The notes below the pieces were generated by a model that had not been told where the DNA came from, searched no databases, and was given only the letters and a program-made list of their open reading frames with translations. The position numbers and the translations under genes are program-made. DNA of 64,000 nucleotides, from the NCBI GenBank assembly GCA_024244705.1, contig JAAEOK010000056.1, positions 1-64,000 on the forward strand, written 5' to 3'. The DNA is from Alphaproteobacteria bacterium (GTDB lineage: Bacteria > Pseudomonadota > Alphaproteobacteria > JAAEOK01). Each line of letters starts with the position of its first letter. Position 1 is the stretch's first letter. This document shows, piece by piece, positions 1 to 64,000 of the stretch.

Positions 1-47
1 AGTCCGGCCGCACCAAAATCGTCTCGAAGTGAAACCGGAGAACCCAT
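1..47 (-). CDS. IS630-family transposase, N-terminal fragment (runs off window)
   Basis: An ATG at 47 opens a frame whose 15 visible residues read MGSPVSLRDDFGAAG. This resembles the N-terminus of IS630-family transposases, which typically begin with a short M-x-x-P-L/V-x-L-R-x-D-F-D/G-A-A-x-L motif ahead of the helix-turn-helix. The rest, including the DDE catalytic domain, lies outside the window. The frame differs from that of the disrupted upstream gene. The call rests on a short stretch and on the truncation of the neighbouring gene, so it is moderate. Confidence 0.5.
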   Translation of the reverse strand, partial: MGSPVSLRDDFGAAG

Positions 48-135
48 GGCAAACCTCCATCCGTTTGCCATCTTGAATCAGAAAAACACCGTTCCGGAAA
101 GCCCCTATATGAGTCCCACTCACAGAGACTTGGTA
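1..135 (-). mobile_element. End of an IS630-like insertion sequence
   Basis: On the minus strand the recognisable OsmC reading frame stops making sense at about position 136, next to a TATA/TTATA sequence. About 88 bases of unrelated sequence follow, then the start of a transposase-like ORF at 47 that runs off the window. IS630/Tc1-type elements insert at TA, which fits the junction. Only one end is visible, so the terminal repeat, the full length and the exact boundary (134-137) cannot be confirmed. Confidence 0.6.
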
Positions 136-324
136 TAAGTCTTCGGGATTGTGACGGCCGCTGTCGCCGCGGAACGACGGGTCCGAAGATCCAGGGATCG
201 CCGGCTTGCCGTCGATCTCGGTGCGGTAAGCCCGCGAATAGGTCTCGTAGTCGAAGCCCGGCGTATCGCCCGGACCGTCCCAGGTGATGGTCGCGCTGTA
301 ACTATGCGTTTTCGGTTCGCTCAT
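136..324 (-). pseudogene. OsmC-family peroxiredoxin, truncated by insertion
   Basis: An ATG at 324, reading leftward, gives about 63 residues matching the N-terminal part of OsmC-family proteins (thiol-dependent organic hydroperoxide reductases). The clear markers are GSSDPSFRGD followed by NPEDL. In the family NPEDL is followed by LVASLSACH, with the first redox cysteine. Here the match stops dead after NPEDL and both catalytic cysteines are missing. The frame stays open into the IS sequence but has no further family resemblance. The gene is therefore probably inactive in this genome, unless the other half is re-expressed from beyond the element. Confidence 0.7.
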
Positions 325-356
325 CGAAACCCCTCCGGAGCCGCGTGGCTCCCCCT

Positions 357-2390
357 CTATTCGTCCGTTTCTTCGCGCAGTCGTGCGGCTTGGCGCTCCA
401 ATTCATCGGCGGCGGCGCGGCGACCCTCGGCGTCGAGCTTGTTGAGGTCGACATGCAAACGCAAGGCCTCGCTCTCGGCATGAATAAACGATGGTCCCGA
501 ATCGATGTCGTCATAGATGCCGGTTACCGCATAGGTTCGCACCGGATGGGGAAAGCCCTTGACCGTGATCGGCTCCTGCTCTTCGGCGGCAATCTCGTTC
601 TTGACCAAGGCGTGGGTTTCGTGGGCCATCATGATGCCATCGACCGGGGCCGCGCCTTCGAGGCGCGCGGCGAGGTTCACTTCGCCGCCGATGATGGTGT
701 AATCCATGCGCTCCTCGCTGCCGAAATTGCCGACATTGCAAAAGCCTGTGTTGATGCCGATGCGCACGTGAAACCGCCGCTCGAGGCCGCGGTCCCGCCA
801 TTTCGCCCGCACGCCCACCATGCAGCGCTGCATCGCGATCGCCATGCGCACGCAGGCCAGCGCGTCCTCCTGCACACCCTTCGTCGTCGGGTCGCCGAAG
901 AACAGAAGCATGGCATCGCCGACGTATTTGTCGATGGTGGCGCCGTGAGCGAGTGCGATTTCGGACATCTCGGTCAGATAATCGTTGAGCAGATACGCCA
1001 GTTCCTCGGGCTCGAGATCGTCGGTGGTGGCGGTGAAATCCTTGATATCGGAAAAAAAGACCGTGAGCTTCTTGCGCGTGGTCGAAATCGCCACCTCCTG
1101 CTCGCCGCGGAAGATCGACTCGTAAACCTGAGGTGACAGGTACTTCGACAATTTCGATGACAGTTCGGCCAGCACCCGGTTCTTTTCGTCGAGCGCGTCG
1201 ATCGCCGCCTTTCGTTGTTCGACCATCTTGTTGAAGGCAAGACCGAGCTTGCCGAGTTCGTCGTCGGCCTTGATCTCAATGCGGTGATCCAAATTGCCTT
1301 CCGCGTATTGATCGATACCGAATACAAGCAGCCAAAACGAGCGAACGATCTTTCGCGTCGTGACCCAAGTCGACAGCCCGACGACGGCGAGGATGAATAG
1401 GGCCATCACCAGGATGACCAGGAGGGCCGTCCAACTGGCGCCCTGGGTCTGGGCATGGGCCGTCATCTTACGATCGAGGACGACCATCTGGACGTGATCG
1501 TCCATGACGTCGTCGAATTCCTCGATCTCGCCCCGGAAACGGGCCAGCGTATCGTTCAAGTGATCGGTCTGCTGAATCATCACCGTACCCAGGGCGGCCG
1601 CGGCGGCGAACTCCGCGCTGATATGGTCCAGGACGTTGGTCTCGGCGCTCGACATGGGGGTCGTCCGATATTGCGATTCGAAGCGCTGGAAATCGGACAT
1701 CGCGTCTTCGAACTCGCGTCGCTGCTCTTCGTCCGGTTCGTGCATATAACTCTCGACCGCGGCGAAGGCCTCGTCGGTGTTGATCTCCATCTCCAAAGCC
1801 GCAGCGAGTTTCGTCACGTGATCCGGGTCCGACCGTTCGAAGCCCGGCTGCAGCGTGTCGTCGATCAGCGCATCGATCTCCCTAATCTTCTGACGCACGG
1901 TCGTCAGATCGGCGGTTCGTTTGGCGACCGTGGCGATGATCTCCTCTCCGGACTGCTGGTAAGCGCGCTGCAGCGCAAGAACCGAATCTCCGAGAGCCTC
2001 GTCGGGACCGCCTTTCGTCAGGGTAGAAAACTGTTCGGCGTAGCGGGCGAAATCCATGTTCGAATCTTCGAACCGATCGATTTGACGCGGATCCGGATGG
2101 GTGACGTAGTTGAGTATCGAGTAGGTCGCCTCGCCGGCGTTGATTTCCATCTCCAAGGCCGCCCGCTCCAAAGGATCCTCAACCTCGATGATCTGGCGCA
2201 CGATGTTGACGATGCCAAGAAGCAAATAACCGGACACGATGGCGCTGACCACCAGCACGACGAGCAGCATTGCGAGCGAGCGCCACATCTGTCGGACGAT
2301 CGACTTGTTGCCGCGATCCTGGTCGGCGGACGGCGGTTTCGTCCCGGCCGGCCCCGGCCCCTGCGATGTCACGTCCGTTTCGGCACCCAT
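357..2390 (-). CDS. Membrane-bound class III adenylate cyclase with HAMP domain
   Basis: The 677-residue protein should make cAMP from ATP in response to a periplasmic signal. Residues 40-62 form a membrane segment, 66-318 a periplasmic region, 319-341 a second membrane segment, about 342-395 a HAMP linker, then a short coiled coil and a class III cyclase domain (about 440-630). Metal-binding aspartates are seen in FFSDIKDF (D448) and DKYVGDAMLLF (D492). The lysine in that second motif and the transition-state Asn/Arg in VNLAARLEG are present, which favours ATP as substrate. The periplasmic part carries two similar segments (about 75-122 and 195-242), each with ALEMEIN, an EA pair and a Y-x(3/4)-PD motif. 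It reads away from its neighbours and looks monocistronic. Confidence 0.9.
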   Translation of the reverse strand: MGAETDVTSQGPGPAGTKPPSADQDRGNKSIVRQMWRSLAMLLVVLVVSAIVSGYLLLGIVNIVRQIIEVEDPLERAALEMEINAGEATYSILNYVTHPDPRQIDRFEDSNMDFARYAEQFSTLTKGGPDEALGDSVLALQRAYQQSGEEIIATVAKRTADLTTVRQKIREIDALIDDTLQPGFERSDPDHVTKLAAALEMEINTDEAFAAVESYMHEPDEEQRREFEDAMSDFQRFESQYRTTPMSSAETNVLDHISAEFAAAAALGTVMIQQTDHLNDTLARFRGEIEEFDDVMDDHVQMVVLDRKMTAHAQTQGASWTALLVILVMALFILAVVGLSTWVTTRKIVRSFWLLVFGIDQYAEGNLDHRIEIKADDELGKLGLAFNKMVEQRKAAIDALDEKNRVLAELSSKLSKYLSPQVYESIFRGEQEVAISTTRKKLTVFFSDIKDFTATTDDLEPEELAYLLNDYLTEMSEIALAHGATIDKYVGDAMLLFFGDPTTKGVQEDALACVRMAIAMQRCMVGVRAKWRDRGLERRFHVRIGINTGFCNVGNFGSEERMDYTIIGGEVNLAARLEGAAPVDGIMMAHETHALVKNEIAAEEQEPITVKGFPHPVRTYAVTGIYDDIDSGPSFIHAESEALRLHVDLNKLDAEGRRAAADELERQAARLREETDE

Positions 2391-2471
2391 TTGTTCATTG
2401 GCCGTCAGCAGCGGTGCAATCCCCCTGAACCTAGCGCCCAGGGAATCCGACGGGCAAACGAATTCCGGACG

Positions 2472-2741
2472 AGAGCCTTATCGAATCATACGGAACCATT
2501 CTGCCGCCGGCATTTTTCGCCGTGACCAGGAAAGCGCCGCAGAGCGTATCCCGCATCCGGTCAAGGCGGTTGACGCCGTCATGGCGAAAAAGGCCGCGGC
2601 CCGACGGGGTTGCGTTTGGGCGGCCATCCGCGGCGTTGCCGCCCTCACCCGATGCTTCGGCATCGCGTTTCGGACGGCGCCTTGCGGCCTGGCACGCCCA
2701 AACCGCAACAGAATTGATCCCGTATGATTCGATAAGGCTCT
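2472..2741. repeat. 270-bp element bounded by perfect 22-bp inverted repeats (MITE-like)
   Basis: Positions 2472-2493 are the exact reverse complement of 2720-2741. The similarity continues imperfectly inward (an ATTCTG block on each side after one gap). The element fills most of the 385-bp gap between the cyclase and HIG1 genes. The interior has short open frames on both strands but none with a convincing start or protein-like composition. The architecture fits a miniature inverted-repeat element or a repeated intergenic palindrome. No clear target duplication is visible at the edges. Confidence 0.65.
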
Positions 2742-2775
2742 AGGCCGGTCAAGGGGTCGAGTCTATACATCCCGG

Positions 2776-2979
2776 ATGGCGGTAGCGGAAATTCTCGAAA
2801 TCCTGATCTACATTGCCTTGGCGGGTGTCGTCGCCGCGCTGTTGATCGGCGTGGTATCGATGTTTCGTGGCGGTGACTTCAACCGCAAGTACGGCAATCA
2901 CTTCATGCGCTGGAGGGTCGGCCTGCAAGCCACCGTCGTCCTGCTGCTGGTGTTGCTATGGCTGGTCAATCGCAGCTAG
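2776..2979 (+). CDS. HIG1-domain twin-transmembrane protein
   Basis: The 67-residue protein has two membrane helices (about 6-28 and 46-64) joined by a short basic loop containing FNRKYGN and MRWRVGLQA. This is the pattern of the HIG1 (hypoxia-induced gene 1) domain proteins found beside cobalamin adenosyltransferase and etfBA genes in alphaproteobacteria. In mitochondria HIG1 proteins bind respiratory supercomplexes; the bacterial role is less clear. The last 24 bases overlap the end of the convergent gene on the minus strand. Start at ATG 2776. Confidence 0.8.
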   Translation: MAVAEILEILIYIALAGVVAALLIGVVSMFRGGDFNRKYGNHFMRWRVGLQATVVLLLVLLWLVNRS

Positions 2980-4428
2980 CCCGGGTTTCTCACCACGGAT
3001 CGCGGTCGTGTCGCGGATCAACCAGCACAGCGCAACGATGGCGCACGGGATCGTCGGCTCGATGTGCCGGGGCACGTTGTCGGTGATCAAAGCGTGGCTG
3101 ACGACGACGTAGAGCGACGGCAGCAGAAAGACGAGGACCGGCCGGCGGCGTCGGCGCCAGGCCCTGATCGCGGCCCACACCATCGCCGGCAACAGCAACA
3201 CCGAGAACATTCGGGCGGCGAAACCGATTCGCCGATCGACGGCATCGATCCCAGTCCATTTTCCGGCGGTTTCGTAGGCCATCCCCCGCCACATCAACAG
3301 CCCGGACACGGCGACGTGCTTGACCGGGTTCTCCGCCATCACCTGCAGCGGCGTCAGCATCTTGACCAGGTTGCGATAGCGCCCGCCCAGAGCATCGATG
3401 TTGGCCTGCTGACGCGCATTGACCACGCCGCGGTCATATTTGATGCGCACGTGATAACCGTCGACGTTGTGGGTCGACAGCATTTCGTATTGGCCGGGCT
3501 CGAGATAGGCGGCGGCCAGGTCCTCGCCGACATAGGGCGCGTAATAGACCAATCCGGCGAACGCCTCGTCCCAGGTCATCATGTCGTATTCGGCGCGGCG
3601 CAACAGCAATCCATGGCCGCGCTGGGTGAATTGGACCGTATCGACGACGACGATATTGCGCGCCACCCATGCCGAGGCCATGGCGAGCGCGATCAAGACG
3701 ATCCAGGAGAGCGGAACGAACGCGGCGCTGTGGCGACCGCGGCTGAAAAACGTCATCGCAATGAGAATGGCGAGGCCGCCGAAAATATAGAATAGGAAGA
3801 TCGCCTTGGTCAGCACCAGGAGGCCGAGGCTGACCCCGGCCACGATCGCGACCCAGCGGCGGCCGGGATTCTGCGCCAGCAATGCGATCGCGAAGGCATG
3901 GGCGGTCAACAAGAGGGTGGCCAAGGGTTCGGATACGAAGGTCGCCGCGGCATAAAAGATCGCGTTGCCTTGGAAAAGAAACAGGGCCACGGCCAATACC
4001 GCCAACCAGCCGCGACCGCAGAGCCATACCGCCGCCGCGTAAATCAGCAGCGCGATGGCGACGAGCAGGAACATGTGCATGAAAACGAGCCCGTCCCGGA
4101 GGTCCGGACAGCTCGACGGAGATTCGAGCAGGCACGCGATATCGGGCGGCGGCGCCCCGAGCAGAGCCGCCATGCCTATTGCCAAATATGCCGGATAGGC
4201 AGGTTCGCGGATGATCGTCGGCTGCGCCTCGCCGTCATCGGTGGCACGCCAGGCGAAGCTGCCGGTGGTCGCCAGGTTAAAGGCGATGTCGGTAAATTGA
4301 CCGCTCAGATCGAAAACCGAGCGCCGGTCGATGTTGGTCCAGGTGACCAGCAGAACGCATGCGATGAGAATCGCAACCGCAACGCGGTCGGCGCCAATTG
4401 CCCGAAACCGTTTCTGATCCGCGTGCAT
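2956..4428 (-). CDS. Polytopic GT-C fold (GT39/PMT-like) glycosyltransferase
   Basis: The product is about 490 residues and is mostly hydrophobic helices. An early luminal loop contains DLSGQFTDIAFNL and REPAYPAYLA, resembling the first periplasmic loop of dolichyl/undecaprenyl-phosphate-sugar mannosyltransferase-like (GT39/ArnT) proteins. Such enzymes transfer sugar from a lipid carrier on the outer face of the inner membrane. The acceptor and donor cannot be told from sequence. An ATG at 4428 is preferred over the TTG one codon upstream. The gene is convergent with, and overlaps, the HIG1 gene, and separates it from pduO, which usually follows HIG1 directly. Assignment to fold is fair; exact function is unknown. 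Confidence 0.65.
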   Translation of the reverse strand: MHADQKRFRAIGADRVAVAILIACVLLVTWTNIDRRSVFDLSGQFTDIAFNLATTGSFAWRATDDGEAQPTIIREPAYPAYLAIGMAALLGAPPPDIACLLESPSSCPDLRDGLVFMHMFLLVAIALLIYAAAVWLCGRGWLAVLAVALFLFQGNAIFYAAATFVSEPLATLLLTAHAFAIALLAQNPGRRWVAIVAGVSLGLLVLTKAIFLFYIFGGLAILIAMTFFSRGRHSAAFVPLSWIVLIALAMASAWVARNIVVVDTVQFTQRGHGLLLRRAEYDMMTWDEAFAGLVYYAPYVGEDLAAAYLEPGQYEMLSTHNVDGYHVRIKYDRGVVNARQQANIDALGGRYRNLVKMLTPLQVMAENPVKHVAVSGLLMWRGMAYETAGKWTGIDAVDRRIGFAARMFSVLLLPAMVWAAIRAWRRRRRPVLVFLLPSLYVVVSHALITDNVPRHIEPTIPCAIVALCWLIRDTTAIRGEKPGLAAIDQP

Positions 4429-4528
4429 CAAGCGGCATACTCGACATGGTCGCGCTAGCGCCGAGACTTATGCATTATTCCCCGGCACGGGAACAGGCGA
4501 GTCTCGCCACTCAACGAAAGGGCGCAGC

Positions 4529-5095
4529 ATGGTCAAGCTCGACAAAATCTATACCCGCGGCGGCGACGGCGGTGAAACCTCCCTCGGCATGGGCGCGCGG
4601 GTCGCCAAACACGACCCGCGGGTCGCCGCCTACGGCACCACCGACGAAGCCAATGCGGCCGTCGGGCTCGCCCGTCTCCACACCGGCGGCGACACCGACG
4701 CTTTGCTGCGGCGGATCCAGGACGATCTGTTCGATCTCGGCGCCGACCTTTGTGTGCCCGACGACGGGTCGGACAAGTCCGCCAAGGCGCTGCGCATCTC
4801 GGCCGCCCAGGTCGAGCGTTTGGAACACGAGATCGACGACATGAACGCCGCACTCGAACCGCTGAGTTCGTTCATTCTACCCGGCGGCAGCGCGGCGGCG
4901 GCCCACGTCCATGCGGCACGCACCATCGTTCGGCGCGCCGAGCGGCTGATGACGGAACTCGCCACCAGCGAGCCGGTCAATGCCTACGCGCTGCAATACA
5001 TCAACCGTTTGTCGGACCACCTGTTCGTGCTGTCGCGCCACCTCAACGAAGACGGCCGCGGCGATGTGCTGTGGCGACCGGGCGCCAACCGGTGA
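4529..5095 (+). CDS. pduO: PduO-type cob(I)alamin adenosyltransferase
   Basis: The 188-residue protein transfers the adenosyl group of ATP to cob(I)alamin, making adenosylcobalamin. The N-terminal YTRGGDGGETSLG is the ATP-binding signature of the PduO/MMAB family, followed by the YGTTDEANAAVG motif and the C-terminal RRAERLM and INRLSDHLFVLSR helices. The length is typical of single-domain bacterial enzymes. The start at ATG 4529 is preceded by AAAGGG at good spacing. A B12-dependent ribonucleotide reductase in the same window (28060-30381) is an obvious user of its product. The family commonly sits between HIG1 and etfBA in this lineage. Confidence 0.93.
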   Translation: MVKLDKIYTRGGDGGETSLGMGARVAKHDPRVAAYGTTDEANAAVGLARLHTGGDTDALLRRIQDDLFDLGADLCVPDDGSDKSAKALRISAAQVERLEHEIDDMNAALEPLSSFILPGGSAAAAHVHAARTIVRRAERLMTELATSEPVNAYALQYINRLSDHLFVLSRHLNEDGRGDVLWRPGANR

Positions 5096-5116
5096 CGTCG
5101 GCGACGCGTTTGGCGG

Positions 5117-6499
5117 CTACTGCGCGCGGCGGCGCAGGTAGTTGAGCAAATCGATGCGGGTGACCAATCCGCGATAGGCATCGCCCTGGAAAATGAGCGC
5201 GACATAACCGTCGCGCAGCAACGCCACCAGGTCGCCGAGCGGCGCGCTGCATTGCAAGGTCTCGAGCCGCGTCGTCATCGAATCGCGCAGCGGCTTGGCG
5301 AAATCCCGTTCGTGGCCGAACACCGCGCTCAGCAGGTCCATTTCATCGATGATGCCAACGATCGCGCCGTCCTCGAACACCGGCAGCTGAGACACGTTGT
5401 ACAGTTTCATCCGTCCGTAGGCGGCGAGCAAAGTATCGTCCGGGGTGACGGTAAAGTCCTCGTGGCCCTCGTGCCGGCGTGCGATGAGGTCGCACAGATT
5501 GCCTTCCTGCTCGCGCTTGACGAAGCCCTGATCGAGCATCCAATAATCGTTGTACATTTTGGACAGGTACTTGTCGCCGCGATCGGGAATGATGACGACG
5601 ACGCGTTTCGGTTCGCTCTGCTCGCGGCAATAGCGCAGCGCCGCCGAGACCAAGGTACCGGTCGACGAACCGCCCAGCACACCCTCTTTGCGGACCAGTT
5701 CGCGCGCCGCCGCGAAGCTTTCGGCATCGCTGACCCGGTAGGCCTTGTCGATCAGGGACAGATCGCCGATCGGCGGCAGGTCGTCTTCGCCGATACCCTC
5801 GACCAGCCACGCCCCCGGCTCGATCAGCTCCCCGGTTTCGACATAGTCGACCAGGATCGAGCCAACGGGGTCGGCCAGCACGACTTCGATATCCGGCTGA
5901 ACGCCCCGAAAATACCGGCCGAGACCGGTCAGCGTCCCACCGGTGCCAACACCGAGGACGAGGGCATCGATATCGTGATCCATCTGGGCCCAGATCTCCG
6001 GCCCGGTGCCTTTTTCGTGCGCCCGCGGGTTATGTACGTTGCCGTGTTGATAGACGTAGAACGCGTTCTCCGTCTCATCGGCGATACGTCGCGCCATGGT
6101 TTGATAGTTTTCGGGGTGTCCGGGCGGCACATCCGAGCGCGTCACGATGACCTCGGCGCCAAACGCGCGAAGGTGCTGAATCTTCTCCTGGCTCATCTTG
6201 TCGGGGATGACGATGACCATGCGGTAGCCCTTGAGCGCCGCCACCAGCGCCAGCCCCACGCCGGTATTGCCCGACGTCGCCTCGACCAAGGTGCCACCCG
6301 GCTTGATTTTTTCCTCCCGTTCGGCGCCCTCGACCATGGTCATGGCGATGCGGTCCTTGATCGAGCCGCCCGGGTTGTATTGTTCGAGCTTGCCGAACAG
6401 CCGACAGGGTCCGGTATCGAGGTTCTTGAACTCGACCACGGGTGTGCCGCCGATCATCGCCAGCGCGTCGCTGACGACCGGAGGAGGAGGTCCCTTCAC
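5117..6499 (-). CDS. cbs: Cystathionine beta-synthase (PLP domain plus CBS pair)
   Basis: The 460-residue fold-type II PLP enzyme has the Schiff-base lysine in NPGGSIKDR and a phosphate-binding glycine loop in GVGTGGTLTGLG. The substrate loop is ATSGNTG. After about residue 335 come two CBS motifs (with DDTLLAAYGRMKLYNVSQLPVFE and GLVTRIDLLNYL), which normally bind adenosyl ligands. Expected reaction: serine plus homocysteine to cystathionine, or H2S production from cysteine. The frame begins with GTG at 6499. The next ATG, at 6457, would cut into the conserved DALAMIGGTP segment, so GTG is preferred. It lies opposite pduO and etfB and is divergent from the latter. Confidence 0.88.
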   Translation of the reverse strand: MKGPPPPVVSDALAMIGGTPVVEFKNLDTGPCRLFGKLEQYNPGGSIKDRIAMTMVEGAEREEKIKPGGTLVEATSGNTGVGLALVAALKGYRMVIVIPDKMSQEKIQHLRAFGAEVIVTRSDVPPGHPENYQTMARRIADETENAFYVYQHGNVHNPRAHEKGTGPEIWAQMDHDIDALVLGVGTGGTLTGLGRYFRGVQPDIEVVLADPVGSILVDYVETGELIEPGAWLVEGIGEDDLPPIGDLSLIDKAYRVSDAESFAAARELVRKEGVLGGSSTGTLVSAALRYCREQSEPKRVVVIIPDRGDKYLSKMYNDYWMLDQGFVKREQEGNLCDLIARRHEGHEDFTVTPDDTLLAAYGRMKLYNVSQLPVFEDGAIVGIIDEMDLLSAVFGHERDFAKPLRDSMTTRLETLQCSAPLGDLVALLRDGYVALIFQGDAYRGLVTRIDLLNYLRRRAQ

Positions 6500-6627
6500 C
6501 GGCCGGGCCGTCTGCTTTTCGTTATCACCATTCGCTTCCCACGCCGCGTTCGAAGGGGACGATTATAGCCATCGCGGCGGCGCCGGACAGAGGCGATTCG
6601 ACGGCTTGAAAATCGGCCCGCCGTTGA

Positions 6628-6656
6628 TTGACACGCATTTGTCATCGACTTATTGT
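6628..6656 (+). promoter_or_regulatory. Predicted sigma-70 promoter of etfBA-hbd
   Basis: A consensus -35 TTGACA (6628-6633) is followed, after exactly 17 bases, by TATTGT (6651-6656). It lies about 92 bases before the etfB ATG in the gap between the divergent cbs and etfB genes. The -35 match is perfect and the -10 is 4 of 6. No operator can be named. Confidence 0.5.
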
Positions 6657-6748
6657 GCACCCGCGAAAAGGCTGCTGGGACGCGCGCGTTTGGGGCTCCG
6701 GTGGCGTCCTTTTCCAGTACAATCGAGGAAATTGCGTAGAGGCGGGAG

Positions 6749-7498
6749 ATGAAAGTCCTCGTTCCGGTCAAGCGGCTGATCGACTACAACGTCAAGATCC
6801 GCGTCAAACCCGATGGCTCCGGCGTCGAGACGGCCAACGTCAAGATGTCGATGAACCCATTCGACGAAATCGGCGTCGAGGAGGCGATACGCCTCAGGGA
6901 AGCCGGCGTGGCCGAAGAGGTCATTGCCATCTCGCTCGGTATCCAGCAGTGCCAGGAAACGATTCGCACGGCGCTCGCGATGGGCGCCGACCGCGGCATC
7001 TTGGTGCATACCGACGATGAATTGCAGCCGCTCGCGGTGGCCAAATTGCTCAAGGCGATCGTCGACAAGGAAGGCCCGTCACTGGTCATCCTCGGCAAGC
7101 AGGCCATCGATGACGATTCGAATCAGACCGGCCAGATGCTGGCGGCGCTGCTGGGCTGGGCGCAGGGTACCTTCGCCTCCAAGGTCGTGATCGAAGGCGA
7201 TACCGCCAAGGTGACCCGCGAGGTCGACGGCGGTCTCGAAACAGTGTCGCTCAAGATGCCGTGCATCATCACCACCGACCTCCGCCTCAACGAGCCGCGC
7301 TACGCCTCGCTGCCCAACATCATGAAAGCGAAGAAGAAGCCGATCGACGTCTTGACCCCGGCGGATTTGGGCGTCGACGTGGCGCCGCGGCTGAAGACTC
7401 TCAAAGTCGGAGAGCCGCCCAAGCGCGAGGCCGGCATCAAGGTCGAAAGCGCGGCCGAACTGGTCGATAAACTCCGCAACGATGCGAAGGTGATCTGA
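6749..7498 (+). CDS. etfB: Electron transfer flavoprotein beta subunit
   Basis: The 249-residue protein is the AMP-binding small subunit of the soluble flavoprotein that takes electrons from acyl-CoA dehydrogenases and passes them to ETF:quinone oxidoreductase. It starts [20 protein letters not shown], and carries the [14 protein letters not shown] segment, the AMP-site region [15 protein letters not shown] and the recognition-loop sequence [20 protein letters not shown]. The length is standard. GGGAG lies just before the ATG. The stop overlaps the etfA start (TGATG), implying coupled translation. Confidence 0.95.
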
Positions 7499-8433
7499 TG
7501 GGCATTCTCGTCCTCGCGGAACACGACAATGCGTCCCTGTCGCCGGCGACGCTGAACGCGGTTACCGCGGCGCGGCAGATCGGCGGCGACATCGACATCC
7601 TGGTCGCCGGAGAGAATTGCGCCGGCGCCGCGGAAGAAGCCGCCAAGGTCGCGGGCATCGCCAAGGTCTTGGTCGCCGACGGCGCCCATTACGGGCACCG
7701 GCTGGCCGAGAATCTGGCGCCGCTGGTAGTCGAGCTGGCGCCCAATTATAGCCATGTCCTGGCCGCCGCGACCACCTCCGGCAAGAACGTCCTGCCGCGC
7801 GCCGCGGCCCTGCTCGACACCCAGATGATCTCCGAGATCATCGCCGTCGAGGCACCGGATACGTTCGTCCGTCCGATCTATGCCGGCAATGCCTTGGCCA
7901 CCGTACAATCGACCGACGCGGTCAAAATCATCTCGGTCCGCGGCACCGCCTTCGAGCCGGCCGCCGCGGACGGCGGTGCGGCGACGGTGGCGGCGATCGA
8001 CGGCGCAGGCGATGCGGGACTATCCTCATTCCTCGGCCAGGAGCTCACCGAATCGGTGCGCCCCGAGCTCACGACCGCACGGATCGTGATCTCCGGCGGC
8101 CGCGGCATGCAAAGCGGCGACAATTTCAGCCTGCTTGACGGAATCGCCGACAGGCTCGGCGCGGCGATCGGCGCGTCGCGGGCCGCGGTCGATGCCGGCT
8201 TCGTGCCCAACGACTACCAAGTCGGCCAAACCGGTAAAGTGGTCGCGCCCGATCTTTATATCGCCGTCGGTATTTCGGGAGCGATCCAGCACCTCGCCGG
8301 CATGAAGGACAGCAAGGTTATCGTCGCCATCAACAAGGACGAGGAAGCGCCGATCTTCCAGGTCGCCGATTACGGCCTAGTCGCGGACCTTTTCAAGGCG
8401 TTGCCGGAACTCGAGGCGGAGCTCAACAAATAG
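7498..8433 (+). CDS. etfA: Electron transfer flavoprotein alpha subunit
   Basis: The 311-residue FAD-binding large subunit partners with EtfB. The C-terminal FAD signature is clear: VISGGRGM, then [35 protein letters not shown] and the [19 protein letters not shown] motif. It overlaps etfB by one base. Electrons from fatty-acid beta-oxidation and from other flavin dehydrogenases, such as the acyl-CoA dehydrogenase at 50266, could pass through it, although that second link is only a possibility. Confidence 0.95.
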
Positions 8434-8472
8434 CCGGTTGGACGGCAACGACAGCATCTGGGTAATCGAGCC

Positions 8473-9345
8473 ATGATAGAGAAAATCGGGGTGATCGGCG
8501 CCGGTCAGATGGGCAACGGCATCGCCCATGTCTGCGCGCTGGCGGGTTTCGACGTCGTCTTGTCCGATATCGATGACGCCAGGCTCCAGCAGGCGATGCA
8601 ATCGATTGAAAAAAATCTCAAGCGGCAAGCCAAACGCGGCACTATCGGCGACGGCGATGTTACCGCCGCCCTTGGCCGGATAGGGACGACAACCGGTTTC
8701 GATGATTTTGGCGCTTGCGACGTGGTCATCGAATCGGCGACCGAAAACGAAGAAGTGAAACGCGACATCCTCAAGTCGCTGTGCCCGGGTCTGAAGCCCG
8801 AGGCGCTGCTGGCATCGAACACCTCGTCGATTTCGATCACCCGTCTCGCCGCGGCCACCGACCGGCCGGAAAAATTCATGGGCATGCATTTCATGAACCC
8901 GGTGCCGGTGATGGCCCTGGTCGAGTTGATCCGGGGGCTGGCAACCTCGGACGAAACCCACAAGGAGATCCGCGCCCTGGCCGACAAGCTGGGCAAGACG
9001 GTGGCCCTCGCCGAGGATTTTCCCGCCTTCATCGTCAATCGCATCCTGCTGCCGATGATCAACGAGGCGGTCTACACGCTTTACGAGGGTGTCGGCACGG
9101 TCGATTCGATCGACAAGGCGATGCGACTCGGCGCCAACCATCCGATGGGGCCGCTCGAGCTCGCCGATTTCATCGGCCTCGACACCTGCCTGTCGATCAT
9201 GAGCGTGCTCTATGACGGTCTCGCCGACAGCAAATACCGACCGTGCCCGCTGCTCGTCAAATACGTCGAGGCCGGTTGGATCGGCCGCAAGGCGGGGCGC
9301 GGCTTCTACGACTATTCCACCGACACCCCGGTCCCGACCCGCTGA
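8473..9345 (+). CDS. hbd: 3-hydroxybutyryl-CoA dehydrogenase
   Basis: The 290-residue NAD(P)-dependent enzyme interconverts 3-hydroxybutyryl-CoA and acetoacetyl-CoA. An N-terminal Rossmann motif GAGQMGNGIAHVCA, the catalytic His in HFMNPVP and the C-terminal GPLELADFIGLDT dimerisation helix are all present. It is last in the etfB-etfA-hbd operon, 39 bases after etfA. The products link to the PHB pathway at 43628-47247, though PhaB makes the R-isomer and this family usually handles the S-isomer. A related but more diverged paralogue lies at 51703-52560. Confidence 0.92.
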   Translation: MIEKIGVIGAGQMGNGIAHVCALAGFDVVLSDIDDARLQQAMQSIEKNLKRQAKRGTIGDGDVTAALGRIGTTTGFDDFGACDVVIESATENEEVKRDILKSLCPGLKPEALLASNTSSISITRLAAATDRPEKFMGMHFMNPVPVMALVELIRGLATSDETHKEIRALADKLGKTVALAEDFPAFIVNRILLPMINEAVYTLYEGVGTVDSIDKAMRLGANHPMGPLELADFIGLDTCLSIMSVLYDGLADSKYRPCPLLVKYVEAGWIGRKAGRGFYDYSTDTPVPTR

Positions 9346-9370
9346 CCGCCGGGGCGTCGCCCGCCGCGCC

Positions 9371-10462
9371 TCACCACAACATCAGCGCGCCCTGGCCGGC
9401 GGCGAGGGCATAATAAAGCCGCAACCGCAGGACGTATTGCCGGCCGCGAACCATGCGCGTTTCGATACGGGCATTGAAATCGCTGCCGCTGTCGTCGTCG
9501 CCGGCGACATAGGCCGGCGCGCCATCGCTGTCATCGAACAGCACCATGATGCTGTCGAAGGCGCCAAAGGTCTGGATCACGTAGCGACGGCTCTCCTCGG
9601 GGTGGATTCTGAAATTCAGCTGTTCGCCGGCGCCGATGGCGACCGGCGTCGATTCGAAGGCGGTCAATTCGGGAAGCTCCGCGTCCTCGAGCGGCGGGTA
9701 GAATGCCTTGACCCGATCGGTGTCGATCGGAGATAGGCCTGGCTTCGGCACCAGGGCGAATTTCTTGAACGTCGCCGGCTCGATAATCAGGCCCGATGGA
9801 AACGAATAGTGCATGACCGAGTCCTGGTCCCACACCGAGCCCTCAACCTCGGAAACGTCGATCTTTCGGATGATGTTGAAGAAGGTCTTGCTGCGGCTCC
9901 AATTGTTGGGCGGACCGGCGAACGTTTGGTAGACCTTTTCTTCGTCCCAGACGATGCCGGAATTGGGATTCTGGTGCTCGTGGGGGAAGCCGAGCGCATG
10001 GCCGATCTCGTGAAGCGCCGTGTCATGGCCGTGCAGCGTGGTCAGGTCCCAGCCCAGGTTCATTGTCCGGTCGTGGGGGTCGGGCACGAGATCGATGATG
10101 TCCCGGCCGACATAGGACCACGACACGCCGGGCTCGAAGGCGATGCGGATTTCGGCGTCTTGCGGATCGTCGACCTCGGCGAAGCGGAGGCCGATGCCGA
10201 GGTCCTTCCACTCGCGGAACGCATCGCGCATCGCCTTTTTTTGCTTGTTGTTGCCCTTCCACGCCTTCGGTGCGTCGAGGAAGTGATATTGCAGCGCAGT
10301 ACCGTTTACCCACTTCTTCTCGATATCGCGGATGAGCGACATGCGTCGCGGCCCGAGCCCATCGGGCAGGGCGCGGTCGGGGACCGGCGGCAGCTCGCAA
10401 AGCTGAACGGCCTTTGCCTTGCCGGGTGATTTCCTGGTGGCGGCCTTCTTCTTGGAAGCCAT
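9371..10462 (-). CDS. Astacin-like (M12A) zinc metalloprotease with C-terminal PPC-like domain
   Basis: The protein has about 363 residues. HEIGHALGFPHEHQN gives the zinc-binding HExxHxxGFxHEH of astacins, and SVMHYSF supplies the Met-turn. The C-terminal part (last 90 residues or so, from AGEQLNFRIHPEESRRYV) resembles the pre-peptidase PPC beta-sandwich common in secreted bacterial proteases. ATG 10462 is chosen because AGGAGG lies 5 bases upstream; an earlier ATG at 10486 lacks this. The N-terminus is lysine-rich (MASKKKAATRK) with no hydrophobic stretch, so no Sec or Tat signal is seen. Substrate unknown. Confidence 0.85.
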   Translation of the reverse strand: MASKKKAATRKSPGKAKAVQLCELPPVPDRALPDGLGPRRMSLIRDIEKKWVNGTALQYHFLDAPKAWKGNNKQKKAMRDAFREWKDLGIGLRFAEVDDPQDAEIRIAFEPGVSWSYVGRDIIDLVPDPHDRTMNLGWDLTTLHGHDTALHEIGHALGFPHEHQNPNSGIVWDEEKVYQTFAGPPNNWSRSKTFFNIIRKIDVSEVEGSVWDQDSVMHYSFPSGLIIEPATFKKFALVPKPGLSPIDTDRVKAFYPPLEDAELPELTAFESTPVAIGAGEQLNFRIHPEESRRYVIQTFGAFDSIMVLFDDSDGAPAYVAGDDDSGSDFNARIETRMVRGRQYVLRLRLYYALAAGQGALMLW

Positions 10463-10682
10463 GGTATCCTCCTCAATCACCGGCATCTGGACGACGGCAG
10501 GGAGTGTAGCCGATCCGGGTACGATCCGAAAATGTGCAACTTAGGGCCGTCCCGGGCGGCAACAGGGATTCATCTGTTTTCCCACCGCCGGTCTGCTACA
10601 GTTGGGCGGCAACGTGCCTGCCCGGATCGGCGGGGCGGATCGCAGGTATTCGGTACGGAAATTTCAAAAGAGGAATAAATTG

Positions 10683-11360
10683 ATGCTGAACTACGCCAAA
10701 CGCGGTCTCGCCGCCCTACTCCTGCTCGCTCTCGCTGGTTGTTTGAGTTCGGGCGCGACCGATCTGGAAAAACGGCAAAACACCGTCGATCTGGCGACCC
10801 AAACGATCAACGAGTTCATCGCCGACCCCGACAAGACTTGGTTCCGCCAGCACATCGGTGGGGCCAAGGGCGTCCTGATCGTCCCGCGCCTGGTCAAGGC
10901 CGGGTTCATCTTCGGCGGCTCCGGCGGCAACGCCGTCCTGCTCGGACGCGGCGCCACCAAGGACGATTGGAGCTATCCCGCGTTCTACTCGCTTGGCGCA
11001 GTGACCTTCGGGCTGCAGATCGGCGGCGAGGTTTCCAACGTGCTGATGCTGGTGATGACGCAGAGCGGCATGGACGCGCTCCTGTCGACCGACGTCAAGT
11101 TGGGCGCCGATGCCAGTATCGCCGTCGGCCCGGTGGGAACGGGCGTGGCGGCGCAGACCGCCGATATCCTCCTGTTCTCGCGCGACAAGGGCCTGTTCGG
11201 CGGCCTTACGGTAGAGGGTTCGGTGGTCAGCCCGCGCCCCTCCTATAATGAGCAGTATTACGGCAAGCCGGCGCGGTCGAGCGACATCACCATCGTCCGC
11301 GACGTCAGCAATCCCGGCGCCGACGCCCTGCGCAAAGCGGTCGCCGACGCATCGCTGTAA
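10683..11360 (+). CDS. SYLF (YSC84-like) domain lipoprotein
   Basis: A 225-residue protein starts at ATG 10683, with GAGGAA upstream. It has a lipoprotein signal, MLNYAKRGLAALLLLALAGC, with the lipid-carrying cysteine at about 20. The rest is the SYLF domain, marked by GAKGVLIVPRLVKAGFIFGG, GNAVLL and LMLVMTQSGMDALL. Eukaryotic SYLF proteins bind phosphoinositides; the bacterial role is uncertain but these are usually periplasmic, outer-membrane-anchored proteins. An upstream in-frame ATG at 10602 would place the signal internally and is rejected. Confidence 0.88.
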   Translation: MLNYAKRGLAALLLLALAGCLSSGATDLEKRQNTVDLATQTINEFIADPDKTWFRQHIGGAKGVLIVPRLVKAGFIFGGSGGNAVLLGRGATKDDWSYPAFYSLGAVTFGLQIGGEVSNVLMLVMTQSGMDALLSTDVKLGADASIAVGPVGTGVAAQTADILLFSRDKGLFGGLTVEGSVVSPRPSYNEQYYGKPARSSDITIVRDVSNPGADALRKAVADASL

Positions 11361-11377
11361 GACGACTTCATTCTGAA

Positions 11378-11415
11378 CCGGGTCGCCTGCGCGATTGCCG
11401 CTTCGGGCGACCCGG
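11378..11415 (+). terminator. Hairpin after the SYLF gene, probable terminator
   Basis: A perfect 10-bp stem (11378-11387 with 11406-11415, CCGGGTCGCC pairing with GGCGACCCGG) with an 18-base loop starts 18 bases after the SYLF stop. Only a short ATTT follows, so it is a weak intrinsic terminator at best. Confidence 0.45.
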
Positions 11416-11683
11416 CGCCATTTCGACATCGTTCTCGACCCCGCCGCCGCGATTCGATCCGTGGCGGCGCTGACTGTGGCCGGCAGGTAATCCTTGCACG
11501 CCGCGCGAGTCCTGCGGCGTCTCTCCCGTGCCGGTTTCATGAGGGCTGCGAGCTGTCGGAGCGGCACCGTATGGCCCGCTCCTCCGATCTGCCCGCCCCT
11601 GCATGATATACGTCAATGCAGGCGGCCGGCGGCCGCCGCTAGATGCGGGGATTCGGAAACTTCGCTAGGGAAGGCTTGTCACG
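11416..11683. other. Intergenic region before the ABC efflux operon
   Basis: No convincing gene is seen here. It contains a 7-bp stem-loop (11598-11604 pairing with 11616-11622, CCTGCAT and ATGCAGG) and a GGCGGCCGCC-type repeat just after it, about 60-85 bases before the ABC ATPase start. Either could be part of its leader or a protein-binding site. No promoter stands out. Confidence 0.3.
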
Positions 11684-12427
11684 ATGGTGCCGGCCCGCCA
11701 CTCCGCCGCGTCGGTCGACGCCCGCCATGCGACGCTGACCGCGTCGGGTCTGACGAAGGTCTACCGCACCGGCGACGTCGAGGTGCATGCGCTGCGCGGG
11801 CTCGACTTCGTGCTTTACGAATCCGAACTCGTCGTTCTGCTTGGCCCGTCGGGGAGCGGCAAATCGACCCTGCTCAACATCCTCGGCGGCCTCGATAAGC
11901 CGACTTCCGGGCATGTCTACTTCCGGGACGAGGAGCTTACCGATTACGACGACGGGGCGCTGACCCGCTTTCGCCGCGACCATGTCGGCTTCGTCTTCCA
12001 GTTCTACAACCTGATCCCCAGCCTGACCGCGCTCGAGAACGTCGCCCTGGTGACCGAAATCGCGCCGGCGCCGATTGCCCCCGCCGAGGCCCTCGCCCTG
12101 GTCGATTTGGGCGACCGGCTGAACCATTTCCCGGCCCAGCTATCGGGCGGCGAGCAGCAACGGGTCGCCATCGCCCGCGCCATCGCCAAGCAGCCCGATA
12201 TCCTGCTCTGCGACGAGCCGACCGGCGCCCTCGACAGCGAGACTGGCATCCTCGTGCTCGAGGCGATCGACCGGGTCAACCGTGAGCTGGGCACGACGAC
12301 GGCACTGATCACCCACAACGCGATCATCGCCGAAATGGCCGACCGGGTGCTGCTGTTCGGCGACGGCCTCATCGTCGAGGAGCGGCCGAACGCCGCCAAG
12401 CGCGCGCCGCGCGAGATGAGCTGGTAA
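11684..12427 (+). CDS. ABC transporter ATP-binding protein, MacB/LolD type
   Basis: The 247-residue ATPase carries Walker [10 protein letters not shown], the signature LSGGEQQR, Walker [13 protein letters not shown] and a Q-loop in [18 protein letters not shown], typical of the MacB/LolD/FtsE group. It drives the permease encoded next (5 bases after the stop). GGAAGG precedes the ATG. With the permease and the HlyD-type adaptor it forms a three-gene efflux set in which the ATPase is separate, unlike E. coli MacB where it is fused. Substrate unknown. Confidence 0.92.
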
Positions 12428-12431
12428 GGCG

Positions 12432-14795
12432 ATGAGCGCCCTCGATCGGAAACTCCTGCGCGACCTGTGGCGGCTGCGCGGGCAGGTATTGGCGATCGCC
12501 CTTATCATCGCCTCGGGCATCGCCGTCCTGGTGATGTCGCTGTCCGCAGTCGAGGCGCTCGACGAGACCGCGGTCGCCTATTACGAGCGCTACCGCTTCG
12601 CCGATGTTTTCGCCAATGTGAAGCGCGCGCCGGAGCGTCTGGTCGGGCGCATTGCCGCGCTCCCCGGCGTGCAGGCGGCCGACGCGCGGATCACCGAACT
12701 GGCGATCATCGACCTGGAGGAGGTTGAGCAGCCGGTGCTCGCCACCTTCGTCTCGATCCCTGAGCGACGCGCGCCGATTCTCAACCGGCTCGCCCTCCGC
12801 CAGGGACGCCTGGTCGCCCCCGGCCGCGCCGACGAGATCGTCGTCAGCGCGCCCTTCGCCGAGGCCCATGGGCTGATGCCGGGCGACCAAATCCGCGCCA
12901 TCCTCAACGGTCACCGGCGCGACTTGCAGATCGTCGGAATCGCGCTATCGCCGGAATTCGCCTACGCCATCGGCCCCGGTTCGCTGATGCCCGACGATAG
13001 GCTTTACGGCATCATCTGGATGGGTCACGAGGCACTGGCCTCGGCCTACGATCTCGATGGCGCCTTCAACACCATTGCCTTGTCGCTGTTGCCCAATACG
13101 GGATCCGCCGATGTCATCGATCGGCTCGACCGGCTGCTCGCGCCCTATGGCGGTATCGGCGCCTATGATCGCGACGACCAGATCTCGAACTGGTTCCTGA
13201 TGAACGAGATCGATCAACTGCGGAACATGGCGGGCATCCTGCCAACGATCTTCCTCGCCGTCGCTGCCTTTCTGACCAACATGGTGATGTCGCGCCTGAT
13301 CGCCACCGAACGCGGTGAAATCGGCCTGCTCAAGGCGTTCGGCTACGGCAACCTGGCGGTCGCCTGGCTCTACATCAAGATGGTCATCGTCATCGTCGCG
13401 ATCGGCATCGCGGTCGGTTGGGTGACCGGTTTCTGGATGGGACGCTGGCTGGTGCAGGCCTATGGCGAATTGTTCAGTTTCCCGTTCCTCCTCTATCGGC
13501 CCGGCCCAAACGTCTTCGCCATCGCCGCACTGGTCAGCCTGGCCGCCGCATTATTCGGCACGATCGGCGCGGTGCGACGCGCCGCTGCACTGCCGCCGGC
13601 CGAAGCGATGCAGCCACCGGCGCCGCCGCTCTATCGCCGGACCGGGATCACCAAGTCCGCCTTCGCCCGCTGGCTCGACCAGCCGACCCGTATCATCTTG
13701 CGCCAGGTGTTGCGCTGGCCGGTCCGCTCCTTGCTGACCAGCTTCGGCATCGCCGCGGCGGTGGCGGTGCTGATCACCGCCCTACAATGGAACGACGTCA
13801 TCGACCGCATGGTCGATTTCTACTTCTTCCGCTCCCAGCACCAGGACGTGACGGTCGGGCTGGTCGAACCGCAATCGAGCGCGGTCATCGGCGAGTTCGC
13901 GCGAATGCCGGGCGTGGGCCACGCCGAACCGATGCGGTTCGTCAGCGTCCGCTTCCGCGTCGGCAATCGGACCCATCGCGAATCGATTCAGGGCATCACG
14001 CCCGATGCGCGACTCAGCGTACTCTACGACACCGCGGGCAACGTCGTGCGCGTGCCGCCGGAGGGCCTCGTGCTGTCGACAAAGCTGGCGGAGATCCTCG
14101 GCGTCGGGCGTGGCGATGCGGTCCAGGTCGAGGTGCTGGAAGGGCGGCGGGCGGTCCGCCAAGTCCCGGTCGTCGATCTGTTCGAAACCTATATCGGCAC
14201 GCCGGCCTATATGGACTTGGCCGCCGTGAACCGATTGATGCGGGAGCGGCCGGCGACCAACATCGCTCATCTGACCGTCGATCCCGCCCATGCGCCGGCA
14301 TTGTTCGCGAATCTCAAGGACCAACCGAAGGTGTCCGCGGTGCTGTCGCGCCGCGCGGCCGTCAACACCTTCAACGAGACGATGGGCGAAGTGATGCTGA
14401 CCTATGTCGGTTTCTTCGTCGTCTTCTCCTGCACCCTGGCCTTCGGCGTCGTCTACAACAGCGCCCGGATCATGCTCTCCGAACGGGGTCGTGAACTCGC
14501 CACGCTTCGCGTCTTGGGTTTCAGCCGCGCCGATATTTCTTACATCCTGCTCGGCGAGGTCGCGCTGCTGACATTTGTCGCCCTGCCACTCGGCTGCGCC
14601 GCCGGCTACGGCCTCGTATGGTTGATCGCGAACCGCTTCGAAACCGAGCTGTTCCGGGTGCCGATGGTTATCCTGCCGTCGACCTACGGATGGGCAATGC
14701 TGATCGGCTTGGCGGCGACCGCGGTCTCGGCGGCGATCGTACGGCGGCGGATCGATAGGCTCGATTTGATCGCCGTCCTGAAGACACGGGAGTAA
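12432..14795 (+). CDS. ABC transporter permease with two FtsX-like domains
   Basis: The 787-residue membrane protein has an N-terminal membrane helix (about 15-37), a periplasmic MacB-like domain, then an FtsX-type three-helix block (about 270-390). A second anchor and periplasmic domain follow, with a second FtsX block near the C-terminus (about 650-780, with [16 protein letters not shown]). [21 protein letters not shown] is the cytoplasmic coupling segment of the first block. The doubled architecture resembles LolC/E-like or large DevC-like permeases. It lies between its ATPase and adaptor genes. A mechanotransmission-type exporter of lipids, peptides or antibiotics is likely, but the substrate cannot be read. 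Confidence 0.88.
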
Positions 14796-14798
14796 CCG

Positions 14799-16010
14799 AT
14801 GGCGAAGTGGAGGTGGCGGCGAATCTCGGTCTGGGGCGTGCTGGTCCTGGCGGTCGCCGCGGGAATTGGCTATGCCTTCCGACCCCAGCCGGTGCTCGTC
14901 GATATCGCCATGGTGGGACGCGGCCCCCTCGTCGTCACCATCGACGAAGAGGGCGAGACGCGGGTCAAGGACGTGTTCGTTGTCTCGGCGCCGGTGATGG
15001 GTCGGGTGCTTCGCATCGAGGCCGAAGTCGGCGATGTCGTCGTCGCCGGCGACACCGTGGTCGCCGAGATCGAGCCGGTCGCCCCCAGCTTCCTCGACAT
15101 GCGCAGCCGCGCCGAGGCCGAGGCGCTGCTGCGCGCGGCCGAAGCCGCCCGCCAGGTTGCCGCGGCCGACCTCAGACGGGCCCGGGCCGAACTCGACTTT
15201 GCCGGCATCGAGCGCGACCGCGCCGAGAAGTTGCTGCGCAAGGAGTGGATCGCGGAGAGCGCCTACGATGCCGCCGAGCGCGCCTATGACACCCGCCAGG
15301 CCGAGGTCGAAACCGCCGAAGCCGCGCTCGAGATGCGCGCGCACGAGCTCGAAACGGCGCGCGCCCGCCTGCTTTCGCCGGCCGACGCCGGGGACGTGGA
15401 AGAGCCCTGCAAGTGCGTGCCGATCCGGGCCCCGGTCAGCGGCCGCGTGTTGCGTGTGTTCCACGAAAGCGCCGGCGTCGTCCAAGCCGCAGAGCCGCTG
15501 CTCGAGATCGGTGATCCGGAAAATCTGGAAATCGTCGCCGACCTGCTCTCCGCCGACGCGGTGAAGGTCCGTCCGGGCCAGCACGTATTCGTTGAGGAAT
15601 GGGGCGGCGGGGAGCCGCTGGCGGGCCGCGTCAGGCGAGTAGAGCCGTTCGGCTTCACCAAGGTTTCCGCACTCGGCATCGAGGAACAACGCGTCAACGT
15701 CATCATCGATCTCGAGGATCCGGTGGCCCAACGATCCCGCCTGGGCCACGGCTATCGCGTCGAAGTACGGATCGTCTTGTGGCACGACGAAGACGTTTTG
15801 AAAGTCCCGCAAAGTGCCTTATTCCGCCACGGCGACTTCTGGTCGGTGTATGTCGCCGAGGACGGCCGGGCACGGCTCCGTGAGGTGACGCTGGGCCACG
15901 CCAACGGGCTGGAAGCGGAGATCATCGACGGTCTCGCCGAGGGCGCGTCGCTGGTGCTGCATCCCAGCGACCGTATTGCCAGCGAGGTTCGTATCGCCGA
16001 GCGCGACTGA
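14799..16010 (+). CDS. HlyD/MacA-type periplasmic adaptor subunit
   Basis: The 403-residue membrane-fusion protein has an N-terminal anchor (about 11-28), the first half of a lipoyl-like domain (APVMGRVLRIEAEVGDVV), an alpha-helical hairpin of coiled coil (about 100-195), the second lipoyl half (IRAPVSGRVLRVFHESAGVV) and C-terminal beta-barrel domains. Its start lies 3 bases after the permease stop. It should bridge the permease to an outer-membrane channel; no TolC-like gene is seen in the window, so a shared channel encoded elsewhere is probable. Confidence 0.9.
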   Translation: MAKWRWRRISVWGVLVLAVAAGIGYAFRPQPVLVDIAMVGRGPLVVTIDEEGETRVKDVFVVSAPVMGRVLRIEAEVGDVVVAGDTVVAEIEPVAPSFLDMRSRAEAEALLRAAEAARQVAAADLRRARAELDFAGIERDRAEKLLRKEWIAESAYDAAERAYDTRQAEVETAEAALEMRAHELETARARLLSPADAGDVEEPCKCVPIRAPVSGRVLRVFHESAGVVQAAEPLLEIGDPENLEIVADLLSADAVKVRPGQHVFVEEWGGGEPLAGRVRRVEPFGFTKVSALGIEEQRVNVIIDLEDPVAQRSRLGHGYRVEVRIVLWHDEDVLKVPQSALFRHGDFWSVYVAEDGRARLREVTLGHANGLEAEIIDGLAEGASLVLHPSDRIASEVRIAERD

Positions 16011-16023
16011 GGCCGCGGTGATT

Positions 16024-16623
16024 TTAGTTCGCCGGCGCGTCGGCCGCTTCTTGGGGTGCGCTGGCGCCGAGGAGTCCCAGGTAGTGATCGACCAGGGCCA
16101 GCGCCTGGTCGGAGCTCCACTCAGCGGGGCCGGCCAGGATACCGACGGCACGGCCTTGGCGGTCGAGAATGAAGCTGGTCGGCAGCGCCGGCGCGGCGAT
16201 GGCGCGAAAGCTACGCATGTTGTCGTCGACATAGATGCCGAGGTGCTCGATGCCGCGCTGTTCGTAGAAGCGCTCGACCTGGGGCACGCCCTTGCGGTCG
16301 AAGGATAACGCCAGTACGACGAAGTCTTCGCCGCCGCGCAGCGCTTGCATTTGGTCGAGGTCGGGCATCTCGCGAACACAGGGCGCGCACCAGGTCGCCC
16401 ACAGGTTGAGCAGGACCACGCGGCCGGCGAAATCGCCGAGGTCGAGCTTCCGCCCATCGGCGTCGACGAACGACAGTTTGGGCATCTCGCGCGGCGGATC
16501 GATGGCCTCGAATGGCTCGAACGAACCCGTGAGGTTATTGGGATCGAGCGCTTCGGCGCTTGATTGAACGGCGGGAATGGTCAAAATCACCCCAAATGCC
16601 AGGGCAGTGAGCCAATTGGCCAT
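16024..16623 (-). CDS. tlpA: TlpA-like thiol-disulfide oxidoreductase
   Basis: The 199-residue exported thioredoxin has a signal peptide at the start ([20 protein letters not shown]) and the redox motif WATWCAPC in its usual place. FVLDRQ-like [11 protein letters not shown] and the cis-Pro region PALPTSFIL follow the family. TlpA proteins keep cysteines reduced in periplasmic proteins, often for cytochrome oxidase assembly. ATG 16623 is chosen because AGGAG lies 8 bases upstream and it begins exactly at the signal peptide. It is divergent from argH with about 54 bases between starts, a common alphaproteobacterial layout. Confidence 0.9.
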
Positions 16624-16677
16624 TCTGTGTCTCCTGTTCCCTGTCGCTCGTCTCGCGATCTTAGAGGACCGGCCCCG

Positions 16678-18117
16678 ATGACCGCAAAGCGGAAAAAGAA
16701 CGCCGATCCGGTTGCCTCCGGTCCGCCCGCGGCGACCGCCGCCAGCGCGCTGTGGGGCGGCCGTTTCGCCGCTGGACCGTCGGCCGCGATGACCGAAATC
16801 AACGCTTCGATCGGCTTCGACTGGCGCCTCTATGCCGAGGACATCGCCGGTTCGCAGGCTCATGCCGAAATGCTGGTCCGCCAAGGCATCGTCAGTCCTG
16901 AAGATGGGGACGCCATCGCCCGCGGTCTAGAGGCCATTCTTCACGAGATCGAGAGCGGTGAGTTCGCGTTTTCCACCGCCCACGAAGACATCCATATGAA
17001 TATCGAGGCCCGGCTCGCCGACCTCATCGGCCCGACTGCCGGCCGGCTCCACACGGCGCGCTCGCGCAACGACCAGGTGGCGACCGATTTCCGTCTTTGG
17101 GTGCGCCAGGCGGCGGCGGCGCTCGACACCCAGTTGCACGACCTGCAGGCCGCATTGCTCGACCGCGCCGACGAACACGCGGCGACGGTGATGCCCGGTT
17201 TCACGCACCTGCAGCCGGCGCAACCGGTCACCTTCGGCCATCACTTGTTGGCCTATGTCGAAATGACCGGACGCGACCGCGGCCGTTTCGCCGATTGCGC
17301 TCGGCGCCTCAACGAATGCCCCCTCGGCGCCGCCGCCTTGGCCGGGACCAGCTTCCCCATCGACCGCGACATGACCGCCGACGCGCTCGGCTTCGAGCGG
17401 CCGATGGCGAACTCGCTCGATGCCGTTTCGGCGCGTGATTTCGCCGTCGAGTTCCTTGCCGCGGCGGCCATCGCGGCGACCCATCTGACGCGCCTCGCCG
17501 AGGAGATCACCCTATGGTCGGGGCCGGGCTTCGGCTTCGTCACCCTATCCGACGCCTTCTCCACCGGCAGCTCGATCATGCCGCAAAAGCGCAACCCCGA
17601 CGCCGCCGAGCTGGTGCGTGGCAAGAGTGGCCGCGTGGTCGGCGCCCTGATCGGGCTGATCACCGTGGTCAAGGGGCTGGCCCTGGCCTATGCCAAGGAC
17701 CTCCAGGAAGACAAGGAGCCGGTTTTCGACGCCGCCGATACCCTGTCGATGTGTATCGCGGCCACCGCCGGCATGATCCGCGACCTCGAAGTCGACGCCG
17801 CGGCGATGCGCGCGATGGCCGATGCCGGTCACGCTACCGCGACCGACCTCGCCGATTGGCTGGTCCGCGCGCTCGACATGCCGTTCCGCGATGCGCATCA
17901 TGTCACCGGGCGGATCGTCCGGCTGGCCGACGAAGCGAATTGCGGTCTCGCCGACCTGCCCCTGACCGACCTGCAGTCGGTCGAGCCGCGCATAACCGGA
18001 GAGGTGTTCGACGTGTTGACGGTGGAAAGCTCGGTCGCCAGCCGCACCAGCTATGGCGGTACCGCCGCCGGCAATGTGCGCGCCGCGGTCGCCGCGGCGC
18101 GGGAGCGATTCCAGTGA
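16678..18117 (+). CDS. argH: Argininosuccinate lyase
   Basis: The enzyme splits argininosuccinate into arginine and fumarate, the last step of arginine synthesis. The product is 479 residues. Recognisable parts are LWGGRF near residue 24, the [16 protein letters not shown] motif and the fumarase/aspartase superfamily signature [12 protein letters not shown] with its mobile catalytic serine. ATG 16678 follows AGAGGA. A short basic/Ala-rich N-terminal extension precedes the fold. It overlaps the next gene by 4 bases (GTGA). Confidence 0.95.
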
Positions 18118-18266
18118 CCCGGCGCGCCCTGCTCCGGGTGCTGATGCTCGGCGGGATCGCCGTCGCCGCCGCTGCCTGCGGCGTCAAGGGGCCGGTCGAG
18201 GCGCCGCCGGACAAGCCGGGAACGCCCTTCCCACGCCGCTATCCCCAGGAAGAGCGACCGCTATGA
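18114..18266 (+). CDS. lptM: LptM-like small lipoprotein
   Basis: This 50-residue protein starts with GTG at 18114. The short signal peptide has a twin-arginine-like [14 protein letters not shown] start and ends in AAAAC. The sequence after the lipidated cysteine is [11 protein letters not shown], the hallmark of LptM/YifL lipoproteins. LptM assists assembly of the LptD LPS translocon at the outer membrane. The gene is fitted between argH (GTGA overlap) and lysA (ATGA overlap), as in many proteobacteria, where an LptM gene precedes lysA. Confidence 0.85.
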
Positions 18267-19555
18267 CCGGCTTCGCCTATCGCGGCGGCGCGATGATGGC
18301 CGAGGATGTCGCCCTGGCGCGGATCGCCGCCGAGGTCGGCACGCCGGCCTATTGCTATTCGCAGACCGCGATCGAGGACCGGTACCGGGAATTCACGGCG
18401 GCACTGTCCGGGGTTGCCGAGCTCATCTGTTTTGCGGTCAAGGCCAATTCGAACCTCGCCGTGATCCGCACGCTGGCCGATCTCGGCGCCGGCGCCGACG
18501 TGGTGTCCGAGGGTGAGTTGCGCCGTGCCCTCGCGGCCGGGGTGCCGCCGCGCCGCATCGTCTTCTCCGGCGTCGGCAAGTCGGCGGCCGAAATGTCGTT
18601 CGCGCTCAAGGCCGGGATCCGTCAGATCAATGTCGAGTCGATCCCCGAGCTCGAGGCGCTGAACGAAGTGGCCCAGGCCGCCGGCCGCAGCGCCGAGATC
18701 GCCATCCGGGTCAATCCCAATGTCGACGCCCGGACCCACGAGAAAATCACCACCGGCCTGCGCGAGAACAAGTTCGGCATCGACTTCGCCGATGTCGCCG
18801 CCGCGGCAGAGCGCGCGGCCGCCCTGCCGGCGATCGAGCTGGTCGGCCTGGCCGTTCATATCGGCTCGCAACTGACCGAGCTCGCGCCTTACGAAGCGGC
18901 CTTTACCACCCTCGCCGAGCTGGTACGCGAACTGCGCGACGGCGGCCACGATATCCACCATCTCGATCTCGGCGGCGGTCTCGGGGTCGACTATGCGGGC
19001 GAAGCGCCGCCCGCGTTCGACGACTACGCGGCAATCGTCCGCCGCACGGTCGGAGATCTCGGCTGCGCGCTCGCCTTCGAGCCGGGCCGCGTCCTGGTCG
19101 CCGAAGCAGGCGTGCTGCTGGCCCGGGTGTTGGTCGTAAAGCAAGGCGGGTCGCGGACCTTCGTCATCGTCGATGCGGCGATGAACGACCTCGTCCGACC
19201 CTCGATGTACGATGCCTACCACGCGATCGACACCGTCGACGATCCGGGCGGCGCCACTCGCGCCGAGGCCGATGTCGTCGGCCCGGTGTGCGAAAGCGGC
19301 GACCGGCTCGGTCTCGCCCGCCTCCTGCCGCCGCTCCGTGCCGGCGACCTGATTGTCGTTCGCAACGCCGGCGCCTATGGTGCGGTGATGTCGTCGACCT
19401 ACAATTCGCGGCCCCTGGTCCCGGAAGTCATGGTCAGGGGCGACGCCTACGCGGTCGTCCGGCCGCGCCAAAGTTATGACGCAATGTTGGCCCAGGATTT
19501 TCTGCCCAAATGGCAGCAGGAACCGGCGGCAACGATGCGGAAGGCAACCGGATGA
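18263..19555 (+). CDS. lysA: Diaminopimelate decarboxylase
   Basis: The 430-residue fold-type III PLP enzyme makes lysine from meso-diaminopimelate. The Schiff-base lysine is in CFAVKANSN, the glycine-rich phosphate loop is LDLGGGLGVDY, and PVCESGDRLG with NAGAYGAVMSSTYNSRP covers the conserved active-site cysteine and tyrosine. The start at ATG 18263 overlaps lptM by 4 bases. The next gene begins inside its stop (ATGA). Confidence 0.95.
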   Translation: MTGFAYRGGAMMAEDVALARIAAEVGTPAYCYSQTAIEDRYREFTAALSGVAELICFAVKANSNLAVIRTLADLGAGADVVSEGELRRALAAGVPPRRIVFSGVGKSAAEMSFALKAGIRQINVESIPELEALNEVAQAAGRSAEIAIRVNPNVDARTHEKITTGLRENKFGIDFADVAAAAERAAALPAIELVGLAVHIGSQLTELAPYEAAFTTLAELVRELRDGGHDIHHLDLGGGLGVDYAGEAPPAFDDYAAIVRRTVGDLGCALAFEPGRVLVAEAGVLLARVLVVKQGGSRTFVIVDAAMNDLVRPSMYDAYHAIDTVDDPGGATRAEADVVGPVCESGDRLGLARLLPPLRAGDLIVVRNAGAYGAVMSSTYNSRPLVPEVMVRGDAYAVVRPRQSYDAMLAQDFLPKWQQEPAATMRKATG

Positions 19556-21987
19556 GCGCGAACGAATCCGGCCGCGGTGCACGGCCGGCGGGCGGCGTGG
19601 CGCGCAAGCTCGGGCTCGCCCGGTTGGCATTGCTGTGGGAGCAGCTGTGGCCGGCGCTGTGGCCGGCGGCGGCGGTGATCGGCGTGTTCCTTGTTATCGC
19701 CCTGTTCGACCTCTTGCCGCTGCTGCCCGGCGCGGCCCATACGGCCATCCTGGCCGCGTTCATCGCCGCCTTGGCGTTTGCATTGTGGCAGGCGCGCCGT
19801 GCCTGGCGGTGGCCCGATGGCGGCGCGGCGGAACACCGGATCGAGACCGCCAGCGGTCTCGCCGACCGGCCCCTGGTGGCGCTCCGCGACGGGCTCGCGG
19901 CGGGCGGCGGCGACCAATTTTCCGAAGGATTGTGGCGGGTCCACCGTGCCCGCATGCGGGAACGGATCGCCGCCCTCAGGGTCGGCGCACCGCGTCCCGG
20001 CCTGGCCCGTCACGACCCGTGGGCGCTGCGCGCGGCCTTGCTCTTGGTCTTGATCGTCGCCGTCGTCGCTGCCGGCGCTGACGGTCCCGATCACCTCGCC
20101 CGGGCCGCTCAGCCCGATTTCAGCGCGGCGCGTTACAACGAGGTCGTCAGCCTCGAATTGTGGGTGACCCCGCCCGTCCATACCGGCAAGGCGCCGCTGT
20201 TCCTCGATCAAGGCGCCGCCACCGAGGCCCCGTTGTCGATCCCGGTCACCAGCAATGTGGTTGCGCGCCTCCATGGCAAGGGTCAGACACCGGCGCTCGA
20301 ATTCGGCGATGGGGTTGTCCCGTTCAGCCCCTTGGACGCCGAATCCTTCCAGGCCGAAGCGACCATCACCGGCGACGGCCGGCTCGCCGTCCGCCGCGGC
20401 GGGATCGATTTGGTCGGATGGGACCTCAAGGTGATCCCCGACCAGCCCCCGATCGTCGTCTTCGCCCTGCCCCCGGGGGCGAGCCAGCGCGCCCATCTCA
20501 GCGTCGCCTATTTCGCCCGCGACGATTACGGCGTGGCGGCGGTGCGCAGCACCATCCGCCGGGTCGACGGCGAGGGAAATATCATCGAGGACGAGGCGCC
20601 GATCGAGCTCGACCTCGGGCTTGTCGACCTTGGCCGGGCCGAGGTCGAGGCCACCGCCTATCACGATCTCACGCCCCACCCCTGGGCCGGTCTCGAGGTC
20701 AGCATCACGCTCGAGGCCGAGGATGCGATCGACCAGATCGGGCGGAGCGAACCCATCCTGGCGAACCTGCCGGCGCGCGTGTTTCAACATCCGGTCGCCC
20801 GCGCCATCGTCGACGAGCGGCGCAAGCTGTCGGTCGATGGGCGCGCGGAAAACCGCCGCAACGTGGCCTATGCGCTGCGCGACCTGTCGTCGCGGCCGAA
20901 ACAATTCTTCGATGACAAGGTCGTATTCCTGGCGCTGGTGACCGCCAGCGCGCGGCTGGTGCTGTCGGATGACGATTCCGCGATCCCGGCGATCCAGCAA
21001 TTGCTGTGGGACACCGCGTTGCGCATCGAGGACGGCGAGGTGTCGCTGGCCGAACGCGATTTGCGGGCCGCGCAGCAGGCGCTGATGGAAGCGCTCGAAA
21101 GCGGCGCCACCGATGCCGAGCTCGACCAGTTGATCGACGCCCTGCGCAGCGCCCTCGACCGTTACCTCCAGGCGCTGGCCGAGAACATGGCGGACGACCC
21201 TCAAGGGATGACCCAGGAGATGCCGTTCGATCCCAACTCGACGGTGCTCGAATTCGAAGATTTGCGCGATCTCCTCGAGCAGGCCCGCGAATTGGCCCGC
21301 AGCGGCGCGCGCGACGCGGCCAAGGACCTGCTGGCGCAATTCCAGGATATCCTCGAGAACATGCAGCCGATGATGCAGCAGCAAAGCCAGGCCGGCGAAG
21401 GCCAGCTCGGCGAAATGCTGCGCGACCTCAGCGACCTGATCCGGCAACAGCAGGACCTGCTCGACGACACCCATCGCAATTGGCAACAGGGCGGTCGCGA
21501 TCAGTCCGGCATGGAAGGCCGCGAGTCGCAACAGGGAGCGGCATCGCAGGAGCAGCTGCGCCGTGACCTCGGCGACCTGATGCGCCGCTTCGGCGAACGC
21601 TATGGCCAGATCCCCGACGAATTGGGCAAGGCCGAGGGCTCCATGCGCCGGGCCGAGGATGCCTTGAAGCGCGCCCTGCCCGGCCGTGCCATCCGGCCCC
21701 AGGGCGAGGCCCTCGATTCGATGCGCGAAGGCGGCCGCGTCATGGCGCGCGGCCAGCAGGGCATGGCCCAAGGAGCGACCGGCGAAGGCAACGGTTTCCA
21801 GCGCGATCCCTTCGGCCGGCCGATGCCGGGCTTCGGACGCCCCGACACCGAGAACGTCGACATTCCCGAAATCGGCGAGATCCAGCGCGCGCGCCAGATC
21901 CTCGACGAGCTGCGTCGCCGCGCCGGCGAGCGCGGCCGGCCGCAGGACGAACTCGACTACATCGACCGCCTGCTGCGCCGGTTTTGA
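19552..21987 (+). CDS. DUF4175-family large membrane protein
   Basis: The 811-residue protein has two N-terminal membrane helices in the first 70 residues, another at about 160-180, a beta-rich middle part, and a C-terminal half dense in Gln and charged helices (MQPMMQQQSQAGEGQLGEMLRDL-like region), probably coiled coil. It matches the DUF4175 family, which follows lysA in many alphaproteobacteria. Function is unknown. Envelope location and an extended periplasmic helical domain can be inferred. It overlaps lysA by 4 bases. ATG 19552 is preferred over an upstream start inside lysA. Confidence 0.8.
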   Translation: MSANESGRGARPAGGVARKLGLARLALLWEQLWPALWPAAAVIGVFLVIALFDLLPLLPGAAHTAILAAFIAALAFALWQARRAWRWPDGGAAEHRIETASGLADRPLVALRDGLAAGGGDQFSEGLWRVHRARMRERIAALRVGAPRPGLARHDPWALRAALLLVLIVAVVAAGADGPDHLARAAQPDFSAARYNEVVSLELWVTPPVHTGKAPLFLDQGAATEAPLSIPVTSNVVARLHGKGQTPALEFGDGVVPFSPLDAESFQAEATITGDGRLAVRRGGIDLVGWDLKVIPDQPPIVVFALPPGASQRAHLSVAYFARDDYGVAAVRSTIRRVDGEGNIIEDEAPIELDLGLVDLGRAEVEATAYHDLTPHPWAGLEVSITLEAEDAIDQIGRSEPILANLPARVFQHPVARAIVDERRKLSVDGRAENRRNVAYALRDLSSRPKQFFDDKVVFLALVTASARLVLSDDDSAIPAIQQLLWDTALRIEDGEVSLAERDLRAAQQALMEALESGATDAELDQLIDALRSALDRYLQALAENMADDPQGMTQEMPFDPNSTVLEFEDLRDLLEQARELARSGARDAAKDLLAQFQDILENMQPMMQQQSQAGEGQLGEMLRDLSDLIRQQQDLLDDTHRNWQQGGRDQSGMEGRESQQGAASQEQLRRDLGDLMRRFGERYGQIPDELGKAEGSMRRAEDALKRALPGRAIRPQGEALDSMREGGRVMARGQQGMAQGATGEGNGFQRDPFGRPMPGFGRPDTENVDIPEIGEIQRARQILDELRRRAGERGRPQDELDYIDRLLRRF

Positions 21988-22131
21988 GCCGTCTCGCGAC
22001 GCGCTTTATGACTGCGACGGATGTGGCGACAAGCCGCATCGAGCACGCCAACGACACGCCGCGGTGCTTTCCTTACGGCGCCGAGTTCCTATCTTAAGGA
22101 CGTTCCGCACCCCAACCGTGGTAGCGCTGTC

Positions 22132-23337
22132 ATGCCGGGTCCGCTTGCAGGCGTCAAAATCATCGACCTCACCGCAATGGTGTCGGGGCCGATGGCGACG
22201 ATGATCCTGGCCGACCAGGGCGCCGATGTGATCAAGATCGAGAACCCGCGTGGCGGCGACTTCACCCGCGCGATGTCCAACGGGCGCGGCGGTTTTTCCG
22301 CCACCTTCCTCAACAACAACCGCAACAAGCGCTCGCTCGCGCTCAACCTCAAAGACCCGCGCGGCCGCGACCTGTTGATGCGCCTCACCAAGGGCGCCGA
22401 CGTGGTGATCCAGAACTTCCGCCCCGGCGTCGCCGAGCGCATGGGCCTCGGCGAGGATGCGATCCGCGCGGTCGCGCCGGATATCGTCTACGTTTCGATC
22501 AGCGGCTTCGGCGAAAGCGGTCCCTACGCCAACAAGCCCGTCTACGACCCGCTGGTCCAGGCGCTGTCGGGGCTGAGCACGATCCAGGGCGGGTCGGATG
22601 CGTTGCGGCCGCGTCTGGTGCGGACCATTCTGCCCGACAAGCTGACCGCCGTCACCGCCGCCCAGGCGATTACCTCGGCGCTGCTGGCGCGGGCTCGGAG
22701 CGGCGAAGGACAGCACGTGCGATTGTCGATGCTCGATTCGGTGGTCGCCTTCCTGTGGGGTTCGGACATGGACGGCCAGACCTTCATCGGCGACGGCGCG
22801 CCCGACCAGGAGGCACAAAGCTTCATCGACCTCATCTACGAGACCGCCGACGGCCATATCAGCGTCGCCGTGCAGTCGGACAAGGAATGGGCGGGCCTGG
22901 CGCGCGCCGTCGACCGGCCGGACTGGGTCGCGGATCCGCGCTTCGCGACCGCGGCCCTGCGCCAGCAGAACATCGACCTCCGTCTGGAACTGACCCAGGT
23001 GGCGCTCGGCCCGATGACCTCGGCGGAAGCGCTGATCCGGCTGGAGGCGGAGGACGTCCCCTGCGCGCCGGTCTTGCGGCGGCGGGACGTGGTTACGCAT
23101 CCCCAGATCGTGGCCAACGAAACCCTCGTCGAAAGCGTTCATCCGACGGCGGGACACCTGCGCCAGGCACGCCCGGCGGCGCGCTTCTCGGCGACCCCGG
23201 CCGGACATCGCCACGGGGCGCCCCGGCTCGGCGAGCACAGCCGCGAAGTGCTGGCCGAGATCGGCCTCGGCGACGACGATGTGCGGGACCTCGCGGCGGC
23301 CGCGATCATCGGCCTCGACAGCGGCGGCGAGGCCTGA
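22132..23337 (+). CDS. CaiB/BaiF family CoA transferase
   Basis: The 401-residue class III CoA transferase begins PLAGVKIIDLTAMVSGPMAT and has ADQGADVIKIENPRGGDF, the NRNKRSLALNL motif and the YEPL-type segment YDPLVQALSGL. The nucleophilic aspartate is expected near FRPG-x-AERMGLG. These enzymes move CoA between carboxylic acids. The acyl substrate cannot be assigned. The start is not strongly supported by an RBS; ATG 22132 matches the usual family N-terminus. The stop overlaps the GST gene start, so the two are translated together. Confidence 0.88.
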   Translation: MPGPLAGVKIIDLTAMVSGPMATMILADQGADVIKIENPRGGDFTRAMSNGRGGFSATFLNNNRNKRSLALNLKDPRGRDLLMRLTKGADVVIQNFRPGVAERMGLGEDAIRAVAPDIVYVSISGFGESGPYANKPVYDPLVQALSGLSTIQGGSDALRPRLVRTILPDKLTAVTAAQAITSALLARARSGEGQHVRLSMLDSVVAFLWGSDMDGQTFIGDGAPDQEAQSFIDLIYETADGHISVAVQSDKEWAGLARAVDRPDWVADPRFATAALRQQNIDLRLELTQVALGPMTSAEALIRLEAEDVPCAPVLRRRDVVTHPQIVANETLVESVHPTAGHLRQARPAARFSATPAGHRHGAPRLGEHSREVLAEIGLGDDDVRDLAAAAIIGLDSGGEA

Positions 23338-24041
23338 TGATCGATTTCCACTACTGGCCCACGCCCAACGGCTGGAAAGTGGCGATCATGCTCGAGGAGT
23401 GCGGCCTGCCTTACCGCATGATTCCGGTCGACATCGGCCGCGGCGACCAATTCGATCCGGCGTTCCTCGCCGTCAGCCCCAACAACCGGATGCCGGCGAT
23501 CGTCGATCACGATGTCGACGGCGAGCCGATTACGGTGTTCGAATCCGGGGCGATCCTGCTCTACCTCGCCGAGAAGTTGGGGAAATTCCTGCCCGGCGAC
23601 GCGCGCGGTCGCAAGGAGGCGCTGGAATGGCTGTTCTGGCAGGTCGGCAACCAGGGACCGCTGGCCGGCCAGCTCAGTCACTTCGTCAATTACGCACCAC
23701 CCGACCAACATTATGCGCGACAACGCTATGCCAACGAATACCACCGCTGCCTCGGCGTTCTCGAGCGCCGCCTGGCCGACCGTCCCTATATCCTCGGCGA
23801 CGCCTACACGATCGCCGACATCATCTGCTGGCCATGGGTGCTGATCGCCAAGCCGCTGGGCCAGCCGCTCGACGAATTTCCCAACGTCGCGACGTGGCGA
23901 CAGCGGGTCAAGGAGCGCCCGGCGGTGCAGCGCGGTGTCGATCTCGGCAAGGAACACCGCCCCACCGGCCCGCCGTCGGCCGAAGCGCGCGAGGTGTTGT
24001 TCGGACAAACCGCCAAGACCGCGGACGAACGGGGCGGCTAG
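23337..24041 (+). CDS. Glutathione S-transferase, YfcG/Nu-class-like
   Basis: This 234-residue protein has an N-terminal thioredoxin-fold domain starting YWPTPNGWKVAIMLEE, with cis-Pro in NNRMPAIVD and the ESGAILLYLAEK glutathione-site motif. The helical C-terminal domain follows, with the N-capping TIADIICWPW. The YfcG-type family often shows disulfide reductase activity rather than classical conjugation. It overlaps the CaiB gene by one base; the two may act together on an acyl substrate, but this is inference. About 220 bases with no recognisable gene follow. Confidence 0.88.
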   Translation: MIDFHYWPTPNGWKVAIMLEECGLPYRMIPVDIGRGDQFDPAFLAVSPNNRMPAIVDHDVDGEPITVFESGAILLYLAEKLGKFLPGDARGRKEALEWLFWQVGNQGPLAGQLSHFVNYAPPDQHYARQRYANEYHRCLGVLERRLADRPYILGDAYTIADIICWPWVLIAKPLGQPLDEFPNVATWRQRVKERPAVQRGVDLGKEHRPTGPPSAEAREVLFGQTAKTADERGG

Positions 24042-24260
24042 TGGGCAGCGGCCCGGAGTGGCTCCGCCAAGCCTCGGTGGACGGAGGCGGCGGCGCGCGC
24101 AGCCGTGCCGCGACAGTGCGTTCTTTGCGGTCCCCTTGAGTGGCGTTAGGATGCATCATCAACCCTCAATGGCCCACAATCAAGGACCGGACCAAAATCC
24201 TGCTCCCGGTGGACGATCATCACGGCAACCCCCTAAATAGGGCAGCGAAAGCGTTCCGAA

Positions 24261-24998
24261 GTGCCGCAACGACGCAACCATGACGGCGACCCGGTGACCC
24301 TAGCGAACGACGAATCAATCGTCCGTTTCGACGGCGTCGGCGTGCGCTACGGCGCCGGCGAAGAGATCCTCGGCGACATCACCTTCGCGCTGCCGCCGGC
24401 CTCGTTCCACTTCCTGACCGGGCGCTCCGGGGCCGGCAAATCGACCCTGCTCCGGCTCATGTACATGGCGCACGCACCGACGCGCGGCACGGTCCGCCTG
24501 TTCGGACGGCAGCCGTCGGAGGTGGACCGGCGGGAACTGCCCGGCCTGCGGCGCCGGATCGGCATCGTGTTTCAGGATTTCCGCCTGCTCGACCATCTGA
24601 CGGCGGCGGAAAACGTGGCCCTGCCGTTGCGCGTCGCCGGTGCCAAGCGGCGGAAAATTCGCGAGCACGTGACCGAATTGCTGCGTTGGGTTGGGCTCGA
24701 CGGCAAGCTCGATGCCCTGCCGCCGACGCTTTCCGGCGGTGAACAGCAGCGCATCGCCATCGCTCGCGCGGTGATCAACCGGCCGCGGTTGTTGCTCGCC
24801 GACGAGCCGACCGGCAATGTCGACGACGAGACCGCCGATCGCCTGCTCTATTTGTTCCGCGAGCTCAACCGGCACGGCACGACCGTCGTCGTCGCGACCC
24901 ATAGCGAGCCTTTGGTGGCACGATTCGATTTTCCGCGATTGCACCTCGACGGCGGGCGGATTCATCACGACCTTGCCACCATTGAAGAGGGCGTCTGA
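24261..24998 (+). CDS. ftsE: Cell division ATP-binding protein FtsE
   Basis: This 245-residue ABC ATPase has Walker [11 protein letters not shown], the FtsE-like Q-loop [20 protein letters not shown], signature LSGGEQQR and Walker [13 protein letters not shown]. With FtsX it controls septal peptidoglycan hydrolases. The start is uncertain: the frame opens with GTG at 24261 and another in-frame GTG lies at 24294, neither with a good ribosome site. The shorter version would begin [15 protein letters not shown], closer to family starts. ftsX begins right after the stop. Confidence 0.92.
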
Positions 24999-25883
24999 AT
25001 GACGCCGGCGGGCACGGTTCTCGACCTGCGCGGCGATTCGACGCGCCGTTACCTTCCCCTGATCGTTGCCTTCATGGTCTTCCTCGCCACGCTGGCGGTG
25101 GCGGCGGCGATCATGACGACCGCGGCGGTCGACCGCTGGGGCGAAAATCTCGTCGGCACGCTGACGGTGCAAATCCCACCGGCGGCGAACGGGGCCGCCG
25201 CAACCCAGGACGCCGTGGACACCATCGCGGCGCTGTTGCGGACCACCCCCGGTATCGCCGAAGCGCGCGCCTTCGACGCGGCGGAAAGCCGCGCCCTGCT
25301 CGATCCGTGGCTCGGCACCGCGGTCGGCGATACGACCCTGCCGCTGCCGCGGCTTATCGATGTCCGGCTGCGCGGCGGCACCGTTCTCGATATCGAGGCC
25401 CTGCGCATCCGCATCCACGAACACGCGCCCGGTGCGCTGGTCGACGATCACAGTCAATGGCTCGGCGAGCTTACGTCGCTGACGCGCTCGGTTCAGATCG
25501 CGGCCGCCGCGGTCGTCGGCGTGATCGTGCTCGCCGCCGTGTTGACCGTGGTCTTCGCGACCCGCAGCGGCATCGAAGTCCACCACCCGACGATCGAGGT
25601 CCTCCACTATATCGGTGCGCCGGATTCCTATGTCGCGCGGCTGTTTCAGCGCCAGTCGCTGTTGCTCGGGCTGCTCGGCGGAATCCTCGGCTTTGCCGCG
25701 GCGGCGCTGGTGTTGGTGATCGCCGGCCGGGTCTTTCCCCGGGTCGAGATAACGACCTTGCCGGCCTTCACCCTTTCGACGACGGATTGGATCGTGCTCG
25801 CCGTCGTCCCCGTCGCTGCGGCATTGATCTCGACAATCGCCGCGCGCCTCACCGTCCTGCGCGCTTTGCGGCGGATGATGTAG
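24999..25883 (+). CDS. ftsX: Cell division membrane protein FtsX
   Basis: The 294-residue FtsX has a first membrane helix (about 23-46), a periplasmic domain (about 47-160), then three helices (about 165-190, 220-245, 262-285). The coupling segment EVLHYIGAPDSYVARLFQRQ precedes the third helix. It is the membrane partner of FtsE, and lies directly after it with GAAGAGG upstream of the ATG. The following gene begins 2 bases after its stop. Confidence 0.92.
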   Translation: MTPAGTVLDLRGDSTRRYLPLIVAFMVFLATLAVAAAIMTTAAVDRWGENLVGTLTVQIPPAANGAAATQDAVDTIAALLRTTPGIAEARAFDAAESRALLDPWLGTAVGDTTLPLPRLIDVRLRGGTVLDIEALRIRIHEHAPGALVDDHSQWLGELTSLTRSVQIAAAAVVGVIVLAAVLTVVFATRSGIEVHHPTIEVLHYIGAPDSYVARLFQRQSLLLGLLGGILGFAAAALVLVIAGRVFPRVEITTLPAFTLSTTDWIVLAVVPVAAALISTIAARLTVLRALRRMM

Positions 25884-25885
25884 CG

Positions 25886-26434
25886 ATGAGGCTCGCCCTC
25901 CTCGACCGTGACGGCGTGCTCAACCACGACCGGCCCGATTCGGTGCGGCGGGCCGAGGATCTGATTCTCATTCCGGGCGCCGCAGCGGCGGTCGCCCGGC
26001 TCAATGCCGCCGATTGGCGGGTCGCTGTGGTGACCAACCAAGCAGTCGTCGGTCGCGGTTTCATGAGCCCGGCCGAACTCGAGCGGACCCACGCCAAGCT
26101 CGCCGCCGAACTCGCCGCCGGCGGCGCCCATCTCGACGCGGTCATCGCCTGCACCGACGCCCCGGAGAACGCAACTGTGCGCCGCAAGCCGGGGCCCGGC
26201 ATGCTGTTGGAGGCGCTTGACCGGTTCGGCGCCACGCCGGAGACTACGCCGATGATCGGCGACAGTCTGCGCGACCTGGAGGCGGCGGCGCGAGCCGGGT
26301 GCCGGCGGTTTCTGGTCCGCACCGGCAAGGGCCGCGCGACGGAGGATGGCGGCCTGCCGGCCGCCGTGCAGCCGGTGGTCGTCGTCGACGACCTCGGTGC
26401 GGCGGTCGATATCCTGTTTCGGGAATCGCCGTGA
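25886..26434 (+). CDS. HAD-superfamily histidinol/heptose-bisphosphate-type phosphatase
   Basis: The 182-residue protein belongs to the GmhB/HisB-N family. It begins LALLDRDGVLN with the DxD nucleophile pair, has VVTNQ as HAD motif II, RRKPGPGML with the motif III lysine, and MIGDSLRDLEAA as motif IV. GmhB removes the 7-phosphate of heptose bisphosphate in LPS inner-core synthesis. The usual Cys3-His zinc loop is not obvious, as only one cysteine (CTDAP) is seen where GmhB has several. That leaves the substrate open. It is embedded in the ftsEX-ydcF-plsC operon. Confidence 0.75.
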   Translation: MRLALLDRDGVLNHDRPDSVRRAEDLILIPGAAAAVARLNAADWRVAVVTNQAVVGRGFMSPAELERTHAKLAAELAAGGAHLDAVIACTDAPENATVRRKPGPGMLLEALDRFGATPETTPMIGDSLRDLEAAARAGCRRFLVRTGKGRATEDGGLPAAVQPVVVVDDLGAAVDILFRESP

Positions 26435-27075
26435 GCAGCCGCGACGGCCAAGCGAAAGCCCGTGTGCTGGCGCGTCCCCTGCGCTGGTTGCTGCCGTCGC
26501 TGGCGGTGATCGTCGTGCTTTGGCTCGGCGGGTTCTACCTGTTCACGAGCAGCCTGCCGATGGCGGTCGACGACGAGACGATGCCGGCCGATGCGATCGT
26601 CGTGCTCACCGGAGGCAGCGAGCGGCTCACCGAGGGTCTCGATCTCCTGCACCGCGGTCTTAGCAAGAAACTGCTCGTCTCGGGCGTCTATCGCGGCGTC
26701 GAGGTCGCCGAATTGATGCGCATCATGCGCGGTTCGCCGGCTGATTTCGATTGCTGCGTGGTGCTCGGTTACGATGCCGACAACACCCGAGGCAACGCGA
26801 TCGAAAGCGCCGCCTGGATGGAAAAGGAAGGGTTCCGCACGCTGCGCCTGGTCACCGCCAGCTATCACATGCCGCGCAGCCTGTTCGAGTTTCGGCGCGC
26901 GCTACCGGAGGCCACCATCATCCCTCATCCGGTCTTCCCCGACCGGGTCAAGCACGACGAGTGGTGGCGTTGGCCGGGGACGACGATGCTCTATGTCAGG
27001 GAGTACAACAAGTACCTGTTGGCCCGGCTGCGGGCGCTGGTCGACGATCTATTGGGCACCGGAGCGACGGCATGA
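26431..27075 (+). CDS. YdcF-like DUF218 membrane protein
   Basis: The protein is 214 residues from GTG 26431, overlapping the previous stop by 4 bases. It has one N-terminal membrane helix (about 17-40), then the DUF218 domain: ADAIVVLTGGSERLTEGLDLL, GVYRGVEV, and NTRGNAIESAAWM followed by LVTASYHMPRSLFEF. YdcF/SanA/ElyC-type proteins act in envelope processes and vancomycin resistance, but the biochemical activity is unsettled. It overlaps plsC by 4 bases. Confidence 0.85.
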   Translation: MSSRDGQAKARVLARPLRWLLPSLAVIVVLWLGGFYLFTSSLPMAVDDETMPADAIVVLTGGSERLTEGLDLLHRGLSKKLLVSGVYRGVEVAELMRIMRGSPADFDCCVVLGYDADNTRGNAIESAAWMEKEGFRTLRLVTASYHMPRSLFEFRRALPEATIIPHPVFPDRVKHDEWWRWPGTTMLYVREYNKYLLARLRALVDDLLGTGATA

Positions 27076-27818
27076 CGGCGCTGCGGTCGGCGCTGTTCAA
27101 CGTGCTGTTCTTCGGCGCGACGGCCGCCGTCTGCATACTCGGCCTGCCTGTCCTTCTGTTGCCGCAGAATGCCGTCTTGCGCCTCTCCGAGCTGTGGACC
27201 AGCACCACGATCAAGCTGTTGGCCATCACCTGCGGTCTAACCTACGAAGTCCGCGGCCGCGACCGACTGCCACCGTATCCGGTGATCTTCGCGGTCAAGC
27301 ACCAATCGGCCTGGGAGACCTTGGCCATGCAGGTCATCCTTCGGCGGCCGGTCTATGTGGTCAAGAAGGAATTGATGGCGATCCCGCTGTTCGGCTGGTA
27401 TCTGCGCGGAACGGGGCAAATCCCGATCGATCGTCGCGGCGGCGCGGGCGAGATTCGCATGATGGTCCTACGCACCAAGGCCGCGCTCGCGGGAGGGCGG
27501 CCGATCCTGATTTTCCCCGAAGGCACCCGCGCCGCGCCCGGTGCGACCGGCACCTATAACCCGGGCATCGCCGCGCTCTACAAGCAGATCGGCGTCGCGG
27601 TCGTCCCGGTGGCGCTCAATTCGGGACTCTATTGGGGCCGGCGTGCCTTCCACAAGCGGCCTGGCACCATCGTCGTCGAGATCCTGCCGCCGATCCCGCC
27701 GGGCCTCGCACCGCGCGCGTTTCTCGCCGAACTGGAATCCCGCATCGAAGGCGCGACCCGCAAATTGGAGGTCGAGGGTTCGGCCGGCGGCGGCTTTCGC
27801 GGCGACCCTGGACGATGA
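27072..27818 (+). CDS. plsC: 1-acyl-sn-glycerol-3-phosphate acyltransferase
   Basis: The 248-residue membrane enzyme makes phosphatidic acid by acylating lysophosphatidate. An N-terminal helix (about 8-30) anchors it. The catalytic block is KHQSAWETLAM, which has the alphaproteobacterial HxxxxE variant rather than HxxxxD. Block II (GTGQIPIDRR) and block III (FPEGTRAAPG) are also present. It is last in the ftsE-ftsX-HAD-ydcF-plsC chain. The start at ATG 27072 overlaps the YdcF gene. Confidence 0.9.
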   Translation: MTALRSALFNVLFFGATAAVCILGLPVLLLPQNAVLRLSELWTSTTIKLLAITCGLTYEVRGRDRLPPYPVIFAVKHQSAWETLAMQVILRRPVYVVKKELMAIPLFGWYLRGTGQIPIDRRGGAGEIRMMVLRTKAALAGGRPILIFPEGTRAAPGATGTYNPGIAALYKQIGVAVVPVALNSGLYWGRRAFHKRPGTIVVEILPPIPPGLAPRAFLAELESRIEGATRKLEVEGSAGGGFRGDPGR

Positions 27819-27863
27819 TCCGCAGCCCGCGTCTAATAGCGAGGAAAAGAAACCCGGGAGTCG

Positions 27864-27923
27864 TGTGGATAACCTGAAAAATTAATATTTTTCAAAGTAG
27901 TATGATAAACAAATTGTGGATAA
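27864..27923 (+). promoter_or_regulatory. Two perfect DnaA boxes in an AT-rich stretch upstream of nrdJ
   Basis: TGTGGATAA occurs at 27864-27872 and again at 27915-27923, the same orientation, start-to-start 51 bases. Each is the exact reverse complement of the consensus DnaA box TTATCCACA. The sequence between (about 27876-27914) is strikingly AT-rich for this genome. DnaA control of ribonucleotide reductase genes is known in other bacteria. The sites are 137-196 bases before the nrdJ ATG. Confidence 0.6.
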
Positions 27924-27951
27924 GTATGCGAACACATCGAGAACATTAGCA

Positions 27952-28001
27952 TTGCGCCGGACCCTGCGAGCCGGTAAAATACGACCGCCTCAAGGGTCCG
28001 G
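27952..28001 (+). promoter_or_regulatory. Possible nrdJ promoter and inverted repeat
   Basis: TTGCGC (27952-27957) and TAAAAT (27975-27980) are 17 bases apart and could form a sigma-70 promoter with a weak -35. A perfect 9-base inverted repeat (CCGGACCCT 27957-27965 and AGGGTCCGG 27993-28001) overlaps it and could be an operator or a leader stem. No match to a full NrdR box or to a cobalamin riboswitch core was recognised. Confidence 0.3.
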
Positions 28002-28059
28002 GTTCTTGCCGCTTCGCCGGCCCGCCTGTCGCCGCATTTGACCACATTCGGGAACGATC

Positions 28060-30381
28060 ATGGTGCAGGTCGCCTCCATCTCCCAACAGATTTGGGACAT
28101 GAAATACCGCCTCAAGGGGCCCGACGGCGCGCCGACCGACGGCGCCATCGAGGACACCTGGCACCGGGTCGCGGCCGCCCTCGCCGAACCGGAAACGGAC
28201 CGGGCGGTATGGACCGAACGCTTCTACGAGACGCTGACCGATTTCAAGTTTTTGCCGGCTGGGCGCATTCTCGCCGGCGCCGGCACCGGTCGTGACGTCA
28301 CCCTGTTCAACTGCTTCGTCATGGGCGCCATCCCCGACGACATGGGCGGCATCTTCGAGCATTTGAAGCAGGCGGCGCTGACCATGCAGCAGGGCGGCGG
28401 CATCGGCTACGACTTCTCGACGCTGCGGCCCAAGGGCGCCCCGGTCAAAGGCGTCGGCGCCGACGCCTCGGGGCCGCTGACGTTCATGGACGTGTGGGAC
28501 GCCATGTGCCTGACCATCATGAGCGCCGGCTACCGCCGCGGCGCGATGATGGGCACCATGCGCTGCGACCATCCGGATATCGAGGCCTTCATCGCGGCCA
28601 AACACGAGGCCGGCCGGCTGCGCATGTTCAACCTGTCGGTCCTGGTCACCGATGCCTTCATGGCCGCGGTCAAGGAGGACGCGCCGTGGGAGCTGTCGTT
28701 CAACGGCACGATCCACAAGAACCTGCCGGCGCGCGAGCTATGGGACAAGATCATGCGGGCGACCTACGCCTATGCCGAGCCCGGGGTGATCTTCATCGAC
28801 CGCATCAACCGCCGCAACAACCTCTATTATTGCGAGGAAATCCACGCCACCAATCCATGCGGCGAGCAGCCGCTGCCGCCTTACGGCGCCTGCCTGCTCG
28901 GTTCGATCAATTTGGCGCGCTTGGTGCGCGATCCGTTCACGGCCGATGCCGAGCTTGACTTGGAAGCGCTCGAAACCCTGGTGCCGGTGGCCGTGCGGAT
29001 GATGGACAACGTAACCGACATCTCGCAATTTCCGCTGCCGCAGCAGCAGGAAGAGGCGATCGCGAAACGACGGATCGGCCTCGGCGTGACCGGGCTCGCC
29101 GACGCCCTGATCATGTGCCGGGCCCGCTATGGCAGCCAGGAGGCGGTGCGGCTCACCGAAATCTGGATGCGGGCGGTGCGCCGCGCCGCCTATATGGCGT
29201 CCGCCGCTTTGGCCGAGGAAAAGGGCGCCTTTCCGCTGTTCGACCGCGACAAATTCCTCGCCGGCGAAACCGTTGCCGAGCTCGACGAGGACGTCCGCGC
29301 GGCGATCTCCCGCCACGGCGTGCGCAATGCCCTGGTCACCTCGGTGGCGCCGACCGGAACGATCTCGATCTTCGCCGACAACGTTTCCTCCGGGCTCGAG
29401 CCCGCGTTCAGCTTCAAATACACCCGCAACGTGTTGATGCCCGACGGCCAACGCCGCGAGGAGGAGGTCAGCGACTACGCCTTCCGCCTGTTCCATCGCC
29501 TCAACGGCGAGAGCACGCCGCTGCCCGACTACTTCGTCGACGCCCAGCGCCTCGCCCCCGGCGACCACGTGGTGATGCAGGCCGCGGTCCAGAAGTACGT
29601 CGACAGCTCGATCTCGAAGACCATCAACTGCCCGGAGGACATTTCCTTCGACGACTTCAAGGACGTCTATATCCAGGCCTACGACCTCGGTTGCAAGGGC
29701 TGCACCACCTATCGCCCCAACGAAGTCACCGGCGCCGTTCTCGAAGTCGCCAAGACCGTCGACGAGGACGACGACAGCCAGGCCGCGCTGCCGCTCGAGG
29801 TGCCGCCGTCGCGGCCCGCCGACCCGTTCGAGGCCGGCGGTGTTGTCTATATGACGCAGCCGCTCAGCCGGCCCGAGGAACTGCCCGGCCGGACCTACAA
29901 GATCCGCTGGCCGGACACCGACCACGCCATCTACATCACCCTCAACGACGTCATCCAGGACGGGCGGCGGCGGCCGTTCGAGATCTTCATCAACTCCAAG
30001 AACATGGAGCATTACGCCTGGACGGTGGCGTTGACGCGGATGATCAGCGCCGTGTTCCGCCGCGGCGGCGACGTCTCGTTCGTGGTCGAGGAGTTGAAGG
30101 CGGTGTTCGACCCGCGCGGCGGGCAGTGGATGGGCGGCCATTACGTGCCGTCGCTGCTGGCCGCCATCGGCGAGGTCATCGAGCGTCACATGCGCGACAT
30201 CGGATTTCTCGCCGCGACCGACAGCCTGCGCCATCCGGAAGCGGCGGCGGTCAACGACCCCGACGGCGTCCGCGCCGGCGCCCCGGGCATGCGGTTCTGC
30301 CCCAAATGCAATCAGCCGGCGCTGATCCGCCAGGAAAACTGCGACATCTGCACCAGCTGCACCTATTCCAAGTGCGCCTGA
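28060..30381 (+). CDS. nrdJ: Adenosylcobalamin-dependent class II ribonucleotide reductase
   Basis: The 773-residue enzyme reduces ribonucleotides using adenosylcobalamin, independently of oxygen. FLPAGRILAGAG, LFNCFVMG with the first active-site cysteine, GGGIGYDFSTLRP, the ATNPCGEQPLPPYGACLLGS motif with the radical cysteine, and SVAPTGTISIFADN are all present. The C-terminus ends in a cysteine-rich tail (CPKCNQPAL and CDICTSCTYSKC), which would deliver reducing electrons. No NrdR-type ATP cone is evident at the N-terminus. The gene stands alone, convergent with the GT2 gene. PduO at 4529 supplies its cofactor. Confidence 0.95.
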   Translation: MVQVASISQQIWDMKYRLKGPDGAPTDGAIEDTWHRVAAALAEPETDRAVWTERFYETLTDFKFLPAGRILAGAGTGRDVTLFNCFVMGAIPDDMGGIFEHLKQAALTMQQGGGIGYDFSTLRPKGAPVKGVGADASGPLTFMDVWDAMCLTIMSAGYRRGAMMGTMRCDHPDIEAFIAAKHEAGRLRMFNLSVLVTDAFMAAVKEDAPWELSFNGTIHKNLPARELWDKIMRATYAYAEPGVIFIDRINRRNNLYYCEEIHATNPCGEQPLPPYGACLLGSINLARLVRDPFTADAELDLEALETLVPVAVRMMDNVTDISQFPLPQQQEEAIAKRRIGLGVTGLADALIMCRARYGSQEAVRLTEIWMRAVRRAAYMASAALAEEKGAFPLFDRDKFLAGETVAELDEDVRAAISRHGVRNALVTSVAPTGTISIFADNVSSGLEPAFSFKYTRNVLMPDGQRREEEVSDYAFRLFHRLNGESTPLPDYFVDAQRLAPGDHVVMQAAVQKYVDSSISKTINCPEDISFDDFKDVYIQAYDLGCKGCTTYRPNEVTGAVLEVAKTVDEDDDSQAALPLEVPPSRPADPFEAGGVVYMTQPLSRPEELPGRTYKIRWPDTDHAIYITLNDVIQDGRRRPFEIFINSKNMEHYAWTVALTRMISAVFRRGGDVSFVVEELKAVFDPRGGQWMGGHYVPSLLAAIGEVIERHMRDIGFLAATDSLRHPEAAAVNDPDGVRAGAPGMRFCPKCNQPALIRQENCDICTSCTYSKCA

Positions 30382-30440
30382 GGCGGTCGTCTCGCATCGC
30401 GCCGGCCACTATCCGACATATTCCTCCCACCGCCGCGTGA

Positions 30441-31229
30441 TCAATTCGGTCCGGCGCCGTGGCGTTGAAAATGCTCCCACTCCCCCGGCCTGTCGTAGCG
30501 GAATTCGGCCTGGTCGGCGGGATGGGAATGATAGTGCCCGACGATCGCGTTGCACCGCGCCAGCCTGACGCCGCGTTTCTCCAACATCGACCACCACACG
30601 CCGTCGCCGATCACGCGGATCGGCGTGCCGTCGCCGAAAGTCATCGGGTAGGGTGGGAAGGAATCGTGCAGCGCCATGCGCCACAGGGTTGCCGGACCGA
30701 ACGTCTCGCGCCCCGCTCCGCAGCCGAGACGCACCGGTCCATCTTCGGGTCGGGCGGGGTGTTTCACCGATACGGCAAGGGTGTCGAGGGGCCGGCAGGG
30801 GCCGACATCGTCGGTCGTCGCCTGATCGTAGCAGATCCGCCAATCGCCGCCGACCAGGCCGGTTCGTGGATCGCGCATGAGCCGTTCGAAATCCGCCACC
30901 GCGTCTGTGCACAATCGGTCGTCGAGGTTCAGATTCATCACCAGCGGCGTGGTCACCGCGACGAGCGCCAGGTTCCACGCCTGGTAGATCGTCAATGGCT
31001 CGCCGGTGGCCAGGTAGGGGCGGTCGAAATCCGCCGGCGGCGAAATCCCGCCGTCGAACACGTAGATGCTCTCCACCGGCACCGTTTGGGCCTCGAGGTT
31101 TCCTCGATGGCCGACGAGCAATTGGCGCCAATCCGGGTCGCCGTGCCACACGGCGCAGATGACGGTGGTCTTGGGCCCCGCGTCGGTGAGGCTGCCGCGA
31201 CCGAAAACGGAGCCGGTTATCGTCACCAT
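30441..31229 (-). CDS. GT-A fold family 2-like glycosyltransferase
   Basis: The 262-residue soluble protein begins its fold at TTVICAVWHGDPDW, with the acceptor-side segment NLEAQTVPVESIYVFDGG. The nucleotide-sugar site has NLNLDDRL in place of the common DxD. GDGVWWSML may form the C-terminal catalytic loop. It is a plausible family 2-like transferase, with the sugar and acceptor unknown. It is convergent with nrdJ and 36 bases from the dienelactone hydrolase stop. No Shine-Dalgarno is evident before ATG 31229. Confidence 0.7.
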   Translation of the reverse strand: MVTITGSVFGRGSLTDAGPKTTVICAVWHGDPDWRQLLVGHRGNLEAQTVPVESIYVFDGGISPPADFDRPYLATGEPLTIYQAWNLALVAVTTPLVMNLNLDDRLCTDAVADFERLMRDPRTGLVGGDWRICYDQATTDDVGPCRPLDTLAVSVKHPARPEDGPVRLGCGAGRETFGPATLWRMALHDSFPPYPMTFGDGTPIRVIGDGVWWSMLEKRGVRLARCNAIVGHYHSHPADQAEFRYDRPGEWEHFQRHGAGPN

Positions 31230-31265
31230 CGAAGGATACCCGGCGGCCCGCGGCGCGGTCGCGAT

Positions 31266-31934
31266 TCAGCCAATGTGCTGTTCGAAGAAGGCGAGCGTCC
31301 GCTCCAAGGCGAGCGCGGCGGCGGCTTCGTCGTGGCTGCCGCGGCGGTCGCAGTTGAAGCCGTGGCCGGCATCTTCATAGACATAGATCGTGACATCGAG
31401 ATGGGCGAGGCGAATTTTTTCGACGTCGCTGAGCGGTATGGCCGCGTCGCGGTCGCCGAAATGAAGCATGGTCGGGCATTTCGGATCACGGTCGTTGAGT
31501 TCGATGATGTGACCGCCGTAGTAACCGACCGCGGCGGCGAAGCCACCCTCGGTGGCACCGAGCCAGGCGACCGATCCGCCCCAGCAATAGCCGACGATGC
31601 CGACCGGGCCCTCGGGCGATAAGCGATCGCGCGCCGCGGAGATATCGGCCGCAACCGCTTCCCAGCCGACCTGACCGCGCATCTCGCGTCCTTTCGCGAC
31701 GCCCTCGGAATCGTAATCCAGTTCGACGCCGCGCTCGAGGCGGTCGAACAGCGCCGGCGCCAATGCCGCGTATCCGACCGCCGCGAAACGATCGCAGACG
31801 TCGCGAATGTGACCGTTGACGCCGAAAATCTCCTGGGCGACTACCAGCCCGCCACGTGCGGCACCCGCCGGCCGCGCCAGATAGGCCTGTAACCGGTGAC
31901 CGTCCGCCGCCGTAAGTTCAAGCGCCTCGCCCAT
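31266..31934 (-). CDS. Dienelactone hydrolase family protein
   Basis: The 222-residue alpha/beta hydrolase has the nucleophile elbow GYCWGG with catalytic cysteine, aspartate in FGDRDAAIP and histidine in DAGHGFNCD, the Cys-Asp-His triad of dienelactone hydrolases. VVAQEIFGVNGHIRDV is another family marker. ATG 31934 is chosen because GGAG lies 8 bases upstream and the family starts here; the earlier ATG at 31973 has no ribosome site. The natural substrate is unclear, as many members are general esterases. Confidence 0.88.
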   Translation of the reverse strand: MGEALELTAADGHRLQAYLARPAGAARGGLVVAQEIFGVNGHIRDVCDRFAAVGYAALAPALFDRLERGVELDYDSEGVAKGREMRGQVGWEAVAADISAARDRLSPEGPVGIVGYCWGGSVAWLGATEGGFAAAVGYYGGHIIELNDRDPKCPTMLHFGDRDAAIPLSDVEKIRLAHLDVTIYVYEDAGHGFNCDRRGSHDEAAAALALERTLAFFEQHIG

Positions 31935-32021
31935 AACGTCGTCTCCAATCACGATGGTCGAGCGATACCGCATACCATATTCATGCCGCCGATCATCGCC
32001 AATGTTGCGGATTGGCGCCGG

Positions 32022-32564
32022 TCAAACGGCGCCGCGCACCGCGGCGACGCGATCGAGGAGGTCGTGCAAGGGGCCGTCATTGATGCCCAGTTCGTCGAGA
32101 TGGCGGACCGTGTTTTCGAGATACTCCGCACAGGCGCCGCGCTCGCCATGGCCCTGCACGACCATCTGCACGAGCTCGTCGACAGGTAGGCCGCCGGCAT
32201 AGCGTTCGTGTTTCGGGTCGGCGGTATAGGTATGGGCAACGACGCGCCGGCCGTCGTCGAGCACCACCGGCAGCGCCTTCGGAATATAGATGTAATGGAC
32301 CATCTCGCGGTCATGGAGATAGGCCAAGGTTGCGTCGCGGCGCTCGGCGGCGACCCGATAGGCGATACCGCGGCACGAGCCGCCGCGATCGAGACCGAGC
32401 ACGAGGCCGGGTTTTTCGGGGGTGCCCCGGTAGCGGTAAGAGGTCAGGCAGAATGCCCGGTGATAACCGCGCAGCAGCGCCGGCGCCCGTTCGCAATGGT
32501 CGAAGCCGGGATGCCACATCAGCGACCCGTAGCCGAACACCCAGATATCCTCGGACTGAAACAT
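32022..32564 (-). CDS. chaC: ChaC-type glutathione-specific gamma-glutamylcyclotransferase
   Basis: This 180-residue enzyme cleaves glutathione to 5-oxoproline and Cys-Gly. The N-terminal VFGYGSLMWHPGF is the gamma-glutamylcyclotransferase YGSL substrate loop with the typical ChaC extension. LDRGGSCRGIAYRV and YLHDREMVHYIYIPK follow; the catalytic glutamate is expected in the latter motif (RE). It reads in the same direction as the dienelactone hydrolase, 87 bases from its start. Two GSTs in the window make a glutathione theme, though not one operon. Confidence 0.88.
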   Translation of the reverse strand: MFQSEDIWVFGYGSLMWHPGFDHCERAPALLRGYHRAFCLTSYRYRGTPEKPGLVLGLDRGGSCRGIAYRVAAERRDATLAYLHDREMVHYIYIPKALPVVLDDGRRVVAHTYTADPKHERYAGGLPVDELVQMVVQGHGERGACAEYLENTVRHLDELGINDGPLHDLLDRVAAVRGAV

Positions 32565-32694
32565 GGCTGCTGTATACGATCACCGGCCGCCGCCGTAAAC
32601 ATGCCGCCACCGCCGGACAGATTCCGGCGGCGATGGCCGCGTGCCCATGAATTGCTCGTTCCGCCGCGCTTCGTTCTGATTTAAACACTCGGCC

Positions 32695-33723
32695 ATGTCC
32701 GCGCGCCGCGCCATGCCCCTGACCGTCCTCGCCGTGATCGCCTTTGCCGGCGCCTATGCCGGCTATTGGTATTACGCCAAGGGCGCGTTGCACGACGGCG
32801 TCGATTTATGGATCGCCCAGCGCCGCGCCGAAGGCATCGACGTGCGCGTCGGCGCGCTGTCGATCACCGGCTTCCCGTTCGCCCTCGACGCCGAGGCCCG
32901 GGACGTCGTCGCCGCGCAGGCGGGCGGACGGGTTGCGTGGGAAGGCCGCGTTCCCATTCTGCATATGGTTGGCGCACCGTGGGACTTCCGCCGTCTCGCC
33001 TTCGCGACCGGTGGTCCGGCCGAGTTGATCGTCGTCAACATCGTCACCGGGCAGCGCGCCGCGATCACGGCCGCTCGCGGCGAGGGCAGCGCGGCTTTCG
33101 AAGCGAGCGGCCGGCTCCGTTTCCGCGAGCTCCGCCTGTACAAGATCGGGGCCGAAGGCAGCGAGCCCTTTCTGCCGATGACGGCGGCGGTCGCGGATTT
33201 CGGCGTCAATCAACGGGAACCGGACGCGGTCGAGGTGTCGCTACGCGCCGTCGACATGACGATGCCGCCTTTGCCCGGTCCCCAACTCGGCCAAAGTCTG
33301 CAGACTCTGGCGGCAACAATCGTCTGGCAGGGAGCCATCCCATCGCTGCCGACCCAGTCCGCGCTGGCCGCATGGCGGGCGAACGGCGGCAGGGTCGATA
33401 TTCGATTTCTCGAAGCGGTATGGGGACCGCTGGGTTTCACCGCCAGCGGCGAGGCGCGCCTCGATGCCGACTTGCAGCCGACCGGCACCCTTTCGACGAC
33501 GACGCAAGGTTACCGCGAAGCGGTGAACGCGATCGAAGCCGCCGGCCAGATGTCGCCACGGCAGGCGGCGCAGACCCGTCTCATGCTCGACCTCATGGCG
33601 ACGCGGCCGGGGAATGGCGGGCCGCCGCAACTCGACGTCGACCTCAACCTTGTCGATCGCCGGCTGTCGGCGGGCGCGCTGCCGTTGGCGGTGCTGCCGC
33701 GCATCGACTGGCCGTTGAGGTAG
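32695..33723 (+). CDS. DUF2125 domain protein
   Basis: The 342-residue protein has an N-terminal membrane helix or signal (about 8-28, LTVLAVIAFAGAYAGYWYYA) and a beta-rich body with the DUF2125 start pattern, including RVGALSITGFPFALDAEA. Function unknown; proteins of this type are predicted periplasmic or membrane-anchored. It is transcribed alone and is convergent with tyrC (25 bases between stops). Confidence 0.8.
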   Translation: MSARRAMPLTVLAVIAFAGAYAGYWYYAKGALHDGVDLWIAQRRAEGIDVRVGALSITGFPFALDAEARDVVAAQAGGRVAWEGRVPILHMVGAPWDFRRLAFATGGPAELIVVNIVTGQRAAITAARGEGSAAFEASGRLRFRELRLYKIGAEGSEPFLPMTAAVADFGVNQREPDAVEVSLRAVDMTMPPLPGPQLGQSLQTLAATIVWQGAIPSLPTQSALAAWRANGGRVDIRFLEAVWGPLGFTASGEARLDADLQPTGTLSTTTQGYREAVNAIEAAGQMSPRQAAQTRLMLDLMATRPGNGGPPQLDVDLNLVDRRLSAGALPLAVLPRIDWPLR

Positions 33724-33748
33724 GGCGCGACGGCGACGGCCAGTGCGG

Positions 33749-34678
33749 TCAGTCTCGGTCGCCCGTCGGATGCGGAGGCTCGACCTCGTCATAGGCTTGC
33801 TTGGCGTCGATCACCGAACGGCGGATATCGCGCGTGCGTTCGAACAGTTGTTCCAGCTTGTCGCCCTCGCCCCAGCGGATCGCCCGCTGGAGCGCCGATA
33901 AATCCTCCGAGAAACGGCCCAGCACTTCGAGGACGGCGTCGCGGTTGTTGAGAAATACGTCGCGCCACATGATCGGATCGGAGGCCGCGATGCGGGTAAA
34001 ATCGCGGAAGCCGCCGGCCGAGAATTTCGCCACCTCGGCGCGCAACTGGCCCTCGATGTCGGTTGCCGTGCCGACGATGGTATAGGCGATGAGGTGGGGC
34101 AAATGCGAGGTTATGGCGAGAACCAGATCGTGATGCTCGGCATCCATGGTTTCGACATCCATGCCGCAGCGCCGCCACATCTCCGCCAGCCGGTCCAAGG
34201 CTGCCGCGTCCACCCCGGGCGGCGGCGTCAGCACGCAATAGCGGCCGTGAAACAATTCGGCGAAACCGGCCTCGGGACCGGAATGCTCGGTCCCGGCCAC
34301 CGGGTGGCCGGGTATAAAATGGACCCCCTGTGGAATCCGCGGCCCGACGTCTTCGATGACGCAGCGCTTGGCCGAGCCGACATCGGTGACCGTGGCGCCG
34401 GGTTTCAATGCGGGAGCGATTGCGGTCGCCAGATCCCGGTAGGTGCCGAGCGGCGTACACAACACGACCAGGTCGGCATCGGCGGCGGCCGCCGCCGGGT
34501 CCTGGCTCGTGGTGTCACAGAGTCCGAGACGCCGAGCGGTTTCCAACGTCGCTGCGGTGCGCGCGCAGCCGACGATGTGACCGGCGAGGTCTTCGACACG
34601 CAGTGCCCGTGCCAGCGACGAGCCGATGAGACCGATGCCGATGAGCGCCACCCGCTCGTAGAGAATTCCCGCGGCCAT
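33749..34678 (-). CDS. tyrC: Prephenate/arogenate dehydrogenase
   Basis: The 309-residue enzyme makes tyrosine precursors by oxidative decarboxylation. The N-terminal NAD site is ALIGIGLIGSSLARAL. VVLCTPLGTY, TDVGSAKRCV and FIPGHPVAGTEHSGPEAG, with the catalytic histidines, follow, and later the SHLPHLIAY helix. It is cyclohexadienyl-type; whether prephenate or arogenate is preferred cannot be read. It lies 3 bases after hisC and is last in the aromatic operon. Confidence 0.9.
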   Translation of the reverse strand: MAAGILYERVALIGIGLIGSSLARALRVEDLAGHIVGCARTAATLETARRLGLCDTTSQDPAAAAADADLVVLCTPLGTYRDLATAIAPALKPGATVTDVGSAKRCVIEDVGPRIPQGVHFIPGHPVAGTEHSGPEAGFAELFHGRYCVLTPPPGVDAAALDRLAEMWRRCGMDVETMDAEHHDLVLAITSHLPHLIAYTIVGTATDIEGQLRAEVAKFSAGGFRDFTRIAASDPIMWRDVFLNNRDAVLEVLGRFSEDLSALQRAIRWGEGDKLEQLFERTRDIRRSVIDAKQAYDEVEPPHPTGDRD

Positions 34679-34681
34679 CTC

Positions 34682-35767
34682 TCAACTCATGAAATCGTTG
34701 AGCGCGGCGACGACATCGGCCATTTCGTCTTCGAGTCCGACGGTGATCCGAAGGCATCGGGGTAGGCCGTAATTCGCGACCTTGCGCGGGATTATGCCGC
34801 GGCCGTTGAGAAAGTCGTTGGCCGCATCGGCGTTGCGATCGCCGTCGGGAAACTCGACGAGGATGAAATTGCCGACGCTGGGATGGGCGACAAGCCCGAT
34901 CCGGGCCAGCTCGGCGCTCAGCCACGGCAGCCAGATATCGTTATGGGTCCGCGCCGCGTCGGTAAACGGCACGTCGTCGAGGGCGGCTTCCGCCGCCGCC
35001 AACGCCGCCGCCGACACGTTGAACGGGCCGCGCACGCGATTGAGCACGCCGGCGACCTCCGCCGAACCGTAGGACCAGCCGATGCGCAACGCGCTCAGCC
35101 CATAGATCTTCGAAAAAGTGCGGAGAGCGACGACGTTGGGGGCCGTCCGCGCGAGCTCCAGGCCGGAGGCATAGTCGTTGCGCGTCACGTATTCGGCGTA
35201 GGCGCCATCGACCACCAACAGCACTTCCGGCGGCAGGCCCGTATGGAGACGATCGAGTTCATCGCGGGTGATGAAACTGCCGGTCGGGTTGTTGGGATTG
35301 GCCAGAAACACCAGCCGCGTCTTGGGCGTCACCGCGGCGAGCAGCGCGTCGACGTCGCTCCGCAGCCCGCTCTCGGGCGCGGCAACCGGCGTGGCGCCGG
35401 TGACGCGGGCGGCGATCGCGTACATCAGGAAGCCGTGCTCGCTGTAGAGCACTTCGTCGCCGAGGCCGGCATAGGCCCGGCACAACAGGGAGATCAACTC
35501 GTCCGAGCCAGCGCCGCATACCACCCGCGCCGGATCGATACCGTGGTGGCGCCCGAGCGCCGCACGCAGGGCATTCGCTCCGCCATCGGGGTAACGGTGG
35601 AGGCTCTCGGACTGCGCACGATAGGCGTCCCGGGCGCGCGGGCTGGCGCCGAGCGGGGTCTCGTTGGAAGCCAGCCGGATGACGCGGTCGATCCCCGGCA
35701 GCGCCGCCCGACCGCCGACATAGGGCGCGATGTCCATGATTCCCGGTCGCGGGCGGGGGGCATTCAT
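34682..35767 (-). CDS. hisC: Histidinol-phosphate/aromatic aminotransferase
   Basis: The 361-residue fold-type I PLP aminotransferase has LASNETPLGAS at the start, FLANPNNPTGS in the middle, DGAYAEYV for the pyridine-interacting Asp, and the Schiff-base lysine in FSKIYGLSALRIGW. The family is HisC. Its position between a chorismate mutase-like gene and tyrC suggests it works as an aromatic aminotransferase here, perhaps in addition to histidine synthesis. It overlaps the upstream gene by 4 bases. Confidence 0.9.
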   Translation of the reverse strand: MNAPRPRPGIMDIAPYVGGRAALPGIDRVIRLASNETPLGASPRARDAYRAQSESLHRYPDGGANALRAALGRHHGIDPARVVCGAGSDELISLLCRAYAGLGDEVLYSEHGFLMYAIAARVTGATPVAAPESGLRSDVDALLAAVTPKTRLVFLANPNNPTGSFITRDELDRLHTGLPPEVLLVVDGAYAEYVTRNDYASGLELARTAPNVVALRTFSKIYGLSALRIGWSYGSAEVAGVLNRVRGPFNVSAAALAAAEAALDDVPFTDAARTHNDIWLPWLSAELARIGLVAHPSVGNFILVEFPDGDRNADAANDFLNGRGIIPRKVANYGLPRCLRITVGLEDEMADVVAALNDFMS

Positions 35768-36654
35768 GGGCCGCCTCCCGGCGCACCTGGTTCGGCCGTC
35801 AGGTTCACCGGCACCGGGTAGCCGCCGAGCGCGTGCACCTTGTCGATCTTGGGCGCAAAGCCCCCGACGAGACGCTGGACGGTCGCGTCATCGGCCGCGA
35901 AATGTCCGCCCAGCTCGACCAAATGCTGCCATGACACCGGGTGCTCCGGGTCCCGCCACGCGGCGTAGAGGAATTGACTGAATCCGCCTTCGGCCAGCGC
36001 GGTACGAAGCCGCCCGCGGCTGATATGTTCCTCGGATTGGAAGACCAGAAAGCTGTGATCGTCGCCGCTATCCTCGAAATCGACACGCGCAATGACCAAG
36101 GCGGCTAGATCGTCGCGGTGCGCTTCCGCGGTCTCGATCGACGGCAGACGCGACACGATTCGCGTCCGGTCCGGGTTATCGGAGATCAGGTAACGCCACC
36201 ACGGTTCCGGGTCGTCCTCGTCGGGCATCGGCAGAACGCCGACGCTGGCCGAACCGTCGCGCACGGCGGCGACGACGTGACCCGCTCTTGCTAACGGGGT
36301 GATCGGCGTGAAGGCGCCGAAATGGGCGCGGGCGAGGCGGCGGTAGTCGGGGGCCCCTTCGGGCTGCAACACGGCCACCGAATACGGTCCTTGGAGTCTT
36401 GTCAGCGCGGCGAAGATTTCGCGCCAGATGTGCAGGACCGAGGCCACCTGAAAGACGCCGTCGTGGCGCGCCGCCAAGCGGCGCAGGACCGAAGCCTCGC
36501 GCGCCGGGCGCAGAAACACCACCGATGTCTGGCCTTTGGCCGCACCCACCCGTTTGGCGACCGCGGCCCGCTTCATCAGCAGATCGTGGATGTCATCGTC
36601 AATCTCATCGATTTCCCGGCGCAGCGCACCGAGGCTCTTGCCGTCGTCGTCCAT
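35764..36654 (-). CDS. Chorismate mutase with degenerate prephenate-dehydratase/ACT-like tail
   Basis: The product is 296 residues. Residues 1-90 are an AroQ-type chorismate mutase (LRREIDEIDDDIHDLLMKR, then the basic FLRPAREASVLRRL). From about 91 the sequence follows prephenate dehydratase (SVAVLQPEGAPDY, HFG, ASVGVLPMP), and from about 215 an ACT-like domain ending in HALGGYPVP. The catalytic TRF motif of dehydratases is replaced by HSF at about 200-202. So it looks like a P-protein that has kept the mutase but probably lost the dehydratase. It is first in the operon with hisC and tyrC. Confidence 0.8.
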   Translation of the reverse strand: MDDDGKSLGALRREIDEIDDDIHDLLMKRAAVAKRVGAAKGQTSVVFLRPAREASVLRRLAARHDGVFQVASVLHIWREIFAALTRLQGPYSVAVLQPEGAPDYRRLARAHFGAFTPITPLARAGHVVAAVRDGSASVGVLPMPDEDDPEPWWRYLISDNPDRTRIVSRLPSIETAEAHRDDLAALVIARVDFEDSGDDHSFLVFQSEEHISRGRLRTALAEGGFSQFLYAAWRDPEHPVSWQHLVELGGHFAADDATVQRLVGGFAPKIDKVHALGGYPVPVNLTAEPGAPGGGP

Positions 36655-36750
36655 CGTCGGGGTGGCCGTCGAAAAAGGTGGTTACTCTTAGTCGGTGAAC
36701 CGTTTGAAAGCAAAGAAAAGGTGGCCGAAAAGGCGGTGGCCGGCGGGCTC

Positions 36751-37515
36751 CTATCCTGGCGGCCGGGAGTCGGCCGAGGAGCGCAGCCGTGCCGCGCCGA
36801 CCGGATATCGCGCCTGTCGTGCCGGGACCACGAGCCGGGCCCGCCGCGGCTCCGGGGTCGCGGCATAGAGCTGTTTCGAGGCCTCGACCAAGGTCACGCC
36901 GGCGAAACCGGGGAACCAGCGGCTGCCGACATTCTCCCAGGCGACGGCCGAGGCCAGCCACGGTCGTTGGCGTAGCGGGGGAACGTAGAGCGCGTGTGCC
37001 GACTGGGTCGGCGTAAACATGTTGTCGCGCAAAACGCGGGTCAGCTGTGCCACCGAATAGGGGTAGCCGAGACCGAACGGGGTCTTGTCATAGCGCGCCC
37101 ACACCCCGCGGCGGTTGGGAACCACGATCAACAGCCGGCCGTTGCCGGACAAGACACGCCATAACTCCCTGAGCGTCGCACCCATCGATTCGCTGTGCTC
37201 GAGCGCGTGGACGGCGAGAATGCGGTCGACCGAGAGATCGGGCAACGGCAGGTCGCTCTCATCGGCAAGCGCTGTGGCGTTGGCATCGTCGGCAGGCCAG
37301 TGCAATACCCCCTGCGCCGGCGGCATGACCGCGATGACCCGCGCCGCGGTTTCCTTGAACGGGCGCAGATAGGGCGCCGGATAGCCGAGACCGAGCACCG
37401 CCAGGCCACGGACGTCCGGCCACATCCTGGCGATCGCCGCGCGGATCATGCGCCGCGCCACCGCGCCCCGGCCGCTGACATAGAAATCTCTGAGATCGAC
37501 CACGTCCTGCCGCAT
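36751..37515 (-). CDS. Class I SAM-dependent methyltransferase
   Basis: The 254-residue Rossmann-type methyltransferase has VLGLGYPAPYLRPF as the SAM glycine loop, a DRILAVHALEHSE motif IV and GRLLIVVPNRRGVWAR as motif VI. Methyltransferase_11-like. The acceptor is unknown. The last 30-40 residues are low in complexity and basic. It is read in the same direction as the aromatic operon, with 96 bases between, and is divergent from the GST at 37643. Confidence 0.82.
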   Translation of the reverse strand: MRQDVVDLRDFYVSGRGAVARRMIRAAIARMWPDVRGLAVLGLGYPAPYLRPFKETAARVIAVMPPAQGVLHWPADDANATALADESDLPLPDLSVDRILAVHALEHSESMGATLRELWRVLSGNGRLLIVVPNRRGVWARYDKTPFGLGYPYSVAQLTRVLRDNMFTPTQSAHALYVPPLRQRPWLASAVAWENVGSRWFPGFAGVTLVEASKQLYAATPEPRRARLVVPARQARYPVGAARLRSSADSRPPG

Positions 37516-37642
37516 CGGACCCGCGCCTCACCTGTCTCCCCGCCAATTCGACCGTTCCAGTCTATCACATCTGGGCGGGCATGGCGTTGGGTGTTATACC
37601 ATCGCCCCACACAATCCCCAGCGATCCGAAGGATCCCAATCC

Positions 37643-38248
37643 ATGAAGCTGCGTTACGCTCCCACCTCGCCCTATGTCCGCAAGGTCGTGGTCTGCCTTC
37701 ACGAACTCGGCCTCGACGACCGAGTCGAGCGCATTGCCACCAACGTCTGGGATCCCGAAACCGACATCGGCGGGACCAATCCCCTCGGCAAGGTTCCGGC
37801 ACTGGTCCTGGATGACGGCATGGTGCTGTTCGATTCTCCCGTCATCTGCGAATACATCAACGACCTCACCGGCGGAACGCTGTTCAGCAGCGGCGACGAC
37901 CGCTGGTGGGCGCTACGGCTCGAGGCCCTCGCCGACGGCATTCTCGACGCCGCCATCCTGCGTCTCCTCGAAGGCCGGCGGCCGGAAAATCTCCAGTCCG
38001 CCGATTGGTCGGCGCGCCAGAGGCGTGCCATCGACCGGGCCTTGGACGTGCTGGAAGCCGAAGTCGAACATTGGGGCGAAACACCGACCATCGGCCACAT
38101 CACCGCCGGCTGCGCCTTGGGCTATCTCGACTTCCGTTTCGGCCATGAGGACTGGCGCCCGGGACGCGCCAAGCTCGCGTCCTGGTATGAGGCGTTCGCC
38201 GCCCGACCGTCGATGCAGGCCTCGGTTCCCAAAGACCCGCCGGCTTGA
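37643..38248 (+). CDS. Glutathione S-transferase family protein
   Basis: The 201-residue protein has an N-terminal thioredoxin fold starting MKLRYAPTSPYVRKVVVC, with the cis-Pro in GKVPALVLDDG and the glutathione-binding DSPVICEYIND. The C-terminal helical domain has ITAGCALGYLDFRFG. It most resembles the YibF-like class. AAGGA precedes the ATG. It is first of three genes in one direction with the dehalogenase and D-cysteine desulfhydrase. Confidence 0.9.
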   Translation: MKLRYAPTSPYVRKVVVCLHELGLDDRVERIATNVWDPETDIGGTNPLGKVPALVLDDGMVLFDSPVICEYINDLTGGTLFSSGDDRWWALRLEALADGILDAAILRLLEGRRPENLQSADWSARQRRAIDRALDVLEAEVEHWGETPTIGHITAGCALGYLDFRFGHEDWRPGRAKLASWYEAFAARPSMQASVPKDPPA

Positions 38249-38270
38249 ACTTACCAAACGGGAAACGACT

Positions 38271-38984
38271 ATGGATTTGTCCTCGTTCGACGCCCTCACC
38301 TTCGATTGCTACGGCACCCTGATCGACTGGGAGAGCGGAATCGCGGCCGCGCTTCGCCCGTGGTCCGAAAGACGCGGCCTCGGCCTCGACGACGGCGCCC
38401 TTGTGGCGCTGTTTTCGAGGCACGAATCGGCGGTGCAGGAGGCGCGGCCCGACGCCCTCTATCCGGAGATCCTGGCCGGCGTACTCGACCGCATGGCGGC
38501 CGAGATCGGCGCCGAGGCGGATGCCGCCGACCGCGCCGCCTTCTCCGGTTCGGTCGCCGATTGGCCGCCATTCGCCGACAGCGCCGCCGCTCTCGCCCAG
38601 TTGCACAAGCATTACAAGCTGGCGGTGTTGTCGAACATCGACCGGGAAACATTTCGTCCCAGCAACGACAGGCTGGGGGTCGCGTTCGACCTCATCGTCA
38701 CCGCCCAGGATGTCGGCAGCTACAAGCCCGCGCTCAACCACTTTCACGTCGGCATCGCGGAACTGGCGGCGATGGGCATTCCGCAGGATCGTGTCCTCCA
38801 CGTCGCCCAGAGCCTGTTCCACGATCACGTCCCGGCCAAATCGCTCGGCCTCGCGACGGTGTGGATCAACCGCCAGGCCGGCCAGGATGGAGCGACCCCG
38901 CCGCCGCCGGTCGACGTGACGCCGGACCTCGAATTCCCGACCTTGCAGGCCTTCGCCGACGCGGTCGAGGCGACGCCCGAATAG
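38271..38984 (+). CDS. Haloacid dehalogenase type II-like hydrolase
   Basis: The 237-residue HAD hydrolase has motif I FDCYGTLIDWESG with the nucleophilic Asp, motif II LAVLSNIDRE and motif III SYKPALNHF with lysine. HVAQSLFHDHVPAKSLG is the type II haloacid dehalogenase form of motif IV. The family hydrolyses (S)-2-haloacids, but many members act on other small acids or phosphates. ATG 38271 lies 22 bases after the GST stop. Start choice is supported by motif I lying at residue 10. Confidence 0.88.
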   Translation: MDLSSFDALTFDCYGTLIDWESGIAAALRPWSERRGLGLDDGALVALFSRHESAVQEARPDALYPEILAGVLDRMAAEIGAEADAADRAAFSGSVADWPPFADSAAALAQLHKHYKLAVLSNIDRETFRPSNDRLGVAFDLIVTAQDVGSYKPALNHFHVGIAELAAMGIPQDRVLHVAQSLFHDHVPAKSLGLATVWINRQAGQDGATPPPPVDVTPDLEFPTLQAFADAVEATPE

Positions 38985-38991
38985 GGGAGAC

Positions 38992-39987
38992 ATGAACCTC
39001 GATAGCTTCGCGCGTATCGAGCTCCAGGATGCTCCGACGCCGTTCGAGCCGCTGCACCGCTTGTCGGCCGACCTCGGCGGTCCGTCGATCTTTGCCAAAC
39101 GCGACGATTTGTTCGGTATCGGCGGCGGCGGCAGCAAATGCCGCAAGCTGGAATTCGCCGCGGCGGCGGCGCGCGCCGAGGACGCCGATGTCATCATCAC
39201 CGCCGGCGGCTATCAGTCCAATCATTGCCGGCAGACGGCCGCCGTGGCGGCCAAGCTGGGCCTCGATTGCGAGCTCGTCCTGTCCCGCAACGTGCCCTAT
39301 GACGGCGCGGATTACGGCGTCAGCGGCAATTTCCTTTTAGACCGCCTATTCGGGGCCAAGCTCCACCTTCATCCCGGCGGCACCGACCGCGATGCGGCAA
39401 TGGCTGAGCTTGCCGCGGAATCGCGGGCGGGCGGCCGGCGGCCTTATATCGTCCCGGTGGGCGCGTCCTATCCGCTCGGCTGCCTCGGCTATGTGCGGGC
39501 GGCGCAGGAGATCGAGGCCCAAGCCGAGGCGGGTGGGCTCGACATCGATTGCATCGTCGTCGCATCCTCGAGCGGTGGAACGCTGGCCGGCCTCGCCGTG
39601 GGTTTCGAGCTCTCCTCCCGGCCGATTCGATTGATCGGCATCGATGTCGACCGCGAGGCGGAGAATCTCGACCGCGTCGTGCTGCCATTGGTGCGGGAAA
39701 CGCTCGACTTGCTCGGAAAATCCCCACATCTCGACTGTGTGGCCGTCGATTTTCTGTCCGGCTATGCCGGCGCCGGTTATGGGCGACCGACGGAGACGAT
39801 GGTCGAGGCGGTCGAACTGACCGCGCGCCGCGAGGGCATGCTGCTCGACCCGGTCTACAGCGGAAAGGCGATGGCAGGGCTTATCGATCTGTGCCGCTCC
39901 GGCGAGCTGAAGCGGGGCGAGACGGTGGTTTTCCTGCATACCGGCGGTGCGCCGGGGCTATTCGGCTATCGCGCCTATTTCGACTGA
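38992..39987 (+). CDS. dcyD: D-cysteine desulfhydrase / ACC deaminase family
   Basis: The 331-residue fold-type II PLP enzyme has the Schiff-base lysine region FGIGGGGSKCRKLEF and the family's AGGYQSNHCRQTAA motif, as well as SSGGTLAGLAVG for phosphate binding. It probably converts D-cysteine to pyruvate, sulfide and ammonia, though 1-aminocyclopropane-1-carboxylate deaminase is a close relative. AGGGGA precedes the ATG. Its last 130 bases are duplicated 1.58 kb downstream (39858-39992 and 41440-41573). Confidence 0.87.
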   Translation: MNLDSFARIELQDAPTPFEPLHRLSADLGGPSIFAKRDDLFGIGGGGSKCRKLEFAAAAARAEDADVIITAGGYQSNHCRQTAAVAAKLGLDCELVLSRNVPYDGADYGVSGNFLLDRLFGAKLHLHPGGTDRDAAMAELAAESRAGGRRPYIVPVGASYPLGCLGYVRAAQEIEAQAEAGGLDIDCIVVASSSGGTLAGLAVGFELSSRPIRLIGIDVDREAENLDRVVLPLVRETLDLLGKSPHLDCVAVDFLSGYAGAGYGRPTETMVEAVELTARREGMLLDPVYSGKAMAGLIDLCRSGELKRGETVVFLHTGGAPGLFGYRAYFD

Positions 39988-39992
39988 CGATC
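39858..39992 (+). repeat. Direct repeat copy 1 (3' end of dcyD, in frame)
   Basis: These 135 bases cover the last 43 codons of the intact desulfhydrase gene, its stop and five more bases. The same sequence recurs at 41440-41573 with four substitutions, a short diverged block and one lost base. Weaker similarity continues for about 18 bases past both copies. On the minus strand, the sequence just past copy 1 codes for a LVDGGTDRQSK tail like the FVDRGKDRQSK end of the small gene at 41556. Confidence 0.85.
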
Positions 39993-40150
39993 AGTACCGC
40001 CATCGACGAGGTGTTGGACCGCGACCCGTGCCTCGTCTTGGCCAAACCCGCTTCTCGGCAAGGTTCCCTAGCCTATCGCTAGCGAACTTCGACGTACCAA
40101 AATTAGTCGTTTCCGCCGAAAATCCCGGAATGCTGGAAAAGGACCTCGAA

Positions 40151-41425
40151 ATGCCAATCGAAAAAGTAGAGACGCTCGTTGTTGGCGGCGGCCAAGCCGG
40201 GTTGGCTATGAGCGAGCACCTGAGCAACTGCGGCATAGATCACCTCGTTCTGGAGCGGAATCGAATTGCCGAACGCTGGCGCTCGGAAAGATGGGATTCT
40301 CTGGTTGCCAATGGTCCGGCCTGGCACGATCGGTTCCCGGGCATGGAGTTTTCGGATGTCGAGCCCGATGCCTTTGCCCCCAAGGAGAGGGTTGCGGACT
40401 ATTTCGTCGCCTACGCAGAACGGATCAATGCCCCTATCCGCTGCGGCGTGGAGGTAAAGGAAGTGCAAAGGAACGATGGCCGGCCCGGCTTTCGTGTCGA
40501 AACGTCGGATGGCGTGATCGAGGCCACCAACGTTGTTGCCGCCACCGGACCTTTCCAACGCCCTGTCATTCCAGCAATTGTTCCGGAAGATGCGGGCATC
40601 ATGCAGATCCATTCCAACGCCTACCGCAATCCCGACCAGTTGCCTGAGGGTGCGGTGCTGGTGATCGGAGCGGGATCTTCGGGGGCGCAGATCGCGGACG
40701 AACTGTTGCGTGCGGGAAAGCGTGTTTACCTCTCGGTCGGACCGCACGACCGCCCCCCGCGAAGCTATCGCGGGCGTGACTTCTGCTGGTGGCTGGGGGT
40801 CCTCGGCAAGTGGGATGCCGCGGCCATGGAACCGGGCACGGAACATGTCACGATTTCGGTGAGCGGTGCCTATGGCGGCGATACGGTCGACTTCCGGCGT
40901 CTTGCTGCGCAGGGAATGACGCTCGTCGGTCGGACGGAAACATTCAAAGACGGTGTGATGACCTTCGCGCCGGACCTTGCAGACAATATTGAGCGAGGGG
41001 ATGCCAACTATCTGTCGTTGCTGGACGAAGCCGACGCTTATGTTGACCGCAATGGTCTCGACCTTCCGGAGGAGCCTGAGGCCCGCAAGATCGATCCGGA
41101 CCCGGACTGCGCGACCAATCCCATTCTCGAGTTGAATCTGGCGGAGGCTGAAATAACCTCGATAATCTGGGCAACCGGCTTTGCCGTTGATTTCAGCTGG
41201 TTGAAGGTTGATGCGTTCGACGACAATGGCAAGCCAAAGCATCAGCGCGGTATTTCGGCCGAGCCCGGGGTCTATTTCCTGGGATTGCCATGGCAGTCTC
41301 GACGGGCGTCCTCGTTCATCTGGGGCGTCTGGCACGACGCCAAGTTTCTGGCAGACCATATTTCCACGCAACGCAAGTATCTGGAGCACCATGCTTCAGC
41401 GCAACGCGCGGCCGGAGTCGTTTAG
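40151..41425 (+). CDS. FAD/NAD(P)-dependent flavin monooxygenase (FMO/CzcO-like)
   Basis: The 424-residue flavoprotein has an N-terminal FAD site (VVGGGQAGLAMSEHL), the NADPH site VIGAGSSGAQIADELLR, and the FMO-like AATGPFQRPVIP and IIWATGFAVDFSWL segments. It resembles YUCCA/CzcO-type monooxygenases that oxygenate N, S or carbonyl groups of small molecules. ATG 40151 is favoured over ATG 40130, since AAGGAC precedes it. Codon use looks less GC-biased than in the neighbours. It lies wholly between two direct repeats of dcyD, so it appears to be an inserted gene. Substrate unknown. Confidence 0.85.
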   Translation: MPIEKVETLVVGGGQAGLAMSEHLSNCGIDHLVLERNRIAERWRSERWDSLVANGPAWHDRFPGMEFSDVEPDAFAPKERVADYFVAYAERINAPIRCGVEVKEVQRNDGRPGFRVETSDGVIEATNVVAATGPFQRPVIPAIVPEDAGIMQIHSNAYRNPDQLPEGAVLVIGAGSSGAQIADELLRAGKRVYLSVGPHDRPPRSYRGRDFCWWLGVLGKWDAAAMEPGTEHVTISVSGAYGGDTVDFRRLAAQGMTLVGRTETFKDGVMTFAPDLADNIERGDANYLSLLDEADAYVDRNGLDLPEEPEARKIDPDPDCATNPILELNLAEAEITSIIWATGFAVDFSWLKVDAFDDNGKPKHQRGISAEPGVYFLGLPWQSRRASSFIWGVWHDAKFLADHISTQRKYLEHHASAQRAAGVV

Positions 41426-41439
41426 CCACAAGGCAACAG

Positions 41440-41573
41440 CAGCGGAAAGGCCATGGCAGGGCTTATCGATCTGTGCCGGTCCGGCGAGCTGAAGCGGGGC
41501 GAGACGGCGGTATTCCTGCATACCGGCGGTGCGCCGGATTGTCAGGCTATCGCGCCTATTTCGACTGACGATC
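41440..41573 (+). repeat. Direct repeat copy 2 (frameshifted dcyD fragment)
   Basis: This copy repeats the dcyD 3' end. It is cut off at its 5' side just after the monooxygenase gene and has lost one base in the block after GGTGCGCCGG, so the frame no longer reads to the original stop. It is a non-functional gene remnant. Its right end overlaps the last codons of the small minus-strand gene at 41556. Confidence 0.85.
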
Positions 41574-41825
41574 CTTGCCGCGATCGACGAATCTCTGCTT
41601 TACCTTGGCGGCGAATTCCCGGGGATCGTCCCGCGGATCGGTCTCCGACGCGATCTCCCGCAAATCGTCACGAGCGGCTTCGAGCTTCGGCTTGGTCTTG
41701 CGCCATGCCGCTGTCGCCCTCGGCTTGACCTCTTTCTCGACGACTTCGGCCACTTTGGCACGAACCCGCGGATCCTTGCTCAGCTTGGCTGCGGCCTGGA
41801 CGAGAAAGTGGCGCAGGATCGGCAT
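41556..41825 (-). CDS. Small helical, charged hypothetical protein
   Basis: The 89-residue protein starts MPILRHFLVQAAAKLSKDP and is rich in Lys, Arg, Ala and Glu, with no membrane segment or signal. It looks like a single long helix or two helices. I do not recognise the family. The start at ATG 41825 follows a GAAGGAAAG stretch; a start further upstream at 41897 gives an unlikely N-terminus. The C-terminal 5 codons lie in repeat copy 2. A diverged copy of its tail also follows repeat copy 1. Confidence 0.6.
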   Translation of the reverse strand: MPILRHFLVQAAAKLSKDPRVRAKVAEVVEKEVKPRATAAWRKTKPKLEAARDDLREIASETDPRDDPREFAAKVKQRFVDRGKDRQSK

Positions 41826-41961
41826 CTCGGACGGCTTTCCTTCGATGGGCCAAAGTGCACTATGGCGCGATAAATGAAGCGTGCAGGCTTCGCCCAATTT
41901 CGTACCACGCGTCCGCCCGCTGCGCTATCCTCGATGAACCGACGGGGAGCACACCGGCAAT

Positions 41962-42332
41962 ATGGTCACGCTTGGCCCGATCACGCCGATCGTCAGAGTT
42001 TTCGATGAACGCAAGGCGCGCGAGTTCTATGTCGACTTCCTCGACTTCACCGTCGCCTGGGAACATCGGTTCGGAGACAACTTTCCGCTCTATATGGCGG
42101 TCACCCGGGACGGCTGCACGATCCACCTCTCGGAACATCATGGCGATTGCCCCCCCGCGCCTCGATCCGGATCGAGGTCGAGGACGTGGAAGGCCTGCAG
42201 CGGCAGCTTGCCGGCAAGGACTATATGTTCGCCAAGCCGGAATGCGAGGAAATGCCCTGGAATTCGAAGGAACTTGTCGTCACCGATCCGTTCGGCAATC
42301 GCCTCGTCTTCTTCGAGCCGGCCGACCGGTGA
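41962..42332 (+). pseudogene. VOC/glyoxalase superfamily protein, frameshifted in a C7 run
   Basis: The first part (from ATG 41962) reads as a glyoxalase/bleomycin-resistance fold protein: MVTLGPITPIVRVFDERKAR, then YVDFLDFTVAWEH and IHLSEHHGDC. At the seven-cytosine run at about 42150 it leaves frame. The rest continues in another frame as IRIEVEDVEGLQRQLAGKDY, and ends with VVTDPFGNRLVFFEPADR. Deleting one C restores an unbroken protein of about 122 residues. This may be a real null mutation, slip-strand variation or a sequencing error. Confidence 0.75.
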
Positions 42333-42450
42333 TAGCGACCGTTCGATTGCCGCGACGGCCGTTTTCCCAAATCCAGAGACCCGCTCCTTGATACCGCGCC
42401 GGAGACGGCCACCGCGGATATCCCGGTCATGGCCGGTTAAGACCGGAACC

Positions 42451-42493
42451 CGGCATGCGCATGCCGAATCCCGGCCCGTAATCCGAGGCCGGG
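42451..42493. other. 16-bp perfect palindrome and hairpin downstream of mscL
   Basis: 42451-42466 is a perfect 16-base palindrome, CGGCATGCGCATGCCG. Right after it, CCCGGCC (42470-42476) pairs with GGCCGGG (42487-42493). On the minus strand these follow the mscL stop and may end its transcript, but there is no T-run. The whole stretch 42333-42528 shows no gene. Confidence 0.4.
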
Positions 42494-42528
42494 CTGGACC
42501 CGTCGCGAGGCCGACAGGCCGTTAAGGC

Positions 42529-42954
42529 CTAAGCCGAACGGCTCTTCAGGATGTCGCGGATTTCCTCGAGGAGGACTTGTTCCGCGGGCGGCGCCGGCGG
42601 CTCCGCCGGAGCTTCCTCTTCCACCTTCTTGAGGCGGTTGATCTGTTTGATCAGCAAGAAGATCGCGAAGGCCACGATGACGAAGCTGATTATGGTGTTG
42701 ATGAACAAACCGTAATTGAGTGTCGTGGCGCCGGCTTCCTTGGCCGCCTCGAGAGTCGGGTAGCTGCCATCGCCCGACAAGACGATGAAGAAGTCGGTGA
42801 AATCGACGCCGCCGAGCAGCATACCGATCGGCGGCATGATGACATCCGACACCAGCGATTTGACGATCGTGCCGAATGCGGCGCCGATGACGATGCCAAC
42901 GGCCATGTCGACGACATTGCCGCGCATGGCGAAATCTTTGAATTCCTGAAGCAT
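42529..42954 (-). CDS. mscL: Large-conductance mechanosensitive channel MscL
   Basis: This 141-residue inner-membrane channel opens under membrane tension and releases solutes on osmotic downshock. The first helix [24 protein letters not shown] and second helix [24 protein letters not shown], then a C-terminal basic/acidic helix, are all classical. The periplasmic loop between them is a little long (about 30 residues). AAGGGG precedes the ATG. It is transcribed alone. Confidence 0.96.
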
Positions 42955-43071
42955 GGGCAGCCCCTTTTTTGGTCGAGATCAATGACGGGTTTTGGCTCGA
43001 CGGCCAATTAATCTAACAATTGTTCTCTAACATGTGTTGTCGGATCACGAAATAGCGGCATCGGCGCATGC

Positions 43072-43536
43072 CTAGCCTGGGGAACGGCGCCCGGTCGAAT
43101 CGATCCGTGACCGTGCCAAATCGATCACCCGCACCGTCTCCGACCACAAGCCCAAGGCGTCGATTGCGTCGCGCCCGAACCATGCCGCCTCGGCGGCATC
43201 ACCGCCGGCCACGGCCTCCCCGGCCCGCCACACGGCTGCCACCTCGACCAGCGTGTAGTGGTATTCGACCGCACCGGTGTCGTCCCGTGTGATCGAATCG
43301 ACCACATCGACAATAGAGATGGGGTCGGCGTCGATTCCGGTTTCCTCGAGAACTTCGCGGCGCGCCGCCTCGAACACGGTCTCGCCCAGCTTTTGGGCGC
43401 CGCCCGGCAAGCCCCATTGACCCTGGCGTGGCGCCTTGGCGCGGCGCACCAGCAGCACCTCGCCGGCGCGCCAAACGACGACACCGACGCCGACCAGCGG
43501 GCGTGCCGGATAGCGACGCGGCGAAGATGCAATCAT
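43072..43536 (-). CDS. NUDIX hydrolase (ADP-ribose pyrophosphatase-like)
   Basis: The 154-residue protein has a canonical Nudix box, GAQKLGETVFEAARREVLEE, with the divalent metal glutamates in REVLEETGI. It is preceded by LPGG. It begins GVGVVVWRAGEVLLVRR, like the NUDIX hydrolases of the DUF4743/YjhB type. It hydrolyses a nucleoside diphosphate linked to another moiety; the exact substrate is unknown. It is monocistronic and convergent with nothing nearby. Confidence 0.9.
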   Translation of the reverse strand: MIASSPRRYPARPLVGVGVVVWRAGEVLLVRRAKAPRQGQWGLPGGAQKLGETVFEAARREVLEETGIDADPISIVDVVDSITRDDTGAVEYHYTLVEVAAVWRAGEAVAGGDAAEAAWFGRDAIDALGLWSETVRVIDLARSRIDSTGRRSPG

Positions 43537-43627
43537 GAGGCCGGACGCAGAGGGCTAGCTTTGGAACTCGCCAAAACCGCCCCCGGTCCGCGGCGAGACA
43601 CGATGCGGCCGCGCGCTCGTCGACCGG

Positions 43628-44350
43628 TCAGTGCATATATTGACCGCCATTCACCGACAACGTCGAGCCGGTGATGAACCCGGCATCGTCGGCGGCGAGG
43701 AACAGCACGCATTTGGCGATTTCCTCGGGTTCACCGAGGCGGCCCACCGGGATCTGGGCGACGATCTGTTCGAGGATCTTCTCCGGCACGGCGCGCACCA
43801 TCTCGGTGCCGATATAGCCCGGCGCCACGACATTGGCGGTGATGCCCTTACGCGCGTTTTCCTGGGCCACGGACTTGGTGAACCCGATCAGGCCGGCCTT
43901 CGCCGCGGCATAGTTCGACTGGCCGAGCTGACCTTTCTGGCCGTTGACCGACGAGATATTGACGAGGCGCCCGAAACCTCGTTCGCGCATTCCTTCGATG
44001 ACACAGCGGGTCAGGTTGTACGCCGAATCGAGGTTGGTGCGGATGACGTCGCCCCACTTGCCGGCGTCCATTTTGTGGAGCGTCGTATCCCGCGTGATGC
44101 CCGCGTTGTTGACCAGCACGTCGATCGGACCGAGCTCGGCTTCGACCTTCGCGACGCCCGCCTGGCAGGCATCGAAATCGCCGACATCCCATTTGTAGGC
44201 GTTGATTCCGGTCGCCTCCTTGAACTTCGCCGCCGCTTCGTCATTGCCGCCGTAATTAGCCGCCACCGTGTATCCCGCGTCCTGGAGCGCCGCCGAGATG
44301 GCCGCGCCGATCCCGCGCGTGCCCCCGGTTACCAATGCTACACGTGCCAT
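43628..44350 (-). CDS. phaB: Acetoacetyl-CoA reductase
   Basis: The 240-residue short-chain dehydrogenase reduces acetoacetyl-CoA to (R)-3-hydroxybutyryl-CoA with NADPH for polyhydroxybutyrate. TGGTRGIGAAI is the cofactor loop, NNAGITRD the structural motif, and S(x12)YxxxK is seen as ISSVNGQKG followed by SNYAAAKAG. It ends in GSTLSVNGGQYMH, the PhbB-type C-terminus. ATG 44350 follows AGGA. It lies 158 bases after phaA on the same strand. Confidence 0.95.
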   Translation of the reverse strand: MARVALVTGGTRGIGAAISAALQDAGYTVAANYGGNDEAAAKFKEATGINAYKWDVGDFDACQAGVAKVEAELGPIDVLVNNAGITRDTTLHKMDAGKWGDVIRTNLDSAYNLTRCVIEGMRERGFGRLVNISSVNGQKGQLGQSNYAAAKAGLIGFTKSVAQENARKGITANVVAPGYIGTEMVRAVPEKILEQIVAQIPVGRLGEPEEIAKCVLFLAADDAGFITGSTLSVNGGQYMH

Positions 44351-44508
44351 TGTCCTGTTCCCTATCTTGTCTCTGAAATCATTTCCGGCCAAATTGCCAG
44401 GGCGGCGCATAGCATGCGCCGATCAACCGCGACATTGACATGTATCAAAATCCGGACCGCCCCGATAGGGACGGCCCGGTTCAGCTGTTTATCGGATCGC
44501 CGTGCCGG

Positions 44509-45681
44509 TTAGCGCTCGACGCACATGGCGATACCCATACCGCCGCCGATGCAAAGCGTCGCAAGGCCCTTCTTGGCGTCGCGCTTCTCCATCTCGTGAA
44601 GCAGGGTGACCAGCACCCGCGCCCCCGACGCACCGACCGGGTGGCCGAGCGCGATGGCACCGCCATTGACGTTGACCTTGGCGGTATCCCAGCCGAGATC
44701 CTTGTTGACCGCACAGGCCTGGGCGGCGAAAGCCTCGTTGGCCTCGATCAGGTCGAGGTCGTCGACCGACCAGCCGGCTTTCTCCAGCGCCATTCGACTG
44801 GCGGGAATCGGGCCCGACCCCATGATCGCGGGATCGACGCCGGCGGTGGCCCAAGACACGATGCGGGCCAGCGGCTTGACGCCACGCTTCTCGGCCTCGT
44901 CCGCGCTCATCAGTACCAGCGCGGCGGCGCCGTCGTTGATGCCGGAGGCATTGGCCGCGGTCACCGTGCCGTCCTTGGCGAAGGCCGGACGCAGACCCGA
45001 AACCGATTCGATCGTGGTGCCGGGCTTGGGATGCTCATCGGTGTCGACCACGACCTCACCCTTGCGGGTCTTGATGGTGACCGGGACGATCTCATCCTTG
45101 AACCGGCCGGCCTTTTGCGCCGCTTCCGCCTTCTGCTGCGAGGCGACGGCGAACTCATCCTGCTGCTCGCGGGTGATCTGCCACTTCTCGGCGACATTCT
45201 CTGCGGTGTTGCCCATGTGGTAGCCGTTGAAGGCGTCCCACAGGCCATCCTTGATCATGGTGTCGACCAGGTTGGTATCGCCCATCTTGGTGCCGTTGCG
45301 CAGATGCACGACATGCGGCGCCTGGCTCATGCTCTCCTGGCCGCCGGCGACGATGATATCGCTGTCGCCCATGCTGATCGCCTGGTAGCCGAGCGCCACG
45401 GTGCGCAAGCCGGAGCCGCACAATTGGTTAATGCCGTAGGCTGTCTTTTCGGCCGGAATACCGGCATTGATCGCGGCCTGGCGGGCCGGATTCTGGCCCG
45501 CCCCTGCGGCCAGGATCTGGCCCATGATGACCTCGTCGACGTCCTCGGGCGAAACCTTGGCGCGAGACATCGCCTCGCGAATCGCGACCTCACCCAAATA
45601 GTGGGCGGAAACCGAGCTCAAGCCGCCGTTAAAGGCGCCAACCGGCGTGCGCGCGGCGCCGGCAATCACGATGTCGGACAT
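44509..45681 (-). CDS. phaA: Acetyl-CoA acetyltransferase (beta-ketothiolase)
   Basis: The 390-residue thiolase condenses two acetyl-CoA. The nucleophilic cysteine is in [14 protein letters not shown], the conserved histidine in [16 protein letters not shown], and the second cysteine in [10 protein letters not shown] near the end. The length is standard. AGGAGG stands before the ATG. It precedes phaB in the usual phaA-phaB order and is 129 bases past phaC. Confidence 0.95.
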
Positions 45682-45809
45682 GGATTTCTCCTCCTGAATG
45701 CATTTAACGATGATTCCCGCATCGCGGGCCTGCCATCTCGCAGGTGCAAAAAACTAGCCAAAATGTAAGTCCCGCCCTGTGCCGAAGCAAGGAAATCGTA
45801 ACACCGGCT

Positions 45810-47054
45810 TCATGCGGCATCGTGGCGCACCCAGTCGGTCAGCGGCGCCCATACCGCCTCGGGACCGGCATGACCGACGACCATGCCGATATGGCCCAGC
45901 GGCGGTGTCATCTTCGCCGCCCCGGGGATGGCGTCGATCAGCGCCGCGGCCGAGGCGGGCGGCACGATGCGATCGGCGCCGGGCACGATGCCGAGGGTCG
46001 GCAGGCGGAGTTCGGCGGGCCGTATCGGCGCGCCGGCGACCCGCCACTGCCCCGCCCCCGGGGTGTTGCGGCCGTACCAGTCGTCGAGGCATTCCCGCGC
46101 CACCCGGGCGGCCAACGGGACGCCATCGTTGAGCCAGTCCTCGAGGGCGACGAAATGCGCCGCCTTGGCCGATTCGGGGTCGAGACGGCCGAAGGCGAGG
46201 AACTTCTTGACCGCGAGGTAGGGGTCGAGCGCGCAGAACAGCACTTGGATCAGATCGGTCGGCATCTCGCCGAGCTGCTCGACCACCGGCCAAAACGGCG
46301 CAACACCTGTCGCCAGCGCCTTCGCCGCCGCCGCGTCGTCGGCATGGAAATCCCAAGGGGTGGCCAAAAGGGCCAGGCGCGAAATGTCGCGATGACGGCG
46401 CAGGGCCAGGGCCAGGGCCAGATTTCCACCCATGCAATAGCCGATCACGGCGACTTTGCCGCCGGCCGCCGCGCGGGCCGCGTCGAGGGCCCGCTCAAGA
46501 CGCCCGGCGATATAATCGCTAAGGTCGAATTCCCGCTCCGCCGGGCCGGGCCGGTCCCAGTCGATGACCAGGGGCCGCAATCCGGCTTCGGCCAAGTGGC
46601 GGATCAGGCTGCAGCGCGACGACAAATCGAGGACATGAAATCGATTGACCAAGGACGGCACGATCAAAACGACCGATCCCGCGCCGCCCGCGTCATAGTC
46701 GAACATGCGGGTCGTCCCCTCGCGCCACAGGACGGGCGGATCGGCGACATCGCGGCGCCAGGGATGCCGGCGGTAGGCTTCGATTCCGGCCAGAAAATCG
46801 CCCAGCCGGCGCCGTATCTCGGCATCGACCGCGGCGTCGAAACCGTTACTTGGCGCGTCGTTTAGGCGTTGCCGAAGGCTTGCGGCGCTTTCGCTCAACC
46901 GGGGCTTCCAATCGAGCGATCCGCTCTTCAACAGCGGCAAGGCGGCGCGCGAGGTCGTCCAGGTCCACGCCGCCAGGCCGAGATGCATCGGCAACGGGCG
47001 GGGCCCCAGCCGCGGCGGCGGCGGTGTGGGTGGATGGCTGTTGCGCTGCGGCAT
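45810..47054 (-). CDS. phaC: Polyhydroxyalkanoate synthase, PhaC (short, class III-like)
   Basis: The 414-residue enzyme polymerises hydroxyacyl-CoA. The lipase-like box with catalytic cysteine is GYCMGG, with Asp in PGADRIVPP and His in GHIGMVVG. It is shorter than class I PhaC (about 590) and nearer class III. Its start is unclear: ATG 47054 and ATG 46988 are possible. The GPRPLP and SSRAALPLLKSGSLDW-like segments near the N-terminus look protein-like, which supports a long overlap with the PhaE-like gene. Confidence in the product is high, in the exact start low. Confidence 0.88.
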   Translation of the reverse strand: MPQRNSHPPTPPPPRLGPRPLPMHLGLAAWTWTTSRAALPLLKSGSLDWKPRLSESAASLRQRLNDAPSNGFDAAVDAEIRRRLGDFLAGIEAYRRHPWRRDVADPPVLWREGTTRMFDYDAGGAGSVVLIVPSLVNRFHVLDLSSRCSLIRHLAEAGLRPLVIDWDRPGPAEREFDLSDYIAGRLERALDAARAAAGGKVAVIGYCMGGNLALALALRRHRDISRLALLATPWDFHADDAAAAKALATGVAPFWPVVEQLGEMPTDLIQVLFCALDPYLAVKKFLAFGRLDPESAKAAHFVALEDWLNDGVPLAARVARECLDDWYGRNTPGAGQWRVAGAPIRPAELRLPTLGIVPGADRIVPPASAAALIDAIPGAAKMTPPLGHIGMVVGHAGPEAVWAPLTDWVRHDAA

Positions 47055-47247
47055 CGGTCTCGTTCGGCGGTTGCGGCATGATTCCGGCCCACAGGCCGGG
47101 CACGGCGGCGGCGTTGGTCGTCCACAGGCTGATCAGCCGGCTGACGGCGTCGGCGGTCTGCGGATCGGCTGCCACCGCCGCCATCTGACTCTGCCACAGA
47201 TCCAGGTAGCGGCGGGCCAATTCTTCCAAATCCGGCGGATCAGACAT
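46846..47247 (-). CDS. PhaE-like/phasin-like small protein upstream of phaC
   Basis: The 133-residue protein begins MSDPPDLEELARRYLDLWQSQ, has a helix-rich N-terminal part with LISLWTTNAAAVPGLWAG, a middle Pro/Ala linker and a C-terminal helix (LARRLAAVEERIARLEA) with a Lys/Arg-rich tail. Class III synthases need a second subunit PhaE, and the resemblance is to a small PhaE-like or phasin-like protein. The exact family is not certain. Its last 200 or so bases overlap phaC in another frame. Confidence 0.6.
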   Translation of the reverse strand: MSDPPDLEELARRYLDLWQSQMAAVAADPQTADAVSRLISLWTTNAAAVPGLWAGIMPQPPNETDAAAQQPSTHTAAAAAGAPPVADASRPGGVDLDDLARRLAAVEERIARLEAPVERKRRKPSATPKRRAK

Positions 47248-47328
47248 GGCCGGAGTATAATCGCCCCAAATGCCACTGACCAGAACGGCGGCGGGCGCGG
47301 GTGGTCCCATCGCAGTGCGATAGGGGTC

Positions 47329-47356
47329 TTGCGCGGCGCAACATTTTGCGTGCAAA
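47329..47356. promoter_or_regulatory. Two TTGC/GCAA inverted repeats, candidate PhaR operator
   Basis: TTGCGC (47329-47334) pairs with GCGCAA (47336-47341), and TTTGC (47345-47349) pairs with GCAAA (47352-47356). Both lie in the 161-base gap between the divergent phaE/phaC operon and phaR. PhaR homologues bind TGC-rich inverted repeats near pha genes, so autoregulation and repression of the pha operon are plausible. Confidence 0.45.
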
Positions 47357-47408
47357 GCGACGCCCGAAGATGGTCTAATATGCGGCGCACAACAACGAAG
47401 GCCTGACG

Positions 47409-48011
47409 ATGGCGCGGGAAAACGGCGACCCGACGGCGCCGGTGACGATCAAGAAATATGCCAACCGCCGTCTCTACAATACGGCGACCAGCAGCTACGT
47501 GACCCTCGACGACCTGTGCCAGATGGTCAAGGAGGGGATCGACTTCGTCGTCTACGACGCCAAGTCGGGCGACGACATTACCCGCCCGGTCCTGACCCAG
47601 ATCATCGTCGAAGAGGAAAACAAGGGTCAGAACCTGCTGCCGATCAACTTCCTGCGCCAATTGATCGCGTTTTACGGCGACAGTTTGCAGGCGGTCGTGC
47701 CGGGATATCTCGAGCAAAGCATGGAAGCCTTCTCCCATAACCAGGAGCGCATGCGGAGCTATATCCAGGAGGCCTTCGACGGCATCTTCCCGTTCGGCTC
47801 GTTCGAAGAGATGGGGCGCCAAAACATGGCGATGTTCGAGCGCACCATGAAGATGTTCGCCAACCCCTATACTGGCAAGGACCCCGGCGGCGCGGAAGAC
47901 GGGACGTCGACCGAATCGACGAACGGCCCCAGCGGCGACGATCTCAAACAGCTCAAGGCTCAGATCGACGCCCTCCAGGACCAATTGCAGAAGCTTTCCG
48001 ACAAGAAGTAA
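47409..48011 (+). CDS. phaR: Polyhydroxyalkanoate synthesis repressor PhaR
   Basis: The 200-residue regulator opens with VTIKKYANRRLYNTATSSYVTLDDL, the hallmark PhaR DNA-binding domain. The segment INFLRQLIAFYGDSLQAVVPGYL is the PHB-binding regulator half. The C-terminus is a short coiled coil (LKAQIDALQDQLQKL). PhaR represses phasin and pha genes and is released by PHB granules. It is divergent from the phaE-phaC operon. Confidence 0.95.
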   Translation: MARENGDPTAPVTIKKYANRRLYNTATSSYVTLDDLCQMVKEGIDFVVYDAKSGDDITRPVLTQIIVEEENKGQNLLPINFLRQLIAFYGDSLQAVVPGYLEQSMEAFSHNQERMRSYIQEAFDGIFPFGSFEEMGRQNMAMFERTMKMFANPYTGKDPGGAEDGTSTESTNGPSGDDLKQLKAQIDALQDQLQKLSDKK

Positions 48012-48088
48012 GGATCGTCGGGCGGGGCGCCGGAGCGCCGACAGGTCGATCGCCGTCGGGTTCCCTGGCCCGAGACACAAGGGGCAAT

Positions 48089-49141
48089 TTGGCCGTCCGC
48101 AAGATGGGCTACGAAATTATTCGATATCGCGATGAATTCCGGGACCAGGTCATCGGCCTGATGAAAAATCATTGGGGGCCGGACGAGGCGACCAACGCCG
48201 CCTGCTTCAAGTGGAAATACGAAGACAATCCCTATCTCGACGGACCCCTCCTTTACTTGGCCCTGGATGGCAAGCGGCTTGCCGGAATGCGGGGATTGTT
48301 CGGCGCGGCGTGGCAGATCGGGGCGCGCGGTACCGGTTTCCCCCTGCCCTGCAACGCCGATACCTACGTCGAACCTGCCGACCGCAGACACGGCGTCTAT
48401 CACCAGCTCACCAAGCGCATGATCGCCGACCTCTCGGCGCTCGGCATTTCCCATGTTCTCAACTTCACCCCTTCGGAGGCCAACGCGCTCAATTCGATGC
48501 TGTTCGGCTGGCGCCCGCTGGGGCCCTTTAGGTCGATGACCCGGCATCGTTCCGAGGATGACCCGGGCGGGCCGGATCCGGTATCGCCGCCGGGGACGCC
48601 GGAGGGCCGTGATGAAATTGTGATCGATACGACAGCTCGTCCGCAGGAAATGGCCAGTCTGATCGCTCGCTGCACCGCGGACGGCCGCATAGGCCACGTC
48701 AGGAATGAAGCCTACTTCGGGTGGCGATACGGCAATCCGTTTTCGAATTTCCGCTTCGTCTATTGCCGCAGCCGCGAATTGGACGGCTATCTGATTCTGT
48801 ATCAAGCGGCGGACCGGCAAACCGACCAATTGTGGATCGCCGACATCGCCGCCCCATCGAAAGCGATCGAGGCGAAACTGCTGAACGCCGCGATCGGGTT
48901 CGGTGACCGCAACCGGTTGCGGGTGTGGTCGGCGACGCTCTCCGACGAAACGCGGCGCTCATTCCTTCGTTTGGGCTTTCGGCCGGACAATTCGAGTGCT
49001 GAGCGACTCCGGTACGCCACCGGTCCGCTCATTCGCGCCATGAACCACGGCGGCGCCGATGGCGAATGGGATCTGGGCGGCGTCGATTTGCGCCGGCTGG
49101 CGAATTGGGACCTGCGACGGATTTACAACGACGCCATGTGA
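48089..49141 (+). CDS. GNAT-superfamily acetyltransferase, two-domain
   Basis: The roughly 350-residue protein starts with TTG 48089 (4 bases after AAGGGG) or ATG 48104. The N-terminal half has a GNAT-like start (YRDEFRDQVIGLMKNHW), the FKWKYEDNPY segment and YVEPADRRHGVYHQLTKRMI, which is the acetyl-CoA loop in a diverged form. The C-terminal half repeats a similar fold (WRYGNPFSNFRFVY and LGF). It looks like a tandem GNAT. Acceptor unknown; similar genes occur in surface-polysaccharide loci. It is convergent with the FkbH-like gene. Confidence 0.7.
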   Translation: MAVRKMGYEIIRYRDEFRDQVIGLMKNHWGPDEATNAACFKWKYEDNPYLDGPLLYLALDGKRLAGMRGLFGAAWQIGARGTGFPLPCNADTYVEPADRRHGVYHQLTKRMIADLSALGISHVLNFTPSEANALNSMLFGWRPLGPFRSMTRHRSEDDPGGPDPVSPPGTPEGRDEIVIDTTARPQEMASLIARCTADGRIGHVRNEAYFGWRYGNPFSNFRFVYCRSRELDGYLILYQAADRQTDQLWIADIAAPSKAIEAKLLNAAIGFGDRNRLRVWSATLSDETRRSFLRLGFRPDNSSAERLRYATGPLIRAMNHGGADGEWDLGGVDLRRLANWDLRRIYNDAM

Positions 49142-49201
49142 TCGCCCCCGGCCCGGTCGGCGAATTTCAGGTCTGTCCCCGCCTTGGACAGCCAATTCGT
49201 T

Positions 49202-50266
49202 CTATGGCGCCGTGAGACGGTCCCGTCCCGTGTCGATCACTTCGATATGCGCCGGCATCGCTACATTCTTTTCGAGGTCATGCTCCAAGAGAACATGGTC
49301 GTCGTCGCGGAATACTTCCCGAAAGCCGGCGAAGCGGTAGGTCACCATCATGATCCGGTTGCGTCCGGTGTGCCGGAATTCGGCTTGAAGTCGGGCTCCC
49401 GCATCCCTGGCACGGCGCATGATTTCACTGAGCAGCGTTACCCCGACACCGCGCGACATGACCCGGCAGGAAACGACCAGAAGCTTGAGGGTCCAGACGC
49501 TTTCGCCAACCTCGACAACGACAAGACCGACCTTGCCGTACCAGCCAAAGCGGTCGTTCAGTTCCGCCACCAGCATCAAATGATCGGACGACTGCCGGAA
49601 GGCGTCGAGCTCATCGAGCGTGTAATCATAACCGGTGGAGTTGAGCTGACTGGTCCGCGCAACCAGCTCTTCAACACGCCCCAAATCCTCGGTTTGGGCC
49701 GGGAAGATCGAGAGCTCCATGCCGAGCGAGGCCTGAAATTCGGTCGCCGGCCCGTCAAACAGCTCTTCGGCGGCGCGACGCTTAAAGTCCTGTTGGTACA
49801 TATGGCGTCGCCGGCCGCGTTCCGGTGTCTGCGGACCCGGTCTCAGTCGTGGGTGGTCGAGCAGGTTCAGCAGGTCTTGTCTGGCGTCGACGCACAAGAC
49901 CTCGGGGTGGGCATGGCTGACCTCCGCGCGCTCATAGGCCTGGTCGTCGACGAACGCAAAGGTGTCGAGGCCCAGGTTCAGCGATTGCGAAATTTCTGCG
50001 AGTGAGTTCGACTTCGCCGTCCAATCAATGTGTGGACACAAAAAATAGTCGGCCAGGCCGAAGACCGTGAGTTGCTCCCACGCGGCCGCGTAATCGCCTT
50101 GGCTGGCGATGGCATGCAGCACGCCGTGACCATCGAGGATCCGAATCAGCTCGGCCGAATCCGCGCGCAGGCTGACCGGCCCCTCCAATAGGACGCCGTC
50201 CCACAGCGTGTTATCGAGATCCCACACCAGGCACTTTATCGGCTGCGCCGCCGGCGATCCGTCCAT
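49202..50266 (-). CDS. FkbH-like HAD-GNAT protein (glyceryl-ACP formation)
   Basis: The 354-residue protein has the HAD nucleophile region WDLDNTLWDGVLLEG (D16, D18), Ser55 in IASQGD as motif II, Lys85 in TAKSN, and FVDDQAYERAE (D107, D108). The C-terminal GNAT-like part has SCRVMSRGVGVTLL. These are the features of FkbH-like proteins, which take 1,3-bisphosphoglycerate, dephosphorylate it and load the glyceryl unit on an ACP. The start overlaps the acyl-CoA dehydrogenase stop (TGATG). It is the last gene in the four-gene operon, convergent with the GNAT gene. Confidence 0.85.
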   Translation of the reverse strand: MDGSPAAQPIKCLVWDLDNTLWDGVLLEGPVSLRADSAELIRILDGHGVLHAIASQGDYAAAWEQLTVFGLADYFLCPHIDWTAKSNSLAEISQSLNLGLDTFAFVDDQAYERAEVSHAHPEVLCVDARQDLLNLLDHPRLRPGPQTPERGRRRHMYQQDFKRRAAEELFDGPATEFQASLGMELSIFPAQTEDLGRVEELVARTSQLNSTGYDYTLDELDAFRQSSDHLMLVAELNDRFGWYGKVGLVVVEVGESVWTLKLLVVSCRVMSRGVGVTLLSEIMRRARDAGARLQAEFRHTGRNRIMMVTYRFAGFREVFRDDDHVLLEHDLEKNVAMPAHIEVIDTGRDRLTAP

Positions 50267-51432
50267 CACGTGCTCTCCGCCGGCGGCGGACCGGACCCGA
50301 CGGGATGCTGGCGATAGGCATGACCGGCGATCGACAGCTGACTGATCTCCGAGCTGCCCTCGATGATCTCCATGACCTTTGCGTCGCGCAGGATGCGGGC
50401 TACGGGATAGCGGTCGCTGCAGCCGTTGGCGCCGAGCAGCTGAACCGCGTCGACGGCGGCCCGCATGGCCGCTTTCGAGGCGAAATACTTGGCGATAATG
50501 GTTTCCATGACGGCGTTCGGGTCTCCCGCCTCCCTCAGCGTGCCGGCGCGCCGACACAGCAGGTCGGCGGCGTGCTGGCCGGTGAGCATATCGGCAATGA
50601 TCCGGCGCACCAGTTGATGCTGGCTCAACTCGGCGCCGAACTGAGACCGCTCGCTGGTGTACCGCGTCGCCGTGTCCAGACAGGCGCGGATCATGCCGAC
50701 GCAACTCCACGCCACGCCGTAACGGCCATGATCGAGGGCAGTCGCCGCGACCAGCGAGAAACCGCTTCCCGGCCGGGCCAGCACCTGATCCGCCGCAACC
50801 ACACAACCGTCGAAATCCAAGGTCGCCAACATCGCGCCGCGGGCGCCCAGCATGCCGGCGATCGGGGTGACCGAGAGACCTTCGCTCCGGCGATCGACAA
50901 TGAACGCCGTCGCCTCTCCCTCGCACTGCGCGAGGACCAGGAACAGATCGGCGATTTGCCCCAGGGTGATCCAGGTCTTCGTCCCCTGCAGCCGAAAGCC
51001 GTCGGTCACCGGCACCGCGGACAATTCCGGATGGGCCGCATCGCTGCCCACCGCGGGTTCGCTCAGCGCAAAAGCGGCGATCCGGTCGCCATTCGATAGC
51101 AGGGGCAGGTACCGATCGCGTTGCGACGTCGACCCGCAGCGATGGATCGCCTGAGCCACCATGCCGTGGGCGGTCAGCAGACTGCGCGTCGCCGCGCACG
51201 CATAGCCGACCTCCTCGTTCAATAGGCCATAGACGGTCATGTCCATGGCCTCGCCGCCCCATTTCTTCGGCAGCCATGGCGTGAGATAGCCCGCGCCCGC
51301 GATCTTGCGAATGACGTCGTGGTCGAGTTTCTCTTCACGATCGAACCGCGCGGCATGGGGCGCGATGGTCGCCTCGACGAAGGATCGAAACTCCTCGCGC
51401 CTTGCCACGCCTGGTTCGCCGTTCTCGATCAT
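50266..51432 (-). CDS. Acyl-CoA dehydrogenase (FkbI-like)
   Basis: The 388-residue flavoprotein has the acyl-CoA dehydrogenase fold: ALSEPAVGSD, the TKTWITLGQIADL segment, RSQFGAELSQHQ and the catalytic region LRDAKVMEIIEGSSEIS. In glyceryl-ACP pathways this family oxidises the carbonyl stage on the carrier toward hydroxymalonyl-ACP. Given its place next to an ACP and FkbH-like gene, an ACP-bound substrate is more likely than a fatty acyl-CoA, though this is inference. It lies 3 bases after the ACP gene. Confidence 0.85.
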   Translation of the reverse strand: MIENGEPGVARREEFRSFVEATIAPHAARFDREEKLDHDVIRKIAGAGYLTPWLPKKWGGEAMDMTVYGLLNEEVGYACAATRSLLTAHGMVAQAIHRCGSTSQRDRYLPLLSNGDRIAAFALSEPAVGSDAAHPELSAVPVTDGFRLQGTKTWITLGQIADLFLVLAQCEGEATAFIVDRRSEGLSVTPIAGMLGARGAMLATLDFDGCVVAADQVLARPGSGFSLVAATALDHGRYGVAWSCVGMIRACLDTATRYTSERSQFGAELSQHQLVRRIIADMLTGQHAADLLCRRAGTLREAGDPNAVMETIIAKYFASKAAMRAAVDAVQLLGANGCSDRYPVARILRDAKVMEIIEGSSEISQLSIAGHAYRQHPVGSGPPPAEST

Positions 51433-51435
51433 GTC

Positions 51436-51699
51436 TCAGCCTTGCGATAGTGCGCTTTTGCGGGTTACGAATTCCGCCAGTTCGTTGACCGAGCGAAAAT
51501 TGGCGAGGTCGAGATCGTCATCCTCGACCACGACGCCGAATTCCTGCTCGGTGAAGGCGACCAGCTGCACGGCAAACAGCGAATCGACCACGCCGGCCTC
51601 GAATATGTCGGTGTCGTCATCGATGTCGTCGCGCCGCATTGCGCGCCGGAAGTATGATTTCACTCGCCCCTTTATCGTCGCGGGCATTCGGCCACCCAT
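51436..51699 (-). CDS. Stand-alone acyl carrier protein (FkbJ-like)
   Basis: This 87-residue ACP (or 83 residues from ATG 51687) has the phosphopantetheine site AGVVDSLFAVQLV with S40, and a following acidic helix II and NELAEFV helix IV. It lacks the GADSLD form of fatty-acid ACP and resembles the carriers found in FkbJ-type glyceryl pathways. A holo-ACP synthase is expected elsewhere. It starts 3 bases after the 3-hydroxyacyl-CoA dehydrogenase and 3 before the acyl-CoA dehydrogenase. Confidence 0.85.
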   Translation of the reverse strand: MGGRMPATIKGRVKSYFRRAMRRDDIDDDTDIFEAGVVDSLFAVQLVAFTEQEFGVVVEDDDLDLANFRSVNELAEFVTRKSALSQG

Positions 51700-51702
51700 G
51701 TG

Positions 51703-52560
51703 TCAGTAAGCGAAGAACCCACGACCGCTCTTGCGGCCGAGATTGCCCTCTTCGACCATTTTCTCAAGCAGCGGACAAGGGCGGAATTTGCTGCCACCCA
51801 AACACGCCTCCAATACTCTTAACGAATCGAGGATCGTATCCAACCCGATGAGATCCGCCGTTTCCAGCGGCCCCATCTTGTGATCGAAGCACGACTTGAA
51901 GATGGCGTCCACGTCTTCGGCCACGGCAACGCCTTCGTGAATGAGAAAAATCGCCTCGTTGATGGTCGGCATCAACACGCGGTTCGAGACGAAACCCGGA
52001 GAATCGCGCACGACCACATACTTCTTTCCCACCTCATCGAGGAATCGGCCGGTTTCGCGCAGGGTATCCGGCGACGTCATTTCGCCCGGAATGACCTCGA
52101 CCGTGTCCTTGAGCGGGACCGGATTCATGAAATGGACGCCGATCAGCCTTCCCGGCAGCCCGATGAACGATCCGAGCCGGGTTATCGGAATACAGGACGT
52201 ATTGGCGATCAATATGCAAGACGGCGCGACCACCTTTTCGAGCGCCTCGAAGACCTCGCGCTTGAGGTCAATATTTTCGTTGACGTTTTCGATGACGAAA
52301 TCGGCGTCGGCGAGCGTTTGATAGTCGGTCGAGAGGCCAAGCCGCGCCATTGTCGCGTCGACCGTCTCGGCCCTCTTCGACTTTGTGAACATGGCCCGCG
52401 CGCCGAGACTCCGCCGGATGCGCGTCGCCGCCGCATCGAGCGCCGACGATTCAATATCGACCAGAACCGGCCCATATCCCTGTTGCAGGAGGTCTTCGCA
52501 AAGGCCGGCACCCATGATACCGGCCCCAACCACCCCGACGACCCTTTCTTGGTCTTTCAT
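51703..52560 (-). CDS. 3-hydroxyacyl-CoA dehydrogenase (FkbK-like)
   Basis: The 285-residue NAD-dependent enzyme has VVGVVGAGIMGAG at the N-terminus, the HFMNPVP catalytic His motif and the ETADLIGLDTILDSL dimer helix, ending in the family's RKSGRGFFAY. It is the first gene of the operon. In the FkbH-type pathway this partner oxidises the hydroxyl of glyceryl-ACP. It shares the fold with Hbd at 8473 but is a diverged paralogue. A gap of about 280 bases precedes its start. Confidence 0.87.
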   Translation of the reverse strand: MKDQERVVGVVGAGIMGAGLCEDLLQQGYGPVLVDIESSALDAAATRIRRSLGARAMFTKSKRAETVDATMARLGLSTDYQTLADADFVIENVNENIDLKREVFEALEKVVAPSCILIANTSCIPITRLGSFIGLPGRLIGVHFMNPVPLKDTVEVIPGEMTSPDTLRETGRFLDEVGKKYVVVRDSPGFVSNRVLMPTINEAIFLIHEGVAVAEDVDAIFKSCFDHKMGPLETADLIGLDTILDSLRVLEACLGGSKFRPCPLLEKMVEEGNLGRKSGRGFFAY

Positions 52561-52839
52561 TGCCCGTTCGCAGCCACTTTCGACCCGGCGACCTTACCAT
52601 CCAGGATACGGCACCTCCACCGGTGCGGCGCAGCCCGTCCGGCATTCGAGAACCGAGACCGCTCCACCGTCTGACGTGGATTTTTGGTGCGTGGCCACAG
52701 GCACCAGGTCAAAAAATGTCCGCGACACAAAAAAAACCTACTATTTGGTGACCGGCGTCACAGATTTGGACCCAAAGTATGGTTAATACTCCCATCGACG
52801 AGCCGCTGATGGCTCGCCGACTTGGACAGGAACCGACCC
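52561..52839. other. Gap upstream of the FkbK-J-I-H-like operon
   Basis: No gene is seen. It holds an A8 run at 52729-52736, a short GTGAC/GTCAC stem near 52750 and an AGTAT/ATACT inverted repeat near 52780. These could belong to promoters on either strand, but none gives a clean -35/-10 pair. Confidence 0.3.
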
Positions 52840-52959
52840 GTGCACATACAAAATTATGTCACCGCCGTTGCCGATTTGACCGTTCTGACGATCGGGTTCG
52901 CGCTTTTTGCTGTGCCGTTCGGGTTGGTTCTGTTCTCGCCTCTGATCATGGGCCTGTGA
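52840..52959 (+). CDS. 39-residue single-pass membrane protein
   Basis: A GTG at 52840 with AGGA 8 bases upstream opens a frame of 39 codons plus stop. The protein starts MHIQNYVTAVADL, then one strongly hydrophobic segment ending in LFSPLIMGL. It is not recognised. It stands alone between the FkbK-like gene (opposite strand) and the aminotransferase. A good ribosome site and a coherent transmembrane sequence support a true small gene, but its shortness keeps confidence modest. Confidence 0.5.
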   Translation: MHIQNYVTAVADLTVLTIGFALFAVPFGLVLFSPLIMGL

Positions 52960-53101
52960 CGCGGCGCGGAGATATCCGCCGTTCGACGCCATCCCCTCCC
53001 CCGACGAGAGATATCGCTAGGTAGGTGCGGTCGATTCTGCCGCAGCGACCAAGGCGTCGCCCGGGGACGGCGAGGCGCCGCCCCCGTCAACGCCGCTCGC
53101 G

Positions 53102-54436
53102 CTAGGCGGCCTCACGGATGGTGTCACCGAGAGTTCCGAACAGCTCGTCGATCTGCGGCTTTTCGATGATCAGCGGCGGCGACAGGGCGATGATGTCGCC
53201 GGTGGTGCGAATCAGAACACCCTTTTCGTAGCATTTGAGGAAGATATCGAAGGCGCGCGCCGTCGGCTTGTCGGCGATCGGCTCGAGCTCGATACCGGCG
53301 ATCAGGCCGAGATTGCGCAGGTCGATGACATTGCGGGTGCCTTTCAGCGAATGCACCGCGTCGGCCCAATAGTCATCGAGCTCCCCGGCGCGTTCGAACA
53401 GCCCGTCCTCCTTGTAGATGTCGAGGGCGGCGAGCCCCGCGGCGCAGGCCAGCGGGTGCCCCGAATAGGTATAGCCGTGGAACAGATCGATGACGTTGTC
53501 GGGACCGTCCATGAAGGCGTCGTAGATACCCTTGCGGACGAACACGCCGCCCATCGGCACGGTGCCGTTGGTCAGGCCCTTGGCCACCGTCATCATGTCG
53601 GGCACGACGTCGAAATATTCGGCCGCGAAGGACTTGCCGAGACGGCCGAATCCGGTGATGACCTCGTCGAAGACAAGCAGAATGCCGTGGCGGTCGCAGA
53701 TCTCGCGCAAACGCTTGAGATAGCCCTTGGGCGGGATCAGCACGCCGGTCGAGCCGGCGACCGGTTCGACGATCACCGCCGCGATCGTGCTCGGGTCGTG
53801 CAGGGCGACGATCCCCTCCAACTGGTCGGCGAGTTCGGCGCCCCATTCCGGGATGCCGCGGCTGAATGCATTCTTCTCCAGGTTGTGGGTATGCGGCAGG
53901 TGGTCGACGCCGGGCAGCAGACTGCCGAAGAACTTTCGGTTGGCGGAGATGCCGCCGACCGAAATGCCGCCGAAACCGACGCCGTGATAGCCGCGCTCGC
54001 GCCCGATCAGGCGGGTGCGCTGGCCGTCGCCGCGAACGCGGTGGTAGGCGAGCGCGATCTTGAGCGCGCTATCGACCGATTCGGACCCCGAGTTGGTGAA
54101 AAACACGTGGTCGAGGTCGCCGGGGAGCATCGCGGTCAGGCGCGCCGCCAACTCGAAGGCCGCCGGATGGCCCATTTGAAAGGCCGGCGCATAATCCATC
54201 TCCTTGACCTGGGCCGAAACCGCCTCGACGATCTTTTCGCGACCGTGGCCCGCATTGACGCACCACAGGCCGGCCGTGCCGTCGAGAATCCGGCGCCCGT
54301 CATGGGATGTGTAATGCATGTCCTTGGCCGAGACCAAAAGCCGTGGATTGGCCTTGAATTGCTTGTTCGCCGTAAACGGCATCCAGAACGGCTCTAGATT
54401 GTTGGCGGTAAGCCGTGTCGCCGCTTTTGTCGTCAT
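53102..54436 (-). CDS. Class III omega-amino-acid:pyruvate aminotransferase
   Basis: The 444-residue PLP enzyme has WMPFTANKQFKANPRLLV, the HVFFTNSGSESVDSALK motif, YHGVGFGGISVGG, DEVITGFGRLG and the Schiff-base lysine in MTVAKGLTNGTVPMGGV. This matches beta-alanine or omega-amino acid:pyruvate aminotransferases of Pseudomonas and alphaproteobacteria. It transfers amino groups from beta-alanine, putrescine or taurine-type substrates to pyruvate. The ATG follows AGGA. It is divergent from panE and is not obviously part of the upstream operon. Confidence 0.92.
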   Translation of the reverse strand: MTTKAATRLTANNLEPFWMPFTANKQFKANPRLLVSAKDMHYTSHDGRRILDGTAGLWCVNAGHGREKIVEAVSAQVKEMDYAPAFQMGHPAAFELAARLTAMLPGDLDHVFFTNSGSESVDSALKIALAYHRVRGDGQRTRLIGRERGYHGVGFGGISVGGISANRKFFGSLLPGVDHLPHTHNLEKNAFSRGIPEWGAELADQLEGIVALHDPSTIAAVIVEPVAGSTGVLIPPKGYLKRLREICDRHGILLVFDEVITGFGRLGKSFAAEYFDVVPDMMTVAKGLTNGTVPMGGVFVRKGIYDAFMDGPDNVIDLFHGYTYSGHPLACAAGLAALDIYKEDGLFERAGELDDYWADAVHSLKGTRNVIDLRNLGLIAGIELEPIADKPTARAFDIFLKCYEKGVLIRTTGDIIALSPPLIIEKPQIDELFGTLGDTIREAA

Positions 54437-54653
54437 GTCGTCATCCTGAGAAAGAGTGTCGGTTGTCGGTCATATGGGGCCAAGTATGACCCGGTTGCAA
54501 GACAAGAGCGCCCTTGTGGATGCGGTCATCTGACGCGCGACGGTGGCCGGTTCGTGCCGCACTTGTTAGGCTGGGCCGCTGAAACCGGATGATGAGGGCG
54601 ACCGGAATGCATTGCTGCCTCGCGAGCGAACACCCAGGAGCGGGCGCGGGCGC

Positions 54654-55631
54654 ATGAAGATTTGTATCTTTGGCGCCGGCGCAATCGGTGCCGCCGTTGG
54701 CGCGCAATTGCACCGGGCCGGCAGCGACGTGACGCTGATCGCCCGCGGCGCCCACCTCGCCGCCATGCGGGAAAAGGGCCTGACCGTGATTCGCGGCGAC
54801 GACCGCATCACCGTTTCGCCGCCCTGCACCGACGATCCCGCCGCCGCCGGACCGCAGGATCTTGTCATCGTAACCGTCAAGGCCCATACCGCGCCGGCCA
54901 TCGTCGACATGATGCAACCCCTCCTCGGCCCGGAAACGGCGGTGGTGACCGCGATGAACGGGATCCCGTGGTGGTACTTCCACGGATTGTCGGTACCGGG
55001 CGGCGCGCACTGGCTCGAGAGCGTCGACCCCGGCGGCGTGCAATGGCGCGGAATCGGCCCTCAGCGCGCCATCGGCGGTGTCGTCTATACGGCGGGTGAG
55101 GTCGTCGAGCCGGGCGTCATCGCGCAGGGTCAACGCAGCCGGATCGACATCGGCGAACCCGACGGCACCCTATCGCCGCGCTGCCGCGTACTCGCCGAAG
55201 CCCTGACGGCGGCCGGGATCGAGGCACCGGTGCGGCGACGCATTCGCGACGACATCTGGCTCAAGCTGTGGGGAAATCTGTCGTTCAATCCGGTCAGCGT
55301 CCTGACCCACGGAACCCTACGCGGCATGGCCGCTGATGACGGCGTCCGCGCCGTCTTGCGGGGGATGATGACCGAGGCCCGTGCGGTTGGTGAAGCCTTT
55401 GGCGTTGGGTTCGAGATGGACGTCGAGGCGCGCATCGAGATGGCGGCCGATGTCGGCCACCATCGCAGTTCGATGCTTCAGGACTTGCTGCAGGAGCGGT
55501 CGATGGAGATCGGCCCCATCGTGACCGCAGTCCAGGAAATGGCGCGCCTGGCCGATATCCCGACGCCGACGATCGACATGGTGTTGGCCCTGGTCAAGCA
55601 CCGGGCGGCCACCGCCAAGGGAACCGCCTGA
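54654..55631 (+). CDS. panE: 2-dehydropantoate 2-reductase
   Basis: The 325-residue NADPH enzyme reduces ketopantoate to pantoate in CoA synthesis. It begins KICIFGAGAIGAAVGAQL, with VTVKAHTAP and the catalytic Lys/Asn/Asp region in DIWLKLWGNLSFNPVSVL. HHRSSMLQDLLQERSMEI is the C-terminal panE signature. ATG 54654 begins right at the Rossmann motif, with AGGAG 14 bases upstream. It is near the beta-alanine-type aminotransferase, but CoA synthesis linkage is not shown. Confidence 0.9.
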   Translation: MKICIFGAGAIGAAVGAQLHRAGSDVTLIARGAHLAAMREKGLTVIRGDDRITVSPPCTDDPAAAGPQDLVIVTVKAHTAPAIVDMMQPLLGPETAVVTAMNGIPWWYFHGLSVPGGAHWLESVDPGGVQWRGIGPQRAIGGVVYTAGEVVEPGVIAQGQRSRIDIGEPDGTLSPRCRVLAEALTAAGIEAPVRRRIRDDIWLKLWGNLSFNPVSVLTHGTLRGMAADDGVRAVLRGMMTEARAVGEAFGVGFEMDVEARIEMAADVGHHRSSMLQDLLQERSMEIGPIVTAVQEMARLADIPTPTIDMVLALVKHRAATAKGTA

Positions 55632-55784
55632 CGGCCACGCGAGCGCCGTGTGACAGCTCAGGCCGCGGTCGAAGCCGAGCTCCGTAAGCAACCGAATTAT
55701 CGATATTTTCTCTAAGTTTTTACCGTTCCGTAAGGAACCGCACCTAGGATCGCGGCAGAGCCCGGAACTTGGGAAGGCACCAAT

Positions 55785-57080
55785 ATGCGTACCATCAAAT
55801 GGCGTCGCGCCCTGGCCATGACAGCGGTGTGTTCGACCCTGGCCTTGAGCGCCTGTACGACCGATCCGGTCATGGAATCGATGACCAAGGACCCGCGCTT
55901 GTCGCCGCAAGAGCAGACCATCGCGACCGCGCAGCGGTTCATGCGCCTAGGCGACGCGGCGATGGCAGCCGGTGATGCGCGTACCGCGGTCGGGTTCTAC
56001 AGCCGGGCGGTGCGGCTCGAATCCGATGACTATCCAATGTTGATCCAGCTCGGCGACGCGCTCAATGATCTCGGCGCCTATGCCTTCGCAGCCGAGGCCT
56101 ATCAGAAGGTGCTCGAATTCGCGCCACGCGACCCCGAGGCACTGCGCGGCCTGGGCAATGCCATGCTGGCCCAGAACCGTCCGTTGCTGGCGCGCGAGAA
56201 ATACGAAACCGCGCTGGAGGTCTCCGCAGACCCGCGGCTACTCGGCGCCATCGGCATCACGCTCGATATGACCGGCGACCACAAGGCAGCGCAATCCTAT
56301 TACCGCAAAGGCCTGGAACAGGCCCCCGGCAATCTGACACTCAACAACAACCTCGCCCTGTCGTTGACGCTCGACGGCCAGCACGGCGAGGCCATCGATA
56401 TCCTGAAGCAGGTCGCCACCGACCCCAACGCCAATCTGCGCCATCGCCAGAACCTGGCGCTGGTATTCGGGCTCGCCGGCCGTACCAAGGACGCGCGCAT
56501 GGTCTCGGAAATGGATTTCGATCCGCAGACAGTGGCCGAGAATCTGGCCTACTACGAAGTACTGCGAGATTTGCCGGACAAGGCCAAATATCTCCTCGGC
56601 CCCAATCGCCAACGATTCGCGGTGACGAAGGAGCCTCAGACGCCGGTACCTCCGGCGCGCGCCAGCGCCAAAGCGGCGGATACGCCGGCGGAAACGGCGA
56701 CCGCAATTCCCGACGCCGCGGTGGTGAATTCGCCCTTGCCGGCACCTGAAATCAACCGCGCGGACTTCAACGCCGCGGCAACGCCTGCCGCCTTGCCGCC
56801 GGTCGGCCCACAGCAACTCGATGTCCCGGTGCGGGCTTGGGACGTTCCGGAAGATGTCACCGAAACGGCACCGATCGTACGCCGGCCGGCGACGGCCGAT
56901 ATCGTACCGACCGCCCCGGCTGAACTGCCGCCGGCCTACTACCTGGCGCCCGATCCGGTTCATTCGATCGCACCGTCGGAGGTGCCGCCGGCGGCCGCCC
57001 CTGCCGCAGCGCAAGACGGCGAGCCGGTTCCCGACGATAATGCGCCGGCGACGGTCGCTTCGACGATGACCATCACCTAA
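55785..57080 (+). CDS. tadD: TadD-like TPR lipoprotein of the Tad pilus system
   Basis: The 431-residue protein has a lipoprotein signal MRTIKWRRALAMTAVCSTLA ending in ALSAC. At least four tetratricopeptide repeats follow (about 50-190) with LGDALNDLGAYAFAAEAY and LGNAMLAQNRPLLAREKY. A C-terminal Pro/Ala-rich tail (after 285) is probably disordered. TadD is an outer-membrane lipoprotein needed for secretin localisation in Tad pili. It faces the tadC end of the pilus operon, not within it. GGAAGG precedes the ATG and a strong terminator follows. Confidence 0.85.
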   Translation: MRTIKWRRALAMTAVCSTLALSACTTDPVMESMTKDPRLSPQEQTIATAQRFMRLGDAAMAAGDARTAVGFYSRAVRLESDDYPMLIQLGDALNDLGAYAFAAEAYQKVLEFAPRDPEALRGLGNAMLAQNRPLLAREKYETALEVSADPRLLGAIGITLDMTGDHKAAQSYYRKGLEQAPGNLTLNNNLALSLTLDGQHGEAIDILKQVATDPNANLRHRQNLALVFGLAGRTKDARMVSEMDFDPQTVAENLAYYEVLRDLPDKAKYLLGPNRQRFAVTKEPQTPVPPARASAKAADTPAETATAIPDAAVVNSPLPAPEINRADFNAAATPAALPPVGPQQLDVPVRAWDVPEDVTETAPIVRRPATADIVPTAPAELPPAYYLAPDPVHSIAPSEVPPAAAPAAAQDGEPVPDDNAPATVASTMTIT

Positions 57081-57111
57081 TCCGACGACGTTCCGAACGC
57101 GATGACGACGC

Positions 57112-57142
57112 GGCCGCCCCGTCAATCGGGGCGGCCTTTCTT
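57112..57142 (+). terminator. Rho-independent terminator of tadD
   Basis: GGCCGCCCC (57112-57120) pairs perfectly with GGGGCGGCC (57128-57136) around a 7-base loop, followed by TTTCTT. It lies 32 bases after the tadD stop, and is the best intrinsic terminator in the window. It may also insulate tadD from the convergent tadC gene. Confidence 0.85.
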
Positions 57143-57246
57143 GTGTCAGCGATTTCGATTGATCTCAACCGCGGCGGCGTTCACCTTCGCCGCCAATTGG
57201 ATGCCGGGACGAAGTCCCGCCGCGCGGCCGCACACCGGTTGGAGGT

Positions 57247-58230
57247 TTAGTAGCCGAGACCGCGCATGGCATCGATCGTCCGCAGGATGGCGGGACCGAT
57301 CAGGACGATGAACAGACAAGGGAGAATGAAGACGATCATCGGCACCGTCAGGATCGCCGGCAACCGGGCCGCCTTTTCCTCGGCGCGCAACATCCGCTGA
57401 TCGCGAAATTCCGCCGACAGGACGCGCAAGGACTGGGCCAGCGGGGTGCCGAATTTCTCGGTCTGCAGCAGCGTATTCACCATGCCGCGGGTTTCCATCA
57501 TGTTGGTCCGCGCACTCAGGTTGTGGAACGCCTTGGAGCGTTCCGGCAGGAAACCGAGCTCGATAGCCGCCAGCCCGAGTTCGTCCGCCAACACCGGGGC
57601 GGCGGCCGCCACCTCCCGCGACACCCGCGCCAATGTCGAATCGATGCTGAGCCCGGCTTCGGCGCAGATGACCATCAAGTCGAGCCCGTCGGGCATCGCT
57701 TTTCGGATTGCATGCTGCCGCTTGGTCGCTTGGTTCTTGACCATAACATCCGGCAGGTAGTAGCCAATCCCGGCAAAGACGACGACCAGGACCAGTTTGG
57801 CGATATCGGGCATCTTGTAGACGCCGAGCGCGAACAGGACGAATGCGGTGGCGGCACCGAACAGGACCGGCATGGCGACCTTGAAGAAGATAAACACGAC
57901 GACCGCGTCTTTCGAACGCCACCCCGCGGTCGCCAACCGTTGGCCGACGCTCTTGCTTTTTTGGAAGCGAGAGAGATTGAGGCTCTTGACGGTGTTCAGC
58001 ATCATGCCGAATCCGCGAACCTTGCGCTCGTGGCGACGCTTCGGCGCCAGGAGATCGGCTTTTAACTCGACCTGCCGCGATTTCAGCGCCTTCATGCGCG
58101 GCCCGACCGGATCGCGGACGAGGAGCACGTTCCACAACACATAGACGCTGATGAACGCGGCCACCGCCGCCAACAGCAATACGACGCCGTCCGGGGACAG
58201 ACCGAAGGGAAGGAAGTTTTCGAGCTTCAT
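57247..58230 (-). CDS. tadC: TadC, Tad pilus inner-membrane platform protein
   Basis: The 327-residue membrane protein of the T2SSF (GspF) type has an N-terminal helix (about 14-34), two central helices (about 98-135), a cytoplasmic GspF domain (LDLMVICAEAGLSIDSTLARV and SAEFRDQRMLRAEEKAARLP), and a final helix pair near the end. TadC works with TadB as the platform for pilus assembly. It overlaps tadB by 4 bases, and is last in the pilus operon. Confidence 0.92.
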   Translation of the reverse strand: MKLENFLPFGLSPDGVVLLLAAVAAFISVYVLWNVLLVRDPVGPRMKALKSRQVELKADLLAPKRRHERKVRGFGMMLNTVKSLNLSRFQKSKSVGQRLATAGWRSKDAVVVFIFFKVAMPVLFGAATAFVLFALGVYKMPDIAKLVLVVVFAGIGYYLPDVMVKNQATKRQHAIRKAMPDGLDLMVICAEAGLSIDSTLARVSREVAAAAPVLADELGLAAIELGFLPERSKAFHNLSARTNMMETRGMVNTLLQTEKFGTPLAQSLRVLSAEFRDQRMLRAEEKAARLPAILTVPMIVFILPCLFIVLIGPAILRTIDAMRGLGY

Positions 58231-59249
58231 ATCTCGAACTTCACCAGTTTGTACATGGTCGCAACGCCGAGGCTGAGAGACACAAACCCGGCGCCTAGCA
58301 ACAAATTACCGCGCGGATCCCAGAACAGCTGCATGACATATTGGCTGCTGACCAAATAGATGATGCCAAACATGATGAAGGGTAGTGCGCCGATGATGTA
58401 GGCGCTGGCGCGAGCTTCACTCGACAGGGCGCGAATCTTGAGCTTCATCTGACGACGCCGTCGCAGGAGGTCTGCGAGGTTCTCCAGTGTTTCGGCCAGG
58501 TTGCCGCCGGTCTCCTTCTGAATCGACATGCTGACAACGAAAAACTTAAACTCCGGAATATCGATGCGGCCGGCAGTTTCCCACATTGCCTGTTCCAAGG
58601 TCTGACCTAGTTTGACGCTGCTTGAGATCTGAGCGAATTCAACACCAACCGGCTTCGGGATTTCCTGCGCTACGGTGCGGATCGATTCCGAAACGGGCAG
58701 TCCACTCTTTAGCCCCCGTACAATAAGCTCGATAGCTTCCGGAAAATTATCGATGAACTTGTAGAGGCGCCGGTTGATTAAGAAACTTGTGGTCACGTGG
58801 GGTAGACCAAACCCGATCGCAACACCACCGACGACAGCGACGAGAACGCCCAGCTTGAAGAAGAAGTAGACCACACCCGCGCCGAAGAGACCGACTACGC
58901 AGCAGGCCATCACATATTCGCCAATAGTAAGGTTAAAACCCGTCTTGGCCAGTCGGCGGCGCATCAGCACGGGCCGCGGCAGCAATTTTTTCACCGCGCG
59001 ATCGAGTACCGCGAATGAACTGTCCGTCCCCGACCTCCTAATGCCGATGGTTTGGTCCATCTCCATGCGCCCGCCACGCAGGCCACCGGTGACCAGGTGG
59101 TCCACCCGACGCTTAGTCTGGCGTTTCGGCGAATCTGCCTCCGACTTGATGAGTATCGTTATCAGAATGACGGCCAGAACCAGTGCCGCCGAAACCAATG
59201 CGTAAACCAACTCCGGGTTGCGTTCGGCGAGTACAAAGAGCTTGGACAT
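58227..59249 (-). CDS. tadB: TadB, Tad pilus inner-membrane platform protein
   Basis: The 340-residue T2SSF-domain protein has an N-terminal helix (about 12-34), a helix pair in the middle (about 105-155), the cytoplasmic domain with EAIELIVRGLKSGLPVSESI and the SMSIQKETGGNLAETLENLA motif, and two C-terminal helices. It partners TadC beneath the pilus. It starts inside the tadA stop (TAATG). Codon use is a bit less GC-rich in its 5' half. Confidence 0.92.
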   Translation of the reverse strand: MSKLFVLAERNPELVYALVSAALVLAVILITILIKSEADSPKRQTKRRVDHLVTGGLRGGRMEMDQTIGIRRSGTDSSFAVLDRAVKKLLPRPVLMRRRLAKTGFNLTIGEYVMACCVVGLFGAGVVYFFFKLGVLVAVVGGVAIGFGLPHVTTSFLINRRLYKFIDNFPEAIELIVRGLKSGLPVSESIRTVAQEIPKPVGVEFAQISSSVKLGQTLEQAMWETAGRIDIPEFKFFVVSMSIQKETGGNLAETLENLADLLRRRRQMKLKIRALSSEARASAYIIGALPFIMFGIIYLVSSQYVMQLFWDPRGNLLLGAGFVSLSLGVATMYKLVKFEI

Positions 59250-61012
59250 TAGATGACGTCCATCAACGCGCGGCCGAGCCCATAATATTCGGCCTTCGGC
59301 GTAAACACTGGACGCAGGTTGCAGGATTCGAACCTTCCCAGCAAGCGCCCGCTGGAATCTTCACTTTCGTATTGGTACGAAAACAGCTCCTGCGTCGTGA
59401 TGACATCGCCCTCCATGCCGACGATCTCTACTATGTTCGTGACGCGGCGCATGCCGTCACGCATGCGCGAAATCTGGATGATCATGTCGATTGCCGAGGA
59501 AATCTGCGTGCGTACGGCTTTCGACGGGAGATTGATCCCAGCCATTCCGACCATGTTTTCGAGCCGGGTCAGCGATTCGCGTGGACGGTTGGCGTGGATC
59601 GTACCAAGCGATCCTTCGTGGCCGGTGTTCATAGCCTGCAACATGTCGACCGCCTCGGAACTGCGCACCTCGCCGACTATGATGCGATCCGGGCGCATGC
59701 GGAGCGAATTCTTGACTAAATCGCGCATCGTAATTTCGCCCTCGCCTTCGAGGTTCGGCGGTCGCGTCTCCAGGCGCACGATGTGGGGCTGCTGCAGTTT
59801 GAGTTCCGCCGCGTCCTCGATGGTGACTATGCGTTCGTTATCGTCGATCATTGCCGAAATCGCGTTGAGCAATGTCGTTTTGCCCGAACCCGTTCCGCCG
59901 GATATCAGGATATTTAGGCGCGAGCGCGCGGCGATTTGCAGAAGGATGGCGATTTCGCGCGACAGATTTTGCTGCTTGACCATCTGGTCCAGCGTGATCG
60001 CCTGCTTCGAGAACTTGCGAATAGAGATGCTTGGTCCATCGACTGCAAGCGGCGGTATGATGATGTTTACGCGACTGCCGTCCGCCAGACGCGCATCGCA
60101 GAGCGGACTCGATTCGTCGACCCGGCGCCCGATTCGGGTAACGATTCGAGTGGCGATATTGAGAACATGCGAATTGTCGCGAAATCCAACATCGGTCAAT
60201 TCGAGTTTGCCGGCCCGTTCGATAAAGACTTGATTGTGCCCATTGACCAGAATGTCGTTCACCGAGTCGTCGGCGAGCAACGGTTCGAGAGGGCCCAATC
60301 CGAGCATATCGTTGAGCAGCCTGGTAACCAGCTCGCGGTGCTCGAGGCTGTTGAGGCGGATTTTCTCCTCGAACAGAATTTCGGTGACCAGATCGGAGAT
60401 CTGGCCGGAAAGGTCTTCACGAGTCAGCTTGGCGGCGGCGGCGGCGTCAATACGTTCCATCAGGATCGGCGCCACGATCTCCTTTGCGGTCTCCACGCTC
60501 GCCTTGCTGGTCGATACCGAACCGCTTTTGCCACTGGCACGCTTCCGGCTGCCACGATTCCGTGTTGCCGCCCGGGCCGCCTTCGACGCGCGCTTGGACG
60601 ACGGCGCGGGTTCGCCGTCACCGTCGGCGGCAGCGTCATCGCTCATCGCATCGGTCGTTTCGGGAGCCTTTTCAAGATCGCGCAGGACGCGGAACGTAAT
60701 CGAGTCGAGACGCTTGGAGTCGAGATCCTCTCCGGATTCCGCGAGCCAGGATACGAAGAACCGCCGTATTTCGCGAGTGAGTTCCTGCCTGTCCCCACCC
60801 TCGACGATGCCGTCGTCGATGAGGGTCCTTACGTGGTCGAGCGCCTTTTCTTTAGCAGATCCGAACTCGGCATCGGGCGCAGAAACCGACCCGCCCGAGG
60901 TACCTGTGGTTGCGTCGCTCGGTCGCGCGTTGGATCGTGTCGTTGGCAATCGCGGGCGCGTGGGCGGCCGTGTCCCGTTGCCATCGCGGCGGCCAAATCC
61001 CTTGGTCTTCAT
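59249..61012 (-). CDS. cpaF: TadA/CpaF pilus assembly ATPase
   Basis: The 587-residue ATPase powers Flp/Tad pilus extension and retraction. Walker A is ISGGTGSGKTTLLNAIS, the Asp box IVTIEDAAELKLQQPH, Walker B ERPDRIIVGEVRSSEA-like MRPDRIIVGEVRSSEA, and the His box in TGHEGSLGTIHAN. It begins with a long, basic, low-complexity N-terminal part (about 1-180) that is more than usual for CpaF. ATG 61012 overlaps the cpaE stop (ATGA). An earlier start at 61189 reads through cpaE and is rejected. Confidence 0.95.
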   Translation of the reverse strand: MKTKGFGRRDGNGTRPPTRPRLPTTRSNARPSDATTGTSGGSVSAPDAEFGSAKEKALDHVRTLIDDGIVEGGDRQELTREIRRFFVSWLAESGEDLDSKRLDSITFRVLRDLEKAPETTDAMSDDAAADGDGEPAPSSKRASKAARAATRNRGSRKRASGKSGSVSTSKASVETAKEIVAPILMERIDAAAAAKLTREDLSGQISDLVTEILFEEKIRLNSLEHRELVTRLLNDMLGLGPLEPLLADDSVNDILVNGHNQVFIERAGKLELTDVGFRDNSHVLNIATRIVTRIGRRVDESSPLCDARLADGSRVNIIIPPLAVDGPSISIRKFSKQAITLDQMVKQQNLSREIAILLQIAARSRLNILISGGTGSGKTTLLNAISAMIDDNERIVTIEDAAELKLQQPHIVRLETRPPNLEGEGEITMRDLVKNSLRMRPDRIIVGEVRSSEAVDMLQAMNTGHEGSLGTIHANRPRESLTRLENMVGMAGINLPSKAVRTQISSAIDMIIQISRMRDGMRRVTNIVEIVGMEGDVITTQELFSYQYESEDSSGRLLGRFESCNLRPVFTPKAEYYGLGRALMDVI

Positions 61013-62235
61013 TTCCTGCCTAACAGGCGCAACAGGGCGCTCCGTTTGCGCTTTGGCGGAGTGCCGGCAATATCGTCGCACAACGACCGCAACGCCATAA
61101 CCGTCTTGCTTTTCTTGGCAGCAACCGCCAACGGACGGCCAACATTCGCCGCCACGGAAACCGACTTCACGTCTTCCGGTATCACACAATCGATTGCATG
61201 CTCGATTCCCTTTTCGAAGTCGGTGCGATTGATCGGCCCCTTACGTCCTTGGGGCATCCGATTGACAACCACCTTTGAGTCAACTTGCGGCGCAATGCTC
61301 TTCATCGCGGAGACCAGCCGCATTGTGTCACGCATTCCGGAAAGCGTCATATCGGTGACGAACACGATCAGGTCCGCCATTGATATCAGTTCCGGTGGAG
61401 TCGTTAAGAAATGGCGCGGAAGATCGACCACCACTGTTCGAAAGTCGTGCCGAAGTTCGGTCATCAAGATGTCGAGGGCATGGGCATCGAACTCAAACCC
61501 GTTTTCGATTGGCTCCTCCGCGCCAAAAATATGCAGCCGTTCGTGCGCCGGCACCGCGATGCTGGAAATGAATAGGCTGTCGACGCGATCGGGATGCTCG
61601 AGCGCATCACGCAGGCCGCGGCCGGGTTCTAGATCGAGCGTGAAAGTCGATGTGCCGAAATACAGGTCCAAATCGACCAAGGCGATTTTCTGATCCGGGC
61701 GCTGGGCCAGGATCCATGCCGCGTTGAGAGCAACCGTACTGGCGCCGACGCCGCCGCGCGAACCAACCACGACCACCATTCGGCCGGGTTTGCCGAGTTC
61801 CTTGTCGGTCGCGCTCTCTGGTGGACGCAATGCATTGGCGACTGCGGTCCGGACATGCTCCTCACGGCACGGCTTGACCAGATAATCGGCCACGCCACAT
61901 GCGACAAGGTCGCGGAACAAATTGACATCGTTGGCCTTTCCGACCGCGAGAACCGACGTTCCCGGATTGCAGACTTCGGCCAACGCATCGATATCGGCGA
62001 GCGGATCATTGGAGTTCTCGACGTCGACAACGATCAAAGGTGGGCAGGCGGCGCCGCCCTCCAAATATTCCACGGTCACGGCAATACCGCCGCTTTCCGA
62101 CCGCACCTCCAAACCCGCCTCGTCCAGCGCTTCGCCAAAAACAGTGCGGGTTTCGTCGTCCTCGACGACGACCAAGGCACGGAGCGCCTCCGGCATCTTT
62201 TCCAGCGTCGTTCCCGGTCTCGGTATTGCGGTCAC
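61009..62235 (-). CDS. cpaE: CpaE/TadZ, pilus localisation ATPase
   Basis: The 408-residue protein starts at GTG 62235, supported by GAGGAGG 6 bases upstream; an in-frame ATG at 62361 lies inside cpaD and is rejected. It has an N-terminal receiver-like domain (VVVEDDETRTVFGEAL and VADYLVKPCREEHV), then a MinD/ParA-like ATPase (GSRGGVGASTVALNAAW, LVDLDLYFG). CpaE/TadZ positions the Tad apparatus at the pole. The typical receiver aspartate region is VDVENSNDP. It overlaps tadA by 4 bases. Confidence 0.92.
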   Translation of the reverse strand: MTAIPRPGTTLEKMPEALRALVVVEDDETRTVFGEALDEAGLEVRSESGGIAVTVEYLEGGAACPPLIVVDVENSNDPLADIDALAEVCNPGTSVLAVGKANDVNLFRDLVACGVADYLVKPCREEHVRTAVANALRPPESATDKELGKPGRMVVVVGSRGGVGASTVALNAAWILAQRPDQKIALVDLDLYFGTSTFTLDLEPGRGLRDALEHPDRVDSLFISSIAVPAHERLHIFGAEEPIENGFEFDAHALDILMTELRHDFRTVVVDLPRHFLTTPPELISMADLIVFVTDMTLSGMRDTMRLVSAMKSIAPQVDSKVVVNRMPQGRKGPINRTDFEKGIEHAIDCVIPEDVKSVSVAANVGRPLAVAAKKSKTVMALRSLCDDIAGTPPKRKRSALLRLLGRK

Positions 62236-62257
62236 CTTGGGCCTCCTCGAAATGGGG

Positions 62258-62893
62258 TTACTTGGTCGACGGCGCCTTCGCCTTCTTTGCCTTGCCCTGG
62301 CGGTAACGGCTGACCACCGCGGCATTGACCGACGCATCGCTGGGGCCGATCGCGCGGCCAACGATGAGGTCCCTGGGATCGGCCACCATCAGACCGAGAT
62401 TGGCTTCGGTGGCGCAGCCGTAGTTGCTGGAGACCGTATTGTTGGGGTCGGAACGAGACGGCTTGCGCCAGTCGGGGCAGTTGGGCGGAACCACGATGTA
62501 CCGCGCCAGGGTTACCGTCACGTGCTCGTCCGGCACAATGGCCGCCGGCGACGATGAGGGTCCCGGCTCGGAGACGAGGTGGTTGAAGCGGAGGATGCGG
62601 TCGATTGCGGCCTGACGTTGTTGCCCGACCGAACCCCCGGAGGCGCCGCCGATTTCGACAAACACCTGATCGAGGGTCGGGTCCGCATCATGGCGATCGA
62701 GAAATGATTGCAGCCGCCCGCGTTCCTCGGCACTGAGCGTGGTACCGCCGGGCGCAAACATGACGTCGTGGTCGATCATCACCCACTCGACGGAGTTCTT
62801 GTGCTGCGCCTCGGCGCCGGTCCAGTACTCGGGTCCGCCCTCGCAGCCGGCAAGCGCGATGGCGATCAAGACCGGGAAAACAAGTCTTTTCAT
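62258..62893 (-). CDS. cpaD: CpaD-family pilus assembly lipoprotein
   Basis: The 211-residue lipoprotein has signal MKRLVFPVLIAIALAGC and the CpaD domain, with LSAEERGRLQSFLDRHDAD and the late PPNCPDWRKPSRSDPNNTVSS segment, followed by GCATEANLGLMVADPRDL. CpaD helps the outer-membrane secretin CpaC. AAGGGGG precedes the ATG. It lies 21 bases after the cpaC stop. Confidence 0.93.
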   Translation of the reverse strand: MKRLVFPVLIAIALAGCEGGPEYWTGAEAQHKNSVEWVMIDHDVMFAPGGTTLSAEERGRLQSFLDRHDADPTLDQVFVEIGGASGGSVGQQRQAAIDRILRFNHLVSEPGPSSSPAAIVPDEHVTVTLARYIVVPPNCPDWRKPSRSDPNNTVSSNYGCATEANLGLMVADPRDLIVGRAIGPSDASVNAAVVSRYRQGKAKKAKAPSTK

Positions 62894-62914
62894 GGCAAGC
62901 CCCCTTTCACGTGC

Positions 62915-64000
62915 TCAGTCGAGGATGTAGCCGGCCGGCCCGGTCAGACCGAGACCGCGTCGTTCGCTCGGCTGCGCCTGAGGCACACCGACCGATTCTT
63001 CGTACAGCTTGCCGTGCAGCACCCGCGACTTGTCGCTCGGTGCCACGAATCCATCGGTCGGCAGGGCCACATTCTTGTCGGAGATCGGATGGACGATGTA
63101 GGGCGTGACCAGAATGATCAGCTCGGTTTCGTTACGGTTGAACTCCTCGGACCGGAACAGGCGCCCGAGAACCGGGACATCGCCGAGGCCCGGAAACTTG
63201 CGAATGTTCTCGACCACATTGTTCTGCAGCAAGCCGGCGATCGCAAATGATTGACCGCTGCCGAGCTCGACCGTCGTTTGCGCCCGGCGCGTCGTCAGCG
63301 CTGGTATCGCAAAGTTGTTGGCCTCGACCGCACCCGCCGCCGACAACTGGCTGACCTCCGGCGATACGCGGAGATTGATCCGCTCCGGCGCGATTATGGT
63401 CGGCGTGAATGCCAGCGAGACGCCGAATTCCTTGAATTCGATGGTCACCGCGCCTTCATCCTGCTGCACCGGAATCGGAAATTCGCCGCCGGCGAGAAAC
63501 GTCGCCGTCTCGCCCGACATCGCGGTGAGATTCGGCTGCGCCAGGACCGAGATCAGGCCCTCATTGTCGAGGGCATCGATCAGGACATTGATGTCGACAT
63601 TGCTGTCAGTGAAAGACGCCACGACGGTGTCAGAGGTTTCGTCGCGGAGAAACGCGTTACCCAGCGTCAGGAACTCGCGGCCGGTGGCGATTCCAAACAG
63701 GAACCCGGCGCCGGTATTGATGATCGATTCCCAATTGATGCCGAGCCGTTTAACCACCTCGCGCGAAACCTCGGCTATCTTGACCTTCAAATGGACCTGG
63801 TTGGCGCCGGTCACGATGACCCGGTTGATGATCGATCCTTTACCGACAAAAGAGGCGGCGATCCGGCGCAGATCTTCCGATTCACCTGGCGTACCGACAT
63901 GACCGTCGAGAACCAGCGCGCCATCCAGCGAGGTCGCGCGAACGGTGGTACCCGGCAGGAACTGGTCGAGCGCCGAGCGCAGGCGCGACAGATTGTGCGT
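62915..64000 (-). CDS. cpaC: CpaC/RcpA, Tad pilus secretin (5' end outside window)
   Basis: The visible 361 residues are the C-terminal part of a type II/III secretin. The N-terminal part includes a BON-like or RHS segment (TTVRATSLDGALVLDGHVG), then VHLKVKIAEVSREVVKRLGI. The secretin domain follows: ISVLAQPNLTAMSGETATFLAGGEFP and LGDVPVLGRLFRS, with the final VTPYIVHPI. It forms the outer-membrane pore for Tad pili. Upstream genes (cpaA, cpaB, flp pilin) are outside the window. Confidence 0.93.
   Translation of the reverse strand, partial: THNLSRLRSALDQFLPGTTVRATSLDGALVLDGHVGTPGESEDLRRIAASFVGKGSIINRVIVTGANQVHLKVKIAEVSREVVKRLGINWESIINTGAGFLFGIATGREFLTLGNAFLRDETSDTVVASFTDSNVDINVLIDALDNEGLISVLAQPNLTAMSGETATFLAGGEFPIPVQQDEGAVTIEFKEFGVSLAFTPTIIAPERINLRVSPEVSQLSAAGAVEANNFAIPALTTRRAQTTVELGSGQSFAIAGLLQNNVVENIRKFPGLGDVPVLGRLFRSEEFNRNETELIILVTPYIVHPISDKNVALPTDGFVAPSDKSRVLHGKLYEESVGVPQAQPSERRGLGLTGPAGYILD

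Follow-up and report, generated by a model that had tools for sequence, protein, structure and literature searches.

Zwittermicin-type pathways make hydroxymalonyl-ACP with four genes and no O-methyltransferase, and serve NRPS/PKS systems. Methoxymalonyl-ACP is the product of longer cassettes, described for FK520 (fkbG-K) and tetromadurin (mad11-15) (PMC7489565). An FkbH-domain gene, cj1302, is also carried by the flagellin-glycan locus of Campylobacter jejuni (PMC7099621), and Campylobacter flagellin glycan bears dimethylglyceric acid (PMC3958885), to which cj1302 may be tied. Campylobacter was the only lead found in the literature on FkbH with polysaccharide or tartronyl groups; hydroxymalonyl as a glycan acyl group was not described in the papers found.

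We examined a four-gene set of this type in a stretch of 64,000 nucleotides (the window). The window belongs to an 80,160-bp contig of a 4.5-Mb draft genome (127 contigs, 96.7% complete, contamination estimate 4.4%). The genes concerned are as follows.

51703..52560, minus strand: HADH, FkbK/Mad11-like protein of the 3-hydroxyacyl-CoA dehydrogenase family (Pfam, motifs)
51436..51699, minus strand: stand-alone ACP, FkbJ-like (PP-binding match; DSL phosphopantetheine serine intact)
50266..51432, minus strand: ACAD, FkbI-like protein of the acyl-CoA dehydrogenase family (Acyl-CoA_dh domains, motif)
49202..50266, minus strand: FkbH, HAD-IIIC plus C-terminal domain (TIGR01686, motifs, tree)
48104..49141, plus strand: tandem-GNAT protein, proposed acyltransferase, convergent with FkbH (homologues)

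The four-gene cassette and its relatives

The original prediction described four genes on one strand with 3-base gaps or overlaps. They run from 52560 to 49202 with junctions, 5′ to 3′, of 3, 3 and -1 bases, the last a TGATG overlap of ACAD and FkbH. Family searches gave 3HCDH_N (174 bits) and 3HCDH (111 bits) for HADH, PP-binding (41 bits) for the ACP, and Acyl-CoA_dh N, M and C (88, 67 and 137 bits) for ACAD, whose matches include the FkbI structure 1r2j. FkbH scored 261 bits for TIGR01686, above the curated cut-off of 146.65 bits. Its motif residues had been read as intact, and D16, D18, S55, K85, D107 and the SCR cysteine C267, which we take to be catalytic, are present and invariant in seven aligned sequences. 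Alignment with homologues from PKS/NRPS clusters likewise found the DSL serine of the ACP, the EIIEG glutamate of ACAD and the HFMNP and SPGFVSN motifs of HADH to be kept. Decay of the cassette was ruled out, all four frames being open and every motif present. Promoter and terminator scans gave no signal above chance.

No O-methyltransferase gene lies in or adjoins the cassette. The prediction had claimed this absence for the whole window, which calls for a minor correction: a generic class I methyltransferase (PF08241, 36.8 bits) is found at 36751-37515, 12 kb away, beside aromatic amino-acid genes.

The closest FkbH homologues (tblastn, plasmids) are 44-57% identical and come from Streptomyces, Nostoc, Gloeocapsopsis and Alkalihalophilus; below this group identity falls to about 30%. 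Five close loci that were opened have the identical order HADH-ACP-ACAD-FkbH, beside PKS, NRPS or other polyketide genes, and clusters with this order span Streptomyces, cyanobacteria (Gloeocapsopsis) and Bacilli (Alkalihalophilus). A sixth, L014 of Streptomyces californicus, is a variant inside an NRPS cluster. Scanning one genome per species turned up 80 related loci, and 75 of them had a PKS/NRPS match above 100 bits within the stretch examined around each. Several loci were left out as support for use outside a PKS: L056, L059, L068, L145, L150 and L151, with no PKS match in the stretch, because their contigs are short or their cassettes partial, and L081, an ACP and FkbH only, because its genome has PKS genes.

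Phylogeny of FkbH had been proposed as a check, and in a tree of 128 sequences the window protein fell within the canonical group of 95 (SH-aLRT 99) and not among unrelated HAD-GNAT proteins; HAD-IIIC proteins from other members of the Alphaproteobacteria stand apart from it. Gene order, families, motifs and tree agree that the four genes form a true FkbK-J-I-H set, and such a canonical cassette very probably makes hydroxymalonyl-ACP.

Host genome and the missing consumer

The cassette lies more than 27 kb from either contig end in ordinary alphaproteobacterial DNA, with PHA genes, an aminotransferase and a Tad pilus around it. The flanking PhaA shares 81.5% identity with its Skermanella counterpart and 79% with that of Azospirillum, and the host is probably an Azospirillum/Skermanella-like alphaproteobacterium. 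GC3 is 0.73-0.81 in the cassette vs. 0.77-0.85 in its neighbors. A close FkbH homologue was found in no other genome among 385 of the class Alphaproteobacteria, so that the cassette was probably acquired horizontally.

The absence of a PKS, first claimed for the window, extends to all 80,160 bp of the contig and to the 96.7% complete genome, in none of which a modular PKS ketosynthase was found. A genome-wide ketosynthase search matched only FabF, FabB and two thiolase-like fragments, and FabH is present in a single copy. The frame that follows the FabF gene is MltG-like. Neither an NRPS condensation domain nor an Sfp-type phosphopantetheinyl transferase was found across the genome, AcpS being the only phosphopantetheinyl transferase. 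PKS/NRPS systems usually require the Sfp type, while AcpS is able to serve a stand-alone ACP. With only FabF, FabB and FabH, no condensation domain and AcpS alone, the ordinary consumer of the cassette product is missing. A search for a PKS outside the window found none, and a tetronate route was rejected, since there is no FabH-like tetronate-forming enzyme beside the single FabH. Use of the cassette outside a PKS is therefore likely.

The tandem-GNAT gene and a second cassette

The convergent tandem-GNAT gene is present as predicted, with a frame open from TTG 48089 to 49141; the ATG at 48104 agrees with homologues. It lies 60 bases from the cassette and, being on the opposite strand, outside the operon. 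The protein has two GNAT-like halves, which lie close to the limit of what Pfam detects (Acetyltransf_9 at 24.3 bits vs. a cut-off of 25; a paralogue on contig C70 of the same genome reaches 25.2 bits). Its AlphaFold model is poor (pLDDT 43.7), too poor for a fold search, and a profile built from three GNATs gave no more than weak GNAT/Eis matches in the PDB. GNATs normally use acetyl-CoA.

The family is very rare. Among the 385 genomes of the window's class it occurs in one, the window genome, with two copies; the second, on C70, has genes for a GINT1_N-type protein and for a group 1 glycosyltransferase (GT4) as neighbors. Among 92 cassette loci searched, a homologue was found at one, L121 of Kiritimatiellales bacterium SZUA-380, which is also the only genome of 338 in its phylum with a full-length member. 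Two weak partial matches to the family were seen elsewhere in that phylum sample.

At L121 a complete cassette (766-4100) is followed after 14 bases by the co-directional GNAT gene (4115-5236), whose product is 30-31% identical to the window GNAT. After it come a protein of unknown family, a 2-hydroxyglutarate-oxidase-like FAD enzyme, a methyltransferase and a first cytidylyltransferase-like protein, and further on a PIG-L deacetylase, a glucose-1-phosphate cytidylyltransferase (above cut-off), an RmlC-type epimerase and an Sfp-type phosphopantetheinyl transferase. Ketosynthases in the L121 genome are FabF-type proteins and a thiolase-like fragment only, with none of PKS type. The two loci thus share a complete cassette, a homologous tandem GNAT by FkbH and a genome without a PKS-type ketosynthase. 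They differ in the direction of the GNAT gene, in the CDP-sugar and modification genes and Sfp-type transferase that adjoin it at L121, and in the branch of the cassette tree. No glycan genes adjoin the cassette at the window locus. Counting the CDP-sugar genes of L121 and the glycosyltransferase neighbor on C70, two of the three known family members are in glycan contexts.

Forcing the window and L121 cassettes together in the tree costs 72.6 log units (AU p 0.000345), and a common cassette-GNAT ancestor was rejected. Since the cassettes are not sisters, cassette and GNAT were probably paired on two occasions; the length of the window branch (1.26) calls for caution here. Taking one GNAT copy per several hundred genomes, few adjacent slots among thousands of genes and 92 loci, we put the chance expectation of GNAT-cassette adjacency at about one in ten thousand, a rough estimate that assumes independence. 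Only two GNAT-linked cassettes are known. Two rare genes adjoining in both genomes are hard to ascribe to chance. The original suggestion of a GNAT partner was made from position alone; it gains comparative support from the L121 pairing, the rarity of the family and the separate cassette lineages. On balance we favor the tandem-GNAT gene as a real partner of the cassette, with somewhat less assurance than for the use outside a PKS.

Proposed pathway, alternatives and comparison with known systems

By analogy with the enzyme families, AcpS would make the stand-alone ACP holo, and FkbH would dephosphorylate 1,3-bisphosphoglycerate and load the glyceryl group onto it. The HADH-type enzyme would oxidize glyceryl-ACP to 2-hydroxy-3-oxopropionyl-ACP, and the ACAD-type enzyme the aldehyde to (2R)-hydroxymalonyl-ACP (tartronyl-ACP). 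The O-methyltransferase step of methoxymalonyl systems would come next, for which the cassette has no gene. With no PKS, the most likely use of hydroxymalonyl-ACP is as an acyl donor rather than as an extender unit. The tandem GNAT, the best candidate transferase, may take hydroxymalonyl (or glyceryl) off the ACP and attach it to an amino or hydroxyl function, and the best candidate acceptor is a sugar destined for a surface glycan; for a sugar as acceptor we would give an even chance or slightly better. To the account as a whole, in which the cassette supplies acyl groups that the GNAT transfers to a glycan, we assign a probability of 0.5 at most.

The strongest competitor, though itself unlikely, keeps the cassette outside a PKS and makes the GNAT an unrelated neighbor, with hydroxymalonyl- or glyceryl-ACP used by another enzyme, either in 2-hydroxy acyl chains through FabF or FabB, which are available as possible condensing enzymes, or by hydrolysis to tartronate. 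The opposite strand, the 60-base distance and the lack of a shared operon suit it, but a very rare family abuts the cassette in both genomes that have a full-length GNAT and a cassette, in separate cassette lineages, and a further FabH for making tetronates is missing. A glyceroyl decoration like that of glyceramido sugars, with the two dehydrogenases repurposed and glyceryl-ACP as the real donor, is improbable: the operon retains both oxidases, their catalytic motifs are intact, and both are present at L121, even though FkbH first yields glyceryl-ACP (PMC7489565) and the flagellin glycans of Campylobacter carry derivatives of glyceric acid (PMC3958885).

The cassette may otherwise be an ordinary extender supply, orphaned by recent loss of its PKS/NRPS or parted from it by the assembly. 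PKS genes often break assemblies, this one is in 127 contigs, the cassette branch is long, and PKS/NRPS genes accompany nearly all of the 80 related loci. Against these points are the lack of a modular ketosynthase, condensation domain or Sfp-type transferase in a nearly complete genome, the distance of the cassette from both contig ends, the intactness of all four genes and their motifs, and a second PKS-free genome with cassette and GNAT, which together leave this explanation rather improbable. Mis-binning of a foreign contig, with the cassette from another organism, is very improbable. The contamination estimate, the slightly lower GC3 and the want of a close FkbH homologue in the sampled class members would fit it, whereas the cassette is inside a single 80-kb contig, the flanking PhaA resembles those of Skermanella and Azospirillum, and another contig of this genome carries the second GNAT copy.

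If the glycan account is true, a pathway of antibiotic biosynthesis feeds glycan chemistry too, and FkbH-type cassettes are no proof of polyketides. It would also mean a new GNAT class whose donor is a carrier protein bearing a small dicarboxylic acyl group, a negatively charged decoration added to bacterial glycans, and a compact five-gene system that makes and moves hydroxymalonyl groups. We suggest only tentatively, and short of even odds, that an extender-unit pathway has been taken over at least twice as a stand-alone donor, with a dedicated tandem GNAT that puts hydroxymalonyl on a sugar.

With the FK520 and tetromadurin systems the cassette shares the HADH, ACP, ACAD and FkbH families, intact motifs and the HADH-ACP-ACAD-FkbH order seen in PKS/NRPS clusters; unlike them it lacks an O-methyltransferase of its own, stands in a genome without a PKS and adjoins a rare GNAT gene. 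The zwittermicin pathway is like it in its four genes without O-methyltransferase and in the expected product, hydroxymalonyl-ACP, but has an NRPS/PKS user, of which the window genome has none. The tetronate pathway (Mad7/Mad8/Mad16) likewise has FkbH loading glyceryl from 1,3-bisphosphoglycerate onto a stand-alone ACP, but depends on a PKS chain and a further FabH-like enzyme, where the window genome has one FabH. Campylobacter offers a parallel in domain and setting, its FkbH-domain gene lying in a glycan locus and not in a PKS cluster.

Dehydrogenases and a methyltransferase in the window

Three features of the window are compared with the cassette here:
8473-9345, housekeeping-type 3-hydroxyacyl-CoA dehydrogenase, the second in the window
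6749-8433, EtfAB, adjoining this dehydrogenase
36751-37515, generic class I methyltransferase (PF08241)

Since the window also has this housekeeping-type enzyme, the 3-hydroxyacyl-CoA dehydrogenase of the cassette is a separate paralogue. A possible electron acceptor for the acyl-CoA dehydrogenase (ACAD) of the cassette is EtfAB. The methyltransferase, which neighbors chorismate mutase, aminotransferase and prephenate dehydrogenase genes, is unlikely to be the O-methyltransferase of the cassette pathway.

Sugar and glycan loci

A sugar locus of a Kiritimatiellales bacterium (L121:4115-12390) unites the cassette, the GNAT, CDP-glucose synthesis and a PIG-L deacetylase, together with an L-2-hydroxyglutarate-oxidase-like enzyme and an Sfp-type PPTase; its gene 5229-6011 matched no Pfam family. 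The window's own genome has another tandem-GNAT gene (L164:8216-9454, contig C70), 34% identical to that of the window. With a GINT1_N-type protein and a GT4 glycosyltransferase as its neighbors, this gene is a possible partner on the glycan side within the same genome as the cassette.

Rearranged and minimal cassettes

The FkbH/ACAD cassettes of six Pseudomonadota loci (L145, L146, L148-L151) form a group of their own with rearranged gene order, ACAD-FkbH-HADH-ACP except in L145 and L150, which have ACAD-FkbH alone; similar membrane-anchored proteins are found upstream in L149 and L151. A locus of Spirillospora albida (L081:9765-11029) has ACP and FkbH only, without HADH or ACAD; no PKS lies within 10 kb of this pair, PKS genes are present elsewhere in the genome, and the pair perhaps serves glyceryl-ACP use.
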